Shown piece by piece: positions 1 through 64,000 of a stretch of DNA of 64,000 nt. Position 1 is the first letter of the stretch. Each line of letters starts with the position of its first letter. This DNA comes from Aurantiacibacter sp. D1-12 (lineage in GTDB: Bacteria; Pseudomonadota; Alphaproteobacteria; Sphingomonadales; Sphingomonadaceae): positions 62,001-126,000 of the forward strand of contig NZ_JAPJZJ010000004.1 in assembly GCF_028858515.1 (NCBI RefSeq), read 5' to 3'. The notes beneath the pieces are model-generated. The model worked only from the letters and a program-made list of their open reading frames with translations. It was not told the origin of the DNA and ran no database searches. The position numbers and the translations under genes were made by a program.

Positions 1-125
1 GCTGCAGCGTTCTGCGCAAAGTCCTTGTATTTGCCGGTGCCCACGATCAGGCGGCTGTTGAAGCGCTGCCCAGCGACTTCCCAGCTGTCATCGGTATTGT
101 TCGGATTCGTTTCTGCTTCGCTCAT
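1..125 (-). CDS. thiG: Thiazole synthase, N-terminal part only
   Basis: ThiG forms the thiazole phosphate ring of thiamine from deoxyxylulose phosphate, dehydroglycine and ThiS-thiocarboxylate in the cytoplasm. Only about 41 codons are in the window; the gene runs off the left edge. The visible part ends in RLIVGTGKYKDF, the family's first conserved block (substrate-binding N-terminal strand). The ATG at 123-125 is preceded by about 10 residues of variable sequence. It lies 54 bp after thiS on the same strand, the usual thiS-thiG order. The identification rests on this short motif plus the neighbour. Confidence 0.8.
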   Translation of the reverse strand, partial: MSEAETNPNNTDDSWEVAGQRFNSRLIVGTGKYKDFAQNAA

Positions 126-179
126 GCGCGCGGCGGTAATGGGCTGTCCTTTGCGTTGCAAGGCTCTCGAGGCCGGGAC

Positions 180-389
180 TCAGCCGCCACCAACGAAGTG
201 TACGATTTCCAGATGGTCGCCATCGGTTAGCGCAGCAGCTTCAAGCCCGGAGCGCGGTGAAATCTCACCGTTGTGCTCGACCGCGACCTTCTGCGGCTCA
301 AGCCCAAGCTCTCGCACAAAGTCGGCAATCGTTGCAGCGGCCGTCTTCCGCGCATCGCCGTTCACAGTGAGAGTAATCTGCTGAGCCAT
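180..389 (-). CDS. thiS: Sulfur carrier protein ThiS
   Basis: Small ubiquitin-like sulfur carrier for thiazole synthesis; its C-terminal glycine is adenylated and converted to a thiocarboxylate that donates sulfur to ThiG. The 69-residue product begins MAQQITLTVNG and ends in VGGG, giving the required terminal Gly-Gly. Length and the VAVEHNGEI segment fit the family. A TTG two codons upstream is in frame, but the ATG at 387-389 is preferred. thiG follows directly, so the two are likely co-transcribed. Confidence 0.93.
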   Translation of the reverse strand: MAQQITLTVNGDARKTAAATIADFVRELGLEPQKVAVEHNGEISPRSGLEAAALTDGDHLEIVHFVGGG

Positions 390-410
390 CAGCAATGCAG
401 ATAGGGCCTG

Positions 411-779
411 TCAGGCCTTGCGCAAGTTCAGGATGTGGCCGGCGGCAACGAGGCCCACACCAATCATCGTGAGCACCGCCTCTTCAGTGCCGTGGCCCAC
501 GGCCAGTGCACCGCCCATGAAAGACAGCCCGGTCATCGCCACCACGAATGGCGTCCGGCGCCGGTGACGTACCGCACCAAGCCCGATTGCAACGCCAGCA
601 ACAAGAGTGGCGAGCAGCAGGCCAAAGCGATGAATCGCCGGATCGAGCAGGAAAGTCGCGCCCAGGCCCAATCCGGCGACGAGCACCAGTCCGGCCACGC
701 AGTGCAAGAGGCAAAGCGCCGACAAAAAGATGCCGACACGGTCCATCTTGCCGCGAATCCATGGTGCGAACTGAGCCAT
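411..779 (-). CDS. MerC-domain inner-membrane protein, possibly zinc-regulated
   Basis: Small membrane protein of the MerC superfamily, a family known from mercury uptake but also found as Zur-controlled genes in sphingomonads. About four hydrophobic segments are visible, and the conserved LCLLHC motif carries the paired-cysteine type metal site near residues 23-28. The listed start is ATG 777-779. A second in-frame ATG at 744-746 (MDRVGIF) would leave more room for the promoter and the Zur-like box at 791-807, and may be the true start. No mer genes are nearby, so a role in zinc or general metal transport is more likely than mercury resistance; this is inference. Confidence 0.75.
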   Translation of the reverse strand: MAQFAPWIRGKMDRVGIFLSALCLLHCVAGLVLVAGLGLGATFLLDPAIHRFGLLLATLVAGVAIGLGAVRHRRRTPFVVAMTGLSFMGGALAVGHGTEEAVLTMIGVGLVAAGHILNLRKA

Positions 780-790
780 GATCGCTATGT

Positions 791-807
791 ATGTTATGCT
801 GTATCAT
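791..807. promoter_or_regulatory. Candidate Zur-type operator
   Basis: The 17-bp imperfect palindrome ATGTTATGCTGTATCAT matches 13 of the 16 defined positions of the proteobacterial Zur pattern ATGTTATANTATAACAT. It lies 11 bp before the annotated start of the MerC gene (44 bp before its alternative start) and 90 bp upstream of ctaA on the other strand. Zinc-responsive repression of the MerC gene is inferred. Confidence 0.5.
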
Positions 808-896
808 TGCGCAAGGGCGGAATCACCCGTGTGGGCTTTGCACCTGCCCGTTGGTGCGGCTTGCGAATCCGCCGTGGAGCGCGCAAATGGCCGCCC

Positions 897-1952
897 ATGA
901 ATGCAACTTCCCTTTCGCACAGTACCGAGTCGGCAAAGTTCCCGACTCTTCGCCCCCTCGCGATTGCCAACTGGCTTTTTTGTGTCGCAATACTTGTGCT
1001 GATTATGGTGGCTGTCGGCGGGATTACGCGCCTCACTGAAAGCGGCCTTTCGATTACCGAGTGGAAACCGGTAACCGGCGCGCTGCCCCCGCTAAACGAA
1101 GCCGACTGGCAATCAGAGTTCGACCTCTATAAAGCCACGGGCGAATATCAGAACGTTACCGGCCCCGCAGGAATGGATCTGGCGGCGTTCAAGTTCATCT
1201 ATTTCTGGGAATGGTTCCACCGTCTTCTCGGACGGCTAATCGGCCTCGCTTTCGCGCTACCGCTCGCGTGGTTCTGGATCAAGCAGGCCATCCCCGCCGG
1301 GTACAAGCCGCGCCTGCTCGCGCTGCTCGCGCTTGGCGGACTGCAAGGTGCCTTCGGCTGGTTCATGGTTCGATCAGGCCTCTCCACCGAGATGACTGAT
1401 GTTTCGCATTTCTGGCTGTCGATCCACCTCCTCACGGCCTTCTTCACTTTCGGAGGGCTGATCTGGACTGCGCTCGATCTGCGACAATGGGCAAAGGGCA
1501 ACACGCGGCCCGCCACATTGACGCCATTGGCATGGATCGCGGGCGTGATATTGTTTGTGCAGTTGCTGTTTGGAGCATGGGTCGCGGGGCTGAACGCCGG
1601 GCTGGTGTCCGATACCTGGCCGCTTATGCAGGGGCGCATAGTTCCCGAAGCCAACTGGACAAATGGAATTATCTGGGCATCCCTCTACGATCCTTTCTGG
1701 ATTCACTTCGTTCATCGCTGGTGGGCCTGGGTCGCAGTCGTGGCGTTGACCGTCATGGCGCGCAAGGTAAGGTCGATTGTTCGACGGGCTTCCATTGCTA
1801 TCCATTCGGCTTTCGGAACCCAGATCCTACTCGGTATTGCAACCGTTATGACCGGGGTGGAGCTATGGATAGCCGTGGCACATCAGGTGGTCGGCGCCCT
1901 GCTGGTCGGCGCATTCGCCTGGGGTGCCCATGTGCTAGGCAGGCGTGTATGA
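897..1952 (+). CDS. ctaA: Heme A synthase (COX15/CtaA, type 2)
   Basis: Converts heme O to heme A for cytochrome aa3 oxidase by oxidising the C8 methyl group, in the inner membrane. The 351-residue product has about eight hydrophobic helices and the family signature GGITRLTESGLSITEWKP near residues 41-58. Conserved heme-ligand histidines are visible in WFHRLLGR, HFWLSIHLL, HFVHRWW and VAHQVVGALL. ATG 897 is chosen over upstream in-frame codons because the conserved region starts about 20 residues later and 351 residues is the family length. The stop overlaps the cutA start (ATGA). Confidence 0.95.
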   Translation: MNATSLSHSTESAKFPTLRPLAIANWLFCVAILVLIMVAVGGITRLTESGLSITEWKPVTGALPPLNEADWQSEFDLYKATGEYQNVTGPAGMDLAAFKFIYFWEWFHRLLGRLIGLAFALPLAWFWIKQAIPAGYKPRLLALLALGGLQGAFGWFMVRSGLSTEMTDVSHFWLSIHLLTAFFTFGGLIWTALDLRQWAKGNTRPATLTPLAWIAGVILFVQLLFGAWVAGLNAGLVSDTWPLMQGRIVPEANWTNGIIWASLYDPFWIHFVHRWWAWVAVVALTVMARKVRSIVRRASIAIHSAFGTQILLGIATVMTGVELWIAVAHQVVGALLVGAFAWGAHVLGRRV

Positions 1953-2281
1953 GTGAAGCTGGTGCAGCACTGATATGGTGTCCGTTTGGCGATGAGGCGT
2001 CCGCGCGAGAAGTGGCGGAGACATTACTGTCAGAACGGCTGATCGCCTGCGCCAACATTCTCCCGCATGTGATGGCGGTGTTTCATTGGGAAGGCGCTGT
2101 GCAAAGCGGTCAGGAAGTAGGCGTGCTATTCAAGACGACACACGCCTGTCTCGAAAAAGCCGTGGCACGACTTGAGCAATTGCATACTTACGATACCCCC
2201 GCCATTATGGGTTGGCCCGTAGATGCCGCGCCGCCGGCGACTCTGGGCTGGTTGGCAGATCAGATACGGGGAGGGGAGTAG
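1949..2281 (+). CDS. cutA: Divalent-ion tolerance protein CutA
   Basis: Cytoplasmic trimeric CutA1-family protein, linked to divalent cation tolerance; the molecular role is unsettled in most bacteria. The 110-residue product shows the core pattern: LLSERLIACANILP near the N-terminus, then a GAVQSGQEVGVLFKTT strand region and a YDTPAIM motif. The ATG overlaps the ctaA stop by 4 bp, so it is probably translated by coupling. Confidence 0.9.
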   Translation: MSEAGAALIWCPFGDEASAREVAETLLSERLIACANILPHVMAVFHWEGAVQSGQEVGVLFKTTHACLEKAVARLEQLHTYDTPAIMGWPVDAAPPATLGWLADQIRGGE

Positions 2282-2283
2282 CT

Positions 2284-3021
2284 ATGAGCAGGATGGACCG
2301 CCGCGGTTCTATACGCCTCGCGATTGCCAGTGCACTCGCCGCCATCCTATCGACCAAGGTCAGCGCAAGTCAGATCGACACCGGCAGTCGTATCGCTCCA
2401 CCGACGCGTCCGATGCGGTTTTGTCGCATCGTGGAGCGCGATCTGGTGGATGGCCAAAGCTTTCGCGTCTCGCGCGGCTTTACGGTTGAGTTCAGCCAGA
2501 TTGCCGAAGGCTACCTGATTTCCGGACGGCAGAGCGATGTTTCGGTCAACGCACCGGATGCGCTAAGCAGCTTTGCCGAGCTGGAACAGCAGCGCGATGA
2601 AAGCGGGCTGTTTCCCCTTGAGCTCAACCCATTCGGACAGATTCAATCAGTCAACTCGGATCGTCTGGGAGAGGAACAGATAGAGGCAGCTGTAGAGCAG
2701 GCTCTGTCCGCCATCGCACGATTGCCCATGCCTGAAGACGAGCGCGAGCAGGCGCGGTTGTTCGTCGCCGCTCTGCACAATACCGGACAGGGGATTACGG
2801 CGCACATGCCGCATGATCTGTTTGCTCCCGCCAGTCTGCCCCGCCGTACGCAGCAGGTCATCGCTTTGCCTGACGGTGCTGCTGGACGCGTGGAAACGTT
2901 GTTCGATGGTCAGCTTGATCCGCAAACCGGGCTGATGTCTACCGCCGTGCGGGAGATTGTCACGGCAGTCGACGGCAGCGAAAGAACCACCCGCGAGGAA
3001 TGGTCGTTGACCCCGGTTTGA
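2284..3021 (+). CDS. Secreted protein of unknown function
   Basis: Predicted exported protein of 245 residues. The start at 2284 follows a strong Shine-Dalgarno (GGAGGGGAG) that overlaps the end of cutA, only 2 bp upstream. Residues 1-29 look like a signal peptide (basic start, hydrophobic LAIASALAAIL, cleavage near SASQ). The mature part has no motif I recognise; it contains FAELEQQRDESG and a C-terminal stretch with the look of a beta-rich periplasmic domain. Probably part of the ctaA-cutA transcription unit. No function is assigned. Confidence 0.75.
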   Translation: MSRMDRRGSIRLAIASALAAILSTKVSASQIDTGSRIAPPTRPMRFCRIVERDLVDGQSFRVSRGFTVEFSQIAEGYLISGRQSDVSVNAPDALSSFAELEQQRDESGLFPLELNPFGQIQSVNSDRLGEEQIEAAVEQALSAIARLPMPEDEREQARLFVAALHNTGQGITAHMPHDLFAPASLPRRTQQVIALPDGAAGRVETLFDGQLDPQTGLMSTAVREIVTAVDGSERTTREEWSLTPV

Positions 3022-3087
3022 CGGGGGAATAGCAACTGCTTTCCGCATACGGTATCATTTTACCTCTCCGCAATAGCGCGGATTTGC

Positions 3088-3116
3088 TTGACTTCGCGGG
3101 GGTAAAGCGACAAATG
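3088..3116 (+). promoter_or_regulatory. Candidate promoter of rplM-rpsI
   Basis: A TTGACT hexamer followed 17 bp later by CAAATG resembles a sigma-70 type promoter in the 196-bp gap before rplM. Further down the leader, the 9-mer CCGGACCAA occurs twice in direct orientation (3133 and 3166). Assignment is by eye and tentative. Confidence 0.35.
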
Positions 3117-3217
3117 CGCGCCTTCGCTGGCTCCGGACCAACATGATTCTGTTCGCAGGATATTGCCGGACCAAAGCCACGACAAAGTTCGCACACGAAT
3201 AACAGGAATCACAAGCC

Positions 3218-3697
3218 ATGAAGGCTCTGAGCAAGACCACCCGGTCAATCAAGCCGGCCGAGGTCGAGAAAAAGTGGCACATCGTTGATGCCGAAGGTCT
3301 CGTCGTAGGCCGTCTCGCAACGATCATCGCCAACATTCTGCGCGGCAAGCACAAGCCGAGCTTCACTCCGCACGTCGATTGCGGTGACCATGTCATCGTT
3401 CTCAACGCCGACAAGGTGAAGTTCACCGGCAACAAGGCTGCCAAGAAGGTTTACTACAAGCACACCGGTTACCCGGGTGGCCTGAAGGAAACGACTGCCG
3501 AGAAGGTTCTCGAAGGTCGCTTCCCGGAGCGCGTGCTTGAGAAGGCTGTGCAGCGCATGATCCCGACCGGCCCGCTGGGCCGTGCGCAGATGAAGAACCT
3601 GCACCTCTACAACGGCACCGAGCACCCGCATGAAGGCCAGAAGCCTGAAGTGCTCGACGTTGCCTCGATGAACCGCAAGAACAAGGTGTCCGCATAA
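3218..3697 (+). CDS. rplM: 50S ribosomal protein L13
   Basis: Early-assembly protein of the large ribosomal subunit that binds 23S rRNA. The 159-residue product carries the L13 signatures [17 protein letters not shown] and [16 protein letters not shown], followed by [10 protein letters not shown] and a conserved [10 protein letters not shown] block. It is slightly longer than E. coli L13 (142), mainly at the ends. The stop overlaps the rpsI start (TAATG), the conserved rplM-rpsI operon order. Confidence 0.98.
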
Positions 3698-4221
3698 TGG
3701 CTACCGAAGAGAAGAACACCGCTTCGGATCTGTCCGATCTGAAGGAAGTCGTTGGTGACGCTCCTGCAGCCGACGCAGTTGAGGCCAATGTCGAAGTTCC
3801 CAGCACGCCGCTGCGTGAGCAGGAAATCGACGCACAGGGCCGCGCCTATGCAACCGGTCGTCGTAAGGACGCTACCGCACGCGTTTGGCTGAAGCCCGGC
3901 ACCGGCAAGGTCACCGTGAACGGCAAGGATCAGGAAGTGTATTTCGCACGTCCGACGCTGCGCCTCGTGATCAACCAGCCGTTCGCTATTTCGGAGCGTG
4001 AAGGCCAGTATGACGTTGTTGCAACCGTGACCGGAGGCGGCCTCTCGGGCCAGGCCGGCGCAGTCAAGCACGGCATCAGCCAGGCACTGACCCGCTACGA
4101 ACCGGCTCTGCGTGCCACGATCAAGGCCGCTGGCTTCCTCACCCGCGACAGCCGCGTGGTTGAGCGCAAGAAGTATGGCCGCGCGAAAGCACGTCGTAGC
4201 TTCCAGTTCTCGAAGCGTTAA
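3697..4221 (+). CDS. rpsI: 30S ribosomal protein S9 with acidic N-terminal extension
   Basis: S9 binds 16S rRNA in the head of the small subunit and its C-terminal tail reaches the P-site tRNA. The conserved body starts near residue 50 ([14 protein letters not shown]) and ends in the canonical SFQFSKR. At 174 residues the protein is about 44 longer than E. coli S9 because of an acidic N-terminal extension (many Asp/Glu, few basic residues). A terminator hairpin follows at 4272. Confidence 0.97.
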
Positions 4222-4271
4222 GTTTCGGAGGCGAAAGCCTCTCACCAGTTTCCTCGACGGAGGAAAATGCG

Positions 4272-4303
4272 AAGGGCGGCCCCCACGAAGGGTCGCCCTT
4301 TTT
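4272..4303 (+). terminator. Rho-independent terminator of rplM-rpsI
   Basis: A GC-rich stem (AAGGGCGGCC pairing with GGTCGCCCTT, one G-T wobble) is followed by a run of five T. It lies 50 bp after the rpsI stop and just before the end of the converging response regulator gene. Confidence 0.8.
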
Positions 4304-4307
4304 GCAT

Positions 4308-4700
4308 TCAGTGATGCGTTTCGGCCTCTTCGTCCGCGCCCGCCAGCAGCCCATCCACTTCGCGCGTGAGCTGATCGATCCCGAGAGGCTTCGCCAGATA
4401 GCTGCTCGCCCCAGCTCGGCGAATTTCTTGCTCGTCACGCTGGCCAGCATAGGCAGTGATCGCGATAATCGGAATATGCTTGGTATCAGGATTGCGCTTG
4501 ATCTGGCGGATCAGCTTGCGGCCCGAGACATGTGGCAAGTGGATGTCCATCGTGATGAGGTCAGGCTCAAACCGATCGACCGCATCGAGCACATGTGCGC
4601 CATCGTCCACGACCATCAGCTGATAGCCGCGCTGCTGGAAGACCGCCTCGTAGAACATGCGGTTCAACAAGTCGTCTTCGACAATCAGCACCTTCGTCAT
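4308..4700 (-). CDS. Single-domain response regulator, DivK-like
   Basis: Free-standing receiver domain of 130 residues with no output domain. The phosphorylation pocket is complete: acidic pair D9/D10, phosphoacceptor D52 in TMDIHLP, T82 and K104 in the LAKPLG loop. Overall sequence is close to DivK of Caulobacter (MTKVLIVEDD start, SGRKLIRQIK helix), which relays the polarity and division signal to CtrA control. Being single-domain and alone in its locus, it probably acts through protein contact. A DivK role is inferred from similarity; other CheY/CpdR-like roles remain possible. Confidence 0.85.
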   Translation of the reverse strand: MTKVLIVEDDLLNRMFYEAVFQQRGYQLMVVDDGAHVLDAVDRFEPDLITMDIHLPHVSGRKLIRQIKRNPDTKHIPIIAITAYAGQRDEQEIRRAGASSYLAKPLGIDQLTREVDGLLAGADEEAETHH

Positions 4701-4784
4701 GACCTATGTAAAATGCCGTAGGTCAGGCGTGCGTTCCCGACGATTGCGCCCAAATGCCATCAAACAGGGGCAAACTGAGCCAGT

Positions 4785-5642
4785 CTAGTGCACCGGAGGG
4801 TCCGTTCGCGGCACATTGCCGACCGGCGCTACCGGTTCTCCCGGCTCGCGTGGCGGCATGGCGTCAGGTGGGACATCGTCAATCTGCATGTCAGCCGTGT
4901 CGATATCGCCCAGTGTGCGCACACGCACATCGAGCTCTTCGCCGTCCCAGGTCAGCTCGTTGAAGCTGGGCGGAGTCGAGCGTATGCGCTGCGACAATGT
5001 GCCTGCTCCAATCATCCGGACGGGGCCGTGCGGTGTGTCTTCCATGATATCGAACGGATCGTGGACATGGCCCGACATCACGCCGAGCACATTGCGCTTC
5101 GCGAGCTCCTCCAGGGCAAGACTGCCGTTGCGCGTCAGCGCGGTGCCTCGTGTGCCCGTCTCGCGCAGTGGGTGATGGACCGTCACCAGCGCACGCATGC
5201 CATCAGGCAGGGCGTCCACCTGGCGCAGGCAATCCGCCAGCGCTGCCTTAGTCACCCGCCCCTTGGACCAGTTGAGCCGCGGCTGTGCGGGAACATTGGT
5301 GTTGAGCGGGACAAGAGCGAGACCTGGAAGTTCGATCCGCCGCTCCACAACATCGCGAAAGGCTTCGAAACGGTTGAGCGGACGAAAATATCGTTCGGGA
5401 AGGTAATAGGCAGGCAAATCGTGATTGCCCGGCTCAACCGTTACCGGGACGGGCAAGGAGTGGATCCATTTCTCTGCTGCAGCAAATTCATGGTGCCGTG
5501 CACGCATCGTCAGATCGCCAGTGATGGCCACCGCATCAGGCTGGCGCGACGCTATTTCCCGTTCGACCCAGTCGAGCGCTTCGTTGTCCTCCAGCCCGAA
5601 ATGGATATCGGAGAGATGAAAGAGGAGCTTGGGCGCGGTCAT
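4785..5642 (-). CDS. Metallophosphoesterase, class III cyclic-nucleotide phosphodiesterase type
   Basis: Calcineurin-like phosphoesterase of 285 residues. The metal-site motifs appear in the expected order: HLSDIHFG, ITGDLTMRARHHEF, PGNHDLPAYY, HHPLRE and SGHVHD. The GDLT...RARHHEF spacing is that of CpdA-type enzymes that hydrolyse 3',5'-cAMP, but related enzymes act on other phosphodiesters. The C-terminal 30 residues are rich in Pro and Asp and probably disordered. It is followed by an unrelated small membrane protein gene on the same strand. Confidence 0.85.
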   Translation of the reverse strand: MTAPKLLFHLSDIHFGLEDNEALDWVEREIASRQPDAVAITGDLTMRARHHEFAAAEKWIHSLPVPVTVEPGNHDLPAYYLPERYFRPLNRFEAFRDVVERRIELPGLALVPLNTNVPAQPRLNWSKGRVTKAALADCLRQVDALPDGMRALVTVHHPLRETGTRGTALTRNGSLALEELAKRNVLGVMSGHVHDPFDIMEDTPHGPVRMIGAGTLSQRIRSTPPSFNELTWDGEELDVRVRTLGDIDTADMQIDDVPPDAMPPREPGEPVAPVGNVPRTDPPVH

Positions 5643-5694
5643 GGTGCAGCCGCGCTAGCAGCATGTGCCCCGCCATCGCCAGTGCCAAATGGCA

Positions 5695-5964
5695 TCAGAT
5701 CTTGCGCTTGAGGATCAACCATGCAGCCCCGGCATTGATCGCGGAATAACCCAGATAGGCCCACAACCAATGCGTATGGCCCAGCCGCACGGCATAAAGG
5801 GCGCCGCACAACAGCAAGAACTCCAGTGCAAGGCTGAACAAACGAAACGTGCGTCGCGATTCAGGTGGCATATCGCTCACCATCCGGTGGCCGCTTTCAA
5901 GAACGGCACGGTGCCAGGCAAAGTTTCCCATGCCGAGAAGAAGGGTAACGATGATGAAAACCAT
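5695..5964 (-). CDS. Small inner-membrane protein, unknown function
   Basis: An 89-residue protein with three hydrophobic segments (residues about 1-11, 43-60 and 67-85) ending in the basic tail LKRKI. It starts at ATG 5962-5964. No domain is recognised; the layout resembles small uncharacterised sphingomonad membrane proteins. It precedes the phosphodiesterase gene by 52 bp on the same strand and may be co-transcribed with it. Confidence 0.6.
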   Translation of the reverse strand: MVFIIVTLLLGMGNFAWHRAVLESGHRMVSDMPPESRRTFRLFSLALEFLLLCGALYAVRLGHTHWLWAYLGYSAINAGAAWLILKRKI

Positions 5965-6118
5965 GAGCGTGATTCTGCCGCAGTCTCCGTGAAAGGGCAA
6001 TGCGCACTTGGTCGGGTGTAAAATGTCGTTGGTCGGACGCTGGAATCGCTCGTCGAAACCGCATCCCCGCATATCGAGTCCGGGAAGATTACATCTGTAG
6101 CCCGGCATATACCCCAAA

Positions 6119-6158
6119 TCGCACCGCAGCCGTTCCAGTCCCACCGGCTGCGGTGCGA
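6119..6158 (+). promoter_or_regulatory. Perfect 14-bp stem-loop in the urcA leader
   Basis: TCGCACCGCAGCCG (6119-6132) pairs perfectly with CGGCTGCGGTGCGA (6145-6158) around a 12-base loop. There is no T-run after it, so it is not a standard terminator. It is followed by CCTCCT (6160), which can pair with the AGGAGG ribosome-binding core at 6176-6181. Confidence 0.6.
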
Positions 6159-6185
6159 CCCTCCTTCCGGGACAGAGGAGGAAGG

Positions 6186-6203
6186 ATGGAGACCCCCCAA
6201 TGA
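6186..6203 (+). CDS. Five-codon leader ORF coupled to urcA
   Basis: ATG at 6186 opens the frame M-E-T-P-Q-stop, placed 4 bases after the AGGAGG core of the strong ribosome-binding sequence GGAGGAAGG. Its TGA overlaps the urcA ATG (ATGA at 6200-6203). The SD is better spaced for this mini-ORF than for urcA (19 bases from the AGGAGG core), which suggests translational coupling. It could also be a chance ORF. Confidence 0.4.
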   Translation: METPQ

Positions 6204-6499
6204 AACGACTTTCTGCTTTGGCACTTGCCGTCGCCACGTCTGGCATAGTGCTTTCACCCGCCATCGCTGAAGCCCAGGACCAGGGCCGTACTACAAGCGT
6301 ATCGTACGCCGACCTCGACCTATCGACCGATGAAGGCGTTGAAACGCTCAACTTCCGGATCGAGCGCGCCGCACGGCAGATCTGTGGCTTCAATGAGCAT
6401 GAGACCGGCACGCGCATTCGCAGCCAGGAAACACGCCAATGTGTGACCGAGGCGCGCGAACGCGTCGAAGATAACCTGGTGGTCGTGTTCGGCGAATAA
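6200..6499 (+). CDS. UrcA family secreted protein
   Basis: Member of the UrcA family of small exported proteins abundant in sphingomonads and caulobacters, with no known biochemical activity. The 99-residue product has a signal peptide (MKRLSALALAVATSGIVLS, cleavage near AEAQ), the family core SVSYADLDLSTDEG, and two cysteines (in RQICGF and RQCVTE) likely to form a disulfide. It is preceded by an unusual structured leader and followed by a strong terminator, so it is a single-gene unit. Confidence 0.88.
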   Translation: MKRLSALALAVATSGIVLSPAIAEAQDQGRTTSVSYADLDLSTDEGVETLNFRIERAARQICGFNEHETGTRIRSQETRQCVTEARERVEDNLVVVFGE

Positions 6500-6521
6500 C
6501 CTTGCCAAGCAAGACCCCCTA

Positions 6522-6553
6522 AAGGGCGCCTTCCCCCCCGGAGGCGCCCTTTT
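6522..6553 (+). terminator. Terminator of urcA
   Basis: AAGGGCGCCT pairs with AGGCGCCCTT around a C-rich loop and is followed by T residues. It begins 22 bp after the urcA stop. Confidence 0.85.
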
Positions 6554-6599
6554 CCTTGGAGATCACAGTTTTGGGAGTTGATTACAGGGCGCGCGAGTA

Positions 6600-7340
6600 T
6601 CAGCGCCCGGCCATGGCCTTTACGCGCTTGAGATAGGTGCGCCCGATGCGCAGCTCCTCACCATCTTCCAGTTCGGCACACCAGACACCCAGCCCTTCAT
6701 GCTTCAATCCGCGGATAAAGTCGCGGCGCAGAATGGTTGAACGGTGGATGCGGATGAACTTTTCCGGGTCGAGCTTCTCTTCAAGGCCCGCAATGGTCTG
6801 CAACAGCAGGTAGCTCGTGTCACCGACATGCAGGCGGACATAGTCGCGCTCGGCATCAATGCGGAAAACTTCGGCCGCCTCGATGCGCAGCAGTTCAGAG
6901 CGGTGCGGCACCCAGAATTCGGAAAGCCACTGATCGTCATCTTCCGCTTCTCCGCTCTCGCCGCGGCGATTTAGCGCGCGCTCGATAGCACGTTCGAGAC
7001 GGTCTGACGCGACAGGTTTGAGAACGTAGTCGATCGCTTCGAGGTCGAAAGCTTCAACAGCGAAATTCTCGTGCGCAGTCACGAAGATAACCGCCGGATT
7101 GGTGTCTTGATCCTTCGCCGCCTTGGCCACCTGCAGACCGTCCATGCCGGGCATGGTCATATCGAGCAGCAACAGGTCTGGTGACAGCTTTTCCGCCAAG
7201 CGAAGTGCGGATTCGCCATCATTGGCGGTGCCGACAACCGTCAGTTGCGGCATCTCGGCACACAGTACCTGCATCCGCTCGATCGCGAGCGGTTCATCAT
7301 CAACGATCAGCGTGCGTAGAGTGGGCGGATTATCATTCAT
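6600..7340 (-). CDS. LytTR family response regulator
   Basis: Two-domain regulator of 246 residues. Receiver domain (about 8-125) has the acidic pair D14/D15, phosphoacceptor D60 in LLLLDMTMPGMDG and the KPV loop. The C-terminal half is a LytTR DNA-binding domain (FRIDAERDYVRLHV, FIRIHRSTILRRDFI, GRTYLKRVK). The adjacent upstream gene encodes its probable LytS-type sensor, 27 bp away in the same direction. Such AlgR/LytR pairs regulate envelope or exopolysaccharide functions elsewhere; the target here is unknown. Confidence 0.95.
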   Translation of the reverse strand: MNDNPPTLRTLIVDDEPLAIERMQVLCAEMPQLTVVGTANDGESALRLAEKLSPDLLLLDMTMPGMDGLQVAKAAKDQDTNPAVIFVTAHENFAVEAFDLEAIDYVLKPVASDRLERAIERALNRRGESGEAEDDDQWLSEFWVPHRSELLRIEAAEVFRIDAERDYVRLHVGDTSYLLLQTIAGLEEKLDPEKFIRIHRSTILRRDFIRGLKHEGLGVWCAELEDGEELRIGRTYLKRVKAMAGR

Positions 7341-7367
7341 ACCGATTGTCCCGAGCTTGTCGAAGCG

Positions 7368-8561
7368 TCATGCGGCAACCTTTTCACGCTCTTTGATGCG
7401 TTTCAGCGGCAGACGGATATGGGTGGTGAAGCCTTCGGGCGCATGGCCGGAAACAACCGTCGCTTCGTTGCCGAAGCGCGCTTCCAACCGCTCACGAACA
7501 TTGTTGAGGCCAATGCCAAAGCCGGGCCGCACTTCTTCGTTCTGCGCAGCCGAGGTGCCATTGTCCGACACGGTCACGACCAGTCGCCCATATTCCTCGC
7601 GCGCAGAAAGCGTGATGGTCACCTGCCCCGTAGAAGGAGCCACTGCATGCTTCACCGAATTTTCCACCAGCGGCTGCAGAATCATGCCGGGAATAAGCGC
7701 GCTCTCCAGCTCTTCAGGAATATCGTATTCGGCCACCAGTCGCATGGGAAAGCGCACCGACTCGATATCCAGATAGAGCTTCTGCTGGGCGACTTCTTCG
7801 CGCAGCGGTACATCGGCTGTCGTGTCGTCCGCCAGACTGCGACGATAAAACGTGCTGATCATCTGGATCATCTTCTCCGCTGCCTGCGTCTTGCTCGTAA
7901 GCACCAGGGCGGAGAGCGAATTGAGCGTGTTAAAGAGGAAGTGCGGATTGACCTGATAACGCAGCGATTTCAGCTCTGCCGCCTTGGCCGCATTGCGGAA
8001 CTGCTGTTCCCGCCGCTCAGCCACGCGCGCGCGCTCACCCGAAAGCAGCGCCAGATAGAGCGCACACCACGCCAGCATCATGAAATAGCGGCTAAAGGTA
8101 ATCTCGACGATGTACTGGACATTGCCGCGCTGCATAAACTGGCTGATGCCTTCGAGCCGTTCTTCATCAACCTCGGCAGCATCAGCTGCGCCGCTGGTTT
8201 CCACCAGTTCCTGCAGGACCTTCTCGTTCAACTGCGACTGCAGATCGGCAAAAACGAGGCGGTTTGCCTGCATGCTGAGCAAGGCCGCGGGAAGAGCAAA
8301 AACCAGCGCGGCAGCGATCTTGGCCCATAGCGGACGCGCATCAAACGGGCGCAACACGACCCACAGTCCGAGCGTAATTATGACGCCAGCCGAACAGGTG
8401 ATCAGTCGCCGCTCGAACATCAGTCCGGCATTGTCCATGCCAAGCATTTCCGCGCGCAGCGTCATAAGCGCGAGGTATGTCGCCCAAAGTCCGACAACAG
8501 AGGCCAGCACGATCTTGAACGGAACACGCGCCACGGCCTTTTTGGATTCTACCATTTCCAT
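7368..8561 (-). CDS. LytS-type sensor histidine kinase
   Basis: Membrane kinase of 397 residues. Hydrophobic helices fill the N-terminal part (about residues 14-90, and another near 158-170), with a short extracytoplasmic segment rich in acidic residues between them. The His_kinase domain carries the phosphoacceptor in RYQVNPHFLFNTLNSL near residue 207, followed by an HATPase domain with QPLVENSVKHA and VSDNG motifs and a GIGLNNVRERL G-box. Directly upstream of the LytTR regulator, forming a cognate pair. MVESKK three codons in is an alternative start. Confidence 0.93.
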   Translation of the reverse strand: MEMVESKKAVARVPFKIVLASVVGLWATYLALMTLRAEMLGMDNAGLMFERRLITCSAGVIITLGLWVVLRPFDARPLWAKIAAALVFALPAALLSMQANRLVFADLQSQLNEKVLQELVETSGAADAAEVDEERLEGISQFMQRGNVQYIVEITFSRYFMMLAWCALYLALLSGERARVAERREQQFRNAAKAAELKSLRYQVNPHFLFNTLNSLSALVLTSKTQAAEKMIQMISTFYRRSLADDTTADVPLREEVAQQKLYLDIESVRFPMRLVAEYDIPEELESALIPGMILQPLVENSVKHAVAPSTGQVTITLSAREEYGRLVVTVSDNGTSAAQNEEVRPGFGIGLNNVRERLEARFGNEATVVSGHAPEGFTTHIRLPLKRIKEREKVAA

Positions 8562-8686
8562 TTTGCCCGTTTAGCTGCCCCAGGTATAAATCCCCACCCC
8601 GCGAGGTGGTTTCTATCGAAACAAGAGCAACGCTGGTCGATGAAACGAAGGGTTTTTGGTGGTGAAAAGCGCGATTCCGAACAGAA

Positions 8687-10210
8687 TCACGCCTTCAAAA
8701 GCCCCTCTTCGCGGATTTTTTCGCGCCAGTGCAACGGGGCGAGCGTGTGAACGTTGTTGCCCTCGCTATCGACCGCGACCGTCACTGGCATGTCTTTCAC
8801 AGTGAACTCGTAGATCGCTTCCATGCCAAGATCCTCGAAAGCGACCACTTTCGCTTCTTTGATCGCCCGCGCCACAAGGTAGGCCGCGCCCCCCGTGGCC
8901 ATTAGATAGGCGACCTTGAAGCGACTGATGACTTCAACCGCATCATGCCCGCGTTCGGCCTTGCCAATCATGGCGAGCAGGCCGAGATCGAGCATCATTT
9001 CGGTAAACTTGTCCATCCGCGTGGCCGTGGTCGGTCCGGCAGGGCCGACAACTTCGCCCATCACCGGATCAACCGGGCCAACATAATAGATCGCACGGCC
9101 CTTGAACTCGACGGGCAGCTCTTCGCCCTTCTGCATCATGTCGTGAATGCGCTTGTGTGCCGCATCGCGCCCCGTGAGCATCGCGCCGCTCAGGAGAAGT
9201 CGGTCGCCATGCTTCCAACTTGCGACTTCCTCCGGCGTCAGATTGTCGAGATCGACGCGTTTGGCTTCCGCATCCGGCTCCCATTGCACATCCGGCCAGG
9301 CATCAAGATCGGGCTGCGGGATATAGGCAGGGCCGGAACCGTCCATCGTGACATGCGCATGGCGGGTGGCTGCGCAATTGGGAATCATCGCGACGGGCTT
9401 GCCTGCGGCATGACACGGCCAGTCGAGGATTTTCACATCAAGCACGGTGGAAAGGCCACCAAGACCCTGCGCGCCAACGCCCTGAGCATTCACTGCATTA
9501 AAGATATCGATGCGTAGCTGCTCGATATCGGTCTGTGCGCCGCGCTCCTTTAGCTGCGCCATATCAATGGGATCCATCAGCGATTGCTTGGCGAGCTTCA
9601 TGCAATGCTCTGCCGTGCCGCCGATACCGATGCCGAGCATCCCCGGCGGGCACCAGCCCGCGCCCATGCTGGGGATCTGTTCGAGCACCCAATCGACGAT
9701 ATTATCGCTTGGGTTCATCATCTTGAACTTGCTTTTGTTCTCGCTGCCGCCGCCCTTTGCCGCAACATCGACTTCCACCGTGTCGCCCGGCACCATCTCC
9801 ACGCTCAGCACGCATGGCGTATTGTCGCGTGTGTTCCGGCGAGTGAATGCCGGATCGGCCAGAATAGACGCGCGGAGCTTGTTCTTCTCAAAATTATAGG
9901 CGCGGCGTACGCCTTCATCGACCACGTCCTGCAGGCTCTTGTCGGAGACGAGGCGACAGTTCTGGCCCCATTTCAGGAAGACGTTGACGATGCCGGTGTC
10001 CTGGCAGATCGGGCGGTGCCCTTCGGCGCACATGCGGCTGTTGGTCAGGATCTGCGCGATGGCATCCTTGGCCGCCGGGCCTTTCTCCACCTTATAGGCC
10101 TCACCCAGCGCCTGAATGTAGTCCATCGGATGGTAATAGGAGATGTATTGGAGCGCATCCTGGATCGTTTCGATCAGGTCTTCCTCGGTAATGGAAATCA
10201 TGTCGCTCAT
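8687..10210 (-). CDS. Class I fumarate hydratase
   Basis: Iron-sulfur fumarase converting fumarate and malate in the TCA cycle. The 507-residue single-chain protein has the alpha-type N-terminal region (RPICQDTG, NTRDNTPCVLSVEMVPGD, GMLGIGIGGTAEH) and the beta-type C-terminal region (VGPAGPTTATRMD, GKAERG). Cysteines of the [4Fe-4S] site are visible near CQDTG, NCAATRH and CMKLAKQ. The gene is alone on its strand, divergent from the PCMT-tolC operon. Confidence 0.93.
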   Translation of the reverse strand: MSDMISITEEDLIETIQDALQYISYYHPMDYIQALGEAYKVEKGPAAKDAIAQILTNSRMCAEGHRPICQDTGIVNVFLKWGQNCRLVSDKSLQDVVDEGVRRAYNFEKNKLRASILADPAFTRRNTRDNTPCVLSVEMVPGDTVEVDVAAKGGGSENKSKFKMMNPSDNIVDWVLEQIPSMGAGWCPPGMLGIGIGGTAEHCMKLAKQSLMDPIDMAQLKERGAQTDIEQLRIDIFNAVNAQGVGAQGLGGLSTVLDVKILDWPCHAAGKPVAMIPNCAATRHAHVTMDGSGPAYIPQPDLDAWPDVQWEPDAEAKRVDLDNLTPEEVASWKHGDRLLLSGAMLTGRDAAHKRIHDMMQKGEELPVEFKGRAIYYVGPVDPVMGEVVGPAGPTTATRMDKFTEMMLDLGLLAMIGKAERGHDAVEVISRFKVAYLMATGGAAYLVARAIKEAKVVAFEDLGMEAIYEFTVKDMPVTVAVDSEGNNVHTLAPLHWREKIREEGLLKA

Positions 10211-10361
10211 CGTTTTGTCACTCCAGTTGGTCGAGACCCCTTAGGCATTCCCCGCCCAAAAGGTCAAAGCCCTTGGCGACGGGGCTAGCAAGTCCTAAGG
10301 CACCAACGAGTTGACGAGACAAGAATTTGCCACGGGAATTGACTACGTGACCACTGCCGAA

Positions 10362-10949
10362 ATGACAGAAACCGACACTTTCGCCCGCGCTCGCCGTGCG
10401 ATGATCGAAAGCCAACTGCGCACCAGCGGCGTCAACGCCGAATTCGTGCTGAAGCGCATGAGTGTTGTGCCGCGCGAGAAGCATGTTCCCGCCACCAAGC
10501 AGAGCGCAGCCTATATGGACCGCGCCATTCGCCTGGATGGCGGCGCGCTCGCATCTCCGCTGGTTCACGGCATGATGCTGCAGGAAGCCGAGCCGCAGGC
10601 GGATGAGCACGTGCTCATCGTCGATAACGGCTCGGGCTACCTTCCCGAACTGGTGGGTCCGCTGGTTGCCGAAATGACCGTTATCTCGCCCGAAGATGCG
10701 CTCAAGTCCGGGCGCAAAGGCAAGGGTGCTAGCCTGCTGCTGATCGACGGCGCTGTTGAAGAAGTGCCCACCAAGCTCGCCAATCGCCTTGCCGAAGGTG
10801 CGCGCATTGTCACCGGCCTCACCACCAATGGCGTCACCCGCATTGCCGTAGGGCGCAAGAGCGACAGCGGCGTTTCGCTGCTGCCGGTCCACGATATCGG
10901 CATGCCGCAGATCGCCGCATTCGACAAACCCAAAGGCTGGAGCTTCTAA
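10362..10949 (+). CDS. Protein-L-isoaspartate methyltransferase-like protein, degenerate
   Basis: A 195-residue protein related to PCMT. The N-terminal substrate region is preserved (ARRAMIESQLRTSGV and VPREKHVPATKQSAAYMD), but the SAM-binding motif I that normally reads like GTGSGYQAA is here VDNGSGYLPELV, and later methyltransferase motifs are shortened. It may have lost catalysis. It precedes tolC by 2 bp, an arrangement seen in other sphingomonads. ATG 10362 is chosen; a GTG at 10347 and a TTG at 10311 are also in frame, none with a strong Shine-Dalgarno. Confidence 0.75.
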   Translation: MTETDTFARARRAMIESQLRTSGVNAEFVLKRMSVVPREKHVPATKQSAAYMDRAIRLDGGALASPLVHGMMLQEAEPQADEHVLIVDNGSGYLPELVGPLVAEMTVISPEDALKSGRKGKGASLLLIDGAVEEVPTKLANRLAEGARIVTGLTTNGVTRIAVGRKSDSGVSLLPVHDIGMPQIAAFDKPKGWSF

Positions 10950-10951
10950 TC

Positions 10952-12397
10952 ATGCGCACCCGGCGAATTATAGCTGGCCTGCTCGCCGGGAGCATGATGC
11001 TGACTACCCCGGTCTCGGCCGAAACGCTGAAAGAGGCGCTGGTCCGCACCTATAACGACAACCCGTCTCTCGCTGCGGCACGTGCGCAGTTGCGTGCGAC
11101 CGACGAGACGGTGGTTATCCAGCGCGCGTCCGGTCTGCCGGGCGTCGATGCAAGCGGCAGTTTCTCCGAACTCGTGCGGCAGAGCACACCCGCGGTTGTT
11201 TCGCCGCAAAGGCTGGTGCGCGGCAATGTAAGTTTGAACGTGCCTGTCTATCAGGGTGGTGCGGTGCGCAACGGCATTCTGGCTGCAGAGAACCGGGTCG
11301 AAGCCGGGCGCGCCGACTTGCGCGGGACCGAGAGCTTCATTTTCTCGCAGGTTGTCGCCGCCTACATGGACGTGATCCTCAACGAAGCTCTGGTGGATCT
11401 CTCGGCCAACAATGTCGAAGTTCTCGATATCAACTTGCAGGCAACGTCCGACAGGTTCGAGATCGGCGATCTGACGCGCACAGACGTGGCGCAATCGCAA
11501 AGCCGTCTCGCAGTTGCACAGGGCAATCTGCAGAATGCGCAGGCCAATCTGGTAAATGCGCGCGAGCAGTATCTGGCACTCACAGGCCTTCCCCCGGTTG
11601 ATCTGCAGGCCCCGCCTCCGCTGCCCGGTCTGCCAGCCACCCCCGACGATGCGGTTGATGTTGCGCTGGAACACAACCCCGACCTGATTGCCGCGCGCGA
11701 AGCGGCAGAAGCGGCAGGATTTGACACCGAAGTTGCCGGATCGGGCCGTCTGCCGCGGCTGAGCCTGTTCGCGTCGACCGACTATCAGAATTTTCTTGGC
11801 ACGCTTCCCAGTGGTAGCAATTCCGGGACTGACCTGACCGTTGGCGCGCAAGTCTCCATTCCGCTTTTCCAGGGCGGCCGTCCCGCCGCCCAGCAACGCC
11901 AGGCGAGCGCATTTGAGCGCGCCGCCCTCGAAAACGCCATTGCCGTCGAGCGAAACGTGATCGCGCAGGTCCGTGCGGCTTTTTCAAGCTGGCGTGCGGC
12001 CAATGCTGTTATCGTATCGAGTGAAGCTGCTGTCGATGCCGCCGAGCTGAGCCTTGAGGGCGTGCGCGCCGAAAATACCGTCGGTAATCGTACCATTCTC
12101 GACATTCTCGATGCGCAGCAGGAACTGCTCAACGCACAGGTCCAGCTCGTCACCGCACGACGCAACGCCTATGTCGCCGGCTTTACACTGCTTGCTGCAA
12201 TGGGGCGTGCCGAAGCGCGCGATCTGGGGCTGGAGGACGAAGGTCCGCTATACAATCCCATCGACAATTACGATCGCGTGCGCGGGATCATCTGGGATTG
12301 GCAGCGTGACCCGCAGCCCGTTGCCACAAGCTCACGCACCGTTGACATCCCGGCGCAACATGGTGAGATATCGGTTAACGAACCATCGGGGGACTAG
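10952..12397 (+). CDS. tolC: TolC family outer-membrane channel protein
   Basis: Outer-membrane component of type I secretion and efflux pumps. The 481-residue product has a signal peptide (basic start, then AGLLAGSMMLTTPVSA) and two OEP repeats. The repeats share motifs such as VPVYQGGAVRNGI and IPLFQGGRPAAQQ and the long helical VNAREQYLALTGLPP and LNAQVQLVTARRN segments. The C-terminal 60 residues are variable. It follows the PCMT-like gene by 2 bp and abuts popZ with no gap, so the three form one operon. Confidence 0.95.
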   Translation: MRTRRIIAGLLAGSMMLTTPVSAETLKEALVRTYNDNPSLAAARAQLRATDETVVIQRASGLPGVDASGSFSELVRQSTPAVVSPQRLVRGNVSLNVPVYQGGAVRNGILAAENRVEAGRADLRGTESFIFSQVVAAYMDVILNEALVDLSANNVEVLDINLQATSDRFEIGDLTRTDVAQSQSRLAVAQGNLQNAQANLVNAREQYLALTGLPPVDLQAPPPLPGLPATPDDAVDVALEHNPDLIAAREAAEAAGFDTEVAGSGRLPRLSLFASTDYQNFLGTLPSGSNSGTDLTVGAQVSIPLFQGGRPAAQQRQASAFERAALENAIAVERNVIAQVRAAFSSWRAANAVIVSSEAAVDAAELSLEGVRAENTVGNRTILDILDAQQELLNAQVQLVTARRNAYVAGFTLLAAMGRAEARDLGLEDEGPLYNPIDNYDRVRGIIWDWQRDPQPVATSSRTVDIPAQHGEISVNEPSGD

Positions 12398-12871
12398 ATG
12401 CGTCAGGAAGGCGAACCGTCGGTCGAGGAAATCCTCGAATCGATCAAGCGAGTGATTGATCGCGATTCGGTGAAGGAGGAAAAGTCTCCTTCGCCGCGCA
12501 AATCGCCGGTTGTGTCGCCGCTTGAACGCAGCGCTTTTGCGCTCGATTCTGCGGATGATGACGCGGACGAAATTCTCGACCTCAGCGAAGCCGGTGCACC
12601 AATCGAGGAAGAGGAAGCTGCGGAAGTCGATGCTTCGCTGACCAATGATCAGGCGGCCGATGCCATGCGCAAATCGCTCGCCGCGCTTTCGATGCTGTCC
12701 GAACCGCCTGCCAAGCCGCAGATTGTCCGGTCGGGTGAAACCTCGCTCGAAGGCATGGTGCGTGAAATGCTTCGCCCGATGCTTGCGCAATGGCTCGATG
12801 CCAACCTGCCCGACATGGTGGAGCAGCTCGTGAAGGCCGAAATCGCCCGGATCGCGGGCAAAAAGCGCTAA
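12398..12871 (+). CDS. popZ: PopZ-like polar organising protein (DUF2497)
   Basis: In Caulobacter PopZ forms a polar matrix that anchors ParB-parS at the cell pole. The 157-residue product has the family layout: N-terminal amphipathic helix [15 protein letters not shown], an acidic Pro/Asp/Glu-rich linker (about 60-90), and the C-terminal oligomerisation helices [18 protein letters not shown] and [13 protein letters not shown]. The ATG directly follows the tolC stop. Presence within 20 kb of parABS is consistent with a role in origin anchoring, but that role is inferred from the family. Confidence 0.88.
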
Positions 12872-12915
12872 CCCTGCCTCATTCCCTAGAAGAAATCGCG
12901 AGAGCCGAAGCTGCG

Positions 12916-13245
12916 TTGACAAAGGTCGGCGCGGTCAGTGCCGAGCGCCATATTTTCATCTGCGCGATGTCCGAAAAGCAGAAATGCTGCCAGCGAGAGG
13001 TTGGTGAGCGCGCCTGGAAATATCTCAAACGGCGCTTGAAAGAGCTCGGTCTCGTCTGCGGCGGCGGCGTCCAGCGGACCAAGGCCGATTGTCTGCAGGT
13101 CTGCGCAGCCGGCCCGGTTGCCGTCGTCCAGCCCGATGGCGTCTGGTACCACTCCTGTACCGAAGAAGTGCTCGAGCGAATCATTCAGGAGCACCTGATC
13201 GGCGGAAAGCCGGTCGAGCAGTTCATGCTGAACCCGCCTGTTTAG
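12916..13245 (+). CDS. Thioredoxin-like [2Fe-2S] ferredoxin domain protein
   Basis: Small protein with the fold of NuoE/thioredoxin-like ferredoxins. Cluster-type cysteines occur as [15 protein letters not shown], then [31 protein letters not shown] near the end is typical of the family. No ATG precedes the conserved HIFICAM strand after the popZ stop, so a TTG at 12916 is proposed (109 residues); CTG 12874 is another option and ATG 12967 would cut off the first strand. Its 3' end overlaps the converging membrane-protein gene by 4 bp. Confidence 0.75.
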
Positions 13246-13556
13246 CGACGATTGTTGGGATCGAGATCGTCCAGCGAGTTGTCGACGGATTCGTCGTGCC
13301 CGGTACCGTTCGAAAGAAATACCAGACCCATCAGCGCACTCATCAGAAGCATTGAAAATCCGATGCCCAGCGCGGCCGCAATAAAGACGTGGGGCGATAC
13401 GTCCTCGACCTGCTTGTAGATGATGGCCAGCGCAATGATGACGACACCCAGCGTCAGCCCCATCATGAAGCGCATCAGTCGCCGGTATCGCGCCCATGCA
13501 TGGGCTGCGGTTTCGGGATCATCCAAAGGCGATTTGCGTATCATGGCCGCGCTCAT
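13242..13556 (-). CDS. Small two-helix membrane protein
   Basis: Protein of about 104 residues with two strongly hydrophobic helices ([16 protein letters not shown] and [19 protein letters not shown]), a basic N-terminal cytoplasmic region and an acidic Asp/Asn-rich tail. An AAGGGG sequence sits just before ATG 13556; ATG 13544 and TTG 13580 are alternatives. No functional domain is recognised. It converges on the ferredoxin-like gene and is divergent from the CBS gene. Confidence 0.65.
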
Positions 13557-13657
13557 GCCCCTTGCGCGCGGTCGATGCAATGCAGCGAATAGTCCCGATC
13601 TGGCGGTTGCCCGCCTTTCGTGTCATATTCATCGCATAGGGACCAAGGAGCGCAGCC

Positions 13658-14086
13658 ATGACCATCGCCAACCTCATCGCCAATCGCAATGAAGCGGTAT
13701 TGTCCTGCACACCCATGGACAGTGTCCAGCATGCTGCAGGGTTGCTTGCCGAGAAGCGCATCGGCGCATTGCCCGTGATGCAAGGGGAGAGCGTCGTCGG
13801 AATCTTCTCGGAGCGCGATCTGCTCTATTGCGTAGCGCGCGATGGAGCAGATGTGCTGCATCAGGCAGTAGGTGAAGTGATGACATCACCTGCCATCACC
13901 ATCGATCCCGGCGCCAATGTTCTGAAAGCGCTGTCCATGATGACAAAGCGCCGGATTCGCCACCTGCCCGTAGTAGAAGGCGAGCGGATGATCGCGTTCG
14001 TTTCGATTGGAGATCTGGTGAAATACCGGATGGATATGATCGAGGCGGAAGCCGAACAGATGCGCGAATATATCACTTCGGCTTGA
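13658..14086 (+). CDS. CBS-domain pair protein
   Basis: A 142-residue protein made of two CBS motifs (about 8-65 and 75-135) with no catalytic partner domain. The motifs are visible as VQHAAGLLAEKRIGALPVM...VGIFSERDL and VLKALSMMTKRRIRHLPVVEG...AFVSIGDLV. Such stand-alone pairs bind adenine nucleotides or NADH and regulate partner proteins. A good Shine-Dalgarno (AAGGAG) lies 8 bases before the ATG. The partner is not apparent from the neighbours. Confidence 0.92.
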   Translation: MTIANLIANRNEAVLSCTPMDSVQHAAGLLAEKRIGALPVMQGESVVGIFSERDLLYCVARDGADVLHQAVGEVMTSPAITIDPGANVLKALSMMTKRRIRHLPVVEGERMIAFVSIGDLVKYRMDMIEAEAEQMREYITSA

Positions 14087-14117
14087 GGCCGGGGCGCAGG
14101 CTCCCTACATCGCACCC

Positions 14118-14444
14118 ATGACATCCGGACTTACCTTGAGCGAAAATGCTGCAGCACGCGTTGCCGCTATCGCCGAGAAGCAGGGTAGACCTGCTATCCT
14201 GCGCCTTTCGGTTGAAGGAGGGGGTTGCTCCGGCTTCCAGTACAAGTTCGATCTTGGCGAGCCCGAAGATGATGACTCGGTAAGCGAGACCTCAGGCGTG
14301 AAACTGGTAGTCGATCCCGTGAGCCTCGACCTGGTTGCCGGAAGCGTCGTAGATTTCGTCGAATCACCCGGCGGTGCGGCTTTCCGGGTGGAAAATCCGA
14401 ATGCCGCTGCCGGTTGCGGTTGCGGTTCCAGCTTCGGCATCTAA
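14118..14444 (+). CDS. erpA: Iron-sulfur cluster insertion protein, A-type (ErpA/IscA)
   Basis: A-type carrier that delivers Fe-S clusters to apoproteins. The 108-residue product has the three conserved cysteines: one in GGGCSGFQY and two in the C-terminal GCGCGSSF. Paralogues ErpA, IscA and SufA cannot be separated firmly by sequence alone; location away from suf genes and the clean start with MTSGLTLSENAA favour ErpA. It precedes xth by 11 bp in the same direction. Confidence 0.85.
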   Translation: MTSGLTLSENAAARVAAIAEKQGRPAILRLSVEGGGCSGFQYKFDLGEPEDDDSVSETSGVKLVVDPVSLDLVAGSVVDFVESPGGAAFRVENPNAAAGCGCGSSFGI

Positions 14445-14455
14445 AGTCAGCGGCG

Positions 14456-15241
14456 ATGAAGATCGCCAGTTTCAATATCAACGGTATCAAGGCGCGTCTG
14501 CCGCGCCTGAAGGAATGGCTTGCGGAGACGAGGCCAACGGTTGCCTGCCTGCAGGAGATCAAGTCACAAGACGAGAACTTCCCGGCATCCGAATTCGAAG
14601 AGCTCGGTTACAAGGCTATCTGGCACGGGCAGAAGAGCTTCAACGGTGTAGCTATCCTGGTCGATGGCCAGGAACCTGTTGAGGTCAAGCGCGGCCTTGG
14701 CATTGATGGCCCGAAGGAAGGCGAAGGCGAGCAGGCGCGCTATCTCGAGGCCGATGTGAACGGCGTGCGCGTTGTCAATCTCTACCTGCCCAATGGCAAT
14801 CCACGTCCCGGGCCAAAGTTCGATTACAAGCTAGCGTGGATGGAGTTGCTGCGAGCGCGCATGCGCGAATTGCTCGAGCAGGAAATTCCGACGGTCGTTG
14901 TGGGCGACTTCAATGTAATTCCGCGCGATAATGATGTCTGGTCGGTGCAAGCGATGGCGAGCGATGCGTTGATGCAGCCTGAGTCGCGCGAAGCTTACTC
15001 GCGTATTCTCAACGATGGCTGGACCGATGCACTAGGCACATTGAACCCACGTGGTGGGGTCTGGACCTATTGGGACTATCAAGCCGGTGCGTGGCAGCGC
15101 GATCACGGCTTCCGCATCGATCACCTACTCCTGTCACCCCAGACCGCAGACCGGCTGGTCGCAGCTGGCGTCGACAAGGACCATCGCGGCCGGGAAAAGG
15201 CCAGCGATCACGCGCCAATCTGGGTAGAGATTAGAGATTAG
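14456..15241 (+). CDS. xth: Exodeoxyribonuclease III
   Basis: AP endonuclease and 3'-5' exonuclease of base excision repair. The 261-residue product has the exonuclease/endonuclease/phosphatase fold motifs: MKIASFNINGIKARL start, CLQEIKSQ with the metal-binding Glu, VVGDFNVIPRDND, and the C-terminal SDHAPIWVEI with the catalytic Asp-His. The start at 14456 begins at the conserved first strand. Confidence 0.95.
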   Translation: MKIASFNINGIKARLPRLKEWLAETRPTVACLQEIKSQDENFPASEFEELGYKAIWHGQKSFNGVAILVDGQEPVEVKRGLGIDGPKEGEGEQARYLEADVNGVRVVNLYLPNGNPRPGPKFDYKLAWMELLRARMRELLEQEIPTVVVGDFNVIPRDNDVWSVQAMASDALMQPESREAYSRILNDGWTDALGTLNPRGGVWTYWDYQAGAWQRDHGFRIDHLLLSPQTADRLVAAGVDKDHRGREKASDHAPIWVEIRD

Positions 15242-15257
15242 GAGCTGTTTGTCTCAT

Positions 15258-15503
15258 GAAGCTGCATCCGCAGCTTCGTCCTCGGTGCTATTCGCTCACC
15301 CTTCGGCAAGCTCAGGGTGCGCGGCACCTGCGGTCGCCCGGTCGGGCTCTGTCGGTCGCTAGTCGCGCCCGATACCATTCCACGCCAGCTACCATGTCGC
15401 GGAGCTCGCTCGGCGCTTAGCCGAGGGTAAGGGCGACTGCCCGCCCGCAGCGGGCGCAGCTTGCCTGCGCATCTAGCGAGGACGAAAGCGCGGAGGCGCT
15501 TTC
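15258..15503. repeat. MITE-like palindromic element
   Basis: A 246-bp gene-free stretch bounded by inverted ends. The left end is a hairpin (GAAGCTGC-ATCC-GCAGCTTC) followed by GTCCTCG; the right end is CGAGGAC followed by a hairpin (GAAAGCGC-GGAG-GCGCTTTC). The interior has further palindromic pieces, including one of the CCCTTCGGCAAGCTCAGGG type. The right 53 bp (15431-15483) recur in inverted orientation at 48896-48947 with about three differences. No open frame of note, so a non-autonomous mobile or structured repeat is likely. Confidence 0.7.
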
Positions 15504-15513
15504 GCAAAACAAA

Positions 15514-16170
15514 CTACCGATAGAAAATATGATTATCGATGCGCGCACGCGTCGTCATGCGGCGGGCCCAGCTTGGGCGCACATGCGTAGCGTGGAAATA
15601 AAGCGCGTCGTCGGCCTCGCTTTCCCACATGTCGCGGTGTGCAATGCGGGCGATCGCTTTGGCGCGGCCCCATGCCGATGAACCTGCGTTCGGGGTAGGA
15701 ATGTGACCGTTGCGCACGAAGGAGAACTGCGAACGTTGGGTCACGACCGAGCAATAATCGTCCGGGAAGCGGTTACTTTCCGCACGGTTGATGATCACGC
15801 GCGCCACGGCCAGCTGGCCATCAAGGGGTTCACCGCGCGATTCAAAGTAGACGGCCTGTGCCAGGCACATCACTTCGCGCGACATTTCACCCGATGTGTC
15901 GACGGTTGCGACGAGATCGCGGAGCGATGCTGCGTCAACGGTTTGGACTTCCGGCTCTTCCGGAACATCCTGCACCACTTCGCTGGCAACAAACCGGACT
16001 TGCGGTTCGGCGGCGTCTTGCGGTGCTTCAAAATCTGTTGCGACCTGTTCGGCAGCTGCCGGAACGGTCTGGTCTTGTGCGATGGCGCCGCTGGTGGCGG
16101 TACCGAAACTGCTCGCAATCACAGTGCTGACCAGGGCGAGGGCCCCAGCCCGTTTCCAAGTAATCTTCAT
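15514..16170 (-). CDS. SleB-type cell wall hydrolase
   Basis: Predicted periplasmic peptidoglycan hydrolase of 218 residues. Residues 1-32 are a signal peptide (basic MKITWKRAG, then hydrophobic, cleavage near AIAQ). A Pro/Glu/Val-rich linker (about 33-85) leads to the Hydrolase_2 domain, with the family's catalytic-region motif CLAQAVYFESRGEPLDGQ followed by VARVIINRAESNRFPD and DDALYFHATHV. In spore formers the relative SleB is a germination lytic enzyme; here it is a housekeeping wall enzyme by inference. Confidence 0.9.
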   Translation of the reverse strand: MKITWKRAGALALVSTVIASSFGTATSGAIAQDQTVPAAAEQVATDFEAPQDAAEPQVRFVASEVVQDVPEEPEVQTVDAASLRDLVATVDTSGEMSREVMCLAQAVYFESRGEPLDGQLAVARVIINRAESNRFPDDYCSVVTQRSQFSFVRNGHIPTPNAGSSAWGRAKAIARIAHRDMWESEADDALYFHATHVRPSWARRMTTRARIDNHIFYR

Positions 16171-16395
16171 CGATCCCTTAACTCACGGCGGTGAGCGACC
16201 AAAGCAGATCTGCGGTTGCGGCGAACTTCCTGGTGCCGTCTCTATACCGCTGCCCATCCCAATGGGGACCTGCAGGTCAACTCCCCGTCTGCGCGCTGCA
16301 AGGCACCGCCGCATTGCGGTGACTAAACAACATACGCTTTCCGGAAGGTCGCGGGCCAGATAGCGACAAACTGTTGAGTGTCAATTATTGTGAAG

Positions 16396-16731
16396 TTAGT
16401 TTCCGATGAAACGTTCTGGATTTGCGACATCCAGCTCAAGAATCCAGAGGTCGCTATCCTGCCGTTGCCTACGGGCCATAAAATCACTAAAATCTGACTT
16501 ATTATCAGTATCTTGCTCTTTTGAGAGCGACCAGGTTCGCGTGCCATCGAGTTGCGGCATTCTTTCGTAAGCGCGCAATTTTGTTCCATTTTCGCAACAT
16601 ATAATCATTAATGTCCCGGCGTCGGGTTCACCCTTTGCCAGCACCGTTGCAAAGCCGCCTTCGGCCTGCACGGCGCGGATAAGGCCAGTCACCTCCAGAT
16701 GGACGGGGATGCGATCATCCATTTTTGACAT
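16396..16731 (-). CDS. DUF1491 family protein
   Basis: A 111-residue protein of a short alphaproteobacterial family without known function. It shows the family core: VTGLIRAVQAEGGFATVLAKGEPDAG followed by an ARRQRQDSDLWILELD C-terminal block (written here only in part). The ATG at 16731 and an in-frame ATG at 16722 are both possible. It lies 9 bp after the thioesterase gene on the same strand, and its 225-bp downstream gap to the hydrolase gene has no recognised feature. Confidence 0.8.
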   Translation of the reverse strand: MSKMDDRIPVHLEVTGLIRAVQAEGGFATVLAKGEPDAGTLMIICCENGTKLRAYERMPQLDGTRTWSLSKEQDTDNKSDFSDFMARRQRQDSDLWILELDVANPERFIGN

Positions 16732-16740
16732 CCAAGGGAA

Positions 16741-17214
16741 TCACTCCGGTTGGTGATATCCGGGCAGACCCGAGAGCGCGATGTGGGAGCGCATGAAAGT
16801 ACCTGTCCCACGCCCAATCTCGTCGCCCTCTTCATCCATCAGATGCGCTTCTGCGATAAAGACACGGCGTTTCCCGCTGACCCAGCGCCCCTCCGCAATC
16901 ACGGTTCCGCCACGAATAGGCTTGGTGAAATGGAGATTGAAGCCCGTCGTGAGTAGAAATCGGTCCGACACCAGCGAGTTTGCCGCGTAAAAAGCAGCAT
17001 CATCAAGCATCTTGAAATAAAGCGTGCCGTGCGCCGCACCAGCAGCGTGGAAATGCTTCTCACTCGCAGTGAAGGTAATGCGCGAGCGACCAGGCTCGGC
17101 TATTTCCAGCCGCGATTCAAACAATGCGTTAATCGGCGCAGAAGCATAGAGCTGCTCCAGCGCGCGAAAATGGGCCGTTTGCCCGCCATCACCGCCAGTA
17201 TCAGGCGGCGTCAC
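16741..17214 (-). CDS. PaaI family hotdog-fold thioesterase
   Basis: Acyl-CoA thioesterase-like protein of 157 residues. The hotdog signature HAAGAAHGTLYFKMLDDAAF holds the active-site region with the conserved Asp; LHFTKPIRGGTVIAEG forms the following strand. The start overlaps the ptsN stop by 14 bp. Substrate unknown; the PaaI/YigI/DUF4442 type acts on varied acyl-CoAs. Confidence 0.82.
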   Translation of the reverse strand: MTPPDTGGDGGQTAHFRALEQLYASAPINALFESRLEIAEPGRSRITFTASEKHFHAAGAAHGTLYFKMLDDAAFYAANSLVSDRFLLTTGFNLHFTKPIRGGTVIAEGRWVSGKRRVFIAEAHLMDEEGDEIGRGTGTFMRSHIALSGLPGYHQPE

Positions 17215-17662
17215 GGTCCGTCACATTATTGACGAGGCTGTAAAGCGCCTCAGCCGTGGGTGCATCCGATAGCGCATCGTGCATCCGCTCATCACGCATC
17301 AGGCGCGAAACCGCTGCCAGTGCGTGGAGATGGGTTGCGCCGCAGCTTTCCGGAGACAGGAGCCCGAACACCAGATCGACAGGCAATCCGTCTGCCGCAT
17401 TGAAGTCGACCGGCTTTTCGAGCTTGATGACAGTTGCAATCGGACGATTGATGCCAGGAAAACGCGCATGCGGGATGGCAACACCGCGGCCAAATCCGGT
17501 ACTGCCAAGGTTCTCACGCTCTTCAAGATGTTCAAGCACCAGTGATGCGTCGAGATCCCACGCCTTGGCAAAGGTCTGCGCAACCAGTTCGAGAATTTCA
17601 CGCTTTGTTTCGGCACTCGTCAAAGCAACCGATTCAGGCTTCAAAACAAAATTGGAATTCAT
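17201..17662 (-). CDS. ptsN: Nitrogen PTS enzyme IIA
   Basis: Phosphorelay protein of the nitrogen phosphotransferase system, which regulates potassium transport, carbon/nitrogen balance and stress responses rather than sugar uptake. The 153-residue product has the phosphorylated histidine H65 in GVAIPHARFPG and the downstream LVFGLLSPE and HLHALAAVSRL motifs. It lies downstream of hpf on the same strand, the conserved hpf-ptsN order. Confidence 0.95.
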   Translation of the reverse strand: MNSNFVLKPESVALTSAETKREILELVAQTFAKAWDLDASLVLEHLEERENLGSTGFGRGVAIPHARFPGINRPIATVIKLEKPVDFNAADGLPVDLVFGLLSPESCGATHLHALAAVSRLMRDERMHDALSDAPTAEALYSLVNNVTDRDAA

Positions 17663-17778
17663 TGCTCTTATCGTTTCACATCCCTGCTAATGCCTCCGCG
17701 ACCCTTCTGGGCGCTCAGCGAGCAGGAACGGTTGAAGTTTCTGGTTTGCTTTCCGCTAACGCTATAATGCGGCGAAAA

Positions 17779-18348
17779 TCAGGACGGTTCGACCCATCCG
17801 ATCGATCCATCGTCGCGGCGGTAGACCATATTATGTCTGCCAGTGCCAGCATTTTTGAAAAACAGCGCATTTGTGTGGCGCAAATCGAGCAGCATCACCG
17901 CGTCTGACACGCTGACTTCGGGTACATCGATGCGTGTTTCAGCGATGATCGGTGGCGAATCGTTTTCGACAACCGCTTCGCTCTCGGGCTCTTCGCCCGC
18001 GAAGATCGTATAGGCAGCTTCTTCTTCCGCCACCGCATGGGCAGCCTGTTCGTGCCGGTCTTTCAGGCGACGCTTGTAGCGACGAAGCTGTTTCTCAATC
18101 TTGTCCGCTGCCTGGTCAAACGCAACGTGCGCATCATGTGCCTGACCGTGGCTTTTCAGGATAAGGCCATGATTCACATGCAGAACGATATCGGCGGCAA
18201 AAGCGCTCGCCGGCGCCTTTCCGAAGGTAACCGAGGATGAAATCGCGCGGCTGAAATGTTTGTCGACGATGCCGTTGAGGCGGTCTGATGCATGCTCTTG
18301 CAGCGCTACACCGGTATCGACTTGATGTCCCGACACGCGAATATCCAT
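17779..18348 (-). CDS. hpf: Long-form ribosome hibernation promoting factor
   Basis: Binds the small ribosomal subunit and dimerises ribosomes into inactive 100S particles during starvation. The 189-residue product has an N-terminal HPF/RaiA domain (about 1-105) starting MDIRVSGHQVD and including the basic helix YKRRLKDRH. The C-terminal dimerisation domain (about 135-187) contains LLDLRHTNALFFKN and YRRDDGSIGWVEP, so it is the long form. ATG 18348 is preceded by AGGAG. In many bacteria this gene follows rpoN; here dnaQ precedes it. Confidence 0.95.
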   Translation of the reverse strand: MDIRVSGHQVDTGVALQEHASDRLNGIVDKHFSRAISSSVTFGKAPASAFAADIVLHVNHGLILKSHGQAHDAHVAFDQAADKIEKQLRRYKRRLKDRHEQAAHAVAEEEAAYTIFAGEEPESEAVVENDSPPIIAETRIDVPEVSVSDAVMLLDLRHTNALFFKNAGTGRHNMVYRRDDGSIGWVEPS

Positions 18349-18403
18349 AAGGGGGGTTCTCCTGGGTAAGCTTCCTAGTTCCGCTCTATGTGGGGAGTGC
18401 GAC

Positions 18404-19090
18404 TCACGAGGTCCAGAGCGGAGAATCCAAAGATTCCAGAAATGCGGCATGTCGCGCAAGTTCTTCTTTGTTGGCAGCGTGTGGACGCGGGGCGCGGTAC
18501 TCGCCCGTTTTCGGAGCGAACACGGCGGTTTCAACACGCTCTTCCTGAGTGTTGTCGGCCGCGAGCTGAAGGCCGATCTGGCGTCCGCCCATAAGCTCGA
18601 CATAGACCTGCGCCAGCAGTTCGGCATCCAGCAGCGCCCCGTGCAACACGCGGTGCGAGCGATCCACGCCATAACGCGAACACAGCGCATCGAGCGAATG
18701 CTTGGCCCCCGGATGACGGCGACGGGCGATCGCTAGTGTGTCCACCATGCGATCATGGCTGACCGGCTCCAGCCCCAGCGTCTCCAGCTCGTAGTTGAGG
18801 AAGCCAAAGTCGAACTGCGCATTGTGCGCCACCAACGGGGCATCACCAAGAAACGCCAGAAGGTCCTGCGCACCGTCTTTGAACAGCGGCTTGTCGGACA
18901 GGAAGCTCGCAGAAAGGCCGTGCACCTTCTCGGCTTCCGCCGGCATGTCGCGTTCCGGATTGTAATAGGCGTGGAAACTTTCGCCCGTGAGCACCCGGTT
19001 GACCATCTCGATGCAACCGATTTCGACCATGCGATCTCCGGTCTTGGGATCAAGACCGGTGGTTTCGGTATCGAAGATGATCTCGCGCAT
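18404..19090 (-). CDS. dnaQ: DNA polymerase III epsilon subunit
   Basis: Proofreading 3'-5' exonuclease of the replicative polymerase. The 228-residue product carries the DEDDh residues: D7 and E9 in FDTETTGLD, Asp in HNAQFDFGFLN, and the His/Asp pair of HGALLDAELLAQVY. The C-terminal ~35 residues are the region that contacts the alpha subunit. Near the origin with coaE-aroE-maf-ppsR, the usual alphaproteobacterial cluster. Confidence 0.96.
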   Translation of the reverse strand: MREIIFDTETTGLDPKTGDRMVEIGCIEMVNRVLTGESFHAYYNPERDMPAEAEKVHGLSASFLSDKPLFKDGAQDLLAFLGDAPLVAHNAQFDFGFLNYELETLGLEPVSHDRMVDTLAIARRRHPGAKHSLDALCSRYGVDRSHRVLHGALLDAELLAQVYVELMGGRQIGLQLAADNTQEERVETAVFAPKTGEYRAPRPHAANKEELARHAAFLESLDSPLWTS

Positions 19091-19114
19091 GGGTAGTCTA
19101 TCGCGCGCGCTGGG

Positions 19115-19726
19115 CTAATCGCGCAAGTCCTCTGAGAGCTTGTCCACCAGGTCCTCCACTGCCTTTTGCGTTTCGGCGAGCGTAGTGCCGGTGTCGATGA
19201 CATGGTCGGCGCGGGCACGCTTGGCAGCGTCGGGCAATTGGCTGGCAAGAATGCCTTCGAACTTTTCCGCCGTCATGCCTTCACGAGCAAGAGCGCGCTT
19301 TCGCTGGATGTCTTCGGGAGCAGACACGACTACTACCGCGTCGACCGTGTCCTCTCCGGTCTTTTCGAACAGCAACGGGATGTCGAACAGCACAATCGGC
19401 GCTTCCGAATGGTCAGCCAGGAACGCTTCCCGGCGTTTGGCGACAGCAGGATGCACAATAGCTTCGAGCCGTGCCAGGGCATCTTTGTCGGCAAACACGA
19501 TCGAACCAAGCATAGCCCGGTCGAGCCCATCGGGCCCGGTCGAGCCGGGAAACGCCGCTTCGATTGCCGGCAGCAGCTCGCCGCCGGGGCTCTGCATCGC
19601 GCGGACTTCGGCGTCGGCATCAAATACCGGCACACCGCAGTCGGCGAACATCGCCGCAACGGTGCTCTTGCCCATCGCAATGGAGCCGGTGAGGCCGAGA
19701 ATGAAAGGACGATCCGGTGCGGTCAT
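19115..19726 (-). CDS. coaE: Dephospho-CoA kinase
   Basis: Phosphorylates the 3'-hydroxyl of dephospho-CoA in the last step of CoA synthesis. The 203-residue product has the P-loop GLTGSIAMGKST near residues 11-22, VFDADAEVRAM with the catalytic-site Asp, and LLFEKTGE and RALAREGM segments of the lid. The start overlaps the aroE stop by 4 bp, so it is coupled to aroE. Confidence 0.96.
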   Translation of the reverse strand: MTAPDRPFILGLTGSIAMGKSTVAAMFADCGVPVFDADAEVRAMQSPGGELLPAIEAAFPGSTGPDGLDRAMLGSIVFADKDALARLEAIVHPAVAKRREAFLADHSEAPIVLFDIPLLFEKTGEDTVDAVVVVSAPEDIQRKRALAREGMTAEKFEGILASQLPDAAKRARADHVIDTGTTLAETQKAVEDLVDKLSEDLRD

Positions 19727-20583
19727 GACGTCAGTATCCGGCGCAGTTCCGCGTCACTGTCTTCGCGTGGAGGGCACGCACCAAAGAAGCGCTCGAACGC
19801 GATGGCAGCCTGTCCGATGAGCATCGACAAGCCATCGATTGTGCCAAAACCCGCTTCCGCAGCGCGTTTCAGCAAGTCCGTTTCGAGCGGATGATAGACA
19901 GCGTCATAAAAGACGCTTCCCGGCGGCGCATGGGACATGTCGAATGCAAGTGGTTCGTGCCCTTCCATGCCAAGCGAAGTCGCGTTGACCACCAGATCGA
20001 GACAGCCCTCGCGATCATCGAAGGCAAAATCGGTCGGCTCGGCAAAGTGCTGGAGCGGTGCGGCGTGATGCTGGCCCTCGGGATCAATCGCCTCGAGCAA
20101 AGCGCGCGCCTTGCCAACGCTCCGTCCGGCGATAACCAGCGTGAAGCCCTGTTCGGCCAGCCCCGCAGCAATCGCTCTGGCCGCGCCGCCCGTGCCGAGA
20201 ATGCGCGCCATGCGGAAGTAGTGCTTGTCTGCCAGCCGCTCGCGCAGCGGCTCGAGGAAACCCTCAACATCGGTGTTCGTCCCGATCAGTGCACCATTGT
20301 GGCGCCGCGTCACCGTGTTCACCGCCCCCACTAGCTCGGCGCCAATTTCCAGCCGGTCGAGATGTTCCACTACCGCCTGCTTGTGCGGCATCGTGACATT
20401 ACACCCACGCCAGTCAGGATCCTCGCGCCGTGCAGCGATGTAGTCGGCGAGTTCTTCCGGCGTCACATGGTGCGCGCGGTAGTCGGCGTCGAGCCCGAGC
20501 TTTTCCAGCCAGTACTTATGGATGAGCGGCGATTTCGATTGTGCAATCGGATCACCGATCACCTCTGCGTAGGGCTGGCTCAT
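19723..20583 (-). CDS. aroE: Shikimate dehydrogenase
   Basis: NADPH-dependent reduction of 3-dehydroshikimate in aromatic amino acid synthesis. The 286-residue product has the substrate site ([13 protein letters not shown] and [11 protein letters not shown] with catalytic Lys), NTDVEGF with the catalytic Asp, and the nucleotide motif GTGGAARAI. The C-terminal [14 protein letters not shown] is also conserved. It overlaps both maf and coaE by 4 bp. Confidence 0.96.
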
Positions 20584-21158
20584 TTCGGCAGCTCATCCAT
20601 ATCACGCAGCGCGCCCAGCACGGGGAGCAGGGGCATGCCCAGCACGGTGAAATTGTCGCCTTCGATCCGCTCGAACAATTGGACGCCCAGCGCCTCGATC
20701 CGAAAGACGCCAACGCAGTAGCCGACTTCCGGCCACTCGCGCTCAAGGTAGCTTTCGATGAAGCCTTCCGAAAGTTCGCGCACATGCAAGCGAGCAAGCG
20801 CGGCATGGTTCCACACCACTTCTCCACCGCGCGCCAGGGCAGCAGCAGAATGTAGCTCCATCACCTTGCCCGAAAAGAAGCGCAGATGTTCGGCGGCATT
20901 GTCCTTGTCGGTCGGTTTGTCGAACCGCTTGCCGTCAACGACAACCAGCGAATCCGAGCCCAGCACCGGCACGAGCGGCTCGTCCACCGCGAGCGACTTG
21001 GCCTCTGCCAGTGCGAGCGCGATGTCTCCCGGCGCTGCACCTTCCAGCGAGGCCTCGATCGCGCGTTCATCGAGATCGGCGGGGCGGGCTTCAAAGGCGA
21101 TGCCTGCATCACGCAGCATCGTCTGCCGAGAAGCGGACTTGGATGCGAGCACGATCAT
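20580..21158 (-). CDS. maf: Maf-family nucleotide pyrophosphatase
   Basis: Hydrolyses non-canonical or modified nucleoside triphosphates. The 192-residue product starts [15 protein letters not shown], with the Maf signature S-x-S-x-R, and has [17 protein letters not shown] with the conserved Asp and the [19 protein letters not shown]-terminal motif. Between ppsR and aroE, overlapping both by 4 bp. Confidence 0.93.
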
Positions 21159-22000
21159 ATCGGCTTGGGTCCCACGGCTGGCGGGACATCGCGACCTTCA
21201 CGCTCCTGATAGATACGGATGACCGCCGCCGCCGTTTCCTCAATAGAGCGGCGTGTTACGTCGATCACCGGCCAGCTGTTGTCGGCAAACATGCGGCGGG
21301 CAAAAGCCACCTCGTTCTTCACCCGCTCTTCATCGACATAGGATGTCTCGGTGTTCTCATTCAGCGAGAGCAGCCGGTTGCGACGAATCTGCACCAGCCG
21401 CTGCGGCGCCGTGGTAAGGCCGACAACCATCGGGTGCTTGAGACGGTAGAGCGTATCAGGCGGCGGGCTTTCTACGACCAGGGGGATGTTGGCCACTTTG
21501 AAACCACGGTTGGCGAGATAGATGCTGGTCGGCGTCTTCGATGTGCGCGATACGCCCGCGAGGACAATGTCGGCCTCTTCCCAGTTCTCCCACCCAATCC
21601 CGTCATCATGCGCGATAGTAAATTGGATGGCATCGACGCGAGCAAAATAGGCTGCGTCCATCTTGTGCTGGCGACCCGGACGACCTTTGGCGGCTTGGCC
21701 TAGCTGCTTTTCGAGCGCTTCGGTAATCGTCTCCAGTGCATCGGCATGGTCGATGCCCAAAGCCCGGCATCGCTCTTCCAACTGCTCGCGGATATCGGCA
21801 TTCACCAGTGTATACAGAACCAATCCGGGATTGGCCTTGAACTCGTCGATTGTTCGGTCAAGGTGCTGGCGCGAGCGCACCATCGGCCAGAAATGACGCT
21901 TGATATCGCTATCGTCGAACTGCGCGAGCGCAGCCTTGGCGATCATCTCCAGCGTTTCACCGGTGGAGTCGGACAGGAGGTGGAGGTGCAGCTTGGCCAT
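21155..22000 (-). CDS. ppsR: PPDK/PEP synthase regulatory protein, RP001 family
   Basis: Bifunctional kinase/pyrophosphorylase (DUF299) that switches pyruvate phosphate dikinase or PEP synthase off and on by threonine phosphorylation. The 281-residue product carries the P-loop [12 protein letters not shown] near residue 150 and the N-terminal [12 protein letters not shown] motif. ATG 22000 starts four residues before that conserved region; ATG 22018 is six codons upstream and also plausible. The family includes RP001, the gene next to the Rickettsia and Caulobacter origin, and here it faces away from hemE across the presumed origin. Confidence 0.93.
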
Positions 22001-22303
22001 GTGGATATGTGGCTGCATAAACCACGGGAGAGAATTGCGGACAAGATGGTGATGCAATTCCACCCCCGCTCCCGGCTGATTCGCGCGCAGGGAAATCCGC
22101 ACAAGCCGGATTCTTTCCGCAGGCTGTGAGTAACGGGGAGAAGCTTTGCTTGACGCGGAAGACCAACGAGTCGATGCGCGGATTCCACCACAGTCTCATG
22201 GAAGGATTCCGGTGATTGCGCGATTTCCCCGCAATCCACAGGCCCAACAAACATCAGAATCCTTCTATTAATATATTTATTTATTGGATTGGACCCTTCC
22301 AGG
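22001..22303. other. Probable chromosomal replication origin (oriC)
   Basis: Gene-free 303-bp interval between ppsR (RP001 family) and hemE, the position of the Caulobacter origin. It contains six GANTC sites (22078, 22109, 22168, 22181, 22205, 22257) within 184 bp, and a 9-bp inverted repeat GAAGGATTC/GAATCCTTC (22201-22209, 22257-22265). DnaA-box-like 9-mers are CAATCCACA at 22232 (7/9) and TGTGGATAT at 22000 (8/9 on the other strand), with weaker ones at 22036 and 22125. A 20-base run with no G or C follows. Flanking genes diverge from it. It also holds the promoters of ppsR and hemE. No strong DnaA box cluster is seen, so the call rests mainly on context. Confidence 0.7.
22266..22285. other. 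AT-only tract, candidate unwinding element or hemE promoter
   Basis: Twenty consecutive bases contain only A and T, striking against the GC-rich surroundings. It lies immediately after the inverted repeat and 18 bp before the hemE start, so it could be the DNA unwinding element, the hemE -10 region, or both. Confidence 0.55.
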
Positions 22304-23332
22304 ATGCCCGGATCACTGCTTGAAAACCTGCGCGGAACGCGAACCGAAAGGCGTCCGGTCTGGCTGATGCGGCAAGCAGGCCGCTATCTGCCCGAGTATC
22401 GTGAGCTGCGGGCGAGCAAGGGCGGTTTCCTCGAGCTGGTCTATGATAGCGAGGCGGCAGCAGAGGTCACCTTGCAGCCTTTGCGCCGTTTCGACTTTGA
22501 TGGGGCCATCCTGTTCTCCGACATTTTGATCGTGCCGCACGCGCTGGGGCAGAACCTGTGGTTCGAAGCAGGCGAAGGTCCGCGGCTAGCACCACCGCTC
22601 GTCGATGGCGCATGGCAGAGCCTCGAGAAGGCTTATCACCATTTCGAGCCGGTCTGGAAAACGGTGGAGCTGTGCAAGGCGCAGCTTGATGATCATGTCA
22701 CCATGCTCGGCTTTATCGGCTCACCCTGGACTGTGGCGACCTATATGGTGGCGGGGCAGGGATCGAAGGATCACGGCGCGACCCGATCGCTGGCCTATCG
22801 CGATCCGGCAGCGTTCCAGTCGCTGATCGATGCGATCGAGGCGGCGAGCCTGGAATATCTCATCGGACAGATCGATGCGGGCGCTGAAGCGGTGCAGTTG
22901 TTTGACAGCTGGGCGGGTTCACTCAGCCCCGCGCAGTTCGAGAAATGGGTCATCGCCCCCAACGCGCGGCTGGCCGCAGCCATCCATGAAGCGCGACCGG
23001 GCATTCCCGTCATCGGCTTTCCGAAAGGGGCGGGAGCCAAGCTGCCAGCCTATGCGCGCGAGACGGGCGTCGATGCGGTCGGTATTGATGAAACCACCGA
23101 CCCGGTGTGGATCAACGCGCAATTGCCTGCTGACATGCCTGTACAGGGCAATTGTGACCCGATGCAGCTGCTGGCGGGGGGGGAGGCCCTGGATACCCAT
23201 GCCAGGGCCATCCTTGACGCTTTCAGCGAGCGACCCCATGTGTTCAATCTCGGTCACGGAATCGACAAGACCACGCCTATCGAGAACGTCGATCGCCTAC
23301 TGGCGGTTGTTCGTGGGCAAGAGAGCGCGTAA
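22304..23332 (+). CDS. hemE: Uroporphyrinogen decarboxylase
   Basis: Decarboxylates uroporphyrinogen III to coproporphyrinogen III in heme synthesis. The 342-residue product has the signatures PVWLMRQAGRYLPEYR (active-site Arg), FSDILIVPHALG with the catalytic Asp, and GFPKGAGAK and NLGHGI motifs. The ATG at 22304 is used; an in-frame TTG at 22289 is less likely. It starts right after the presumed origin and is followed 12 bp later by hemJ. Confidence 0.97.
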   Translation: MPGSLLENLRGTRTERRPVWLMRQAGRYLPEYRELRASKGGFLELVYDSEAAAEVTLQPLRRFDFDGAILFSDILIVPHALGQNLWFEAGEGPRLAPPLVDGAWQSLEKAYHHFEPVWKTVELCKAQLDDHVTMLGFIGSPWTVATYMVAGQGSKDHGATRSLAYRDPAAFQSLIDAIEAASLEYLIGQIDAGAEAVQLFDSWAGSLSPAQFEKWVIAPNARLAAAIHEARPGIPVIGFPKGAGAKLPAYARETGVDAVGIDETTDPVWINAQLPADMPVQGNCDPMQLLAGGEALDTHARAILDAFSERPHVFNLGHGIDKTTPIENVDRLLAVVRGQESA

Positions 23333-23344
23333 AGCGCACTGGCG

Positions 23345-23788
23345 ATGCAGGAATATCTCTTAACAATCTACGCGTGGCTGAAGGCCGGACACATCATTTT
23401 CATGGTGTTCTGGATGGCGGGTCTGTTCATTCTGCCACGCCAGATGATCTATCTGCATTCCTATGGGGTGGATACGCCCGAACATGTGCAATGGGCAGAC
23501 CGGATGGGCAAGTTGCGCAAGATTATCCTGACGCCCAGCCTGATCGTGGTTTGGGTATTGGGTCTCGCGCTCATGTCCGCCATCGGTGCACACACGCAAG
23601 GCTGGTTCCACGCCAAGTTGCTCTTTGTCCTGTTGCTCACCGGCTATCATGGCTGGATGGTGGCAAAGGCGAAGGCGATGCTGCGTGGCGAGCGCCCGCT
23701 GACCGAGAAGCAATTGCGCCTGTTTGGCGAGATCCCGGGCGTGCTGCTCGCGATCATTGTTATCCTGGTTGTCGTCAAACCGTTCTGA
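23345..23788 (+). CDS. hemJ: Protoporphyrinogen oxidase HemJ
   Basis: Membrane enzyme oxidising protoporphyrinogen IX to protoporphyrin IX. The 147-residue product has four hydrophobic helices and the conserved HemJ residues: His in WLKAGHIIFMVFWMAGLF, Arg/Lys in GKLRKIILTPS, and KLLFVLLLTGYHGWM. It is the RP883-family gene of the conserved origin cluster and forms a heme operon with hemE. Confidence 0.93.
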   Translation: MQEYLLTIYAWLKAGHIIFMVFWMAGLFILPRQMIYLHSYGVDTPEHVQWADRMGKLRKIILTPSLIVVWVLGLALMSAIGAHTQGWFHAKLLFVLLLTGYHGWMVAKAKAMLRGERPLTEKQLRLFGEIPGVLLAIIVILVVVKPF

Positions 23789-23977
23789 TTTCCGGTTCAC
23801 CGGCGCGCCAGTTGCAAATCACGAATTGACCGCTTTGCCGCGCAGGCATATTGCGGTCTCCATTACCGGCAACAGACTCGCTGAACACAGGCGAGCAGGG
23901 TCTGCTTTCTCCAAGCCCACGATGACCTGCCGGCTTCCCCAAAGGCCAATCGGCCCACCGAATACGGAAAATACACT

Positions 23978-25234
23978 ATGCATTTGAAAGAACTGAAAGA
24001 GCGGACGCCGGCAGAGCTTGTCTCGATGGCCGAAGATATGGGCGTCGAAGGCGCATCGACCATGCGCCGCCAGGATCTGATGTTCGCGATCCTCAAAGAG
24101 GTCGCTGAAGAGGGCGAGGAAATCCTCGGCATCGGCACGATCGAAGTGCTGCAGGACGGCTTCGGCTTCCTGCGTTCGCCCGAAGCGAACTACCTCGCCG
24201 GACCGGACGATATCTACGTCTCGCCCAACCAGGTCCGCAAAATGGGCCTGCGCACGGGTGACACTGTCGAAGGTGAAATTCGCGCGCCCAAGGATGGCGA
24301 GCGCTACTTCGCGCTGACCAAGCTCAAGGCGGTCAACTACGAAGATCCCGATGCTGTGCGCCACCGCACCAACTTCGACAATCTCACCCCGCTCTATCCG
24401 GACGAGCGGCTCAACCTCGATACCAAAGACCCGACGGTCAAAGACAAGTCGGCGCGCGTGATCGATCTGATTTCGCCGCAGGGTAAGGGTCAGCGCGCGC
24501 TGATCGTTGCTCCGCCGCGCACGGGTAAAACGGTACTGCTGCAGAACATCGCCAAGGCGATTACCGACAACCATCCAGAAGTCTTCCTGCTGGTTCTGCT
24601 CGTTGACGAGCGTCCGGAAGAAGTCACCGACATGCAGCGCAGCGTGAACGGTGAAGTGATCAGCTCGACTTTTGACGAGCCTGCTTCGCGTCACGTGCAA
24701 GTTGCTGAAATGGTGATCGAAAAGGCCAAACGTCTGGTCGAGCACAAGAAGGATGTTGTGATCCTGCTCGACTCGATCACACGCCTCGGCCGCGCCTACA
24801 ACACCGTTGTCCCGAGCTCGGGCAAGGTGCTGACGGGTGGTGTCGATGCCAATGCGCTCCAGCGTCCGAAGCGTTTCTTCGGTGCCGCGCGTAACATCGA
24901 AGAGGGCGGATCGCTCTCCATCATCGCTACCGCGCTGATCGATACCGGCAGCCGCATGGACGAAGTGATCTTCGAAGAGTTCAAGGGTACGGGTAACAGC
25001 GAAATCGTCCTCGACCGCAAGGTCTCGGACAAGCGCATCTTCCCGGCGCTCGATGTCGGCAAGTCCGGCACCCGCAAGGAAGAGCTGCTGGTGGATCAGG
25101 CAACGCTCAGCAAGATGTACGTCCTGCGCCGTATCCTGATGCAGATGGGGACGGTCGATGCGATGGAATTCCTGCTCGACAAGATGAAGGATTCGAAGAC
25201 CAACGAAGACTTCTTCGAGACGATGAACCAGTAG
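23978..25234 (+). CDS. rho: Transcription termination factor Rho
   Basis: Hexameric RNA helicase that ends transcription at Rho-dependent sites. The 418-residue product has the N-terminal helical domain ([17 protein letters not shown]), the cold-shock RNA-binding domain with DGFGFLRSP, then the ATPase core with Walker [13 protein letters not shown] near residue 185 and the [13 protein letters not shown] motif. The 189-bp leader before it has no clear hairpin, but Rho is often self-regulated there. It converges on the retropepsin gene, whose stop is 7 bp away. Confidence 0.98.
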
Positions 25235-25241
25235 GATTGGG

Positions 25242-25742
25242 CTAGGGTTTGAGCGTGATCTCGAACTGCTTAGTTTCATGTTTGAAACTGAAGCTGAAGA
25301 GTTTGAGAACGTCGAAGCCCAGAATTAGGTCGAAGTTCTGATTGTCCTCCATGTCGACGACCTCAAATGGCGTCTCGAGCTGGAAGAGTGTTAGTTCGCT
25401 GGGATTGTTTGGGTGAGTGGTAGCGCCACCTTCTACTCTGGTTGCCCATAGCCCTATCGAGGCGAGATATCGGGTGTGAGTTCGTGGGCCATGGAGGCCA
25501 GCAAACTCCATGTGACCAATTCGCACGAGTTCTTCGTTCGCAATCACGCTCCGCGAAAGCACAGTTCTTTGCGCGCCAGTATCGATCAGCGCTCGGTATT
25601 GTTGCTTCGAATAGCCCGCTACTAGGGCACCGTTGGTAAGCAATGGTTTTGTGATATTTGTAGGCAGAATTAGCCGATGTTGATCAAGCTCGCAGTGCTG
25701 AACTAACATGCGAGTAGAATCCGAGATCTTCGACGGCATCAT
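25242..25742 (-). CDS. Retropepsin-like aspartic protease
   Basis: Single-domain clan AA aspartic protease of 166 residues. The catalytic motif is ALIDTGAQRTVLS, and the second retropepsin signature FDLILGFDVLKLF lies near the C-terminus. No signal peptide or membrane helix is evident, so it is probably cytoplasmic and active as a homodimer. It overlaps the upstream 82-residue gene by 59 bp; ATGs at 25742, 25739 and 25709 are all possible starts, none with a strong Shine-Dalgarno. Base composition is visibly more AT-rich than the neighbours, suggesting acquisition. Substrate unknown. Confidence 0.75.
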   Translation of the reverse strand: MMPSKISDSTRMLVQHCELDQHRLILPTNITKPLLTNGALVAGYSKQQYRALIDTGAQRTVLSRSVIANEELVRIGHMEFAGLHGPRTHTRYLASIGLWATRVEGGATTHPNNPSELTLFQLETPFEVVDMEDNQNFDLILGFDVLKLFSFSFKHETKQFEITLKP

Positions 25743-25932
25743 CAACGGGCTCTACTGAGAAGTTGCCTTCTCCGTAGCGCTTCATTCCAGCCATAATTGC
25801 TTCCAAACTTGTCGCGAAAAACTCGTCGACAGATTCGTCATGCAGGAGGGCATGCTCACCTCTGTGATTGGCCAAGAGCTTGGTTAGGTTGGATTTGAAC
25901 CAACGGTAGTTTGCTTCCGATTGATCGCGCAT
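25684..25932 (-). CDS. Small acidic protein paired with the retropepsin
   Basis: An 82-residue protein, largely acidic, without membrane segments. ATG 25932 follows a perfectly spaced GGAGG (8 bases). The layout (NYRWFKSNLTKLLANHRGEH, then LHDESVDEFFATSLEAI, then GEGNFSVEPVDDAVE) resembles small proteins of the DUF5678 type that neighbour retropepsin genes in other bacteria and archaea; this resemblance is from memory and not verified. The overlap with the protease gene implies co-expression. It could be a substrate, inhibitor or targeting partner of the protease. Confidence 0.6.
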   Translation of the reverse strand: MRDQSEANYRWFKSNLTKLLANHRGEHALLHDESVDEFFATSLEAIMAGMKRYGEGNFSVEPVDDAVEDLGFYSHVSSALRA

Positions 25933-25965
25933 CTCTCGATCCTCCACCGATAGACTACACTACAC

Positions 25966-26011
25966 GACTCGAAGATTCCATTTCAAAGTTCGAATCGATC
26001 CGATTCGAATC
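25966..26011. promoter_or_regulatory. GANTC-rich palindromic control region of the retropepsin cassette
   Basis: Five GANTC sites (25966, 25974, 25992, 26002, 26007) fall in 46 bp. They include the perfect palindrome TTCGAATCG-ATC-CGATTCGAA at 25989-26009. A possible -35 (TTGAAA on the minus strand) lies at its cassette-side edge. It may be an operator, a methylation-controlled promoter, or a hairpin ending the upstream NTF2 gene. Confidence 0.55.
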
Positions 26012-26024
26012 ATGAAATTATATT

Positions 26025-26423
26025 TCACCGCGATGGAAGCATCGCTAACATCGTCTCGCGCACCTTCTCGATCGCCTTGAGTGGGCGGATCATCACCTTG
26101 AATTCACTGATTTTTCCATCATCATTGAGCGTGATGATGTCAACGCCGTTCACGTGCACGCCGTCCATCTCCACGGTGAATTCGAGCACGCAGTTGGAGC
26201 CGTCGATGACATCACGCCGATAGGTAAAGCCGTGCGGGGCGAACATCTGCAGGGCGGCGCCTAGATACTGCATCACAAGAAACTTACCCTCCTGCGGCGT
26301 ATGCATGACGGGGGAGTGAAACACGGCGTCATCAGCGATCCATTCCGCCAGCGCCATTGGCTCGGCCTTGCCTTCAACCACGGCATGAAGCGTGGCGATC
26401 GCTTCGGGGACTGCGCGGCTCAT
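26025..26423 (-). CDS. NTF2-like/SnoaL-like protein
   Basis: A 132-residue protein with the nuclear transport factor 2 fold pattern: N-terminal helix (AIATLHAVVEGK), WIADDAVFHSPV, then strands ending in DGVHVNGVDIITLNDDGKISEFKVM (given here in part). Such proteins are small-molecule enzymes or binding proteins with varied substrates. The start overlaps the dienelactone hydrolase stop by 4 bp, so the pair is one operon and may act on the same compound. Confidence 0.8.
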   Translation of the reverse strand: MSRAVPEAIATLHAVVEGKAEPMALAEWIADDAVFHSPVMHTPQEGKFLVMQYLGAALQMFAPHGFTYRRDVIDGSNCVLEFTVEMDGVHVNGVDIITLNDDGKISEFKVMIRPLKAIEKVRETMLAMLPSR

Positions 26424-27118
26424 GCCAGATGCTCGGCAAAGAAAGCAGAGGTGCGGCTGTCGGCGAGATTGGCAGCTGTCTCATCGCGGCGCTGGCCGAT
26501 CTCGGTTGCGAATCCGTGATCGAGACCTTCGTAGTCATGCAGTGTGACCTTGGTGTGATCGTCCAGCGCGTCATGCATGACTTTCTGCACTTCAGCAGGA
26601 ACAAAGCCGTCTTCGGTCGGAATGTGCAGCATTAGCGGGTTGGCGATAGCCTCCTTCTCACCCAGCAAGCCATCCACACCCACGGCATAGTAGCCGACGC
26701 TGGCATCAATATCGGTGCGCGCCGCAGTCATAAACGCAAGGCGACCGCCAAGGCAGTAGCCCACCGCGCCAACCTTCTTTCCGCGCGATTGTTCGCGCGC
26801 AAAGTTGATTGTCGCCTGGATATCACGGACACCCTGATCCTGATTGAACTTTCCCATCCATCCAAGCGCTTGTTGGAACTCTGTCTCTACGTCGGGATCG
26901 AGCTCGATCCCGGGCTGCAAGCGCCAGAAGAGGTCGGGAGCAATCGCAATATAGCCATTGGCTGCCAGTTTGTCGCATTTCTGGCGGATACCCGCGTTCA
27001 CGCCGAAAATTTCCTGAATGACGATCACTGCTGCCTTGGCCTGGCCATCAGGACGCGCGACGTAGGCGCTGAAGGTGTTGTCGCCCGAAAGGGTGGAAAT
27101 GCTCGCTGTCTCGCTCAT
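26420..27118 (-). CDS. Dienelactone hydrolase family protein
   Basis: Alpha/beta hydrolase of 232 residues. The Cys-Asp-His triad of dienelactone hydrolases is visible: Cys in GAVGYCLGGRLAF, Asp in HIPTEDGFVP, His in YEGLDHGFAT. The N-terminal QEIFGVNAGIRQKCDKLAANGY segment (in part) is typical. Often annotated carboxymethylenebutenolidase, but no chlorocatechol pathway genes are nearby, so the substrate is open. Confidence 0.92.
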   Translation of the reverse strand: MSETASISTLSGDNTFSAYVARPDGQAKAAVIVIQEIFGVNAGIRQKCDKLAANGYIAIAPDLFWRLQPGIELDPDVETEFQQALGWMGKFNQDQGVRDIQATINFAREQSRGKKVGAVGYCLGGRLAFMTAARTDIDASVGYYAVGVDGLLGEKEAIANPLMLHIPTEDGFVPAEVQKVMHDALDDHTKVTLHDYEGLDHGFATEIGQRRDETAANLADSRTSAFFAEHLA

Positions 27119-27186
27119 ATAGTCTCTCGCTGCAAATTCGCCTGGCTATGCTACAGGATGCAGCCGCGCAGAAAAGGTGTCCGAAT

Positions 27187-27450
27187 ATGAAAGTGAACAT
27201 CGAGATCGAATGCACGCCCGCTGAGGCGCGCGAATTTATGGGGCTGCCCGATGTCGAGCAGGCCAATGCGATCTATATCGAAAGCGTCACGAAGGCGATG
27301 CAGGGCGCCTCCAGCACCGAACAGCTCGAGCAATATGCCAAGCAGCTTGCACCGATGGGGCAAATGGGCATGCAGATGTTCCAGAGCTTTATGGAAGGTG
27401 TCAGCAAGAATGCCGGCGCCGCATCGGGCAAGAAAGCCAAGGGCGACTAG
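27187..27450 (+). CDS. DUF6489 family protein
   Basis: An 87-residue protein of a small alphaproteobacterial family without known function. It starts MKVNIEIECTPAEAREFMGL and has a Met/Gln-rich central region (APMGQMGMQMFQSFME) and a basic Lys-rich tail. ATG 27187 is used. It ends 10 bp before mnmE and may be co-transcribed with it. The family assignment is from the N-terminal motif. Confidence 0.8.
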   Translation: MKVNIEIECTPAEAREFMGLPDVEQANAIYIESVTKAMQGASSTEQLEQYAKQLAPMGQMGMQMFQSFMEGVSKNAGAASGKKAKGD

Positions 27451-27460
27451 CACCAAAACG

Positions 27461-28735
27461 ATGGACACGATTTTCGCATTGTCGAGCGGCGCGCCGCCCG
27501 CGGGGATCGGCGTTATCCGTATTACCGGGCCGCAGACACGCGCTGCGCTGGAGACGCTGACCGGATCAGTACCCGCGCCGCGGGTGGTGAAACGGGCGAT
27601 GTTTCGAGATGCTTCCGGTGAAACGCTCGACGATGGACTGGTCATCTTCTTTGCGGGACCCAGGTCCGTGACAGGGGAAGATCTGGGTGAATTGCATTGT
27701 CACGGCGGCAGAGCAGTGGTTGCGGCGGTCGAGGCAGCGCTCGGCAAGATCGAAGGGTGCCGTAAGGCGGAACCGGGCGAATTTACCCGCCGCGCCTTCG
27801 GCAATGGGCGGATCGATCTGTCAGAAGCGGAGGGACTCGCCGACCTGCTTTCCGCAGAGACCGAGATTCAGCGGCGCAGCGCCATGCAGATGGCGAGCGG
27901 CGTGTTCTCGCAACAGGTCGAGAGCTGGCGTGAGCGGATTCTTGTCCTGTCGGCGCAGGTCGAGGCAGTGCTCGATTTCGACGATGAGGATGACGTTGCG
28001 GCCTTGCCTGAGGCGTTCGCCACCGAGGTTGCGGCATTGGCGGGAGAGATTCGCGCAGCGCTCGATGCCCCACACGCCGAAACGCTCAAGGAGGGCTATC
28101 GCGTTGCCCTGGCAGGACCACCAAATGCAGGAAAGTCTACTCTGTTCAATGCTTTAGTGGAGAGTGAGGCGGCGATTACTGCAGAAATCGCAGGCACCAC
28201 GCGGGATGTGCTTACGCAATCGGTGGCGCTGGCGGGAATACCGTTCACATTCGTCGACATGGCCGGCCTGCGTGCTCCGGGTGAGGACACAATCGAAGCT
28301 ATCGGTATCGAGCGTGCATCGGCTGAGATCGCGAAAGCCGATCTTACGCTATGGCTCGGCGCGGAGGGTGAGGGGCCTGACGGCGCATGGGAGATTGAGG
28401 CGCAGTGTGACCGTGACCATCGTCACCACAAGTCCAAACCCCGCCATCGCATTTCGGCGAAGAGCGGCAAGGGCATGGGCGACTTGCGGCAAGCCCTGAT
28501 CGATGCAGCGCGATTAGCTATGCCGAAGCCCGGTGTTACTGCTCTCAATGCGCGGCAGCGGGATCGACTGGCAGAAGTGGTTGAGGCGCTTAACCGGCTT
28601 GATTCAGTTTCAGATCCACTTCTGGTGGGAGAGCATCTTCGGCAGGCACGCCGTGCGTTAGATGCGCTTGTTGGCCGGACCTCGACCGAAGATGTCCTCG
28701 ACGCTCTATTCGGGCGATTCTGCATCGGGAAGTAG
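27461..28735 (+). CDS. mnmE: tRNA modification GTPase MnmE with altered G domain
   Basis: With MnmG it adds the 5-carboxymethylaminomethyl group to wobble uridine of tRNAs. The 424-residue product has the N-terminal folate-binding domain ([20 protein letters not shown]), the helical region, P-loop [12 protein letters not shown] near residue 215, and DMAGLR (G3). The C-terminus has the conserved CIGK motif. The NKxD (G4) motif normally about 50 residues after G3 is not present; the stretch between ADLTLWLG and the SAKSGKGM G5 region is shortened by about 20 residues and reads [14 protein letters not shown]. Guanine specificity may be altered. mnmG follows. Confidence 0.92.
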
Positions 28736-28739
28736 GGGT

Positions 28740-28755
28740 TGTTCCACGTGGAACA
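28740..28755. other. parS centromere site 1
   Basis: Perfect 16-bp palindrome TGTTCCACGTGGAACA, identical to the ParB-binding consensus of alphaproteobacteria. It sits in the mnmE-mnmG gap. Confidence 0.93.
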
Positions 28756-28812
28756 TCTCGACCCGCCACAAGTCTTTTGACCCAAACCATGATGGCCAGT
28801 ATCGGGCAACGC

Positions 28813-30666
28813 ATGACGCATTTCGATGTCATCACTATTGGCGGCGGGCACGCCGGTTGCGAGGCTGCGGCGGTTGCGGCGCGCATGGGTGTGCGCTCGG
28901 CGCTGGTGACTTTCGATGCCGTGAAGCTTGGTGCGATGAGCTGCAACCCCGCGATTGGTGGTCTTGGCAAGGGACACCTGGTTCGCGAGGTTGATGCTTT
29001 CGATGGCTTGATCGGGCGCGCAGCCGATGCGGCGGCAATCCATTACCGCATGCTCAACCGGTCGAAGGGCAGCGCAGTCCATGGTCCGCGCATTCAGGCC
29101 GACCGAAAGCTGTTCCGCGCCTCGGTTCAATCAATGCTTGCTGCGCAGGAAAATCTGACTGTGATCGAGGGCGAGGCTGCGGAGCTCATCCTTGAGAATG
29201 GCCGCGCCGCTGGCATTCGGCTGGGTGATGGCAGTGAAGTGCGCGGGGCGGCGGTAATCCTCTGCACCGGTACTTTTCTCGGCGGCACGCTTTTCAGGGG
29301 TGAGGAGCGCTTCGAAGGCGGGCGTATCGGAGAGGAATCGGCACAGAAACTCGCGCAACAGCTGCGTGCAGCGGATTTGCCAATGGCGCGTCTCAAGACC
29401 GGTACGCCGCCAAGGCTCGACGGGCGCACCATCGACTGGGCGCAGTTGCAGGAGCAGCCTTCTGACGCTGACCATTGGACCATGTCTCCACTGACGCGTG
29501 AGCGGCTCAATCCGCAGATCTTCTGTGCGATCACCCGCACCAACCCGCGGGCGCATGAGGTTATCGCAGAGAGCCTCCACCGCTCGCCTCTGTTTACCGG
29601 CGCAATCGATGCCGCAGGACCGCGATACTGCCCCTCGATCGAAGACAAGATTCATCGCTTTGCAGACAGGGACGGGCACCAGATCTTCCTCGAGCCAGAA
29701 GGGCTGGACACGCACCTTGTTTATCCCAACGGGATCAGCACTTCGCTCCCCGTTGATGTGCAACTGAACATGTTGCGCGCCATGGAGGGGCTTGAGCAGG
29801 TTGAGATGGAAGTGCCCGGCTATGCAGTCGAGTACGACCATATCGACCCTCGTGCCCTTGGCACGGACCTACAGCTAAAGGCAATCCCCGGGCTTTACTG
29901 TGCCGGGCAGATCAATGGTACGACCGGATACGAGGAGGCTGCTGCGCAAGGGCTTCTTGCAGGCATGTATACCGCAGCGTCAGTGAAAGACGTATCTGCA
30001 CCTGCTCTGGATCGCGCCAATTCATACATGGCGGTGATGATGGACGACCTCACTCTGCATGGGGTAAGTGAGCCGTATCGGATGCTCACGGCCCGCGCAG
30101 AGTATCGACTTCGCCTCCGCGCCAACAATGCGTCAACACGGCTCACACCCATTGCTCTGGAAATGCAGTGCGTGGGTGAGGAGCGCTCGCGCTGGTTTGC
30201 CGAGCGTTTGGATAAGTGTTCCACGTGGAACACGGCACTTGATGCCGAAATCTCCGCAGTGGATCTCAATGACGCGGGACTCCCCGTAAAGCGTGACGCA
30301 GGGAAGAAGACGGTTCGGGAGTGGCTGGCATTCCCCGATCTGCCGCTCGATGTCCTTTCCCCTTGGCTCCCCGATGATTGCGACCCGCACAGCGCGTTGG
30401 CGGCTGAGCTTGCCGAAGACGCCGCTTATGCGCCGTATCTCGCGCGGCAGGAAGCCGAACTGCGCGACCTGCGCAGCAGCGAGGCTTTGGCATTGGGTGA
30501 CGATTTCCCCTTTGGCGACGTTCCTGGCCTCTCCAACGAGATGGTTGAACGCCTTTCTGCAGCCAAGCCCGAGACGCTGGCGGCGGCGGGTCGGGTTCGC
30601 GGAATTACACCGGCAGCACTTGCGGCATTGTTGGTACACGCGAAGCGTCGTAATCGAGCGGCATGA
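28813..30666 (+). CDS. mnmG: tRNA modification enzyme MnmG (GidA)
   Basis: FAD-dependent partner of MnmE in wobble uridine modification. The 617-residue product has the Rossmann motif [16 protein letters not shown] at the start, [19 protein letters not shown], and [10 protein letters not shown] with the FAD contact. It also has the C-terminal helical domain ([14 protein letters not shown]). ATG 28813 is chosen, next to the conserved strand; ATGs at 28789 and 28792 are also in frame. parS site 2 is inside the reading frame. The stop overlaps rsmG by 4 bp. Confidence 0.96.
30217..30232. other. parS centromere site 2, inside mnmG
   Basis: Perfect TGTTCCACGTGGAACA within the mnmG coding sequence. 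It encodes CSTWNT in that frame, so the palindrome coexists with protein coding. Confidence 0.93.
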
Positions 30667-31286
30667 TCACCAACGAAGAAGAGGCGAGGGCATTTTGCGC
30701 AGCGCGCTGCGATGCAGACGGTATGGCGCGTATCGAGCGTTTTGCCGGGATGCTCGCAGAAGAGAATGCGCGTCAGAACCTTGTGTCGGCTGCTAGCCTC
30801 GAAACCGTGTGGCAGCGCCATATGGCGGACAGCCTGCAATTACTTGACTACGCGGGGGATGGCGTCGGGCCTTGGCTCGATCTTGGCTCGGGCCCAGGTT
30901 TACCCGGCCTCGTCCTTGCTCTGGCGCGCCCAAACATGCCCATCGGCCTGGTCGAATCACGCCGCAAACGATTCGAGTGGCTGGAGCAGGTGAAGGGCGA
31001 ATTCGGGCTATCGAACTGCACTGTGCACGGAAAGCGGCTCGAACATGTGGATAGCTGTGAAACTGGCGTAATCACTGCGCGCGCCTTCGCTCCGCTTGAT
31101 AAACTCCTCAGGTTATCCGCCCGTTTTTCCACACGCTCGACCATTTGGCTGTTGCCCAAAGGGCGTTCGGCAGCGCAAGAATTGTCGGAGCAACCTCATG
31201 CAACCAGGCAAATGTTCCACGTGGAACAATCGCAGACGGATGCAGAGGCGGCCATTTTAGTCGGGAAGGGGAAGCCAGCGCCATGA
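30663..31286 (+). CDS. rsmG: 16S rRNA m7G527 methyltransferase RsmG
   Basis: Methylates G527 of 16S rRNA at N7. The 207-residue product has the SAM-binding motif [15 protein letters not shown] near residue 75, [11 protein letters not shown] and [14 protein letters not shown]. The C-terminal part is variable and includes the codons of parS site 3. Start overlaps the mnmG stop; the stop overlaps parA by 4 bp, the standard gid operon order. Confidence 0.95.
31213..31228. other. parS centromere site 3, inside rsmG
   Basis: Perfect TGTTCCACGTGGAACA in the 3' part of rsmG, 54 bp before the parA start. In the rsmG frame it reads through MFHVEQ. Confidence 0.93.
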
Positions 31287-32059
31287 TCGTGATCGCCATA
31301 GCCAATCAGAAGGGCGGCGTGGGCAAGACTACCACCGCCATCAATATCGCGACGGCAATGGCGGCGAGTGGCTGGCGCACGCTTCTGATCGACTTGGATC
31401 CGCAGGGTAATGCCTCGACCGGCGTGGGCCTAGCAGCAGCGCAGCGTGATGTCTCAAGCTATGATCTGCTGGTTGACGAGGTTCCGGTGGAGGAATGCAC
31501 CGTTGCCTCCTCCATCCCGGGCCTCGACCTGATTCCGGCAACGGTTGACCTGAGTGGGGCGGAAGTAGAGCTGGTTGGCGCCGAAGCGCGTTCTTTCCGC
31601 CTTCGCGATGCTCTCGCAGAGCATGATGCGCACGATATATGCTTTATCGACTGTCCGCCTTCGTTGGGCCTGCTGACACTCAACGCGTTGTGTGCCGCAG
31701 ATACGCTGATGGTGCCGCTGCAGTGCGAATTCTTCGCTCTGGAGGGCCTCAGCCAGCTTTTGCAGACGGTTGAGCAGGTTCAGCAGCGTTTCAATCCCGA
31801 TCTGGGCATCATTGGCATCGCCCTGACCATGTTTGACCGCCGCAATCGCCTGACCGACCAGGTGGCAGATGATGTGCGCGAATGCCTGGGTGATCTGGTG
31901 TTCGAAGCGGTAATTCCGCGCAATGTTCGCCTGTCAGAGGCGCCAAGCCACGGATTGCCTGCGCTGGTTTACGACCACGCATGTATGGGGAGCAGGGCCT
32001 ATATGGATCTGGCGCGCGAACTGATTGGCCGCCTGCCGCAGGAAAGGGTTGCAGCATGA
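31283..32059 (+). CDS. parA: Chromosome partitioning ATPase ParA
   Basis: Walker-type ATPase that segregates the ParB-parS complex to the new pole. The 258-residue product begins directly with the deviant Walker A IANQKGGVGKTTTAIN (K10 and K15), and has FIDCPPSLGLLTL and VPLQCEFFALEG motifs. The short N-terminus without a helix-turn-helix marks the chromosomal Soj type. It overlaps rsmG and parB by 4 bp each. Confidence 0.97.
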   Translation: MIVIAIANQKGGVGKTTTAINIATAMAASGWRTLLIDLDPQGNASTGVGLAAAQRDVSSYDLLVDEVPVEECTVASSIPGLDLIPATVDLSGAEVELVGAEARSFRLRDALAEHDAHDICFIDCPPSLGLLTLNALCAADTLMVPLQCEFFALEGLSQLLQTVEQVQQRFNPDLGIIGIALTMFDRRNRLTDQVADDVRECLGDLVFEAVIPRNVRLSEAPSHGLPALVYDHACMGSRAYMDLARELIGRLPQERVAA

Positions 32060-33015
32060 GCGAGAAAGAGACCTCAACGCGCAAACGCAAGCTCGGCAAG
32101 GGATTGGGCGCACTTTTGGGCGAAGCACGCCGCGAGGAGCCCTTGGTAGCAACGAAGCGTCCTTCACCCGGTAATGACGACAGCTCGGGCAGTACGCCTG
32201 ATACAGCGGCAGATGGCCTCGCCACCCTGGCTATCGCCGATATCGAGCCGCACCCTGATCAGCCGCGCCGTCATTTCGACGAAGATGCGCTTTCGGAGCT
32301 GGCTGCCTCGATCTCGACCCGCGGTGTGATCCAGCCCGTGATTGTCCGCCCGGTGGGCAAGGGCAAATATCAGCTGGTGGCGGGTGAGCGTCGCTGGCGT
32401 GCCTCGCAGAAGGCACAACTCCATGAAATTCCAGCAATTGTTCGTGACTTGGGTGATCGCGACGTCATGGCGCTGGCGCTTATCGAGAATATCCAGCGTG
32501 AAGACCTGAACCCGGTCGAGGAAGCGCGTGCCTATGCACGCCTGGCTGAATTCGAGGAGATGACACAGGCCGAGATCGCCACGCTGGTCGAGAAATCGCG
32601 CAGCCATGTGGCGAACCTCCAGCGTTTGCTGTCGCTTCCGGCGTCGGTTCTCGATCATCTCGAAGCCGGAAGGCTCGATATGGGGCATGGCCGTGCGCTG
32701 ATCGGGCTAGAGAAGGCTGCAGAGATCGCCGAGGAGGCCGTCTCTAAGCGCCTTTCGGTCCGCGAGGTCGAGAAACTGGCTCGCAAAAGCCGCGCGGGCA
32801 GCGAAGCATCGACACGCCGCCAGGCGCGCCCACCGCGCGATCCAGCGCAGGATGCCGATATTGCTGCGGTCGAGAACCATCTCGAGGAGTTTCTAGGACT
32901 ACCGGTGAAGATCGCCACCGATGAAGACCCAAGGTCGGGCCAGGTCACAGTGCGATTCCGCACACTCGATCAATTAGACCTTATCTGTCAGAGACTTACT
33001 GGCGGCGGGATCTGA
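32056..33015 (+). CDS. parB: Chromosome partitioning protein ParB
   Basis: CTP-dependent clamp that binds parS and spreads. The 319-residue product has the N-terminal ParA-contact segment KRKLGKGLGALLGEA, the CTP-binding ParB/Srx domain with QPVIVRPVGKGKYQLVAGERRWRA, the conserved NIQREDLNPVEEA, a helix-turn-helix (EIATLVEKSRSHVANLQRLL) and a C-terminal dimer domain. Upstream parS sites in this window are its expected targets. Confidence 0.97.
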   Translation: MSEKETSTRKRKLGKGLGALLGEARREEPLVATKRPSPGNDDSSGSTPDTAADGLATLAIADIEPHPDQPRRHFDEDALSELAASISTRGVIQPVIVRPVGKGKYQLVAGERRWRASQKAQLHEIPAIVRDLGDRDVMALALIENIQREDLNPVEEARAYARLAEFEEMTQAEIATLVEKSRSHVANLQRLLSLPASVLDHLEAGRLDMGHGRALIGLEKAAEIAEEAVSKRLSVREVEKLARKSRAGSEASTRRQARPPRDPAQDADIAAVENHLEEFLGLPVKIATDEDPRSGQVTVRFRTLDQLDLICQRLTGGGI

Positions 33016-33032
33016 TAAGCCAACAACACAAA

Positions 33033-33056
33033 CGCCGCGCAAAAAGTTGCGCGGCG
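33033..33056 (+). terminator. Hairpin after parB
   Basis: CGCCGCGCAA pairs exactly with TTGCGCGGCG around AAAG, 18 bp after the parB stop. The following T-run is weak (CAAGTTTCTC). It may end both the par operon and the converging gene. Confidence 0.6.
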
Positions 33057-33089
33057 CAAGTTTCTCTCCGCTAAAGAGGCGTTTCTCGA

Positions 33090-34052
33090 TCAGTTGATCG
33101 GTGTGCGCTTGTCTCCGCGCGGGCGGGGTGCAGGCACCGCTCGGCGGGCAGGGCGACGTTCTACCTCGATGATCTCTTCCTCAATGATCACCGTTTCGCC
33201 TTCGCAGCGACGGCAGTTGCGAGCGCGATGCCCGTGACCGCTCACGCGAACCGGCACCATCATCATCGGCTGCCCGTAGCCGTATCCGTAACCGGCACCC
33301 ATTTCGTGCCGCGCGAGATAGGCCTCGCAATAGCGCGCGGCCCACAATTCCTCGCGGTTCATGCCTTCGTAATAGTCGCTATCGCCGTCACCATCGATGG
33401 CATCACCGATAGCCGCACCGGCAAGTCCTCCAAGGCCAGCGCCAACAACGGTGCCAAGCAGGCGATTATCGTCTGCGATACGGTTGCCAGCAACGCCGCC
33501 AGCCACGGCACCCAGCAGTCCGCCGATCAGCGCACCATCGGGTCCGCGACGACGACCGTCGTCGTAATAGTCATCACCTGCCATCACATAGCGGCATTCG
33601 GCGAGCCAGCGGTTGCGTTCTTCGGTCGTGTAGCCGAGTCCCGGTGCGTGGGCGTTACGATAGCGTCCGCCGTGATGCCCGCTGCCGTGGCGCGCGTGCC
33701 AGTTGTTGCCATCGTGGCGCAGAACATGGCCATCGTCGCTGATGAAATGGGCATCGCCCACCCACACGCCCTGATATTCGGCTTCGACGGCCTGGCCGTA
33801 CTCGTCGGTATAGGTGCCCCGCCATTCGCCGTGCCAGGTGGATTCGTCTTCCCAGCTACCTTCCCAGTTTCCGTCATAGCGGCCATCGACTGAGGTGGTT
33901 TCGCTCCCATGATGCTCGGAATGGTGTCCACCATGATCGCCGGTATGATGCTCTGTGTGAGCTTCGGCATAGCGGTCATCTTGCGCCATGGCGGGTGTCG
34001 ATAGGCCCAAAGCAGCAGCGCTGGCCAGAAGCAGGGTGGAACGGATCGGCAT
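33090..34052 (-). CDS. Histidine-rich exported protein with glycine-zipper domain
   Basis: A 320-residue protein with signal peptide (residues 1-24, cleavage after MAQ). The next segment is unusually His-rich (HTEHHTGDHGGHHSEHH), a likely metal-binding patch. Tryptophan-rich WEGSWEDESTWHGEW repeats follow, and a glycine-zipper membrane segment of the 17 kDa/SlyB type (ALIGGLLGAVAGGVAGN ... GAGLGGLAGAAIGD, about 175-215). The C-terminal part has CRRCEGETV and a basic Pro-rich tail. Probably attached to or spanning the outer membrane. Function unknown. Confidence 0.8.
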   Translation of the reverse strand: MPIRSTLLLASAAALGLSTPAMAQDDRYAEAHTEHHTGDHGGHHSEHHGSETTSVDGRYDGNWEGSWEDESTWHGEWRGTYTDEYGQAVEAEYQGVWVGDAHFISDDGHVLRHDGNNWHARHGSGHHGGRYRNAHAPGLGYTTEERNRWLAECRYVMAGDDYYDDGRRRGPDGALIGGLLGAVAGGVAGNRIADDNRLLGTVVGAGLGGLAGAAIGDAIDGDGDSDYYEGMNREELWAARYCEAYLARHEMGAGYGYGYGQPMMMVPVRVSGHGHRARNCRRCEGETVIIEEEIIEVERRPARRAVPAPRPRGDKRTPIN

Positions 34053-34185
34053 TACGGTAATCCCTCATACGGAGTCGGGCCGGCAGCCCAGTTAACTCCA
34101 TATTTACCAAGGTAATCCGCAGAAATCCAAGGGAGCCGCGCCGCTTGTCCCACTACGGGGCATCACGGGTTGGGCGAAGAGGGGC

Positions 34186-34665
34186 CTAAATGCGGTCCGA
34201 AAGCAGCGTAGCGAGCGCCTCGATCCCGGCGCGATCCTCGTCATCGAAACGACCGATCGAAGGGCTATCGAGGTCGATCACCGCCACAACTTCGCCATCA
34301 CGCTTGATCGGCACGACCAGTTCGGACTGGCTGCGCGCGTCGCAGGCGATGTGGCCGGGGAAGGCGTGTACATCCTTTACCAGCTGCGTTTCACCCTTGG
34401 CGGCGGCACCGCAGACACCCACTCCCACCGGGATACGAATACAGGCAGGGCGCCCGACAAAGGGCCCGAGCACCAGTCCGCCATCGACCATGCGGTAGAA
34501 GCCCACCCAGTTGGTATCGCTGATGAATTCCCCCATCAGCGCTGCTACGTTGGCCATATTGGCAACGCCGTCCGGCTCGTCACGCGTCAGAGCATCGGCG
34601 GCTTCGTTGAGAGTTGCGTAGAGATCGGCCTTGGGGGCATCAGGATCGGGAGTGAAATCGAACAT
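34186..34665 (-). CDS. msrC: Free methionine-(R)-sulfoxide reductase (GAF type)
   Basis: GAF-domain enzyme reducing free Met-R-O with thioredoxin. From ATG 34665 the 159-residue product has cysteines at 75, 85 and 109 (GRPACIRIPVGVGVCGAA and GHIACDARSQSE), matching the 10- and 24-residue spacing of E. coli YebR. The FDDEDRAGIEALA end is also shared. In-frame starts 34674 and 34707 are upstream alternatives. Divergent from the dehydrogenase gene. Confidence 0.9.
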   Translation of the reverse strand: MFDFTPDPDAPKADLYATLNEAADALTRDEPDGVANMANVAALMGEFISDTNWVGFYRMVDGGLVLGPFVGRPACIRIPVGVGVCGAAAKGETQLVKDVHAFPGHIACDARSQSELVVPIKRDGEVVAVIDLDSPSIGRFDDEDRAGIEALATLLSDRI

Positions 34666-34741
34666 CGCCACCATATAGGCACCGTGAAGCAGCGCGCAAA
34701 GCCCCATTGCCGAGCCGCCGCGCCTCGCTTATCCAGCCCTT

Positions 34742-36205
34742 ATGCGAATTCTCAAAAAGATCCTCATCGCCCTCGTTATTATTATTCTGCTCGCGGCCGG
34801 AATCCTTTGGCTGCTGGCTCGCCCGGACATCTCCGAAAGATCGCTCGATGATACCTCGGGTCCCGATCCGGTGCTGGTGGAGCCCGATGCGCAGACCATC
34901 CCCACTGTCGGGATCAACACGCCTATCGGCTGGGAGGAAGGCGAAGCACCGACCGCGGCAGAAGGCCTGGTGGTCAACCGTTTTGCCGAAGGGATCGAGC
35001 ATCCCCGCGTGCTCTACACGCTGCCCAATGGTGATGTGCTGGTGACGCTCACGAACCGGCCCGAAACCGATGGAGAGACCAACTGGCTGGTGCAGATGGT
35101 CATGGACTATCTCTTCAGAAAGGCCGGCGCTGCCGTTCCTTCGCCCAACCAGCTTGTCCTGCTGCGCGATGCGGACGAGGACGGCACGGCCGAGGAAACG
35201 ATCGTCTTGCGCGAGGAAGATCTCGACTCCCCCTCGGGCATCGCCTGGCATGATGGCAATCTTTACATCGCCAACCACGACGAGGTGCTGCGTTTCGACT
35301 ATGAACTGGGCGCCCCGTCGGTAGGGGGCGAAGCCGAGCAGATCGGCACGCTTCCTGCTGCCGGAAACCACTGGATGCGCAACATCGTTCTCAACGAAGA
35401 GGGCACGCGGCTCTATGTCGCGGTCGGCTCGGCCTCCAATATCGGCGAGCAGGGGATGGAGATCGAGGAAGGCCGCGCGGCCATCCACGAATTCAATCTT
35501 GAATCCGGCTCCTCACGCATCTTCGGCGCGGGCATCCGCAACGCCAACGGCATGGACTGGAACCCATGGACCGGTGAACTCTGGACGGTGGTCAACGAGC
35601 GCGACATGCTCGGCTCTGACCTGGTGCCCGATTACATGACTAACGTGCCCATCGGCGTGCATTACGGATGGCCCTGGGTGTACTTCAACGACGTTTTCGA
35701 CGAGCGGGTGGAAGCGCCCATGCCGCAATTCCTCACCGAATACACGCGCACTCCGCAATATGCCTTGGGCGCGCATACCGCGCCGCTCGGTATGGTCTTT
35801 ACCGCTGAAGGTGATCGCCTGAGCGAACGCTTCGGGCGGGGTGCCTTTATCGCGCGACACGGATCGTGGAATCGCCAGCCAGCCTCGGGATATGACGTGG
35901 TGTTTGTCGCCTTTGACGAGCGCGGCAATCCTGAAGGGCTGCCACAGCCCGTGCTAGAGAGCTTCCTGGTCGGCGATGGCGAAACCAAAGGCCGCCCGAC
36001 CTGGGTGGCGTGGGATCGCACCGGCGCTCTGTTGATCAGCGATGATACCGCCAACATCATTTGGCGCGTTACCGATCCGCAGTCTGAAGGCGCACCGGCG
36101 ATCGACCGGAATTCGGGCGAGCGTCTGCCGCCGCGTCGTCAGCTTCAGGGTGATCCGTCTCGTGCGTTCGAGGAAGGCGCGATCAACCCTGCCGACATTA
36201 TGTAG
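34742..36205 (+). CDS. PQQ-type glucose/sorbosone dehydrogenase family protein
   Basis: A 487-residue protein anchored by one N-terminal helix (about 8-27, the ILIALVIIILLAAGILWLL segment) with the rest periplasmic. The body is a six-bladed beta-propeller of the soluble aldose sugar dehydrogenase/L-sorbosone dehydrogenase family (blocks such as SPSGIAWHDGNLYIANHD, AGIRNANGMDWNPWTGELW and FIARHGSWNRQPASGYDV). PQQ binding is inferred from the family and substrate is unknown. Ends 22 bp before the tsaC-type gene. Confidence 0.85.
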   Translation: MRILKKILIALVIIILLAAGILWLLARPDISERSLDDTSGPDPVLVEPDAQTIPTVGINTPIGWEEGEAPTAAEGLVVNRFAEGIEHPRVLYTLPNGDVLVTLTNRPETDGETNWLVQMVMDYLFRKAGAAVPSPNQLVLLRDADEDGTAEETIVLREEDLDSPSGIAWHDGNLYIANHDEVLRFDYELGAPSVGGEAEQIGTLPAAGNHWMRNIVLNEEGTRLYVAVGSASNIGEQGMEIEEGRAAIHEFNLESGSSRIFGAGIRNANGMDWNPWTGELWTVVNERDMLGSDLVPDYMTNVPIGVHYGWPWVYFNDVFDERVEAPMPQFLTEYTRTPQYALGAHTAPLGMVFTAEGDRLSERFGRGAFIARHGSWNRQPASGYDVVFVAFDERGNPEGLPQPVLESFLVGDGETKGRPTWVAWDRTGALLISDDTANIIWRVTDPQSEGAPAIDRNSGERLPPRRQLQGDPSRAFEEGAINPADIM

Positions 36206-36227
36206 CCAGGGGCCAGTGCGGCTTAAG

Positions 36228-37187
36228 ATGGGCAACACAACCGAGACGATCCTGGCCGATGCCGATGGCATCGCGCGCGCCGCAGAAATCCTGCGTGGCG
36301 GCGGGCTCGTCGCCGTGCCGACCGAGACGGTGTATGGTCTTGCTGCGCGCGCCGACAGTGCAGAGGCGGTGGCCAGGATCTATGCCGCCAAAGGTCGCCC
36401 TGACTTCAATCCGCTGATCGTGCATGTGCGTGATATCGAACAGGCCGAGGGGATTGCAAAATTCGACACGGTGGACGCCAGATTGCTGGCAGATTTCGGG
36501 TGGCCCGGCCCGTTGACGCTTGTTCTCCCGTTACAGCCGGATGCGCAGATCACAGCTGCGGTCACCGCTGGCCTATCGACCGTTGCTTTACGCGTCCCGA
36601 AACACCCTGTGATGCGCCAGTTGCTCTCGTTGATAGACTTTCCGCTTGCTGCCCCCTCAGCCAACCGCAGCGGCTTTATTAGCCCGACCCATCCAGGCCA
36701 CGTCCTGGAATCGCTAGCAGGGCGGCTCGATCTGATCCTTGATGGAGGGACCTGCGCACGCGGGGTTGAATCGACGATTGTTGCGGTACGGCCAGACAGG
36801 CAATGGGTCGAGCTTCGTCCCGGTCCTTTCGATCTGCAGAACCAGCACGATGTGTGGTACGATGATACGAGCAAGCCGCGACCGATCCCGTATACCGGAT
36901 CAACGATCGAGGCACCCGGGCAACTCGAAAGCCACTATTCACCCGGCAAGCCTGTGCGTCTGAATGCCCGCGCGCCTGAATTCGACGAGTTCATGATCGG
37001 ATTTGCGGAAATCGGGGGGCAGTACAACCTGTCCGAAGCCGCCGACATCAATCTGGCAGCAGCGCGCATCTACGAAGCGCTCCATCTTGCCGCACAGTCA
37101 GACAAGCCGCGCATTGCGGTTGCGCCTATTCCTGAAAAGGGGATCGGCCGCGCTATCAATGATCGTCTGAAGCGCGCTGCAGCCTGA
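36228..37187 (+). CDS. tsaC: L-threonylcarbamoyladenylate synthase (Sua5/YrdC)
   Basis: Makes threonylcarbamoyl-AMP for t6A modification of tRNA. The 319-residue product has the YrdC core (GGGLVAVPTETVYGLAARAD, YAAKGRPDFNPLIVHV, LAAPSANRSGFISPTHP) and a C-terminal Sua5 domain of about 120 residues. Such a two-domain protein is Sua5-like; the symbol tsaC is used in the broad sense. Start ATG 36228 precedes the conserved helix AARAAEILRGGG by about 12 residues. Confidence 0.93.
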   Translation: MGNTTETILADADGIARAAEILRGGGLVAVPTETVYGLAARADSAEAVARIYAAKGRPDFNPLIVHVRDIEQAEGIAKFDTVDARLLADFGWPGPLTLVLPLQPDAQITAAVTAGLSTVALRVPKHPVMRQLLSLIDFPLAAPSANRSGFISPTHPGHVLESLAGRLDLILDGGTCARGVESTIVAVRPDRQWVELRPGPFDLQNQHDVWYDDTSKPRPIPYTGSTIEAPGQLESHYSPGKPVRLNARAPEFDEFMIGFAEIGGQYNLSEAADINLAAARIYEALHLAAQSDKPRIAVAPIPEKGIGRAINDRLKRAAA

Positions 37188-37213
37188 AGTCGTCTGGCGC
37201 AACTTCTTGCTGC

Positions 37214-37549
37214 CTAGTCGTCTTCGGGAAGGTCGGAGGGGAGCGATTCGATAAGTTCGTCCATCTCGCGCCGGACCGTCACCGCTTCGCGGCACGCATC
37301 GTCATCACCATCATTGCAGTCTTCGGCGAGCTTCTCGTAGTCGCGAGATAGCTCTCCGATACGCTCTTCACGTTCGCGCAGTTCGCGACCGCGATTGCGG
37401 TCTGCCTCGTCCTGGCTGGTTGTGGCCCAGTCGGCCGCCTGTGCTGCGCCGCGCACAGGTAGGGTTGCGACGTCCACTAGGTTTTTTGCCACGCAGCCGC
37501 TAAGCAGCAATGCGCACGCGGGGGTGGCAATAAGGGCAAAACGAAACAT
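37214..37549 (-). CDS. Small lipoprotein, unknown function
   Basis: A 111-residue protein with a lipoprotein signal ending in the lipobox LLSGC (Cys 19). The mature part is largely alpha-helical and charged (Glu/Arg-rich, REREERIGELSRDYEKLAEDC), with a pair of cysteines likely joined by disulfide. No family recognised. It converges on the tsaC gene. Confidence 0.78.
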   Translation of the reverse strand: MFRFALIATPACALLLSGCVAKNLVDVATLPVRGAAQAADWATTSQDEADRNRGRELREREERIGELSRDYEKLAEDCNDGDDDACREAVTVRREMDELIESLPSDLPEDD

Positions 37550-37622
37550 GGCGGGCTCTCCGGGGAAGGCGGTAACCTGCCCCTTGTGAACCCGCCACGC
37601 TCGTCAATCAACGGATTTGCGG

Positions 37623-38396
37623 TCAGGCGCCTTCTTCGACAGCCTCTTCGGTCTCGGCAGCTTCCTCGCAAACGAGGCTTCCCGAACCGATGGTGTTCGC
37701 TTCGCAAGAGGCGGAGCCCGTCACATAGACAGTGCCCGAGCCGCCGATATTGGCCTCGACCCGTCCATCCGAAGCAAAGCGCGCGCTTCCCGATCCGCCG
37801 ATGTTCACTTCGGCACGTTCAACCTGCAAGTCCGCCATATTGGCCGAACCGTTGCCGCCAATGGTCACTTCGAGGCGATCTGCCGTGCCCGATGTTGTGG
37901 CCGAACCGCTGCCGCCGATCATGACTTCAAGCGAATCTGCCTCGATGCTTGTTACAGAAACCGAGCCTGATCCACCGACCACAATCTCTGCACTGCTTGC
38001 CATGGTATCTGCTTCGATCGAACCGGACCCACCCATGATCAGCATTGATGGTGCAGGCATGGTGATCAGCACAGTCGCACTACCACCCCCGCTTGAGCTT
38101 TCATTGTCGCGAAGGATTGCGAGGGAGCCCTCGCTCAGGACAAAGCGCATGCGCTCGACTGCTTCATCACTGCCATCGACATCGATAGTGAATTCATCGC
38201 CGGTGGTGATGACCACACTGTCCGAACCACCCATCGCGACGCCTGTCGGTGCATCACCGCTCATGTCGAGCTCGGAAAGCGGAACACCTTCTTCGCCGTT
38301 GATCGTGATATCCATATCGCCGCAGCCCGAAAGTGCGGTGGCGGCGGCCAGGGCTGCGATAGGAGCAACGCGGCGAGCCAGTTTGGCAAAATTCAT
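37623..38396 (-). CDS. GIN-domain (DUF2807) lipoprotein
   Basis: A 257-residue protein with a signal peptide ending in the lipobox ALSGC (Cys 25). The mature part is a DUF2807 beta-helix in which a short G-G-S-G-S unit recurs about every 18-22 residues (MIMGGSGSIEAD, VVGGSGSVSV, MIGGSGSATT, TIGGNGSANM, NIGGSGSARF, NIGGSGTVYV). The acidic C-terminal tail is probably flexible. The family occurs in putative adhesin heads; no function is proven. Sits between the lipoprotein gene and carD. Confidence 0.85.
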   Translation of the reverse strand: MNFAKLARRVAPIAALAAATALSGCGDMDITINGEEGVPLSELDMSGDAPTGVAMGGSDSVVITTGDEFTIDVDGSDEAVERMRFVLSEGSLAILRDNESSSGGGSATVLITMPAPSMLIMGGSGSIEADTMASSAEIVVGGSGSVSVTSIEADSLEVMIGGSGSATTSGTADRLEVTIGGNGSANMADLQVERAEVNIGGSGSARFASDGRVEANIGGSGTVYVTGSASCEANTIGSGSLVCEEAAETEEAVEEGA

Positions 38397-38503
38397 GTCT
38401 CAGTCCTCCAACTGTGTGTTGCCATCCTAATACACAAGCACGCACATGCATGCAAAGCCGCTCGTCGAGCCTGCGATGACGCTGGCAGACGCGGCTCAGG
38501 CAC

Positions 38504-38538
38504 AAAAAAGGGCCGCTCACACGTGGTGAACGGCCCTT
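38504..38538 (-). terminator. Terminator of carD
   Basis: On the minus strand GGGCCGTTCAC pairs with GTGAGCGGCCC (one G-T) and is followed by six T. It starts 20 bp after the carD stop. Confidence 0.85.
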
Positions 38539-38557
38539 CAAACACTTTCAGGCGCGC

Positions 38558-39091
38558 TTAGGCGTCTTCGGTGTTCTCGTAATACTGCGGAGCATGCTCT
38601 TTCAGCACGTCGAGGATCTTCTCGAGAGCGGTGGGCTCGTCGGTCTTTTCCATTGCGGCCAGTTCGCGTGCGAGACGCGAGCTTGCTGCTTCAAAGATCT
38701 GACGCTCCGAATAGCTCTGCTCGGGCTGGTCTTCCGGGCGGAACAGGTCGCGCGTCACTTCAGCGATAAGGACAATCTCACCAGAGTTGATCTTCGCTTC
38801 ATATTCCTGCGCACGGCGGCTCCACATGGTGCGCTTCACCTTGGGCTTGCCCTTCAGCGTTTCCATCGCTTCCTTCAGTGTCTTGTCGCTGGAAAGCTTG
38901 CGCATGCCGATGGATTCGACCTTGTTGGTCGGTACGCGGAGCGTCATGCGCTCCTTCTCGAAACGCAACACATACAGCTCCAGCTGCATGCCGGCGATTT
39001 CTTCATTCTGGAGTTCGATCACACGGCCCACACCGTGCTTGGGGTAGACAACGTAGTCGCCGACTTCGAAGGCGAGAGCATTCGCAGCCAT
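38558..39091 (-). CDS. carD: CarD family transcriptional regulator
   Basis: RNA polymerase-binding regulator (CarD/CdnL) that stabilises promoter open complexes, especially at rRNA promoters. The 177-residue product has the TRCF-like N-terminal RNAP-interaction domain (FEVGDYVVYPKHGVGRVIEL), the CarD core MWSRRAQEYEAKINSG, and a helical C-terminal domain. ATG 39091 follows AAGGAAT at good spacing; the upstream in-frame codons are not needed. A strong terminator follows. The 278 bp to fdxA hold no recognised feature. Confidence 0.93.
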   Translation of the reverse strand: MAANALAFEVGDYVVYPKHGVGRVIELQNEEIAGMQLELYVLRFEKERMTLRVPTNKVESIGMRKLSSDKTLKEAMETLKGKPKVKRTMWSRRAQEYEAKINSGEIVLIAEVTRDLFRPEDQPEQSYSERQIFEAASSRLARELAAMEKTDEPTALEKILDVLKEHAPQYYENTEDA

Positions 39092-39369
39092 ACAAATTCC
39101 TTTCTGTCGCACGTCCCGCGAAAACAATGTCACAAAGCCCCTCCGCTGACATGCAGCGGCCAGTCATTGCATCATGTTGCTAAAAGCGGGGACCTGCCTT
39201 CCTAACCGCCTGGGGCCACAAAGAACCGCCAGTTGGGCAAGTATATAACAGATTCGTGACATAATTGCCACCCCGTTGCGCTTTGCCACCGAAGTGGCGC
39301 GCAGCTGTTCTTTATCGGGACTGTTTTCGGCAGGGGCCGAGCGGTCAGCCTGCAAGAAAAGCCTGCACT

Positions 39370-39708
39370 TTAGTCACCTTCGCCGGGCTCTTCGCTGAAG
39401 AACTTCTCGAACTTGCCCTCTGCGCCCTTGTGATCGTCTGCGTCGGCAGGCGGATCCTTCTTCTCGGTGATGTTGGGCCATTCGGCAGAGAACTTGGTGT
39501 TGATCTCCAGCCATTTTTCGAGGCCGTCTTCGGTATCGGGCAGGATCGCTTCGGCGGGGCATTCGGGCTCACACACGCCGCAATCGATGCATTCGCTGGG
39601 GTTGATGACGAGCATGTTCTCGCCTTCGTAGAAACAATCTACCGGGCAGACCTCGACGCAGTCGGTGTATTTGCATTTGATGCAGGCGTCGGTGACGACA
39701 TAGGTCAT
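39370..39708 (-). CDS. fdxA: Ferredoxin FdxA (7Fe type)
   Basis: Small electron carrier with a [3Fe-4S] and a [4Fe-4S] cluster. The 112-residue product has the cysteine clusters [17 protein letters not shown] and [12 protein letters not shown]. It lies between carD and the S4 gene on the same strand. This block (carD, fdxA, S4 protein, helicase) is conserved in related genomes. Confidence 0.95.
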
Positions 39709-39765
39709 GTGGCGAATATCCCTTGTGGTTGCTGCCGAAGTCCTATGGCGATTGAAACGAACGCG

Positions 39766-40023
39766 TCAAGCATTGCGATCAAGCTCACGGTAATGCGAGC
39801 GCGCTTCGGCCGCGGGGCCGCGTCTTGCAGGAAGGGATTCAATGGCGATCACGCGGACGGTGTAGCCGATGGGCAGCGTGAGCACGTCACCTGTTGCAAC
39901 AGGCAGGTCGGCGCGCGTGACCCGCTCTCCATTACAGCGCATGTGCGCTTCCTCGATCCAGTGCTGCGCCACGCTGCGGCTCTTGGCGAAGCGCAGGCGC
40001 ACCAAGAGCAGATCGAGCCGCAA
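39766..40023 (-). CDS. S4-domain RNA-binding protein (Hsp15-like)
   Basis: An 85-residue protein that is essentially one S4 domain (MRLDLLLVRLRFAKSRSVAQHWI then MRCNGERVTRADLPV), as in Hsp15, which recycles stalled 50S subunits. Only 7 bp separate it from the upstream helicase gene, so it is co-transcribed with it. Confidence 0.9.
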   Translation of the reverse strand: MRLDLLLVRLRFAKSRSVAQHWIEEAHMRCNGERVTRADLPVATGDVLTLPIGYTVRVIAIESLPARRGPAAEARSHYRELDRNA

Positions 40024-40030
40024 AGTCTGT

Positions 40031-42706
40031 TTACTTCTTCAACAGATCGGCGAGGCCTGCGAGCGCCTTGCCCGTTGCAGGCTGGTTTGCCGGCTGCCTG
40101 TGGGTGGGGCGATTGCCCTTCGTCCCGCGCTTGTCAGGGCGTTTGCCCCCCTTGCCCTTAGGTGCAGGCCCTCTGCTGTGCTGTGACCGTGAGGGTGCAG
40201 AATCCTTGCGCGGTGCGCGCCATGTCCACGGCACTGGGCGTTCTGGGCCATACATGCCCTCCGCCAGGGCTTCCTGCTGACCCTGGCGGAACCCGGCATC
40301 CTTCATCAGGCTGCGGAAATTCTCTTCGGAAAGACCCATGCTGGTGGCGAGCGCGACATCGATGGGGAACCCTTTCGCGCCCTTGTCGCCCGCAACCTGC
40401 GCCTTGGCGCGCTGTTCATGCGCGGTACGGAACAGCTTCTCGGCCATGTCGACACGGATCGCTTGCTTGCCCGCTCGGCGATAGCCTGCGGGCATGGGCT
40501 TGGCGCTGTCGATCACCGCAGCCATCGATTCATGAATGGGACGCGGATCGACACCCAGCGCCTTGAGCAGCGCGCGGGGCGCGGGCTTGAGCAGCGCGGG
40601 CACATAGACATCAAGCGAACCGATGTTGACGCCAAGACGGCGCAGGAAAGGGCGTTTCTCCTTGGGTACATGCCGCAATCCTGCATCTTCACGCCAGACG
40701 GTACCATTGCGATCTGCAAGTGTCAGAAGGAGCGCGCGCACTTCGCTCCCCGCTTCGGGATCTTCTGCCGCCTCTTCCAGCGCAGCAAGCGGAGCGAGCG
40801 GCGCAAGCTTTTCGCCCAACCAGACCTGCAATGCTTCTTCCAGACGGTTCTTCTGTGCAGGATCGAGCTGGCCCAGTTCCTTCGCCATGACGATGCGCGG
40901 TGCGGTAATGTTTTTGCTGCGTTCGAGCGTAGCAACCGGCTTGCCATCGCGCATGATCGCGCCATCAGCAACGTCCAGCTCCCCCAACTCGTCTGCCACC
41001 AGCTTGCTCGCCTTCTGCGCCAGCAGAGCGGCCATGTGCTTTTCCGCCGCGGCGAGCATCAACTTGCGATCCTCATGACTCGCATCGGGATCGACCACGA
41101 AGCGGAAGCCATCGAGATGGCCGATCGGCTGGCCTTCGACCGTTACCCGGCCATCGTCTTCCAGATTTACTCGCAAAAGTCCTGCATCCTTTCCCATTCC
41201 GCGCATCAATACAGCGGTTCGGCGATTGACGAAACGCTCGGTCAATTTCTGGTGCAGCGCGTCGGAAAGCTTGGCTTCCGCCGCTCGAGCTCGTGCTGCC
41301 ATTTCATCGCGCGCCAAGACCCAGTCAGGACGCTGGCAAATATAGGCCCAGCTGCGTATCGCGGCGAGCCGGCCCTGCAGCGTGTCGATATCGCCCGACA
41401 CATTGCCGAGTTCGCCAATCCGCCGCGCAACGAAGTCCGCGCCAATATGGCCGTGCTGCAGGTCCGTCCAGAGCCGGGCGACAAAGCGTGCATGATGGTC
41501 TGCACCCTGCTGGCGGAAGTCGGGAAGCTGGCAAGCCTCCCAGAAACGACGCACCTGACCTGACGTCGTGACGCTTGCCGCCATCTCGTCCTGCTCAGCG
41601 AGCCGCTTGAGGACAGCCAGATCGATTGCCTCAGGACCAGGTGCGAGGCCTTCTTCCTGCGGCTTGGTTTCGAGATCACCGATCAGCACATCGAGCGTGT
41701 CGAAGCGCGGCTGCGGCTCGCGCCAGAACAGCTTGGCGACCGGCGCGAATTGGTGATTCTCGATTGCGTAGATCTCTTCTTCGGAGAATTCGATCGGTTG
41801 CTTGCGTCCCCGCCCACCATGAGCGCCGGCCATCGTTCCGAAAGTACCATCGGTCTGGTGACGCCCCGCACGCCCCGCGATCTGCGCCATCTCCGCCGGG
41901 GACAGGCGACGCTGGCGAACGCCGTCAAATTTCCTGAGGCTGGCAAAGGCGACGTGATGCACGTCAAGGTTGAGGCCCATGCCGATGGCATCGGTGGCAA
42001 CGATGTAGTCGACCTCGCCCGACTGGAAGAGCTCGACCTGGCGGTTGCGCGTCTGCGGGCTGAGTGCCCCCATCACCACCGCCGCACCACCACGGAATCG
42101 GCGCAGCAATTCGGCGACCTGGTAAACTTGCTCGACCGAGAAAGCGACCACGGCACTGCGCGGTGGCAAGCGGGAAAGCTTGCACGATCCCGCATGGCTC
42201 AGGATGGAGAAGCGCGGCCGTTCCTCGATGCTGGCTTGGGGAACGAGCTGACGGACCATCGGCTCCAGCGTCGCGGAACCCAGTAGCATGGTCTCTTCAC
42301 GCCCGCGCGCATGCAGCAGCCGGTCGGTGAAGATATGCCCGCGTTCGCGATCCGCGCCGATCTGCGCCTCGTCGAGCGCGACAAAAGCCTTTCCACCACC
42401 ATCGCGCGGCATCGCCTCTGCCGTGCAAAGGAAATAGCGCGCGTTGGGAGGTTCGATCCGCTCCTCGCCGGTGATCAGTGCGCAGGCACTCTCGCCCTTG
42501 ATCGCGCAGACCTTGTCGTAAACCTCGCGCGCCAGCAGCCGCAGCGGAAAGCCGATCATCCCGGAGGAATGGCCGCACATCCGCTCGATCGCGAGATGCG
42601 TTTTGCCGGTATTGGTGGGGCCGAGCACGGCGCGGATTCGGCTGTCGGCGTGGGGAAGCGTCACAATGGGCTCGCCATGCCGATTCAGAGCGCTGCGTGC
42701 AAGCAT
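40031..42706 (-). CDS. Suv3-like superfamily 2 helicase
   Basis: An 891-residue nucleic acid helicase related to mitochondrial Suv3. Walker A GPTNTGKTH at residues 29-37, Walker B DEAQ at 112-115, motif III GSAT and the C-terminal helicase domain with IVATDAIGMGLNLD and QIAGRAGRH are all present. Residues about 780-891 are basic and low-complexity (Lys/Pro/Gly-rich), typical of RNA-binding tails. Likely acts in RNA turnover with the co-transcribed S4 protein. Divergent from the M23 peptidase gene. Confidence 0.9.
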   Translation of the reverse strand: MLARSALNRHGEPIVTLPHADSRIRAVLGPTNTGKTHLAIERMCGHSSGMIGFPLRLLAREVYDKVCAIKGESACALITGEERIEPPNARYFLCTAEAMPRDGGGKAFVALDEAQIGADRERGHIFTDRLLHARGREETMLLGSATLEPMVRQLVPQASIEERPRFSILSHAGSCKLSRLPPRSAVVAFSVEQVYQVAELLRRFRGGAAVVMGALSPQTRNRQVELFQSGEVDYIVATDAIGMGLNLDVHHVAFASLRKFDGVRQRRLSPAEMAQIAGRAGRHQTDGTFGTMAGAHGGRGRKQPIEFSEEEIYAIENHQFAPVAKLFWREPQPRFDTLDVLIGDLETKPQEEGLAPGPEAIDLAVLKRLAEQDEMAASVTTSGQVRRFWEACQLPDFRQQGADHHARFVARLWTDLQHGHIGADFVARRIGELGNVSGDIDTLQGRLAAIRSWAYICQRPDWVLARDEMAARARAAEAKLSDALHQKLTERFVNRRTAVLMRGMGKDAGLLRVNLEDDGRVTVEGQPIGHLDGFRFVVDPDASHEDRKLMLAAAEKHMAALLAQKASKLVADELGELDVADGAIMRDGKPVATLERSKNITAPRIVMAKELGQLDPAQKNRLEEALQVWLGEKLAPLAPLAALEEAAEDPEAGSEVRALLLTLADRNGTVWREDAGLRHVPKEKRPFLRRLGVNIGSLDVYVPALLKPAPRALLKALGVDPRPIHESMAAVIDSAKPMPAGYRRAGKQAIRVDMAEKLFRTAHEQRAKAQVAGDKGAKGFPIDVALATSMGLSEENFRSLMKDAGFRQGQQEALAEGMYGPERPVPWTWRAPRKDSAPSRSQHSRGPAPKGKGGKRPDKRGTKGNRPTHRQPANQPATGKALAGLADLLKK

Positions 42707-42765
42707 CAGGGCAATCCCTTAGTCGGCCAAACGCCTCATCGCGCGCCAGACTCGGCTGGTCGACG

Positions 42766-42780
42766 TTAAAGCGAAATTTA
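42766..42780. promoter_or_regulatory. CtrA-like half-site pair
   Basis: TTAA-N7-TTTA, seven of eight bases of the CtrA pattern TTAA-N7-TTAA. It lies in the divergent gap between the helicase and M23 genes. A motif this short can occur by chance. Confidence 0.3.
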
Positions 42781-42882
42781 CTTTATGCAGCCACTCTTTG
42801 TCGCAATTACGCACAGTCGGAACCGGGTCGCGCCGCTTCCGGCTGGAAAGCTGTTTTCGCGCGAGCCACTAAGGAGGGCGCG

Positions 42883-44496
42883 TTGTTCAAGGACCCAGAA
42901 GGCCAGGATCACAAACCGGATGGCGATTATCCGCCAGCCGATTTGTCGTCTGCGCAAATGGCCGGGTCCGGCAGTTCCTCCCGTCCGCGCCGGATTGCCC
43001 GCGGAAACTCGCTTGCTGACCGCTATGAGGGATGGCGCGCCCGCGCTTCCGATGCCCTCGCCTCTGCCGATCTTGCGCCTGACCTGGCCGATGACATCGG
43101 TTCGCGCCGCTGGTTGCGCGGTGTTGTCACGCTTGTCGGACTCTCGGCTATAGCGCTTGCCGCCTGGCCGGGGTTTTCCTCGGTCGAAGCCGCTCCTTCG
43201 ATGCGGATTGACGATGCGGTGCGCGATGAATTCCGCAGCCAGATGATCATGCCGCTGGCTCTTGGCGCCGATAGCGGCCGCCGTATGGGCGCGACCTTTG
43301 CCGTGGCAGAGCTGGAAAGCGCTCCCGAGCGCCCGCGCCTTGATCTGGTCGCCACGCTAACGCAAGGCGACGGATTCGATCGCATGCTGCGTCGCGCCGG
43401 CATCAGCGCGGAAGAGGCGGCCCAGATTACGCGCCTCGTCAACGGGGCGATGCCGCTGGACGACATTACGTCTGGCACGCAGATCGACATCACACTCGGA
43501 CGCCGCGCCAACCCCGATGTGCCGCGCCCGGTAGAGGCGCTGTCCTTCCGCGCGCGGTTCGATCTGCAGCTCAACGTTTCCCGCCGCGATGGCCAGCTGG
43601 TCATCGATCCGCGCCCGATCATGGTCGATGCGACGCCGCTGCGCGTGCGTGGCCGCGTGGGCGACAGCCTGTACCGCTCGGCTCGCGCTGCGGGTGCGCC
43701 GCCCAGCTCGGTGCAGGAATTCCTCCGCACCATTGGCCAGGAATACGATCTCGACCGCAATATCGGCGCGAATGACGAATTTGACATGATCGTCGACTAT
43801 CGCCGCGCCGCTACGGGTGAGATCGAAGTCGGCGACCTGCTTTACGCTGCGATCATTCGTGAAGACCGCCCACGCGTGCAGCTGATGCGCTTTGGCCGCG
43901 AAGGCCGCTTCTATGACGCGGCAGGCGAAGGCACGATGCGCGAAGGGCTGATTGCTCCGGTGCCGGGTGCGATCTCCAGCCGCTACGGCATGCGCCGCCA
44001 TCCGATCCTCGGCTATCGCCGCATGCACGCCGGTGTCGATTTCCGCGGACGTCATGGCACCCCGATCTATGCCGCGACCGATGGCACGGTGAACTATGCC
44101 GGACGCAACGGCGGCCTCGGCAACTTTGTCCGAATTCGCCACGCGGGCGGGCTTTCGACAGGCTATGCGCATATGAGCCGGATTGCCGTTCGCAACGGTG
44201 AAAGCGTCACGCGTGGGCAGGTGATCGGCTATATCGGTTCGACGGGCCTCTCGACTGGGCCGCACCTGCATTACGAGATGTACCGCAACGGTCAGAATAT
44301 CGATCCGCTGAGCGTGCGCTTTGTCACTCGCGCGCAGCTTTCGGGCGCGCAGCTCGCCAATTTCCGTGAACAGCTGGTGCGTCTGCAGATGGTCGAGGCG
44401 GGAGCCGCCCTTGCCGATCTTCCGCCCGACTCCTCAACGCGTGAAGAGCCGGTGCGCGAGATTGACCGTATCGAGAACCGTCAGAGAATCGACTAG
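42883..44496 (+). CDS. M23 family metallopeptidase, membrane-anchored
   Basis: A 537-residue peptidoglycan endopeptidase or LytM-type regulator. TTG 42883 is the start, supported by a strong AAGGAGG 5 bases upstream. After a low-complexity cytoplasmic part, one hydrophobic segment (near residues 85-100, VVTLVGLSAIALAAWPG) anchors it in the membrane. An OapA/LysM-like region follows and the C-terminal M23 domain has HAGVDFRG, YAHMSRI and HLHYEM zinc motifs. No strong terminator lies between it and hemB. Confidence 0.88.
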   Translation: MFKDPEGQDHKPDGDYPPADLSSAQMAGSGSSSRPRRIARGNSLADRYEGWRARASDALASADLAPDLADDIGSRRWLRGVVTLVGLSAIALAAWPGFSSVEAAPSMRIDDAVRDEFRSQMIMPLALGADSGRRMGATFAVAELESAPERPRLDLVATLTQGDGFDRMLRRAGISAEEAAQITRLVNGAMPLDDITSGTQIDITLGRRANPDVPRPVEALSFRARFDLQLNVSRRDGQLVIDPRPIMVDATPLRVRGRVGDSLYRSARAAGAPPSSVQEFLRTIGQEYDLDRNIGANDEFDMIVDYRRAATGEIEVGDLLYAAIIREDRPRVQLMRFGREGRFYDAAGEGTMREGLIAPVPGAISSRYGMRRHPILGYRRMHAGVDFRGRHGTPIYAATDGTVNYAGRNGGLGNFVRIRHAGGLSTGYAHMSRIAVRNGESVTRGQVIGYIGSTGLSTGPHLHYEMYRNGQNIDPLSVRFVTRAQLSGAQLANFREQLVRLQMVEAGAALADLPPDSSTREEPVREIDRIENRQRID

Positions 44497-44559
44497 GCGG
44501 GCTGGACGGCACAGGTTGCGCATTGCCCACATGGCAGAATTCCGGCAGGACCAGCGCCC

Positions 44560-45555
44560 ATGAACAGGCATTACCCCAACACCAGATTGCGCCGCACCCG
44601 CGCCACTACGTGGAGCCGCGCGATGGTGCGCGAAACCGTGCTGACGCCGGCCGACCTAATCTGGCCGCTTTTCGTGACCGAAGGTGAAGGGGTCGAAGAT
44701 CCCGTAGCAAGCCTGCCCGGTGTATCGCGCTGGTCGGTGAACGGCATTGCGAAGCGCGCGAAGGAAGCGGTCGACCTCGGCATTCCTTGCATTGCGCTGT
44801 TCCCCAACACGCAAGCCGACAAGCGCAGCGATGACGGGGCCGAAGCGCTCAATCCCGACAACCTAATGTGCCGAGCGATCAAGGCGGTGAAGGATGCCTG
44901 CGGAGACGATGTCGGCGTGCTGACCGATGTCGCGCTCGATCCCTATACCTCGCACGGGCAGGACGGGCTGGTGGATGCCTCCGGCTATGTCACCAATGAC
45001 GACACCGTCGCGGTGCTGGTCGACCAGGCGCTCAACCAGGCAGAAGCTGGCGCGGACATTGTCGCGCCATCAGACATGATGGATGGCCGTGTCCACGCCA
45101 TTCGCATGGCGCTGGAGATGGGCAACCATCCCAACGTGCAGATCATGGCCTACTCGGCAAAATATGCCTCTGCCCTCTACGGTCCGTTCCGCGATGCCGT
45201 GGGCAGTGGTGGACGGCTGGTCGGCGATAAGAAGACCTACCAGATGGATGCGGCCAATGGAGACGAGGCGTTGGCCGAGGTCGCGCTCGACATCGCTGAA
45301 GGTGCGGACAGTGTGATGGTGAAGCCGGGTCTCGCCTATCTCGATATCATCTGGCGCGTGAAGCAGCGGTTCGACGTGCCGGTATATGCCTATCAGGTGA
45401 GCGGCGAGTATGCCCTGATCGAAGCAGGCGCAGCCGCCGGCGTGGGTGATCGCGATGCGTTGCTGATGGAAAAGCTGGTGGCGTTCAAACGTGCGGGTTG
45501 CTCGGGCGTGCTGACCTATCATGCGCCTCTGGCCGCGAAACTGCTTGGTGGCTGA
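44560..45555 (+). CDS. hemB: Porphobilinogen synthase
   Basis: Condenses two 5-aminolevulinate to porphobilinogen in heme synthesis. The 331-residue product has LIWPLFVTEG, the DVALDPYTSHGQDG segment, APSDMMDGRV and the active-site lysine region VMVKPGLAYLDI. The metal-site loop reads DVALDPYTSHG without the zinc cysteines, the magnesium-type variant of alphaproteobacteria. Confidence 0.97.
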   Translation: MNRHYPNTRLRRTRATTWSRAMVRETVLTPADLIWPLFVTEGEGVEDPVASLPGVSRWSVNGIAKRAKEAVDLGIPCIALFPNTQADKRSDDGAEALNPDNLMCRAIKAVKDACGDDVGVLTDVALDPYTSHGQDGLVDASGYVTNDDTVAVLVDQALNQAEAGADIVAPSDMMDGRVHAIRMALEMGNHPNVQIMAYSAKYASALYGPFRDAVGSGGRLVGDKKTYQMDAANGDEALAEVALDIAEGADSVMVKPGLAYLDIIWRVKQRFDVPVYAYQVSGEYALIEAGAAAGVGDRDALLMEKLVAFKRAGCSGVLTYHAPLAAKLLGG

Positions 45556-45559
45556 GCCG

Positions 45560-46102
45560 ATGACCGAGTTTCGACATGAAACCGAGCGGCTGGTGCTGCG
45601 CGACTGGCGCGAGAGTGATGCACAGGACTTCCACCGGTTGCATTGCGATCCACAGGTCATGGCAACGCTCGGGCCGTTGCGCGACATGGACTATACCACC
45701 AACCTCATCACAGACCTCCAAAACCGGGCGAAGCGCAATGGAGGGCACACCTATTGGGCTGTCGAGCGCAAGGAGGATGGCCGCGTCATCGGTTTCTGCG
45801 GGCTTGATCGCGGCTATGAAGGCACGATTGTCGGCGAACTGGAAATCGGTTGGCGCCTGGCGAGTGATTGTTGGGGCGCAGGATACGCTACTGAAGCGGC
45901 AGAGGCATGTGTCAGCTGGGCGCGCGATCACAAGCCCGGGGAGCGTATTGTCGCGATTACGGCTGAAACCAATACCGCCAGTCGCGCCTTGATGACGCGG
46001 ATCGGGATGGAGCATTGCCCGGCTCTCGATTTCGAGCACAGCCATGTGGCAGAAGGTGATCCCCTCAGGCCGCACGTCGTATATGTGAAGGAAATGAATT
46101 GA
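45560..46102 (+). CDS. GNAT family N-acetyltransferase
   Basis: An acetyl-CoA dependent transferase of 180 residues of the RimJ/RimL type. It has LVLRDWRESDAQDFHRL near the N-terminus and the acetyl-CoA region LEIGWRLASDCWGAGYATEAAEA. ATG 45560 is 5 bp after hemB; its stop overlaps the next ATG. Substrate unknown. Confidence 0.9.
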   Translation: MTEFRHETERLVLRDWRESDAQDFHRLHCDPQVMATLGPLRDMDYTTNLITDLQNRAKRNGGHTYWAVERKEDGRVIGFCGLDRGYEGTIVGELEIGWRLASDCWGAGYATEAAEACVSWARDHKPGERIVAITAETNTASRALMTRIGMEHCPALDFEHSHVAEGDPLRPHVVYVKEMN

Positions 46103-48303
46103 TGGCCTCTTCGCGCCGCTGGCTGTTCACGATCACCATTTTGGCGGGCAGTTTCCTGCTGTTTCTGGTGCAGCCGATGGTGGCGCGCATGGCGCTGCCG
46201 CGATTGGGTGGCGCGCCCAACGTCTGGAACAGCGCGATGCTCGTCTATCAGGCGCTGCTTTTGGGCGGCTATGCCTATGCCCACTTTATCGGGCGCTTCT
46301 CCTTGAGGACACAGGGTATAGTGCACGTGATCGTGCTTGCTCTCGGCGGACTGACCTTGCCGCTGGCGCTGGCCGATATCGCCCCGCCTGCGCCCGGCCT
46401 GGAGGCATTCTGGGTGCCGTGGCTGTTCCTGCTGACGGTTGGCCCTGCTTTCTTCGCCATTTCCGCGCAGGCTCCGCTTATCCAACGCTGGTTTGCCGCG
46501 CATCCGGAGGCCGGCAACCCCTATCCGCTCTACGCGGCATCCAATCTGGGCAGTTTTGGTGGCTTGCTCACCTACCCGCTGCTGGCAGAGCCGCTTTTCT
46601 CGATCGGGCAGCAGAGCCTCTACTGGGCGATCGGATACGCCTTGCTCATCGTCCTGGTGATCACGGCAGTCATGGCGCGTAGTGGTGTTGAGGCACCCGT
46701 TGCGGCAGAAACCGCTGCAAGCGAGGGGGAAGGCGATGCCTCGACCAGCTGGAAGACCATTGGCCTGTGGTTGGCGCTCGCCGCGATTCCATCGGGCCTG
46801 ATGCTTTCGACCACGACCTTCCTCACCACCGATATTATGGCGATGCCGCTGCTGTGGGTGATCCCGCTGGGGCTCTATCTGCTCAGCTTCTCCATCGCCT
46901 TTGCGGAGAAGCGCGCAATTGCGGGCGTTTTCGTGTTCATTGCCCCGGTGATCCTGTTGGTCGATGGCAGCATCGCGATGTTCGCCGCTGGTCGCGCCGA
47001 TCTCCTGGCGGCTGCGGCGAGTATCATCCTGCTTTTCGTCGTCGCTGTAGCCCTGCATTCCAAGCTGTACGAGCATCGCCCTCCGCCATCGCAGTTGACC
47101 AAGTTCTACCTGATCATGTCCGCTGGCGGTGCGCTGGGCGGACTGTTCACCGCCCTCATAGCGCCGGTCGTGTTCGACTGGACGTGGGAGCATCCCTTGT
47201 TGATCCTTGGCGCGGCGGCGCTCCTGCCGTTGGGGGCCTGGCGCAAGCTGCTGGGCAACCGCTTCAGCAATCCGCGCATCATGCTGATCCTGCTCGCGGT
47301 GACGGTGATCATCGTGTTCAACGCCTCGCTCGCGATCTTCCAGTCGAGCCTGTCGCAGTCGCAGCTCACTGCCGGCCAGTGGGCGGCGCTCATCGGTGTG
47401 CTGCTGATCGCCATGCTGCTTGCCGCACGGCGCTGGTCTTACGTGCTCGGCTGCGCAGCCATGCTGCTCTCGCTTGGCGGGCTGTCCAACCTGCAGACAA
47501 GCGCGGAGGGCATGCGTGAACGCAGCTATTTCGGGATCTATTCGCTGCGTGAGGAGCCCGATGGCGATACGCTGCTGATGCACGGCACGACCATACACGG
47601 TGTGCAGCGCGCGGGTGAAGAAGCGCGGCGCATGCCGACCGCCTATTACGGGCGCAATTCGGGCGTTGGCCGCAGCCTTATGATGGCGGAGACGATGTTC
47701 GGCGCGAATGCCCGCGTGGGCGTCGTTGGCCTGGGTGTCGGAACGCTCGCTTGCTATAAACAGCCGGGGCAGGACTGGACCTTCTTCGAGATCGATCCGG
47801 TCGTGCTCGACTATTCGGACAACGGCCAGTTCACCTACCTTTCCGATTGCGCGCCGGACAGCCCGATTGTCATTGGCGATGCGCGGCTTGAGCTGGAAGA
47901 AATGCAAGCCGACAGCTTCGATGTGCTGGTCATCGATGCTTTCAGCTCTGATGCCATTCCGCTCCATCTGCTGACCGCTGAGGCGCTCGATATCTATCTG
48001 CGTGCGATTCCCGATGACGGGCTGCTGGTGATGCACATCTCCAACAATTACATCCGCTTGCAGCCGGTGATCGCCCGCTTGGCAGAATCGCGCGGCCTGA
48101 CCGCACGCCTGCGCAGCGATGGAGAGCGGCAGGAGGACGAGCTCTTCGCATCGAGCTGGGTTGCGCTGTCACGCGATCCGGCTCGGGTGGAGGCTCTGGC
48201 ATCCGAAGGCGGCTGGGACGAGCTGGAGGACCCCGAAGGCCCCGTCTGGACTGACGACTACGCATCGATCCTGCCCTACCTCGTCTGGGAGAACTTCCTG
48301 TGA
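46102..48303 (+). CDS. Fused MFS-like membrane and spermidine-synthase-like protein
   Basis: A 733-residue protein whose first ~470 residues form about a dozen hydrophobic helices and whose C-terminal ~230 form a cytoplasmic methyltransferase-fold domain of the spermidine synthase family (VGVVGLGVGTLACY near residue 544, FFEIDPVVLDYS, VIDAFSSDAIPLHLLT). The fusion is widespread in proteobacteria; polyamine synthesis is not shown. Overlaps the GNAT gene by 1 bp and the carbonic anhydrase-like gene by 4 bp. Confidence 0.88.
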   Translation: MASSRRWLFTITILAGSFLLFLVQPMVARMALPRLGGAPNVWNSAMLVYQALLLGGYAYAHFIGRFSLRTQGIVHVIVLALGGLTLPLALADIAPPAPGLEAFWVPWLFLLTVGPAFFAISAQAPLIQRWFAAHPEAGNPYPLYAASNLGSFGGLLTYPLLAEPLFSIGQQSLYWAIGYALLIVLVITAVMARSGVEAPVAAETAASEGEGDASTSWKTIGLWLALAAIPSGLMLSTTTFLTTDIMAMPLLWVIPLGLYLLSFSIAFAEKRAIAGVFVFIAPVILLVDGSIAMFAAGRADLLAAAASIILLFVVAVALHSKLYEHRPPPSQLTKFYLIMSAGGALGGLFTALIAPVVFDWTWEHPLLILGAAALLPLGAWRKLLGNRFSNPRIMLILLAVTVIIVFNASLAIFQSSLSQSQLTAGQWAALIGVLLIAMLLAARRWSYVLGCAAMLLSLGGLSNLQTSAEGMRERSYFGIYSLREEPDGDTLLMHGTTIHGVQRAGEEARRMPTAYYGRNSGVGRSLMMAETMFGANARVGVVGLGVGTLACYKQPGQDWTFFEIDPVVLDYSDNGQFTYLSDCAPDSPIVIGDARLELEEMQADSFDVLVIDAFSSDAIPLHLLTAEALDIYLRAIPDDGLLVMHISNNYIRLQPVIARLAESRGLTARLRSDGERQEDELFASSWVALSRDPARVEALASEGGWDELEDPEGPVWTDDYASILPYLVWENFL

Positions 48304-48869
48304 ACGATGACAGGTTCCCCGGTGCCACGATCATGGAGTTCGATGGCGTGTACCCGCAGATCCACGACAGCGTCTTTGTCGCACCCGGTGCGCGGATCAT
48401 TGGCGATGTCACCATAGGGCCCGAAGCGAGCGTCTGGTACAACTGCGTGCTGCGCGGAGACATTCACAAAATCGAAGTCGGCGCACGCAGCAATGTGCAG
48501 GACGGCAGCGTCTTCCACGTCGAAGGCCCCCGCCCAGACACCGATGGCGAGTCAACAATCGTTGGCGAAGACTGTGTGATCGGCCACATGGCCGTGGTCC
48601 ACGGTTGCCAGCTGGAAAACCGCGCTTTCGTCGGCATGGGAGCGGTCGCGATGGACGGCTCACGAATTGCCGAGGGCGGCATGCTGGGCGCCGGAGCCCT
48701 GCTCAGTCCCAACAAGAAAATCGGCCCCGGCGAAATCTGGATCGGCCGTCCGGCAAAATACTACCGCACGCAGGATGAAGCACAGATCGCCAAGATCAAA
48801 TTCCAGACCGAACGGTACTCCAAGCTGGCGCAAAGGCACCTGGCGCAGTTGCGCGGCGCAACTTCTTAG
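48300..48869 (+). CDS. Gamma-class carbonic anhydrase family protein
   Basis: Left-handed beta-helix protein of 189 residues of the CaiE/PaaY/YrdA type. Hexapeptide repeats (IIGDVTIGPEASVWYN, VGEDCVIGHMAVVHG) and metal-ligand histidines in DIHKIEVG and GHMAVVHG are visible. It starts with GTG, overlapping the upstream stop. Activity may be carbonate hydration or another trimer-fold role. Confidence 0.9.
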   Translation: MNDDRFPGATIMEFDGVYPQIHDSVFVAPGARIIGDVTIGPEASVWYNCVLRGDIHKIEVGARSNVQDGSVFHVEGPRPDTDGESTIVGEDCVIGHMAVVHGCQLENRAFVGMGAVAMDGSRIAEGGMLGAGALLSPNKKIGPGEIWIGRPAKYYRTQDEAQIAKIKFQTERYSKLAQRHLAQLRGATS

Positions 48870-48875
48870 TTTTTC

Positions 48876-48947
48876 GAAGCCGCGGAGGCGGCTTCGTCCT
48901 CGCTAGACGTGCAGGCAAGCTGCGCCCGCTGCGGGCGGGCGGTCGCC
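48876..48947. repeat. Partial copy of the 15.3 kb palindromic element
   Basis: A hairpin (GAAGCCGC-GGAG-GCGGCTTC) followed by GTCCTCGCTAGA and about 40 further bp that match 15431-15483 in inverted orientation with about three differences. The hairpin stem differs from the other copy at paired positions, so pairing is retained. A short CGGCCC/GGGCCG hairpin (48952-48967) and TTT follow and may help terminate the upstream gene. Confidence 0.7.
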
Positions 48948-48977
48948 TTTGCGGCCCTGACGGGCCGTTTACTCTCT

Positions 48978-50573
48978 CTAATCCCTGATCATCTTCCGTA
49001 GAGTACCAATACGGTCGGCTTCGTGTACTGGCTTGTCCCAGCGGATGCGGTGGATGCGCGGGAAGCGCATCGCGAGGCCTGACTTGTGACGCTTGCTCGT
49101 GTGGACGCTGTCAAAGGCCACTTCGAAGACGAGCGTTCGCTCGACCTCGCGCACCGGACCGAAGCGGTTGAGCGTTGTTTGCCGCACCAGCCTGTCGAGC
49201 TTCTTCAGTTCGGCATCGGTGAAGCCTGAATAGGCCTTGCCAACGGGTAACAACTCTGCCCCTGCGTCGGGGTCGCCATCCCAGCAACCAAAGGTGTAAT
49301 CCGAATAGAAGCTCGAGCGCTTGCCGCTCCCGCGCTGGGCATACATCAGCACACAATCGATCAGCAGCGGATCGCGTTTCCACTTGTACCACAACCCCGT
49401 CTTGCGCCCCGGGACGTAAAGGGAGTCGCGGCGCTTGAGCATCAGCCCTTCGATCGCGGCATCGCGGGTGCCCTCGCGAATTTCAGCGAGATGCTCAAAG
49501 TCACGCGCTTCGACGAGCTGGCTGAGATCGAAATGGTTGCCCGGCAGCTTGGGCACGGCGCTTTCAAGCTGGCCTCGCCGCCGCTGCCATTCGAGCGCGC
49601 GCTGATCCTCGCCATCCCACGACAGCACATCGTAGAGCCGGACAAAGGCGGGGCTTTCGGCGAGCATCTTCTTGCTTACTGTCTTGCGACCAAGGCGCTG
49701 CTGCAAGGCGTTGAAGCTGGCCGCACCGCCTTCTGCACCGCCCTGCGCATCGCCGCGCACAAGCAATTCGCCATCGAGCACCGCCGGGCGATCAAGCGCA
49801 CCCACCAGTTCGGGGAAAGTTGCGCTGATATCGTCGCCCGAGCGCGAATAGACCCGTGTCTCGCCCGCCACGTGGACCAGTTGCACGCGAATGCCGTCCC
49901 ACTTCCACTCGGCCGCATAGTCTTTCAGATCGACACGCAGCTCCTCCAGCGGATGGGCGAGCATAAACGGCCGGAAAAGCGGCACGTTCTTGGTATCGGG
50001 CGGATCGGCCCCGTCAGCCGCCCAGGCGAACAGTTCGGCATAGGGCGGCTCAAGCGCGTGCCAGTACTCCTCCACGTCATCGACGCTGACATCGAAGGCC
50101 TGCGCAAAAGCCACCTTGGCAAGGCGACTGGAGACACCAATGCGCATCCCGCCCGTCGCCAGCTTGATCAGCGCATAGCGACCTGATGGGTCGAGCCGGT
50201 CGAGCAGCTTGGGCAAGTCCACAGGTGCGGTGGCGCGAGTCATTTTCGCAAGCGTTTCAACGGCTTCGCTTACCGATGGTGGCGGCGCGACGTCACCGAT
50301 TGGCTCGGGCCACAGCAGGCTTACAGTTTCTGCCGTATCGCCGACGAAGTCGCGGCTGAGCTTCCACAGCACCGGATCAACGCGGTCCTGCATCAGGTTG
50401 CGTACGGTCGAACTTTTCACCGCCTTGAAATTGAGCCCGTTGGTCAGCGCGCCGAGCGCCCATCCGCGGTCGGGATCGGGCGTGCCGCGCAGATACTCGG
50501 CAATCAACCGGAGCTTCTCATTGCGAGACCGCGTATAGACGAGCGCTTCGAGGAGGCAGGCGAAGTCCTCCAC
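48978..50573 (-). CDS. ATP-dependent DNA ligase, DNA damage response type
   Basis: A 531-residue ligase of the family annotated 'cisplatin damage response ATP-dependent DNA ligase'. The nucleotidyl lysine is K224 in EWKWDGIRV; VYSRSGDDIS, LDGELLV and EGLMLKR (motifs III-IV) follow, and an OB domain ends at RIHRIRWDKP. The N-terminal ~200 residues are the alpha-helical DNA-binding domain. It overlaps the exonuclease gene start by one base and works with it in end repair by inference. Confidence 0.92.
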   Translation of the reverse strand: MEDFACLLEALVYTRSRNEKLRLIAEYLRGTPDPDRGWALGALTNGLNFKAVKSSTVRNLMQDRVDPVLWKLSRDFVGDTAETVSLLWPEPIGDVAPPPSVSEAVETLAKMTRATAPVDLPKLLDRLDPSGRYALIKLATGGMRIGVSSRLAKVAFAQAFDVSVDDVEEYWHALEPPYAELFAWAADGADPPDTKNVPLFRPFMLAHPLEELRVDLKDYAAEWKWDGIRVQLVHVAGETRVYSRSGDDISATFPELVGALDRPAVLDGELLVRGDAQGGAEGGAASFNALQQRLGRKTVSKKMLAESPAFVRLYDVLSWDGEDQRALEWQRRRGQLESAVPKLPGNHFDLSQLVEARDFEHLAEIREGTRDAAIEGLMLKRRDSLYVPGRKTGLWYKWKRDPLLIDCVLMYAQRGSGKRSSFYSDYTFGCWDGDPDAGAELLPVGKAYSGFTDAELKKLDRLVRQTTLNRFGPVREVERTLVFEVAFDSVHTSKRHKSGLAMRFPRIHRIRWDKPVHEADRIGTLRKMIRD

Positions 50574-51577
50574 TACTCGTCCTCATCCTCGCGCCCGATC
50601 ATCGCTAGCGCACGGGCGCGGCGTTGGTGGAGTTGGTGCCAGCGGAGCAGCGCTTCCTCGCGGCCGTGGGTGATCCAGGTTTCGTGCGGATCGACTTCCT
50701 CGATCGTGCGCGTGAGTTCGTGCCAGTCTGCGTGGTCTGAAATCACGAGTGGCAACTCGACATTGCGCTGGCGAGCGCGCTGGCGCACGCGCATCCATCC
50801 ACTTGCCATCGCGGTGATGGGATCGGGTAAGCGTCGGCTCCAGCGATCATTGAGCGCGCTTGGCGGGCAAACGACGATATGCCCGCGAATATCGTCCTTT
50901 TCGTGGTCCATCACCATGCGGAGCTCGCCCAGGTCGACGCCGTGTTCCTGATAGAGGCGACACATCTTCTCCATCGCGCCGTGCAGATAGATCGGCTGTG
51001 TGTGCCCTGCGGCGCGCAGCTCTGCGATCACGCGCTGCGCCTTGCCCAGCGCATAGGCACCTACGAGCACGCAGCGGTTGGGGTGCGCTTCGAGCCGCGC
51101 GAGCAGCTTCGCCATTTCGTCTGCGATAGGAGGATGGGTGAACAGCGGCAGGCCAAAGGTCGCTTCGGTGATGAAAATGTCGCAGGGGATCACTTCGAAC
51201 GGCGGGCAGGTCGGATCGGGGCGGCGCTTGTAGTCACCCGTGATCACCACTCGCTCGCCGGCATGTTCGAGCAGGATCTGCGCGCTTCCCAGCACGTGTC
51301 CTGCAGGTACAAAGGTCGCATCGACTCCGCCATCGAGCCGCACGGTCTCGCCGTAGGCGACCGACCGTACACCATCGCGCGTGTTGTAGCGTAGCTCCAT
51401 GATCGCCAGCGTTTCCGGAGTGGCTACAGTCTTGCCATGTCCGCCGCGTGCATGATCGGCGTGGCCGTGCGTTACCAGTGCCTTGCTAACCGCGCGCGAG
51501 GGATCGACCCAGCAATCGGCAGGGGGAATGTAGATCCCGTGCGGTTCGGGCTTGATCCAGGAAAAGGGCGCGGCCAT
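50573..51577 (-). CDS. Ligase-associated DNA exonuclease (metallo-beta-lactamase fold)
   Basis: A 334-residue beta-CASP-type nuclease. Metal motifs are THGHADHARGG, PAGHVLGSAQ, ITGDYKRRPD and a final SDHADWHEL/ITHGREEA. The same pair with the ligase is conserved in DNA damage clusters, usually with a DEXH helicase (Lhr) and the PdeM endonuclease. These two are not adjacent here. The 51-bp gap to the M1 gene contains a 12-bp direct repeat. Confidence 0.92.
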   Translation of the reverse strand: MAAPFSWIKPEPHGIYIPPADCWVDPSRAVSKALVTHGHADHARGGHGKTVATPETLAIMELRYNTRDGVRSVAYGETVRLDGGVDATFVPAGHVLGSAQILLEHAGERVVITGDYKRRPDPTCPPFEVIPCDIFITEATFGLPLFTHPPIADEMAKLLARLEAHPNRCVLVGAYALGKAQRVIAELRAAGHTQPIYLHGAMEKMCRLYQEHGVDLGELRMVMDHEKDDIRGHIVVCPPSALNDRWSRRLPDPITAMASGWMRVRQRARQRNVELPLVISDHADWHELTRTIEEVDPHETWITHGREEALLRWHQLHQRRARALAMIGREDEDE

Positions 51578-51602
51578 CCCTAAAGGAATTCACCGCGCCC
51601 CT

Positions 51603-51629
51603 GTGTGTTCCGTTTACGTGTGTTCCGTT
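51603..51629. repeat. Two-copy tandem 12-mer upstream of the exonuclease-ligase pair
   Basis: GTGTGTTCCGTT occurs at 51603-51614 and 51618-51629, a 15-bp period. It lies in the 51 bp between the M1 peptidase stop and the exonuclease start. It does not fit the alphaproteobacterial LexA pattern GTTC-N7-GTTC. Confidence 0.5.
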
Positions 51630-53308
51630 CAGCGACTTTCCTGCCAGCGTGCAATCGCCTCGTCATACATCAGGATCTGGTTGTCCGGATCGGGGAGGAA
51701 ATGCGCGTTTTCGTCGGGCAGCTCGATCTCGCCGCGTCCGCCAGTCATCATCAGCGTGCGGTTGGAACCGTTCACACGCACTTCCAGAGGCATCTCAAAG
51801 GCATATTCGGATGGCGTGACCCATTCGAAGGCGACTGTGCGCCCGCTCTGCTCCACGTTCAGCCGAGGTAGATCTGCCTGATAGAAATAGGCATCGAAGA
51901 ACCAGTTGAGGTCTTCGCCGGTCATTTCCCCCAGAATAACGCGGAAATCGTCTGTCGTGCGTGAGACCGGGCGGATTTCTCCGGGCACCGGGCTTGTCGT
52001 CCCGTAGGTCAGCTGCGTGAGTGCAGGGAACAGCGCCTCTTCTCCTACGAGGTAGCGCATGGTGTGCATTACCCACGCACCCTTCGCGTAGATATCGCTG
52101 CCCCAGCCAGCCGCCTCGTCATTGTAATCGGGAAGCTCTCCTTCGGGCGAAACCAGAGGTACCTGGCTGCGAATGCCGCGCCGCTGACGCCACATTTCGG
52201 ATGTGTAATACATCTCGCCATGCATCCAGCCGAGGTAGAGCGGTTGCATCCACGTGCCGATCCCTTCGTGCAGCCACATGTGGTTGATGCTGGCATGGGT
52301 CAGCTGGTTGGCGAACCATTCGTGCGCGAATTCGTGCTGCAGCAGCCAGTCATAGCCCAGCGGATCGGGGCGGAAACGGTTGCCGTAGGCATTGATCGTC
52401 TGGTGCTCCATGCCGAGGTGCGGCGTTTCGACGATCCCCGCCTTCTCATCACCAAAGGGATAGGGGCCAATCGTGCTTTCGAAGAAATCGAGATAGGTTG
52501 CCATCTCGCGCACGAGCGCGCGCGCCTCTTTCCGGCTTTCGGGTAAGTGCCAGAACTGGATCGGGATAGTGTTGCCGAAACGGCTTTCGTACATCTGTTC
52601 GGAAAGCTCGTACGGCCCGATTTGCAGAACAATGCCGTAATTGCTCGGATCGCGCGCGGTCCAGTGGAAGGTCGTTGTGCCGTCACCGTTGTCGACCTCG
52701 CTCACCAGCCTGCCATTACCGGTGGCGGTCAGTCCGGTGGGCACCGTCCACATGGTGTCGATCGAACCAAGTCGGTGTGCCGAATTGTCGATGCACGGCC
52801 ACAGCATATCGCAGCCCTCGCCCTGAAACGCGGTTGCAATCCACGGCTGACCGTTCGATTGCGACCAGACAATGCCGCCATCCCACGGCGCGTTGCGGGC
52901 AACGTGCGGGGATCCTTCGTACTGGATGCGCAGATTGATCGTATCGCCGGCAGTGGCGGCGCTGGGTAGCCGCATCGTGAGAATGCCGCGCGGATTGGCA
53001 TAGGCGTCTGCAGCCAGCTCGACTCCGTCTATGCTGACGGCGGTGACATTGTAGCGCGGGTCCAGATCCAGCGCGAGCTCGTCCAGCGCTTCGCTTGCAG
53101 TCAGGCGATAGGAGCTGTCGCCTTCTATGCGCCGCCGGTCCGGCAGGACAGCGATAGCCAGATCCACATGCTCGATCTGCATCGCGGCGCGCGGGCCGGT
53201 CAGCGGTAGATCGGTCTGCGCGGTACGCTGGCTGAGGGACTGGGCATCGGCAGAAGCAGGCGTGAGAACGAGAGCTGTCAAAGGCAGCAACAGGAGATGT
53301 GCTTTCAT
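51629..53308 (-). CDS. M1 family aminopeptidase, exported
   Basis: A 559-residue zinc aminopeptidase. ATG 53308 begins a signal peptide (MKAHLLLLPLTALVLTPASA). The zinc site is LQHEFAHEWFANQ near residue 325 with the downstream glutamate in MWLHEGIGTW, and the exopeptidase-type HLGMEHQTIN motif (related to GAMEN) lies just before it. Likely periplasmic. Confidence 0.93.
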   Translation of the reverse strand: MKAHLLLLPLTALVLTPASADAQSLSQRTAQTDLPLTGPRAAMQIEHVDLAIAVLPDRRRIEGDSSYRLTASEALDELALDLDPRYNVTAVSIDGVELAADAYANPRGILTMRLPSAATAGDTINLRIQYEGSPHVARNAPWDGGIVWSQSNGQPWIATAFQGEGCDMLWPCIDNSAHRLGSIDTMWTVPTGLTATGNGRLVSEVDNGDGTTTFHWTARDPSNYGIVLQIGPYELSEQMYESRFGNTIPIQFWHLPESRKEARALVREMATYLDFFESTIGPYPFGDEKAGIVETPHLGMEHQTINAYGNRFRPDPLGYDWLLQHEFAHEWFANQLTHASINHMWLHEGIGTWMQPLYLGWMHGEMYYTSEMWRQRRGIRSQVPLVSPEGELPDYNDEAAGWGSDIYAKGAWVMHTMRYLVGEEALFPALTQLTYGTTSPVPGEIRPVSRTTDDFRVILGEMTGEDLNWFFDAYFYQADLPRLNVEQSGRTVAFEWVTPSEYAFEMPLEVRVNGSNRTLMMTGGRGEIELPDENAHFLPDPDNQILMYDEAIARWQESR

Positions 53309-53397
53309 TCTATCGGAATAACGCCGATTGACGAATTGCACCAGTCGTTACCGTTCGGGCTTCGCATTATCTCGACCTTCCGTACGCGCTCAAGCAA

Positions 53398-53814
53398 TCA
53401 GACAGACGATCCGGCCCCATAGCGATAGACCATCACCCCGCCGAACCATCCCCCGGCCATCAAGAATGCAGCTCCGAAAAAGCTGGAGATGATACTCGCG
53501 AGCGGGGGATGGCCGCTTGCCGTGAATACTTCGAGCCGGAGATAGAGAGCAATGCAGTAGGCGATCCAGGAAAGCCCTATCGCGGCGATGTGAAAGCCAG
53601 CGATGCGCTGGGCCGCTCCATTCAGCTTTGCCAAGTCTACCATCCCCGCCACCATCGCGATCAGTGCAGTGACAACTCCAGCCGCCATTGCCCAGGCGAC
53701 AGATTGGCTGTCGCTCCACGCTCCAACAAGCTGTGCCATATCTCCGGCACTGGCGGTGATCAGGAAGGCGATAGGAAAGTGCACCAGCATCGGATGGATG
53801 GGGTGGTTGACCAT
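53398..53814 (-). CDS. DUF2231 membrane protein
   Basis: A 138-residue inner-membrane protein with four hydrophobic helices. The family marker is HPIHPMLVHFPIAF at the N-terminus (conserved histidines that may bind heme or metal), with a further His in the third helix (AGFHIAAIGLSW). It lies 6 bp after the next membrane gene, both divergent from the iron-sulfur type regulator, so the three may be linked in redox control. Confidence 0.88.
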   Translation of the reverse strand: MVNHPIHPMLVHFPIAFLITASAGDMAQLVGAWSDSQSVAWAMAAGVVTALIAMVAGMVDLAKLNGAAQRIAGFHIAAIGLSWIAYCIALYLRLEVFTASGHPPLASIISSFFGAAFLMAGGWFGGVMVYRYGAGSSV

Positions 53815-53820
53815 ATTACT

Positions 53821-54174
53821 TCAGGCGACACCGATCAGGCTTCCGGCCAGCATCAGGAAGCCCAGAACTGCAGCACCTGCATGTACCAGAACCAGAGCCT
53901 TGGGCGCTATGATCTTGCGAATATGGAATGACGCGAGGGCAAATCCTCCCAGCGCTGCGATGAGCAACAGGAGCAACCCGATTGGCAATATCCCGCGATC
54001 ATCTGTCTGCATCTGGATTATTGCAAGGCCTGCCAGCACCAGGCCTGTCGCCCCCAAGGCGGCGTGGAGAAGTGACACCGCCCAAGAGGCGAGGCGTCCG
54101 CTCAGAACAGAGCGGGCGAGAACCAGACCCCCGATGGCGGCAATAGCAAAGGCCAAGACGGCATATTCCAACAT
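53821..54174 (-). CDS. Small multi-helix membrane protein
   Basis: A 117-residue protein with four hydrophobic helices and a short loop QMQTDDRGI. ATG 54174 is preceded by GAGGGAG at good spacing (the TTG at 54189 is not needed). Conserved histidines occur at SLLHAALG and LVHAGAA, possible heme ligands. It forms an operon with the DUF2231 gene and is divergent from the regulator. Confidence 0.72.
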   Translation of the reverse strand: MLEYAVLAFAIAAIGGLVLARSVLSGRLASWAVSLLHAALGATGLVLAGLAIIQMQTDDRGILPIGLLLLLIAALGGFALASFHIRKIIAPKALVLVHAGAAVLGFLMLAGSLIGVA

Positions 54175-54225
54175 GTTCAACTCCCTCAATTACGAATTCG
54201 GCGTCCTCCCTCAGTGAATAAATAT

Positions 54226-54253
54226 ACTTTGTCAATAAGAAAGATTACAAAGT
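54226..54253. promoter_or_regulatory. Inverted repeat between the regulator and the membrane-protein genes
   Basis: ACTTTGT (54226-54232) and ACAAAGT (54247-54253) form an inverted repeat with a 14-bp AT-rich spacer; extending inward, AAT/ATT also pairs with one bulge. It lies midway between the two divergent genes and is a natural operator candidate. Confidence 0.5.
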
Positions 54254-54287
54254 TGTTTAAGTGGGGGATGTCTGCAAAGATGCGTGC

Positions 54288-54935
54288 ATGGAAAATCAGG
54301 CATTCGGGGAATCGGGGAGCACCCGCGCGGAGCTGATGCGGTTTCTGCTTGAGGCAGAGGAACCCTGTTCTGTGACAGAACTTGCCGGCAGGCTTGGAAT
54401 CTCACGCAATGCCGCTCATCAACATATTGTTTCGCTCGAACGCGACGGACTGATCGAGAAGGGTGAAGATATCCGGACGCGAGGGCGGCCTTCGCAACGC
54501 TATCGACTAAGCGAATACGGTAGATCCAGCTTTCCCAGGCAGTATGCGTTGCTTACCACCAGACTGGTTTCAGCAATAGCGGGGAGGCTGGATGAAACCA
54601 CACTCGCCTCTATGCTGAAGGGGATTGGTCGCGAGTTGGCACATGAACTTGCAGCCGATGGCATCCCTCCAGCTGGCATTCCCATTCGCGAAGTAGTCAG
54701 GCTTATGCAGCAGCTTGGCTATGAAGCCAGGAAGGGAGAAGGAGGCGGTGAGGAAATAGAGGCCCACAACTGCGTTTATCACGAGGCTGCGCAGGCTAAC
54801 CCGGCGGTCTGCGAGATGGATATCACATTGCTTGAAACACTAACCCGCCGCTCGGTCCGGCATAGTGCATGCATGGCCAAGGGCGATTGCTCCTGCCGTT
54901 TTTCATTTGCAGAAAAAGGGCCGGGAACAGATTAA
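54288..54935 (+). CDS. SufR-like winged-helix regulator with cysteine cluster
   Basis: A 215-residue DNA-binding protein. The winged helix-turn-helix spans about 12-75 (VTELAGRLGISRNAAHQHIVSL, in part). The C-terminal third carries five cysteines at C162, C175, C195, C201 and C203, the first two spaced C-X12-C as in SufR-type [4Fe-4S] regulators. It probably senses iron, oxygen or nitric oxide through an Fe-S cluster. ATG 54288 is used; GTG 54261 is an alternative, both with weak ribosome-binding sequences. Confidence 0.8.
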   Translation: MENQAFGESGSTRAELMRFLLEAEEPCSVTELAGRLGISRNAAHQHIVSLERDGLIEKGEDIRTRGRPSQRYRLSEYGRSSFPRQYALLTTRLVSAIAGRLDETTLASMLKGIGRELAHELAADGIPPAGIPIREVVRLMQQLGYEARKGEGGGEEIEAHNCVYHEAAQANPAVCEMDITLLETLTRRSVRHSACMAKGDCSCRFSFAEKGPGTD

Positions 54936-54969
54936 CACAGGCAATAATGATGCCCGCCTAAGTGGCAGC

Positions 54970-57366
54970 TCAATCCTTGTCGGATTTCTTGTCGCCGCTT
55001 GTATCCGCTTCAGAGGCGCCTGGTGAACCCGGCTTCTTCGCAGCAGGTTTCTTCTTTGCGGCGGCTTTCTTGCGCTTCGGCTTGCTCTTGGGCGGAGCCG
55101 GAGTGAGCTCGAAAGCGAGCTTGTCGTCCTTTACGCTGACATGCACTTCGCCGCCGCTGGCGAGTTTGCCGAACAGCAGCTCTTCAGCGAGCGGTTGTTT
55201 GACCTTCTCCTGCAGCAGACGTGCCATCGGGCGGGCCCCCATCAGCTTGTCGTAACCGCGCTTGCCCAGCCAGTCGCGCGCATCGCCATCGAACTGGATG
55301 TGCACGTTCTGGTCGGCCAGCTGCAGCTCGAGCTGGATGATGAACTTGTCGACCACGCGGCTGACGGTTTCCTTGCCGAGGTAGCCGAACGGCACGATGG
55401 CATCCAAGCGGTTGCGGAATTCGGGGGTGAACATCTTCTTCACCGCCTCTTCCGAAGCTTCCGTCTTGGTGCCCGCGCCGAAACCGATCGACTGCTTGGC
55501 GGCATCCGATGCGCCCGCGTTGGTAGTCATGATCAGCACGACATTGCGGAAGTCCACTGTCTTGCCGTGATGGTCGGTCAGACGACCGTTATCCATCACC
55601 TGCAGCAGGATATTGAAGAGGTCGGGATGTGCTTTCTCGATTTCGTCGAGCAGCAGCACGCAATGCGGGTGTTGGTCGATGGCATCGGTGAGCAGGCCGC
55701 CCTGATCATAGCCAACATAGCCCGGAGGTGCGCCGATCAAGCGGCTGACCGAGTGGCGCTCCATATATTCGGACATGTCGAAGCGCTTGAGCTCGATACC
55801 CATGATGCTGGCGAGTTGGCGCGCGACTTCGGTTTTACCCACACCGGTCGGGCCACTGAACAGGAATGAGCCGATGGGCTTGTCCGGGTCGCGCAGACCT
55901 GCGCGGCTGAGCTTCATCGCTGTGGACAGGCGATCGATCGCCTCATCCTGGCCGAAGACAACGCGCTTGAGATCCTTCTCCAGCGTGCCGAGCGCCTTTT
56001 TGTCATCCTTGGAGACCGATTTCGGTGGGATGCGCGCCATCGTCGCGACCACTTTCTCGATTTCCTTGGCAGTAATAGTCTTGCGGCGGCGGCTGGGCGG
56101 TACGAGCATCTGCATCGCGCCCACCTCGTCGATCACGTCGATCGCCTTGTCGGGCAATTTGCGATCGTTGATGTAGCGCGCGCTCATTTCGACAGCAGTC
56201 TTGATGGCATCGGGCGTATATTTCACTTTGTGATGCTCTTCAAAGGCACTGCGCAGGCCCTTCAGGATCTTGATCGTGTCGGCGATACTCGGCTCGTTCA
56301 CGTCGATCTTCTGGAAGCGACGCAGCAGCGCGCGATCCTTTTCGAAGTGGTTGCGGAACTCCTTGTAGGTCGTCGAACCGACGCAACGGATCGCACCGCT
56401 TGAAAGCGCAGGCTTCAGGAGGTTGCTCGCGTCCATCGCACCGCCGCTGGTGGCACCAGCACCGATCACTGTGTGAATCTCGTCAATAAAGAGGATCGCG
56501 TCAGGCAGCTTTTCGAGCTCGTTCACGACCTGCTTCAGCCGTTCCTCGAAATCGCCGCGATAGCGAGTGCCGGCAAGCAGCGCACCCATGTCGAGTGCGT
56601 AGATCACTGCCGGTTCGAGCACTTCGGGCACGTCACCTTCAACGATCTTGCGCGCCAGGCCTTCTGCGATAGCGGTTTTCCCCACGCCCGGGTCGCCCAC
56701 GTAAAGCGGGTTGTTCTTCGAACGGCGGCACAGGATTTGCACGGTGCGGTCGACTTCGGGGCCGCGACCGATCAGTGGATCGATCCGTCCGTCCAGCGCC
56801 TTCTGGTTGAGGTTCACGCAGAACTGGTCGAGCGCGGAGTCCTTTTTCTTCTCCGGCTTTTCCTTGCCATCGCCAGCCACTTCACCTTCGGCGGCGCCTT
56901 CGGCCGAGCGATCTTCGATCTGCTTGCCGTTCTTGCCAATACCGTGGCTAATGAAGCTCACCGCATCAAGGCGGCTCATATCCTGATCTTGCAGGAAATA
57001 GACCGCATAGCTGTCTCGCTCGGAGAACAGTGCAACCAGAACGTTGGCCCCCGTCACTACGTCCTTGCCCGAAGACTGGACGTGCAGGATAGCGCGCTGG
57101 ATCACCCGCTGGAAGCCTGCCGTGGGCTGTGGATCGGCATCCTCTTCTGTCTTAAGCGATTGATATTCTTGATCAAGGTATTGGCGGACAACACCCGCGA
57201 TCTCGCCCAGATCGACACCGCATGCGGTCATGACCTCGGCAGCGTCACTGTCTTCGACAAGTGCCAGCAGCAGGTGCTCCAGCGTCGCATATTCGTGCGC
57301 GCGGTCGATCGCGTGCTGGATTGCGGTGTGGAGCGTCTTTTCGAGGTTTTGCGCGAAACTTGGCAT
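54970..57366 (-). CDS. clpA: ATP-dependent Clp protease ATPase subunit ClpA
   Basis: AAA+ unfoldase that feeds substrates to ClpP. The 798-residue product has the N-domain (two Clp repeats), AAA-1 with Walker A GDPGVGKTAIAEGLA near residue 225, and AAA-2 with GPTGVGKTEVARQLA near 508. The first repeats read TLEHLLLALVED. An unusual Lys/Ala/Pro-rich tail of about 40 residues (PKRKKAAAKKKPAAKK) follows the usual C-terminus. clpS is not adjacent here. Confidence 0.96.
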   Translation of the reverse strand: MPSFAQNLEKTLHTAIQHAIDRAHEYATLEHLLLALVEDSDAAEVMTACGVDLGEIAGVVRQYLDQEYQSLKTEEDADPQPTAGFQRVIQRAILHVQSSGKDVVTGANVLVALFSERDSYAVYFLQDQDMSRLDAVSFISHGIGKNGKQIEDRSAEGAAEGEVAGDGKEKPEKKKDSALDQFCVNLNQKALDGRIDPLIGRGPEVDRTVQILCRRSKNNPLYVGDPGVGKTAIAEGLARKIVEGDVPEVLEPAVIYALDMGALLAGTRYRGDFEERLKQVVNELEKLPDAILFIDEIHTVIGAGATSGGAMDASNLLKPALSSGAIRCVGSTTYKEFRNHFEKDRALLRRFQKIDVNEPSIADTIKILKGLRSAFEEHHKVKYTPDAIKTAVEMSARYINDRKLPDKAIDVIDEVGAMQMLVPPSRRRKTITAKEIEKVVATMARIPPKSVSKDDKKALGTLEKDLKRVVFGQDEAIDRLSTAMKLSRAGLRDPDKPIGSFLFSGPTGVGKTEVARQLASIMGIELKRFDMSEYMERHSVSRLIGAPPGYVGYDQGGLLTDAIDQHPHCVLLLDEIEKAHPDLFNILLQVMDNGRLTDHHGKTVDFRNVVLIMTTNAGASDAAKQSIGFGAGTKTEASEEAVKKMFTPEFRNRLDAIVPFGYLGKETVSRVVDKFIIQLELQLADQNVHIQFDGDARDWLGKRGYDKLMGARPMARLLQEKVKQPLAEELLFGKLASGGEVHVSVKDDKLAFELTPAPPKSKPKRKKAAAKKKPAAKKPGSPGASEADTSGDKKSDKD

Positions 57367-57426
57367 TACAGTCCTTGATTGAGGTTGGCCGCAGTGGGAG
57401 GTGGGGGGATGCTGCGCATCACATGG

Positions 57427-57441
57427 TTAACAAAGCTCTAA
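57427..57441. promoter_or_regulatory. CtrA-like half-site pair upstream of clpA
   Basis: TTAA-N7-CTAA followed by C, seven of eight bases of the CtrA pattern, 61 bp before the clpA start. Confidence 0.3.
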
Positions 57442-57546
57442 CGCGGCGTGTGAACGGCCCCTTCACCAAGGCCGCGGTGGGTGTTGATAAGGATATGGTG
57501 CGCCGTGGCGCGATTGCGAGGGGTGCAAAGGGCCCAAACCGGCCCA

Positions 57547-57750
57547 TCACTCGCTACTCTTCGACTTGAACAGGCTGTCTGCCAGCTTGCGATGATCCGC
57601 CGCCTTGGCGTGATGCGCCTTCACCCGGGCAATTTCCGTCTCGAGCAGCCCAACCCGCTCCATCAGCTCATCCTGGGAATAGGTATCGAGCGCTTCGCCA
57701 GCCAGCTCGGCTGCGGCGTCTGTCCGCCTGCGGGGAAGATCGTCTTCCAT
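57547..57750 (-). CDS. DUF1192 family protein
   Basis: A 67-residue protein of a small alphaproteobacterial family, mostly helical. The conserved YSQDELMERVGLLETEIARV segment (given in part) and the preceding basic DDLPRRR start fit the family. The helical repeat suggests a coiled coil. Function unknown. It is 180 bp upstream of clpA on the same strand; that gap carries a CtrA-like motif. Confidence 0.85.
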   Translation of the reverse strand: MEDDLPRRRTDAAAELAGEALDTYSQDELMERVGLLETEIARVKAHHAKAADHRKLADSLFKSKSSE

Positions 57751-57839
57751 AGCTGCGGAACATCCCTCCCGCCGCGCTTGCTGTCAATGGTGGCTCGCCC
57801 TAGGGATGGGGGAGAAACGCAGGGGAAAAGCGGGGCAAT

Positions 57840-58862
57840 ATGGGCAGCGAGACGGCAAAAAATGTGCCGGACACCATGCAGGTGATCGAAATTTCAGGCC
57901 CAGGTGGGCCGGACGTGCTCCAGCTGGCCGAGCGCGATGTGCCGCAGCCCGGCGCGGGCGAAGTACTGATCGCGGTGAGTCATGCCGGGGTCAATCGCCC
58001 CGATTGCCTGCAGCGCATGGGCGTCTATCCGCCTCCTCCTGGAGCTTCCGATATTTTGGGGCTGGAAGTCTCGGGCGAAGTGGTCGCGATTGGCGAAGGT
58101 GTCGATCCGGGCGAACTCGGCAAGCGTGTGTGCGCGCTGGTGGCGGGCGGCGGTTATGCCCAGTATTGCATCGCCCGACCCGAGCATTGCCTGCCTGTGC
58201 CCGACGGCCTGCCGATGGAGCAGGCCGCCGCGATCCCCGAGACATTCTTCACCGTGTGGCACAACGTTTTCCAGCGCGGCTTCGCGCGTGATGGTGAAGT
58301 GCTGCTGGTGCACGGTGGAACAAGCGGCATCGGCACGACGGCGATCCTGCTCGGCAAGTTGTTCGAGCTGACCGTTATCGCGACCTGCGGATCGGACGAG
58401 AAATGTGAAGCGGCGCGCAAGATCGGCGCGAATCACGCGATTAATTACAAGAGCGAGGATTTCTCCGAACGCGTGCGGGCAATCACCCAGGGCCGCGGAT
58501 GTGACCTGATCCTCGATATGGTTGCGGGCAACTACACGCAGCGCAATCTCGATTGCCTGGCAGAGGATGGCCGCCTGGTCCTGATCGCGACGCTGGGCGG
58601 TGCCAAGTCGGAACTCAACATGATCAAGCTGATGATGAAGCGGCAAATGGTCACCGGGTCCACACTGCGCCCGCGCACCGATGTGTTCAAAGGCATGATC
58701 GCGGACGAGCTGTTCCGCGAAGTCTGGCCTGCCGTCGAAGCGGGCGAGCTACGGCCGGTGATGGATCGGGTTTTCCCGTTGGCAGAAGCGTCTGACGCCC
58801 ATTTGCGTATGGAAGCGGGCGTGCATGTGGGAAAAATCGTGCTGCGCGTCGCCGGTGACTGA
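57840..58862 (+). CDS. NAD(P)H quinone oxidoreductase, PIG3/QOR family
   Basis: Medium-chain dehydrogenase/reductase of 340 residues without zinc-binding residues. GVNRPDCLQRMGVYPPP is the QOR/PIG3 substrate region, and the Rossmann motif is LVHGGTSGIGTTAI. It reduces quinones with NADPH by family inference. ATG 57840 is listed; ATG 57876 (MQVIEI) is the alternative start nearer the conserved first strand. Confidence 0.92.
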   Translation: MGSETAKNVPDTMQVIEISGPGGPDVLQLAERDVPQPGAGEVLIAVSHAGVNRPDCLQRMGVYPPPPGASDILGLEVSGEVVAIGEGVDPGELGKRVCALVAGGGYAQYCIARPEHCLPVPDGLPMEQAAAIPETFFTVWHNVFQRGFARDGEVLLVHGGTSGIGTTAILLGKLFELTVIATCGSDEKCEAARKIGANHAINYKSEDFSERVRAITQGRGCDLILDMVAGNYTQRNLDCLAEDGRLVLIATLGGAKSELNMIKLMMKRQMVTGSTLRPRTDVFKGMIADELFREVWPAVEAGELRPVMDRVFPLAEASDAHLRMEAGVHVGKIVLRVAGD

Positions 58863-58883
58863 CTCGAAAGCTTCATAGTGTCG

Positions 58884-58898
58884 TTAAACTGCCGCTAA
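58884..58898. promoter_or_regulatory. CtrA-like half-site pair upstream of the LpxH-like gene
   Basis: TTAA-N7-CTAA, embedded in a direct repeat TAAACTGC. It lies 73 bp before the ATG at 58972. Confidence 0.3.
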
Positions 58899-58971
58899 AC
58901 TGCGGTTCGCACGTCACAATTGCGCGCCATAGACCCGAAGCCAGATACAGGCTGCAGGGGACAATCGCGGC

Positions 58972-59874
58972 ATGTTTGGTGACTATCTTGATGGTGATAT
59001 CGGCAATGGTGATGGTATCGCCAGTCTGGCTGAATACGTTTCCTCGCACGCCGAGCCTCCCCCACCCACCGTGCCGGAACGTTCACCGGAGGGGCGTCGC
59101 AAGTACCGCACGGTATGGATCAGCGATGTTCACCTCGGCACCAAGGGTTGCAACGCGCAGTTGCTGATCGATTTCCTCGACAGTGTCGATAGCGAGACCA
59201 TGTATCTGGTTGGCGACATCATCGATGGCTGGCGACTGAAGAAGAAGTTCTACTGGCCGCCCGAGCATAACGATATCGTCTGGCGCATCCTGAAGCGGGC
59301 CAGGCGCGGCACGCGGATCGTCTATATCCCCGGCAATCATGACGAGATGCTGCGCCCGTTCTCCGGCATGAGCTTCGGCGGCATCGAGATCCAGCGCGCC
59401 GCTTTTCATGAGACCGCGGATGGCCGTCGTCTGATGGTGCTGCACGGGGACGAGTTCGATGCGATCATGCTCTCACATCGCTGGCTCGCTTTTGTGGGGG
59501 ACGCGGCATACCACCTGTCGATGACACTGAGCCATGTGGTCAATGTGGTCCGGCGGCGGCTGGGCCTGCCCTACTGGTCGCTCAGCAAAATGGCCAAGCA
59601 CAAGGTCAAGAATGCGGTCGAATTCATCGGCAAGTATGAAGAAGTCGTTGCCCGTGCTGCTGCTGAACGCGGGGTCGACGGGGTTGTCTGCGGCCACATC
59701 CACACCGCCGAGCACCGCATGTTCGGCGACACGGAATACTGGAACGATGGCGACTGGGTGGAAGGCTGCAATGCTCTGGCCGAGCATGCCGATGGCCGCA
59801 TGGAAATACTCAATTGGCCGGAGGAAGTCGCCAAACGTCAGGTGCCTGTAACGAGCACGGCGGAGGCAGCATGA
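58972..59874 (+). CDS. UDP-2,3-diacylglucosamine diphosphatase-like metallophosphoesterase
   Basis: A 300-residue phosphoesterase of the LpxH-related family. Metal-site motifs are WISDVHLGTKG, LVGDIIDGW, IPGNHDEML, LHGDEFD and CGHIHTAEHR. An N-terminal extension of about 45 residues precedes the catalytic domain. The lipid A step (removal of UMP from UDP-diacyl-glucosamine) is inferred from the family; the pairing with a glycosyltransferase suggests a related envelope lipid. Confidence 0.9.
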   Translation: MFGDYLDGDIGNGDGIASLAEYVSSHAEPPPPTVPERSPEGRRKYRTVWISDVHLGTKGCNAQLLIDFLDSVDSETMYLVGDIIDGWRLKKKFYWPPEHNDIVWRILKRARRGTRIVYIPGNHDEMLRPFSGMSFGGIEIQRAAFHETADGRRLMVLHGDEFDAIMLSHRWLAFVGDAAYHLSMTLSHVVNVVRRRLGLPYWSLSKMAKHKVKNAVEFIGKYEEVVARAAAERGVDGVVCGHIHTAEHRMFGDTEYWNDGDWVEGCNALAEHADGRMEILNWPEEVAKRQVPVTSTAEAA

Positions 59875-60914
59875 AGATCGCGATCATAACCGATGCCTGG
59901 CACCCGCAGGTCAATGGCGTGGTCCGGACGCTTACCAGTGTGACCGGCGAACTGTTGCGCCGCGGGCACGCTGTGCAGATCATCTCGCCGGGTGAGTTTC
60001 GGTCGATACCTGCACCGTCCTATCCCGAGATCCGGCTGGCGCTGACAGGCGCGCGAGGGGTGGGAAAGCGGCTGTCTGCCTTTGCGCCGGACTCGATCCA
60101 TATCGCGACCGAAGGTCCGCTCGGCTGGGCGGCGCGTCGCTGGTGTCTGCGCAACCGCTTTCCTTTCACCACCGCCTACCACACACAATTCCCCGACTAT
60201 CTGGCGCGGCGTACAAGGCTGCCTGCCAAGCTGTTCTGGCCTTTCATCCGGCGCTTTCACGGGCCAGCAGAGCGGATCATGGTGGCGACACCAAGCATTC
60301 GGAAAGAGCTGCGTAAGCAGGGGCTGACAAAGCTTCACCACTGGTCGCGCGGGGTCGATCTGGCGACCTTTCACCCAGATCATGCACCGCCCGACTTCTT
60401 CTTCAACCTGCCCCGCCCGATCCAGCTTTACGTTGGCCGCGTGGCGGTGGAGAAGAATATCGAGGCGTTTCTGGGCAACGATCATCCCGGCTCCAAAGTG
60501 GTTGTGGGCGATGGGCCTGCGCTTACCCGGCTGAAGGCACAGTTCCCTGACGCACACTTTATCGGCAAGCGAACGGGGCCTGACCTGGCGGCCTGCTATG
60601 CCGGAGCGGACGTGTTCGTCTTCCCGAGCCGAACCGACACCTTCGGCCTTGTGATGATCGAAGCGCTGGCATGCGGGACCCCGGTTGCCGCCTATCCTGT
60701 TGCCGGACCGCGCGATGTTCTGCAAAACGATAGCGGTGCGATGGACGAACGGATCGAGCGGGCAATAGGGCGGGCCCTGCATTTCTCCCGCGAAATCTGC
60801 CTTGCGCACGGCCGCAACTTCAGCTGGGAAGCAAGTACCTCCCAATTCCTCGACGGACTTGAGTCCGGGGGCAACGCATTGCCAATCGGAAGCGTCATTC
60901 CGCTGCCTGCATAG
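59871..60914 (+). CDS. GT4-family glycosyltransferase
   Basis: A 347-residue GT-B enzyme. N-terminal ITDAWHPQVNGVVRTL is typical of the MgtA/alpha-mannosyltransferase group acting on lipids, and the C-terminal donor site reads EALACGTPVAAYPVAGPRDVL. The start overlaps the phosphatase stop by 4 bp. Known relatives with the same neighbour make glucosyl- or glucuronosyl-diacylglycerol; the substrate here is inferred only. Confidence 0.9.
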   Translation: MKIAIITDAWHPQVNGVVRTLTSVTGELLRRGHAVQIISPGEFRSIPAPSYPEIRLALTGARGVGKRLSAFAPDSIHIATEGPLGWAARRWCLRNRFPFTTAYHTQFPDYLARRTRLPAKLFWPFIRRFHGPAERIMVATPSIRKELRKQGLTKLHHWSRGVDLATFHPDHAPPDFFFNLPRPIQLYVGRVAVEKNIEAFLGNDHPGSKVVVGDGPALTRLKAQFPDAHFIGKRTGPDLAACYAGADVFVFPSRTDTFGLVMIEALACGTPVAAYPVAGPRDVLQNDSGAMDERIERAIGRALHFSREICLAHGRNFSWEASTSQFLDGLESGGNALPIGSVIPLPA

Positions 60915-60975
60915 TGCGCTAGAGCGCAAATGCTTGCGGGATGCGGCGAAAGGCTCTACATCATGGGGTAAGGCT

Positions 60976-60997
60976 GGCCGTCCCGTGAGGGGCGGCC
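60976..60997 (+). terminator. Terminator between the glycosyltransferase and trcR
   Basis: GGCCGTCCC pairs with GGGGCGGCC around GTGA (one G-T) and is followed by CTTTTATT. It ends 21 bp before the trcR start, so it could also act as an attenuator. Confidence 0.75.
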
Positions 60998-61018
60998 CTT
61001 TTATTTCGGAGAAACATC

Positions 61019-61762
61019 GTGGCTGATCAGCCCAAACCCCTCATGCCGCACGCCACCGCCAGCTGGCTGGTGGACAATACCGCGCTGAGCTTCACCCAGA
61101 TTGCAGAATTCTGCGGTCTGCACATCCTTGAAGTGCAGGCGATGGCGGATGACCTTGCCAGCTCCAAGTACACCGGCCGCGATCCTGTGCACTCGGGCGA
61201 GCTGACGCATGAAGAGATCGAGCGTGGTCAGGCCGACCCCGAATATTCGCTCGTCATGCAGAAGGCGCCCGTCGATGTCAGCCGCACCAAGGGCCCGCGT
61301 TACACGCCGGTGTCGAAGCGTCAGGACAAGCCCGATGGCATCGCCTGGCTGCTGCGCAACCACCCGGAAATCTCCGATGCGCAGATCGGCCGTCTGATCG
61401 GTACTACGCGCAACACGATCAACGCGATCCGTGAGCGTAGCCACTGGAACATCGCCAACATTCAGCCGAAGGACCCGGTGACCCTGGGTCTGTGCTCTCA
61501 GCGCGAGCTCGATGCCGCTGTGGCCAAGGCTGCAAAGCGTGCTGGAACGACCGAGCCTGTCGAAGGCGAAGAAGCGCCGGCAACACCGGTCGATCCGCGT
61601 GACGACAAGGAAAAGCTGATCGAGGAACTGCGCAAGGAGCGTGAGGAAGCAGCCAAGGCCGCGACTGAGGCCGCGCAGGAAGCCGAGGCCGAAGCATGGC
61701 TGGAAGCCAAGCGCGAAGCCGAGGCCAATCCGGAGCCCGAGCCCGGGCCGGATTCGCTCTAA
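61019..61762 (+). CDS. trcR: Cell cycle transcriptional regulator TrcR (DUF1013)
   Basis: Protein of 247 residues of the DUF1013 family, annotated TrcR in alphaproteobacteria as a cell-cycle regulator that works with RNA polymerase. GTG 61019 is the start, with GGAG at good spacing. The conserved core includes PHATASWLVDNTALSFTQIA, HILEVQAMAD, and the helix-turn-helix-like ISDAQIGRLIGTTRNTINAI. The C-terminal ~70 residues are a Glu/Ala-rich charged tail. A strong hairpin follows. Confidence 0.92.
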   Translation: MADQPKPLMPHATASWLVDNTALSFTQIAEFCGLHILEVQAMADDLASSKYTGRDPVHSGELTHEEIERGQADPEYSLVMQKAPVDVSRTKGPRYTPVSKRQDKPDGIAWLLRNHPEISDAQIGRLIGTTRNTINAIRERSHWNIANIQPKDPVTLGLCSQRELDAAVAKAAKRAGTTEPVEGEEAPATPVDPRDDKEKLIEELRKEREEAAKAATEAAQEAEAEAWLEAKREAEANPEPEPGPDSL

Positions 61763-61787
61763 GCGAGCAGGCGCGAGAAACAAAAAA

Positions 61788-61812
61788 GGGGCGGTCCCGC
61801 GTGGGCCGCCCC
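61788..61812. terminator. Bidirectional terminator after trcR
   Basis: GGGGCGGTCCC pairs with GGGCCGCCCC with one mismatch-type wobble, with A-run before and TTTT after, so it works on both strands. It separates trcR from the bactofilin gene. Confidence 0.85.
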
Positions 61813-61862
61813 TTTTGTTTGCCCTCTCCCAAAACGGGGGCTGTTATCCCTGTTGAACCGGA

Positions 61863-62270
61863 TCAGCGGGCGACAGCCACGCCGCGATCACTTTCTTCGC
61901 CCAAAGGCGCCGCCATTGCTGGCTTCGATGCCGGCTTGGGCGCATTGGCGCCGAGCGGTGCAAAGCGGCCATTGACCTTTGCGCCCTGCTCGATGGTCAG
62001 CGTTTCGTAGCTAACATCGCCTTCGATCTTCGCGCCTTTCAGCACGACGAGGTTCTTGGCCTCGATCCGGCCTTTGACTTCACCTGATAGGCGCGCGGTT
62101 TCGGCTTTGATCTCGCCTTCGACATGGCTGCCTTCGCCCTGCACCAGCGAGGCGCAGGCGATATCGCCGTGAACCTTGCCATCGACATGCAGATCAACGG
62201 TTGCTTCGATATTGCCGCGGATCGTTACGTCCGGTCCGATTACGGAAAATGTGCTGCCTGAATTTGCCAT
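61863..62270 (-). CDS. Bactofilin
   Basis: Cytoskeletal beta-helix protein that polymerises without nucleotide. The 135-residue product starts at ATG 62270 (an in-frame TTG-led extension to 62330 overlaps the M23 gene and is not used). It shows the bactofilin repeats: FSVIGPDVTIRGNIEATVDLHVDG (in part), VKGRIEAKNLVVLKGAKIEGDV (in part), then a Pro/Ala-rich tail. It follows the M23 gene by 1 bp; the pair couples wall hydrolysis to filament position in relatives. Confidence 0.92.
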   Translation of the reverse strand: MANSGSTFSVIGPDVTIRGNIEATVDLHVDGKVHGDIACASLVQGEGSHVEGEIKAETARLSGEVKGRIEAKNLVVLKGAKIEGDVSYETLTIEQGAKVNGRFAPLGANAPKPASKPAMAAPLGEESDRGVAVAR

Positions 62271-62271
62271 T

Positions 62272-63408
62272 CTACTGGGCTGCCTCGTGCGCGTGGGGGG
62301 CAAATTCTGCTCTTGCTTCTTCGAGAACATGGGGGGCTGTCTCCAGGAATGGGCGCGGGTTTACCGCGCGACCATTGATGCGCACTTCAAAGTGCAGGTG
62401 TGGCCCGGTGGAGCGACCCGTACTGCCGATGGCGCCAATTACATCACCGGCAGCAACGTCCGCACCCACTTCGGTGCGGAAGCGCGACATGTGGGCATAG
62501 CGTGTGACCATGCCGCCATTGTGGGTGATTTCTACAACCTTGCCGTAGCCCGACTTCCAACCGACGAAGCTGACTTCACCAGCAGCGGCAGCGTGGATGG
62601 GTGAACCATGCGCGGCGCGGAAATCGAGGCCGGAATGCATGGTCGCACGACCGTTGAACGGATCGCGGCGATAGCCGTAGCCCGAAGAGATCGAATTGAT
62701 GTCTGCGGGCATATACTGCGGGATGGTTTCGAGACCACGTTCGAGAGCACTCATGCGCGCAAGGCTCAGGCCCAGACGCTCGAAGCGCGGGTCAATCGCG
62801 CTGTCGCGGCCAGAAAAAAGGCCCTCGAAAGGACCACCAACCGCCACGTTACTGTCGGCAACCGCGCGCGGATCAAGACCGAGCGAGCGAATGGCTGCTT
62901 CGGTGCGGGCCGCGCGGCGATCGGCATAGAGCGTCAGCGCTTCGACAACCGCGAGCTGGCGCGCTTCGACTTCGGCGAGGCCGACGGCTTCTGGGAAGAC
63001 TTCGCGCATCATGCTGATGAGTTCTTCCGATTCCTCGGATGAATCGGACACGGTATCTTCCGCTTCAGCGACTAGATCCTCGGGCAGCATTTCGACGATG
63101 TCATCGAGCATGTCCTGACGTGCCTGCAGTTCGGCAACCGTCGCATCGAGATCTTCCGAATAGGCGGCGTAGCGTTCTTCGCTCTGCTCGACATGCGCTT
63201 CACGCTCCAGCAGCGAAGCGCGTTCTGCACTAGCGCGGTACTGGTTGAATGCCATCACGCTCATCGAAATCGCCCAGCCGAGAACGGCCGCTAGCACCAA
63301 GCCGGCAGCGATCATCTGCATCCGCGTTGTGATAGTGATAAAACGGACCTGACCCTGGGAGCGCATGAAAAATTCGCGCTCCGGGAACCAGCTCCGCAGG
63401 CGTTCCAT
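62272..63408 (-). CDS. M23 family metallopeptidase coupled to bactofilin
   Basis: A 378-residue membrane-anchored peptidase. One transmembrane helix (about 30-55) is followed by a long coiled-coil (about 60-150, Glu/Ala-rich) and the C-terminal M23 domain with HSGLDFRA, RYAHMSRF and HLHFEV zinc motifs. ATG 63408 has GGCGGGAC upstream. The next gene is bactofilin on the same strand. The ~260-bp gap to proA carries six GANTC sites. Confidence 0.92.
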   Translation of the reverse strand: MERLRSWFPEREFFMRSQGQVRFITITTRMQMIAAGLVLAAVLGWAISMSVMAFNQYRASAERASLLEREAHVEQSEERYAAYSEDLDATVAELQARQDMLDDIVEMLPEDLVAEAEDTVSDSSEESEELISMMREVFPEAVGLAEVEARQLAVVEALTLYADRRAARTEAAIRSLGLDPRAVADSNVAVGGPFEGLFSGRDSAIDPRFERLGLSLARMSALERGLETIPQYMPADINSISSGYGYRRDPFNGRATMHSGLDFRAAHGSPIHAAAAGEVSFVGWKSGYGKVVEITHNGGMVTRYAHMSRFRTEVGADVAAGDVIGAIGSTGRSTGPHLHFEVRINGRAVNPRPFLETAPHVLEEARAEFAPHAHEAAQ

Positions 63409-63481
63409 TGTCCCGCCTGTGGCTTCTTTCTGCAAAACGACCCCGTAATCCCGAGTTAATTTGTTGCTGGGCGGTGTAAAC

Positions 63482-63609
63482 GATTCGAGTGAGAGGTCGA
63501 GTCACGGCGCTCTGACTCCGGGGCGAATCGAAGAAGTGGTGCGATGAATCGTTTCGTCGTGTAAAATTTTCGTGCTTTTTGCGGGAACCAAATGATCTCG
63601 GAACGATTC
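63482..63609. promoter_or_regulatory. GANTC cluster between the M23-bactofilin operon and proA
   Basis: GANTC sites at 63482, 63499, 63514, 63525, 63546 and 63605 fall within 128 bp of the divergent promoter region. The spacing suggests methylation-sensitive promoters (CcrM/GcrA type). No other feature is recognised in this gap. Confidence 0.5.
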
Positions 63610-63666
63610 GCGCCTGCCTGTACTTCCTCAAATATGCCCACGGAAAAGGACCTTCGAGAATTCTCG

Positions 63667-64000
63667 ATGAATGACATGTCGAACGCTGCCGAACTGACCG
63701 ATCTTGCCCCTGATGAAATGGTTGCCAAATTGGCGAAGAATGGCCGGGCAGCGCAGCGTAAACTGGCGCGAATGGGCGATAGCCAGAAGGCCGAAGCCTT
63801 GCGCGCCGCCGCTGCAGCTATCCGACAGGCGGAAGCGACCATCCTGGAGGCCAATGCAAAGGACATTGCCGCAGGCGAGGCGCGCGGCCTTTCCAGCGCG
63901 ATGCTCGATCGCTTGAAGCTTGATTCAGAGCGGCTTGAAGGCATTGCCGGCGCCATCGAAAATGTTGCCGCCCTGCCCGATCCGGTGGGTGAGGAGATCA
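63667..64000 (+). CDS. proA: Glutamate-5-semialdehyde dehydrogenase, N-terminal part
   Basis: Proline biosynthesis enzyme reducing gamma-glutamyl phosphate. The gene runs off the right edge; about 111 residues are visible, with ARMGDSQKAEALRAAAAAI, ANAKDIAAGEARGL and MLDRLKLDSERLEGIAGAI (each in part), which are the ProA N-terminal blocks. Starts at 63667 and 63676 fit the usual length; ATG 63634 is in frame upstream, so the exact start is open. Confidence 0.9.
   Translation, partial: MNDMSNAAELTDLAPDEMVAKLAKNGRAAQRKLARMGDSQKAEALRAAAAAIRQAEATILEANAKDIAAGEARGLSSAMLDRLKLDSERLEGIAGAIENVAALPDPVGEEI

Follow-up and report, generated by a model that had tools for sequence, protein, structure and literature searches.

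The origin of the Caulobacter crescentus chromosome (Cori) lies between hemE and a COG1806 gene, with parS within 8 kb, and is described as combining weak DnaA boxes, W-boxes among them, with an A/T-rich part and several GANTC sites (the last mentioned in PMC3973325), features that it shares with the locus studied here (PMC1914354, PMC4468827, PMC4285127, PMC3973325). Among the sphingomonads, Ori-Finder predictions place oriC beside hemE in both Sphingopyxis granuli TFA and Novosphingobium sp. PP1Y, with DnaA boxes in each and, for S. granuli, a putative DNA unwinding element (DUE) and conserved gene order, again as seen here (PMC4741004, PMC4059872). A hemE-linked sphingomonad oriC has already been predicted in print, and the gap described below adds another case. 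The use of hemE linkage as a rule for placing the origin is attributed to Brassinga et al. 2001.

The window analyzed here is a 64-kb stretch (contig C7, positions 62001-126000) of a 2.57-Mb genome in 12 contigs, whose nearest named HemE relative, at 92% identity, is Aurantiacibacter sediminis; on the strength of this one protein, the organism probably belongs to that genus. An initial annotation had proposed a probable chromosome origin in the gap between an RP001-family ppsR and hemE-hemJ, and profile searches confirmed this gene context, which is that of a hemE-type oriC. The left flank is ppsR (COG1806/RP001 family; 21155-22000, minus strand; PF03618, E 6.5e-97), and the right flank is hemE (22304-23332, plus strand; PF01208, E 4.1e-110 when searched from the TTG at 22289), followed by a UPF0093 gene (23345-23788, plus strand; PF03653) that we take to be hemJ. 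The gap is exactly 303 bp long (22001-22303), bounded by the minus-strand ATG of ppsR, whose first base is 22000, and by the hemE ATG at 22304, a start that is aligned in all 30 same-genus stretches (our own included) and that differs from the longer GTG and TTG starts of the open reading frame list. Both genes are transcribed outward from the gap, as had been noted. Past hemE, family matches give the order UPF0093 (hemJ-like), rho and, later, mnmE and mnmG, beyond which lie ORFs that by eye resemble rsmG, parA and parB. A structured RNA in the gap was rejected, as Rfam returned no match up to an E value of 1 in 21900-22400.

For comparison, we collected 115 stretches upstream of hemE: 30 from the same genus (our own included), 20 from order-level relatives and 65 from named contigs, some of which may duplicate strains of other genomes in the sample. 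HemE was found in 60 of the 61 genomes searched (G033 had no match); the gap set does not include the same-genus genomes G007, G008, G009, G016, G028 and G035 or the order-level genomes G044, G055, G056 and G060. In 113 of the 115 stretches, including our own, ppsR diverges from hemE; no gap was obtained from L064, which is cut at a contig end, or from L111, which has no ppsR match. Apart from one gap of 988 bp, lengths range between 288 and 520 bp, counted up to where the HemE match begins and not up to the start codon. Four named-contig gaps (L073-L076) were assigned to the genus on the basis of HemE identity (80-92%), and the 34 same-genus gaps were reduced to 32 distinct ones, with a mean pairwise identity of 0.63, by removal of two repeats. 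Gaps L077-L137 were grouped as other sphingomonads by our own label.

The initial annotation had named a GC-skew minimum at another locus as grounds for rejecting an origin here. Over 220 kb of the contig, the cumulative GC-skew minimum falls at C7:83,334-83,340 (window position ~21,335), 0.7 kb from the gap, a result that does not refute the proposal, and the keto skew reaches its minimum at C7:83,338. The trough is broad and shallow: at C7:74,188, ~9 kb away, the GC skew stands at -771 versus -780 at the minimum, a difference of 9 counts. We also interpolated skew minima for three complete same-genus chromosomes from 20 sampled stretches each, spaced more densely near hemE. In G002, the minimum (925 kb) is 2 kb from hemE (927 kb), and 4 of 2000 permutations came as close; in G018 and G010, where the profiles are noisy, it lies 44 kb and 149 kb from hemE, with 91 and 180 of 2000 permutations as close. 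The skew shift of a hemE-type oriC is therefore found on the contig itself, in shallow form, and near hemE in G002, and is displaced in the other two relatives. One sampled stretch of G010 (C1:1840001-1855000) has a G+C content of 31.7%, versus 60-66% in the other samples of that chromosome.

Segregation sites and genes also lie nearby, as at a hemE-type oriC. Three exact copies of TGTTCCACGTGGAACA, which we take to be the parS consensus, occur at 28740-28755, 30217-30232 and 31213-31228, between 6.4 and 8.9 kb from the gap, and the genome has no other match to this 16-mer at up to one mismatch. They are followed by a parA-like ORF (31283-32059, plus strand), recognized by eye through the motif KGGVGKTT, and a parB-like ORF (32056-33015, plus strand), also named by eye. 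Matches to the parS 16-mer likewise lie within ~9 kb of hemE in G002, G010 and G018. By analogy with established systems, ParB bound at these sites would segregate the new origins. The dnaA gene sits on a different contig (C5) and, in the three complete relatives, lies 418-516 kb from hemE, and we rejected a dnaA-linked origin on this account. This distance agrees with a survey reporting that in the Sphingomonadales dnaA is not kept near the origin, while parAB is near it in almost all genomes (PMC8116508).

Within the gap, the DnaA boxes had been described as weak, and weak they are: the best matches to TTATCCACA are one with a single mismatch and three with two. The 64-kb window has no exact DnaA consensus box; it holds 7 matches with one mismatch and 97 with two, so that the number of boxes is uninformative by itself. 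Conservation is better evidence than box count. Alignment of the 32 distinct same-genus gaps revealed ten conserved blocks, and at all six ranks the aligned blocks come nearer to the DnaA box than permuted versions of the 9-mer do (1 of 200 permutations scoring as low). The best DnaA-like aligned 9-mers start at 22232 (plus), 22125 (minus), 22036 (minus), 22134 (minus) and 22018 (plus). In sequence terms, the DnaA boxes of a hemE-type oriC are thus present, weak singly and conserved as a set.

From left to right, the first of these elements is a DnaA-like box beside the ppsR start (ATATCCACA, 22000-22008, minus strand), with one mismatch to TTATCCACA; its GTGGA (22001-22005) is invariant in the 32 gaps. 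Next comes the block GCATAAACCACGGGAG (22015-22030, plus strand; block mean 0.98), whose DnaA-like core TAAACCACG (22018-22026) has three mismatches to TTATCCACA in all 32 rows. Nearly invariant in the genus, this block seems to be under tighter constraint than a weak DnaA box would call for, and another protein may bind it. The sequence ATAAACCACGGG is exact in 32 of the 34 same-genus gaps; it is also exact in six other gaps, five from named Novosphingobium species and one from a Novosphingobium sp. A third DnaA-like box, TTGTCCGCA (22036-22044, minus strand), averages 2.56 mismatches over the aligned rows. The central element (22125-22142, minus strand) pairs a DnaA-like box with a W-box-like GGGGA and supplied our anchor, TGTGAGTAACGGGGA (22125-22139). 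At 22226-22242 on the plus strand, a W-box-like TCCCCG precedes the DnaA-like box CAATCCACA(GG), the conserved blocks here being TCCCCG and ATCCACAGG; CAATCCACA is the best DnaA-like aligned 9-mer of the gap, with a mean of 1.78 mismatches. For reference, PMC4285127 gives TCCCCA as the consensus of the W-box and TGATCCACA as the G-box of Caulobacter; unlike those of Cori, the one- and two-mismatch boxes here are not of G-box form.

The A/T-only run of 20 bases reported by the initial annotation is present at 22266-22285. It is the only such run of at least 12 bp in the window and of at least 16 bp in 220 kb of the contig, and we predict that it serves as the DNA unwinding element, the A/T-rich element of a hemE-type oriC. 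A stretch of 20 bases that is A/T at 17 positions or more occurs in all 34 same-genus gaps, in 58 of 60 gaps from other sphingomonads and in 17 of 19 from other families. A scan with a presumed IHF consensus gave one weak match, with one mismatch, inside the tract. No CtrA site (TTAA-N7-TTAA) was found, either exactly in the window or at up to two mismatches in 21991-22310, and CtrA control was rejected; in this the gap differs from Cori, and its one candidate IHF match is weak. From this anatomy, DnaA would assemble on several weak boxes (five DnaA-like blocks are conserved, and two of these lie beside W-box-like sequences) and would then melt the A/T tract adjoining hemE.

We next considered the GANTC sites, the recognition sequence of the CcrM methylase. 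Six were counted within 184 bp, in agreement with the initial annotation, starting at 22078, 22109, 22168, 22181, 22205 and 22257. In dinucleotide shuffles, the gap sequence yields 1.64 sites on average and reaches six in 22 of 5000 cases, and the window as a whole averages 0.62 per 303 bp. Even so, over 220 kb of the contig, six or more GANTC fall within 303 bp in three places: the gap and two others, both within 42 kb. One of these two (25717-26011) packs seven sites into 295 bp, five within 46 bp as overlapping GATTCGAATC, upstream of a minus-strand ORF that by eye resembles a retropepsin-type aspartic protease; the other (63482-63609) has six in 128 bp, between an M23 peptidase-like ORF (minus strand) and a proA-like ORF (plus strand), both named by eye. 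With two other stretches of the contig equally dense, we rejected GANTC density as stand-alone evidence of an origin: the cluster is real, and its support for an origin is weaker than had been taken. Across Alphaproteobacteria, GANTC is reported to rise around the origin in four orders, including the Sphingomonadales (PMC9836097).

These dense neighbors raise the question of whether the gap is simply a divergent ppsR/hemE promoter region, GANTC-rich like other alphaproteobacterial intergenic regions, with replication starting elsewhere. In orders with CcrM, GANTC is indeed over-represented between genes (PMC3973325), and the weakness of the DnaA boxes and the distant skew minima of G018 and G010 lean the same way. 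Against this, the contig skew minimum, parS, the A/T tract and the conserved DnaA-like blocks converge on the gap, and dnaA, a common alternative candidate, is on another contig here and far from hemE in the three complete relatives. We regard a promoter without an origin as very improbable. The contig skew minimum, parS, the remote dnaA and the conservation of the ppsR-hemE arrangement support the original proposal, and several lines of sequence evidence place the origin in this genome: the intergenic gap at 22001-22303 is very probably the chromosomal replication origin (oriC) of this sphingomonad close to Aurantiacibacter.

GANTC enrichment extends to the whole genus sample, where the 32 distinct gaps contain 131 sites versus 38 ± 5.8 in shuffles, and seven other palindromic control pentamers of the same make-up total between 4 and 46. 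This excess, 3.5 times the shuffle mean, would suit a cluster acting as one functional unit, a multi-site methylation array. The number per gap, however, varies from 2 to 7 among the 34 same-genus gaps, and five of the six sites are each present in no more than 17 of 32 rows: the site at 22078-22082 in 16, those at 22109-22113 and 22181-22185 in fewer than three, and those at 22205 and 22257 in 7 and 17. The last two lie in the arms of the 9-bp inverted repeat that had been noted around a DnaA-like 9-mer. That repeat exists as described, with the left arm GAAGGATTC (22201-22209) and the right arm GAATCCTTC (22257-22265) 47 nt apart and enclosing CAATCCACA (22232-22240); with its left-arm GANTC in 7 of 32 rows, we rejected it as a conserved element. 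An array is accordingly an improbable reading, and the five sites turn over, probably without individual roles. Elsewhere in the sample, two order-level relatives (G040 and G052; gaps L056 and L067) carry 13 GANTC in a 457-bp ppsR-hemE gap each, a far denser arrangement. Ten are present in the 331-bp gap L105, labeled as a Brevundimonas sp. metagenome-assembled genome; its HemE and the query share 65% identity, as is the case for sphingomonads in the same scan, and the bin label may be wrong.

The sixth site behaves differently. The GANTC at 22168 is present in all 32 distinct same-genus gaps, as GAGTC in 31 and GATTC in one, and is the only such site. When 30 same-genus gaps (L003-L032, no row lost) are placed on a hemE tree, the five columns of this site require 0, 0, 1, 0 and 0 parsimony changes and the following G none, versus a median of 10 for the surrounding columns. 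On a tree of 39 gaps from the family, the N column requires 4 changes versus a surrounding median of 7; as these rows were selected because they have GANTC at offset 25 (10 gaps with offset 26 were left out), the zeros at the four fixed columns follow by construction, and the informative parsimony is that of the N column and of the genus tree.

Offsets were measured from the central DnaA-box/W-box pair, using TGTGGATANNGGGGA at up to four mismatches as the anchor. A stricter first anchor had missed 17 of 32 genus, 28 of 60 family and all 19 other-family rows; the relaxed one leaves out L108 among the 60 family rows, and 13 of the 19 rows from other families. By this measure, a GANTC lies at offset 43-44 in all 32 same-genus gaps. 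Among the other sphingomonads, 59 of 60 gaps were anchored, 49 with a GANTC at 25-26 and six with one at 44 (one gap having both). Taken together, 86 of 91 anchored sphingomonad gaps have a GANTC at 24-27 or 42-45, figures that are descriptive, the classes having been chosen after inspection of the data and the rows being related. The five anchored gaps with a GANTC in neither class are L103, L106, L109, L110 and L112; L103 does have the TTGAC-GAGTCG form, its anchor having fallen elsewhere. In other families, one of the 6 gaps anchored (of 19) has a site in these classes, and the locked GANTC is therefore not seen order-wide. Sphingopyxis gaps have their fixed GANTC at offset 26, as CGACTC, rather than at 43-44 as here; this is accompanied, for example in L101, by a second GANTC at offset 53-54, where GAGTCAAG is CTTGACTC on the opposite strand. 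Throughout the genus sample, then, a GANTC stands 43-44 nt from the central pair. Our literature searches, run on the broader topic with supplements outside their scope, turned up no sphingomonad origin described as having a GANTC at a fixed position, and GANTC is absent from the main texts of PMC4741004 and PMC4059872.

What might hold this site in place? Its context, CGAGTCG (22167-22173, plus strand), fits YGAKTCG, cited in PMC7987155 as the extended motif of methylated Caulobacter promoters activated by GcrA; the same paper reports that the extension was not found in Brevundimonas. The motif is matched at the locked site in 26 of the 32 distinct same-genus gaps. It is not rare, with 23 occurrences on either strand of the window, and it appears in 20 of the 60 other sphingomonad gaps (shuffles average 8.5, with a maximum of 16); as 40 of the 60 are without it, conservation of the locked position reaches further than that of the extended motif. 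In addition, a conserved TTGAC (22150-22154, plus strand) could be a -35 element directed toward hemE. The pattern TTGAC-N-GANTCG, with TTGAC 13-14 nt before the site, occurs in 31 of 34 same-genus gaps, and this spacing would put the locked site between the -35 and -10 elements. In Caulobacter, a GANTC in that position is associated with activation 40-60 minutes into the cell cycle (PMC4287350). A scan of the gap for a sigma-70 promoter found none. A uniform hemE promoter across the family was also considered and is weakened by Sphingopyxis, where GAGTCAAG puts TTGAC on the other strand.

The genome encodes the proteins that such a promoter would require. It has one match to PF01555, an N6-methylase family, and the matching protein also carries a RAMA domain, a make-up that we take to be that of CcrM. 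A GcrA match was found as well, with a profile that, among 14 control genomes, also matched Caulobacter and, unexpectedly, Sulfolobus. CcrM and GcrA would thus both be encoded, and the locked GANTC is probably methylated by CcrM. We suggest that it may belong to a promoter, responsive to GcrA/CcrM and located inside the origin, where its hemimethylated state would report that the origin had been freshly copied. We put this forward tentatively, and slightly more so because only 20 of the 60 other sphingomonad gaps hold YGAKTCG. In comparison with known GcrA/CcrM promoters, the fit to the motif is shared, here and in most rows of the genus; the location inside an origin and the absence of the motif from 40 of 60 other sphingomonad gaps are not.

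Alternatively, the locked GANTC could gate initiation itself, in the manner of Dam and SeqA, with methylation or a reader of it altering DnaA assembly at the central pair. The two preferred distances from that pair, 24-27 and 42-45 nt in 86 of 91 anchored gaps, speak for such a gate, and over-expression of CcrM gives extra chromosome copies in Caulobacter, as cited in PMC3973325, which counts for a role in replication. The same paper reports that Caulobacter without CcrM has a normal DNA content profile, which counts against one, and within the genus a GcrA-type promoter motif accounts for the site equally well. A direct gate on DnaA assembly is therefore rather unlikely in our view, and we favor the GcrA/CcrM-responsive promoter over it.

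In place of a general impression that many GANTC sites occur near the origin, these comparisons give one defined, conserved site. It is possible, though doubtful, that in sphingomonad origins a single locked CcrM site, in phase with the central DnaA-box/W-box pair, couples the methylation state of a just-copied origin to GcrA binding and to transcription or re-initiation, a coupling not found necessary in Caulobacter. The locked site bears on whether CcrM methylation joins replication control outside Caulobacter.
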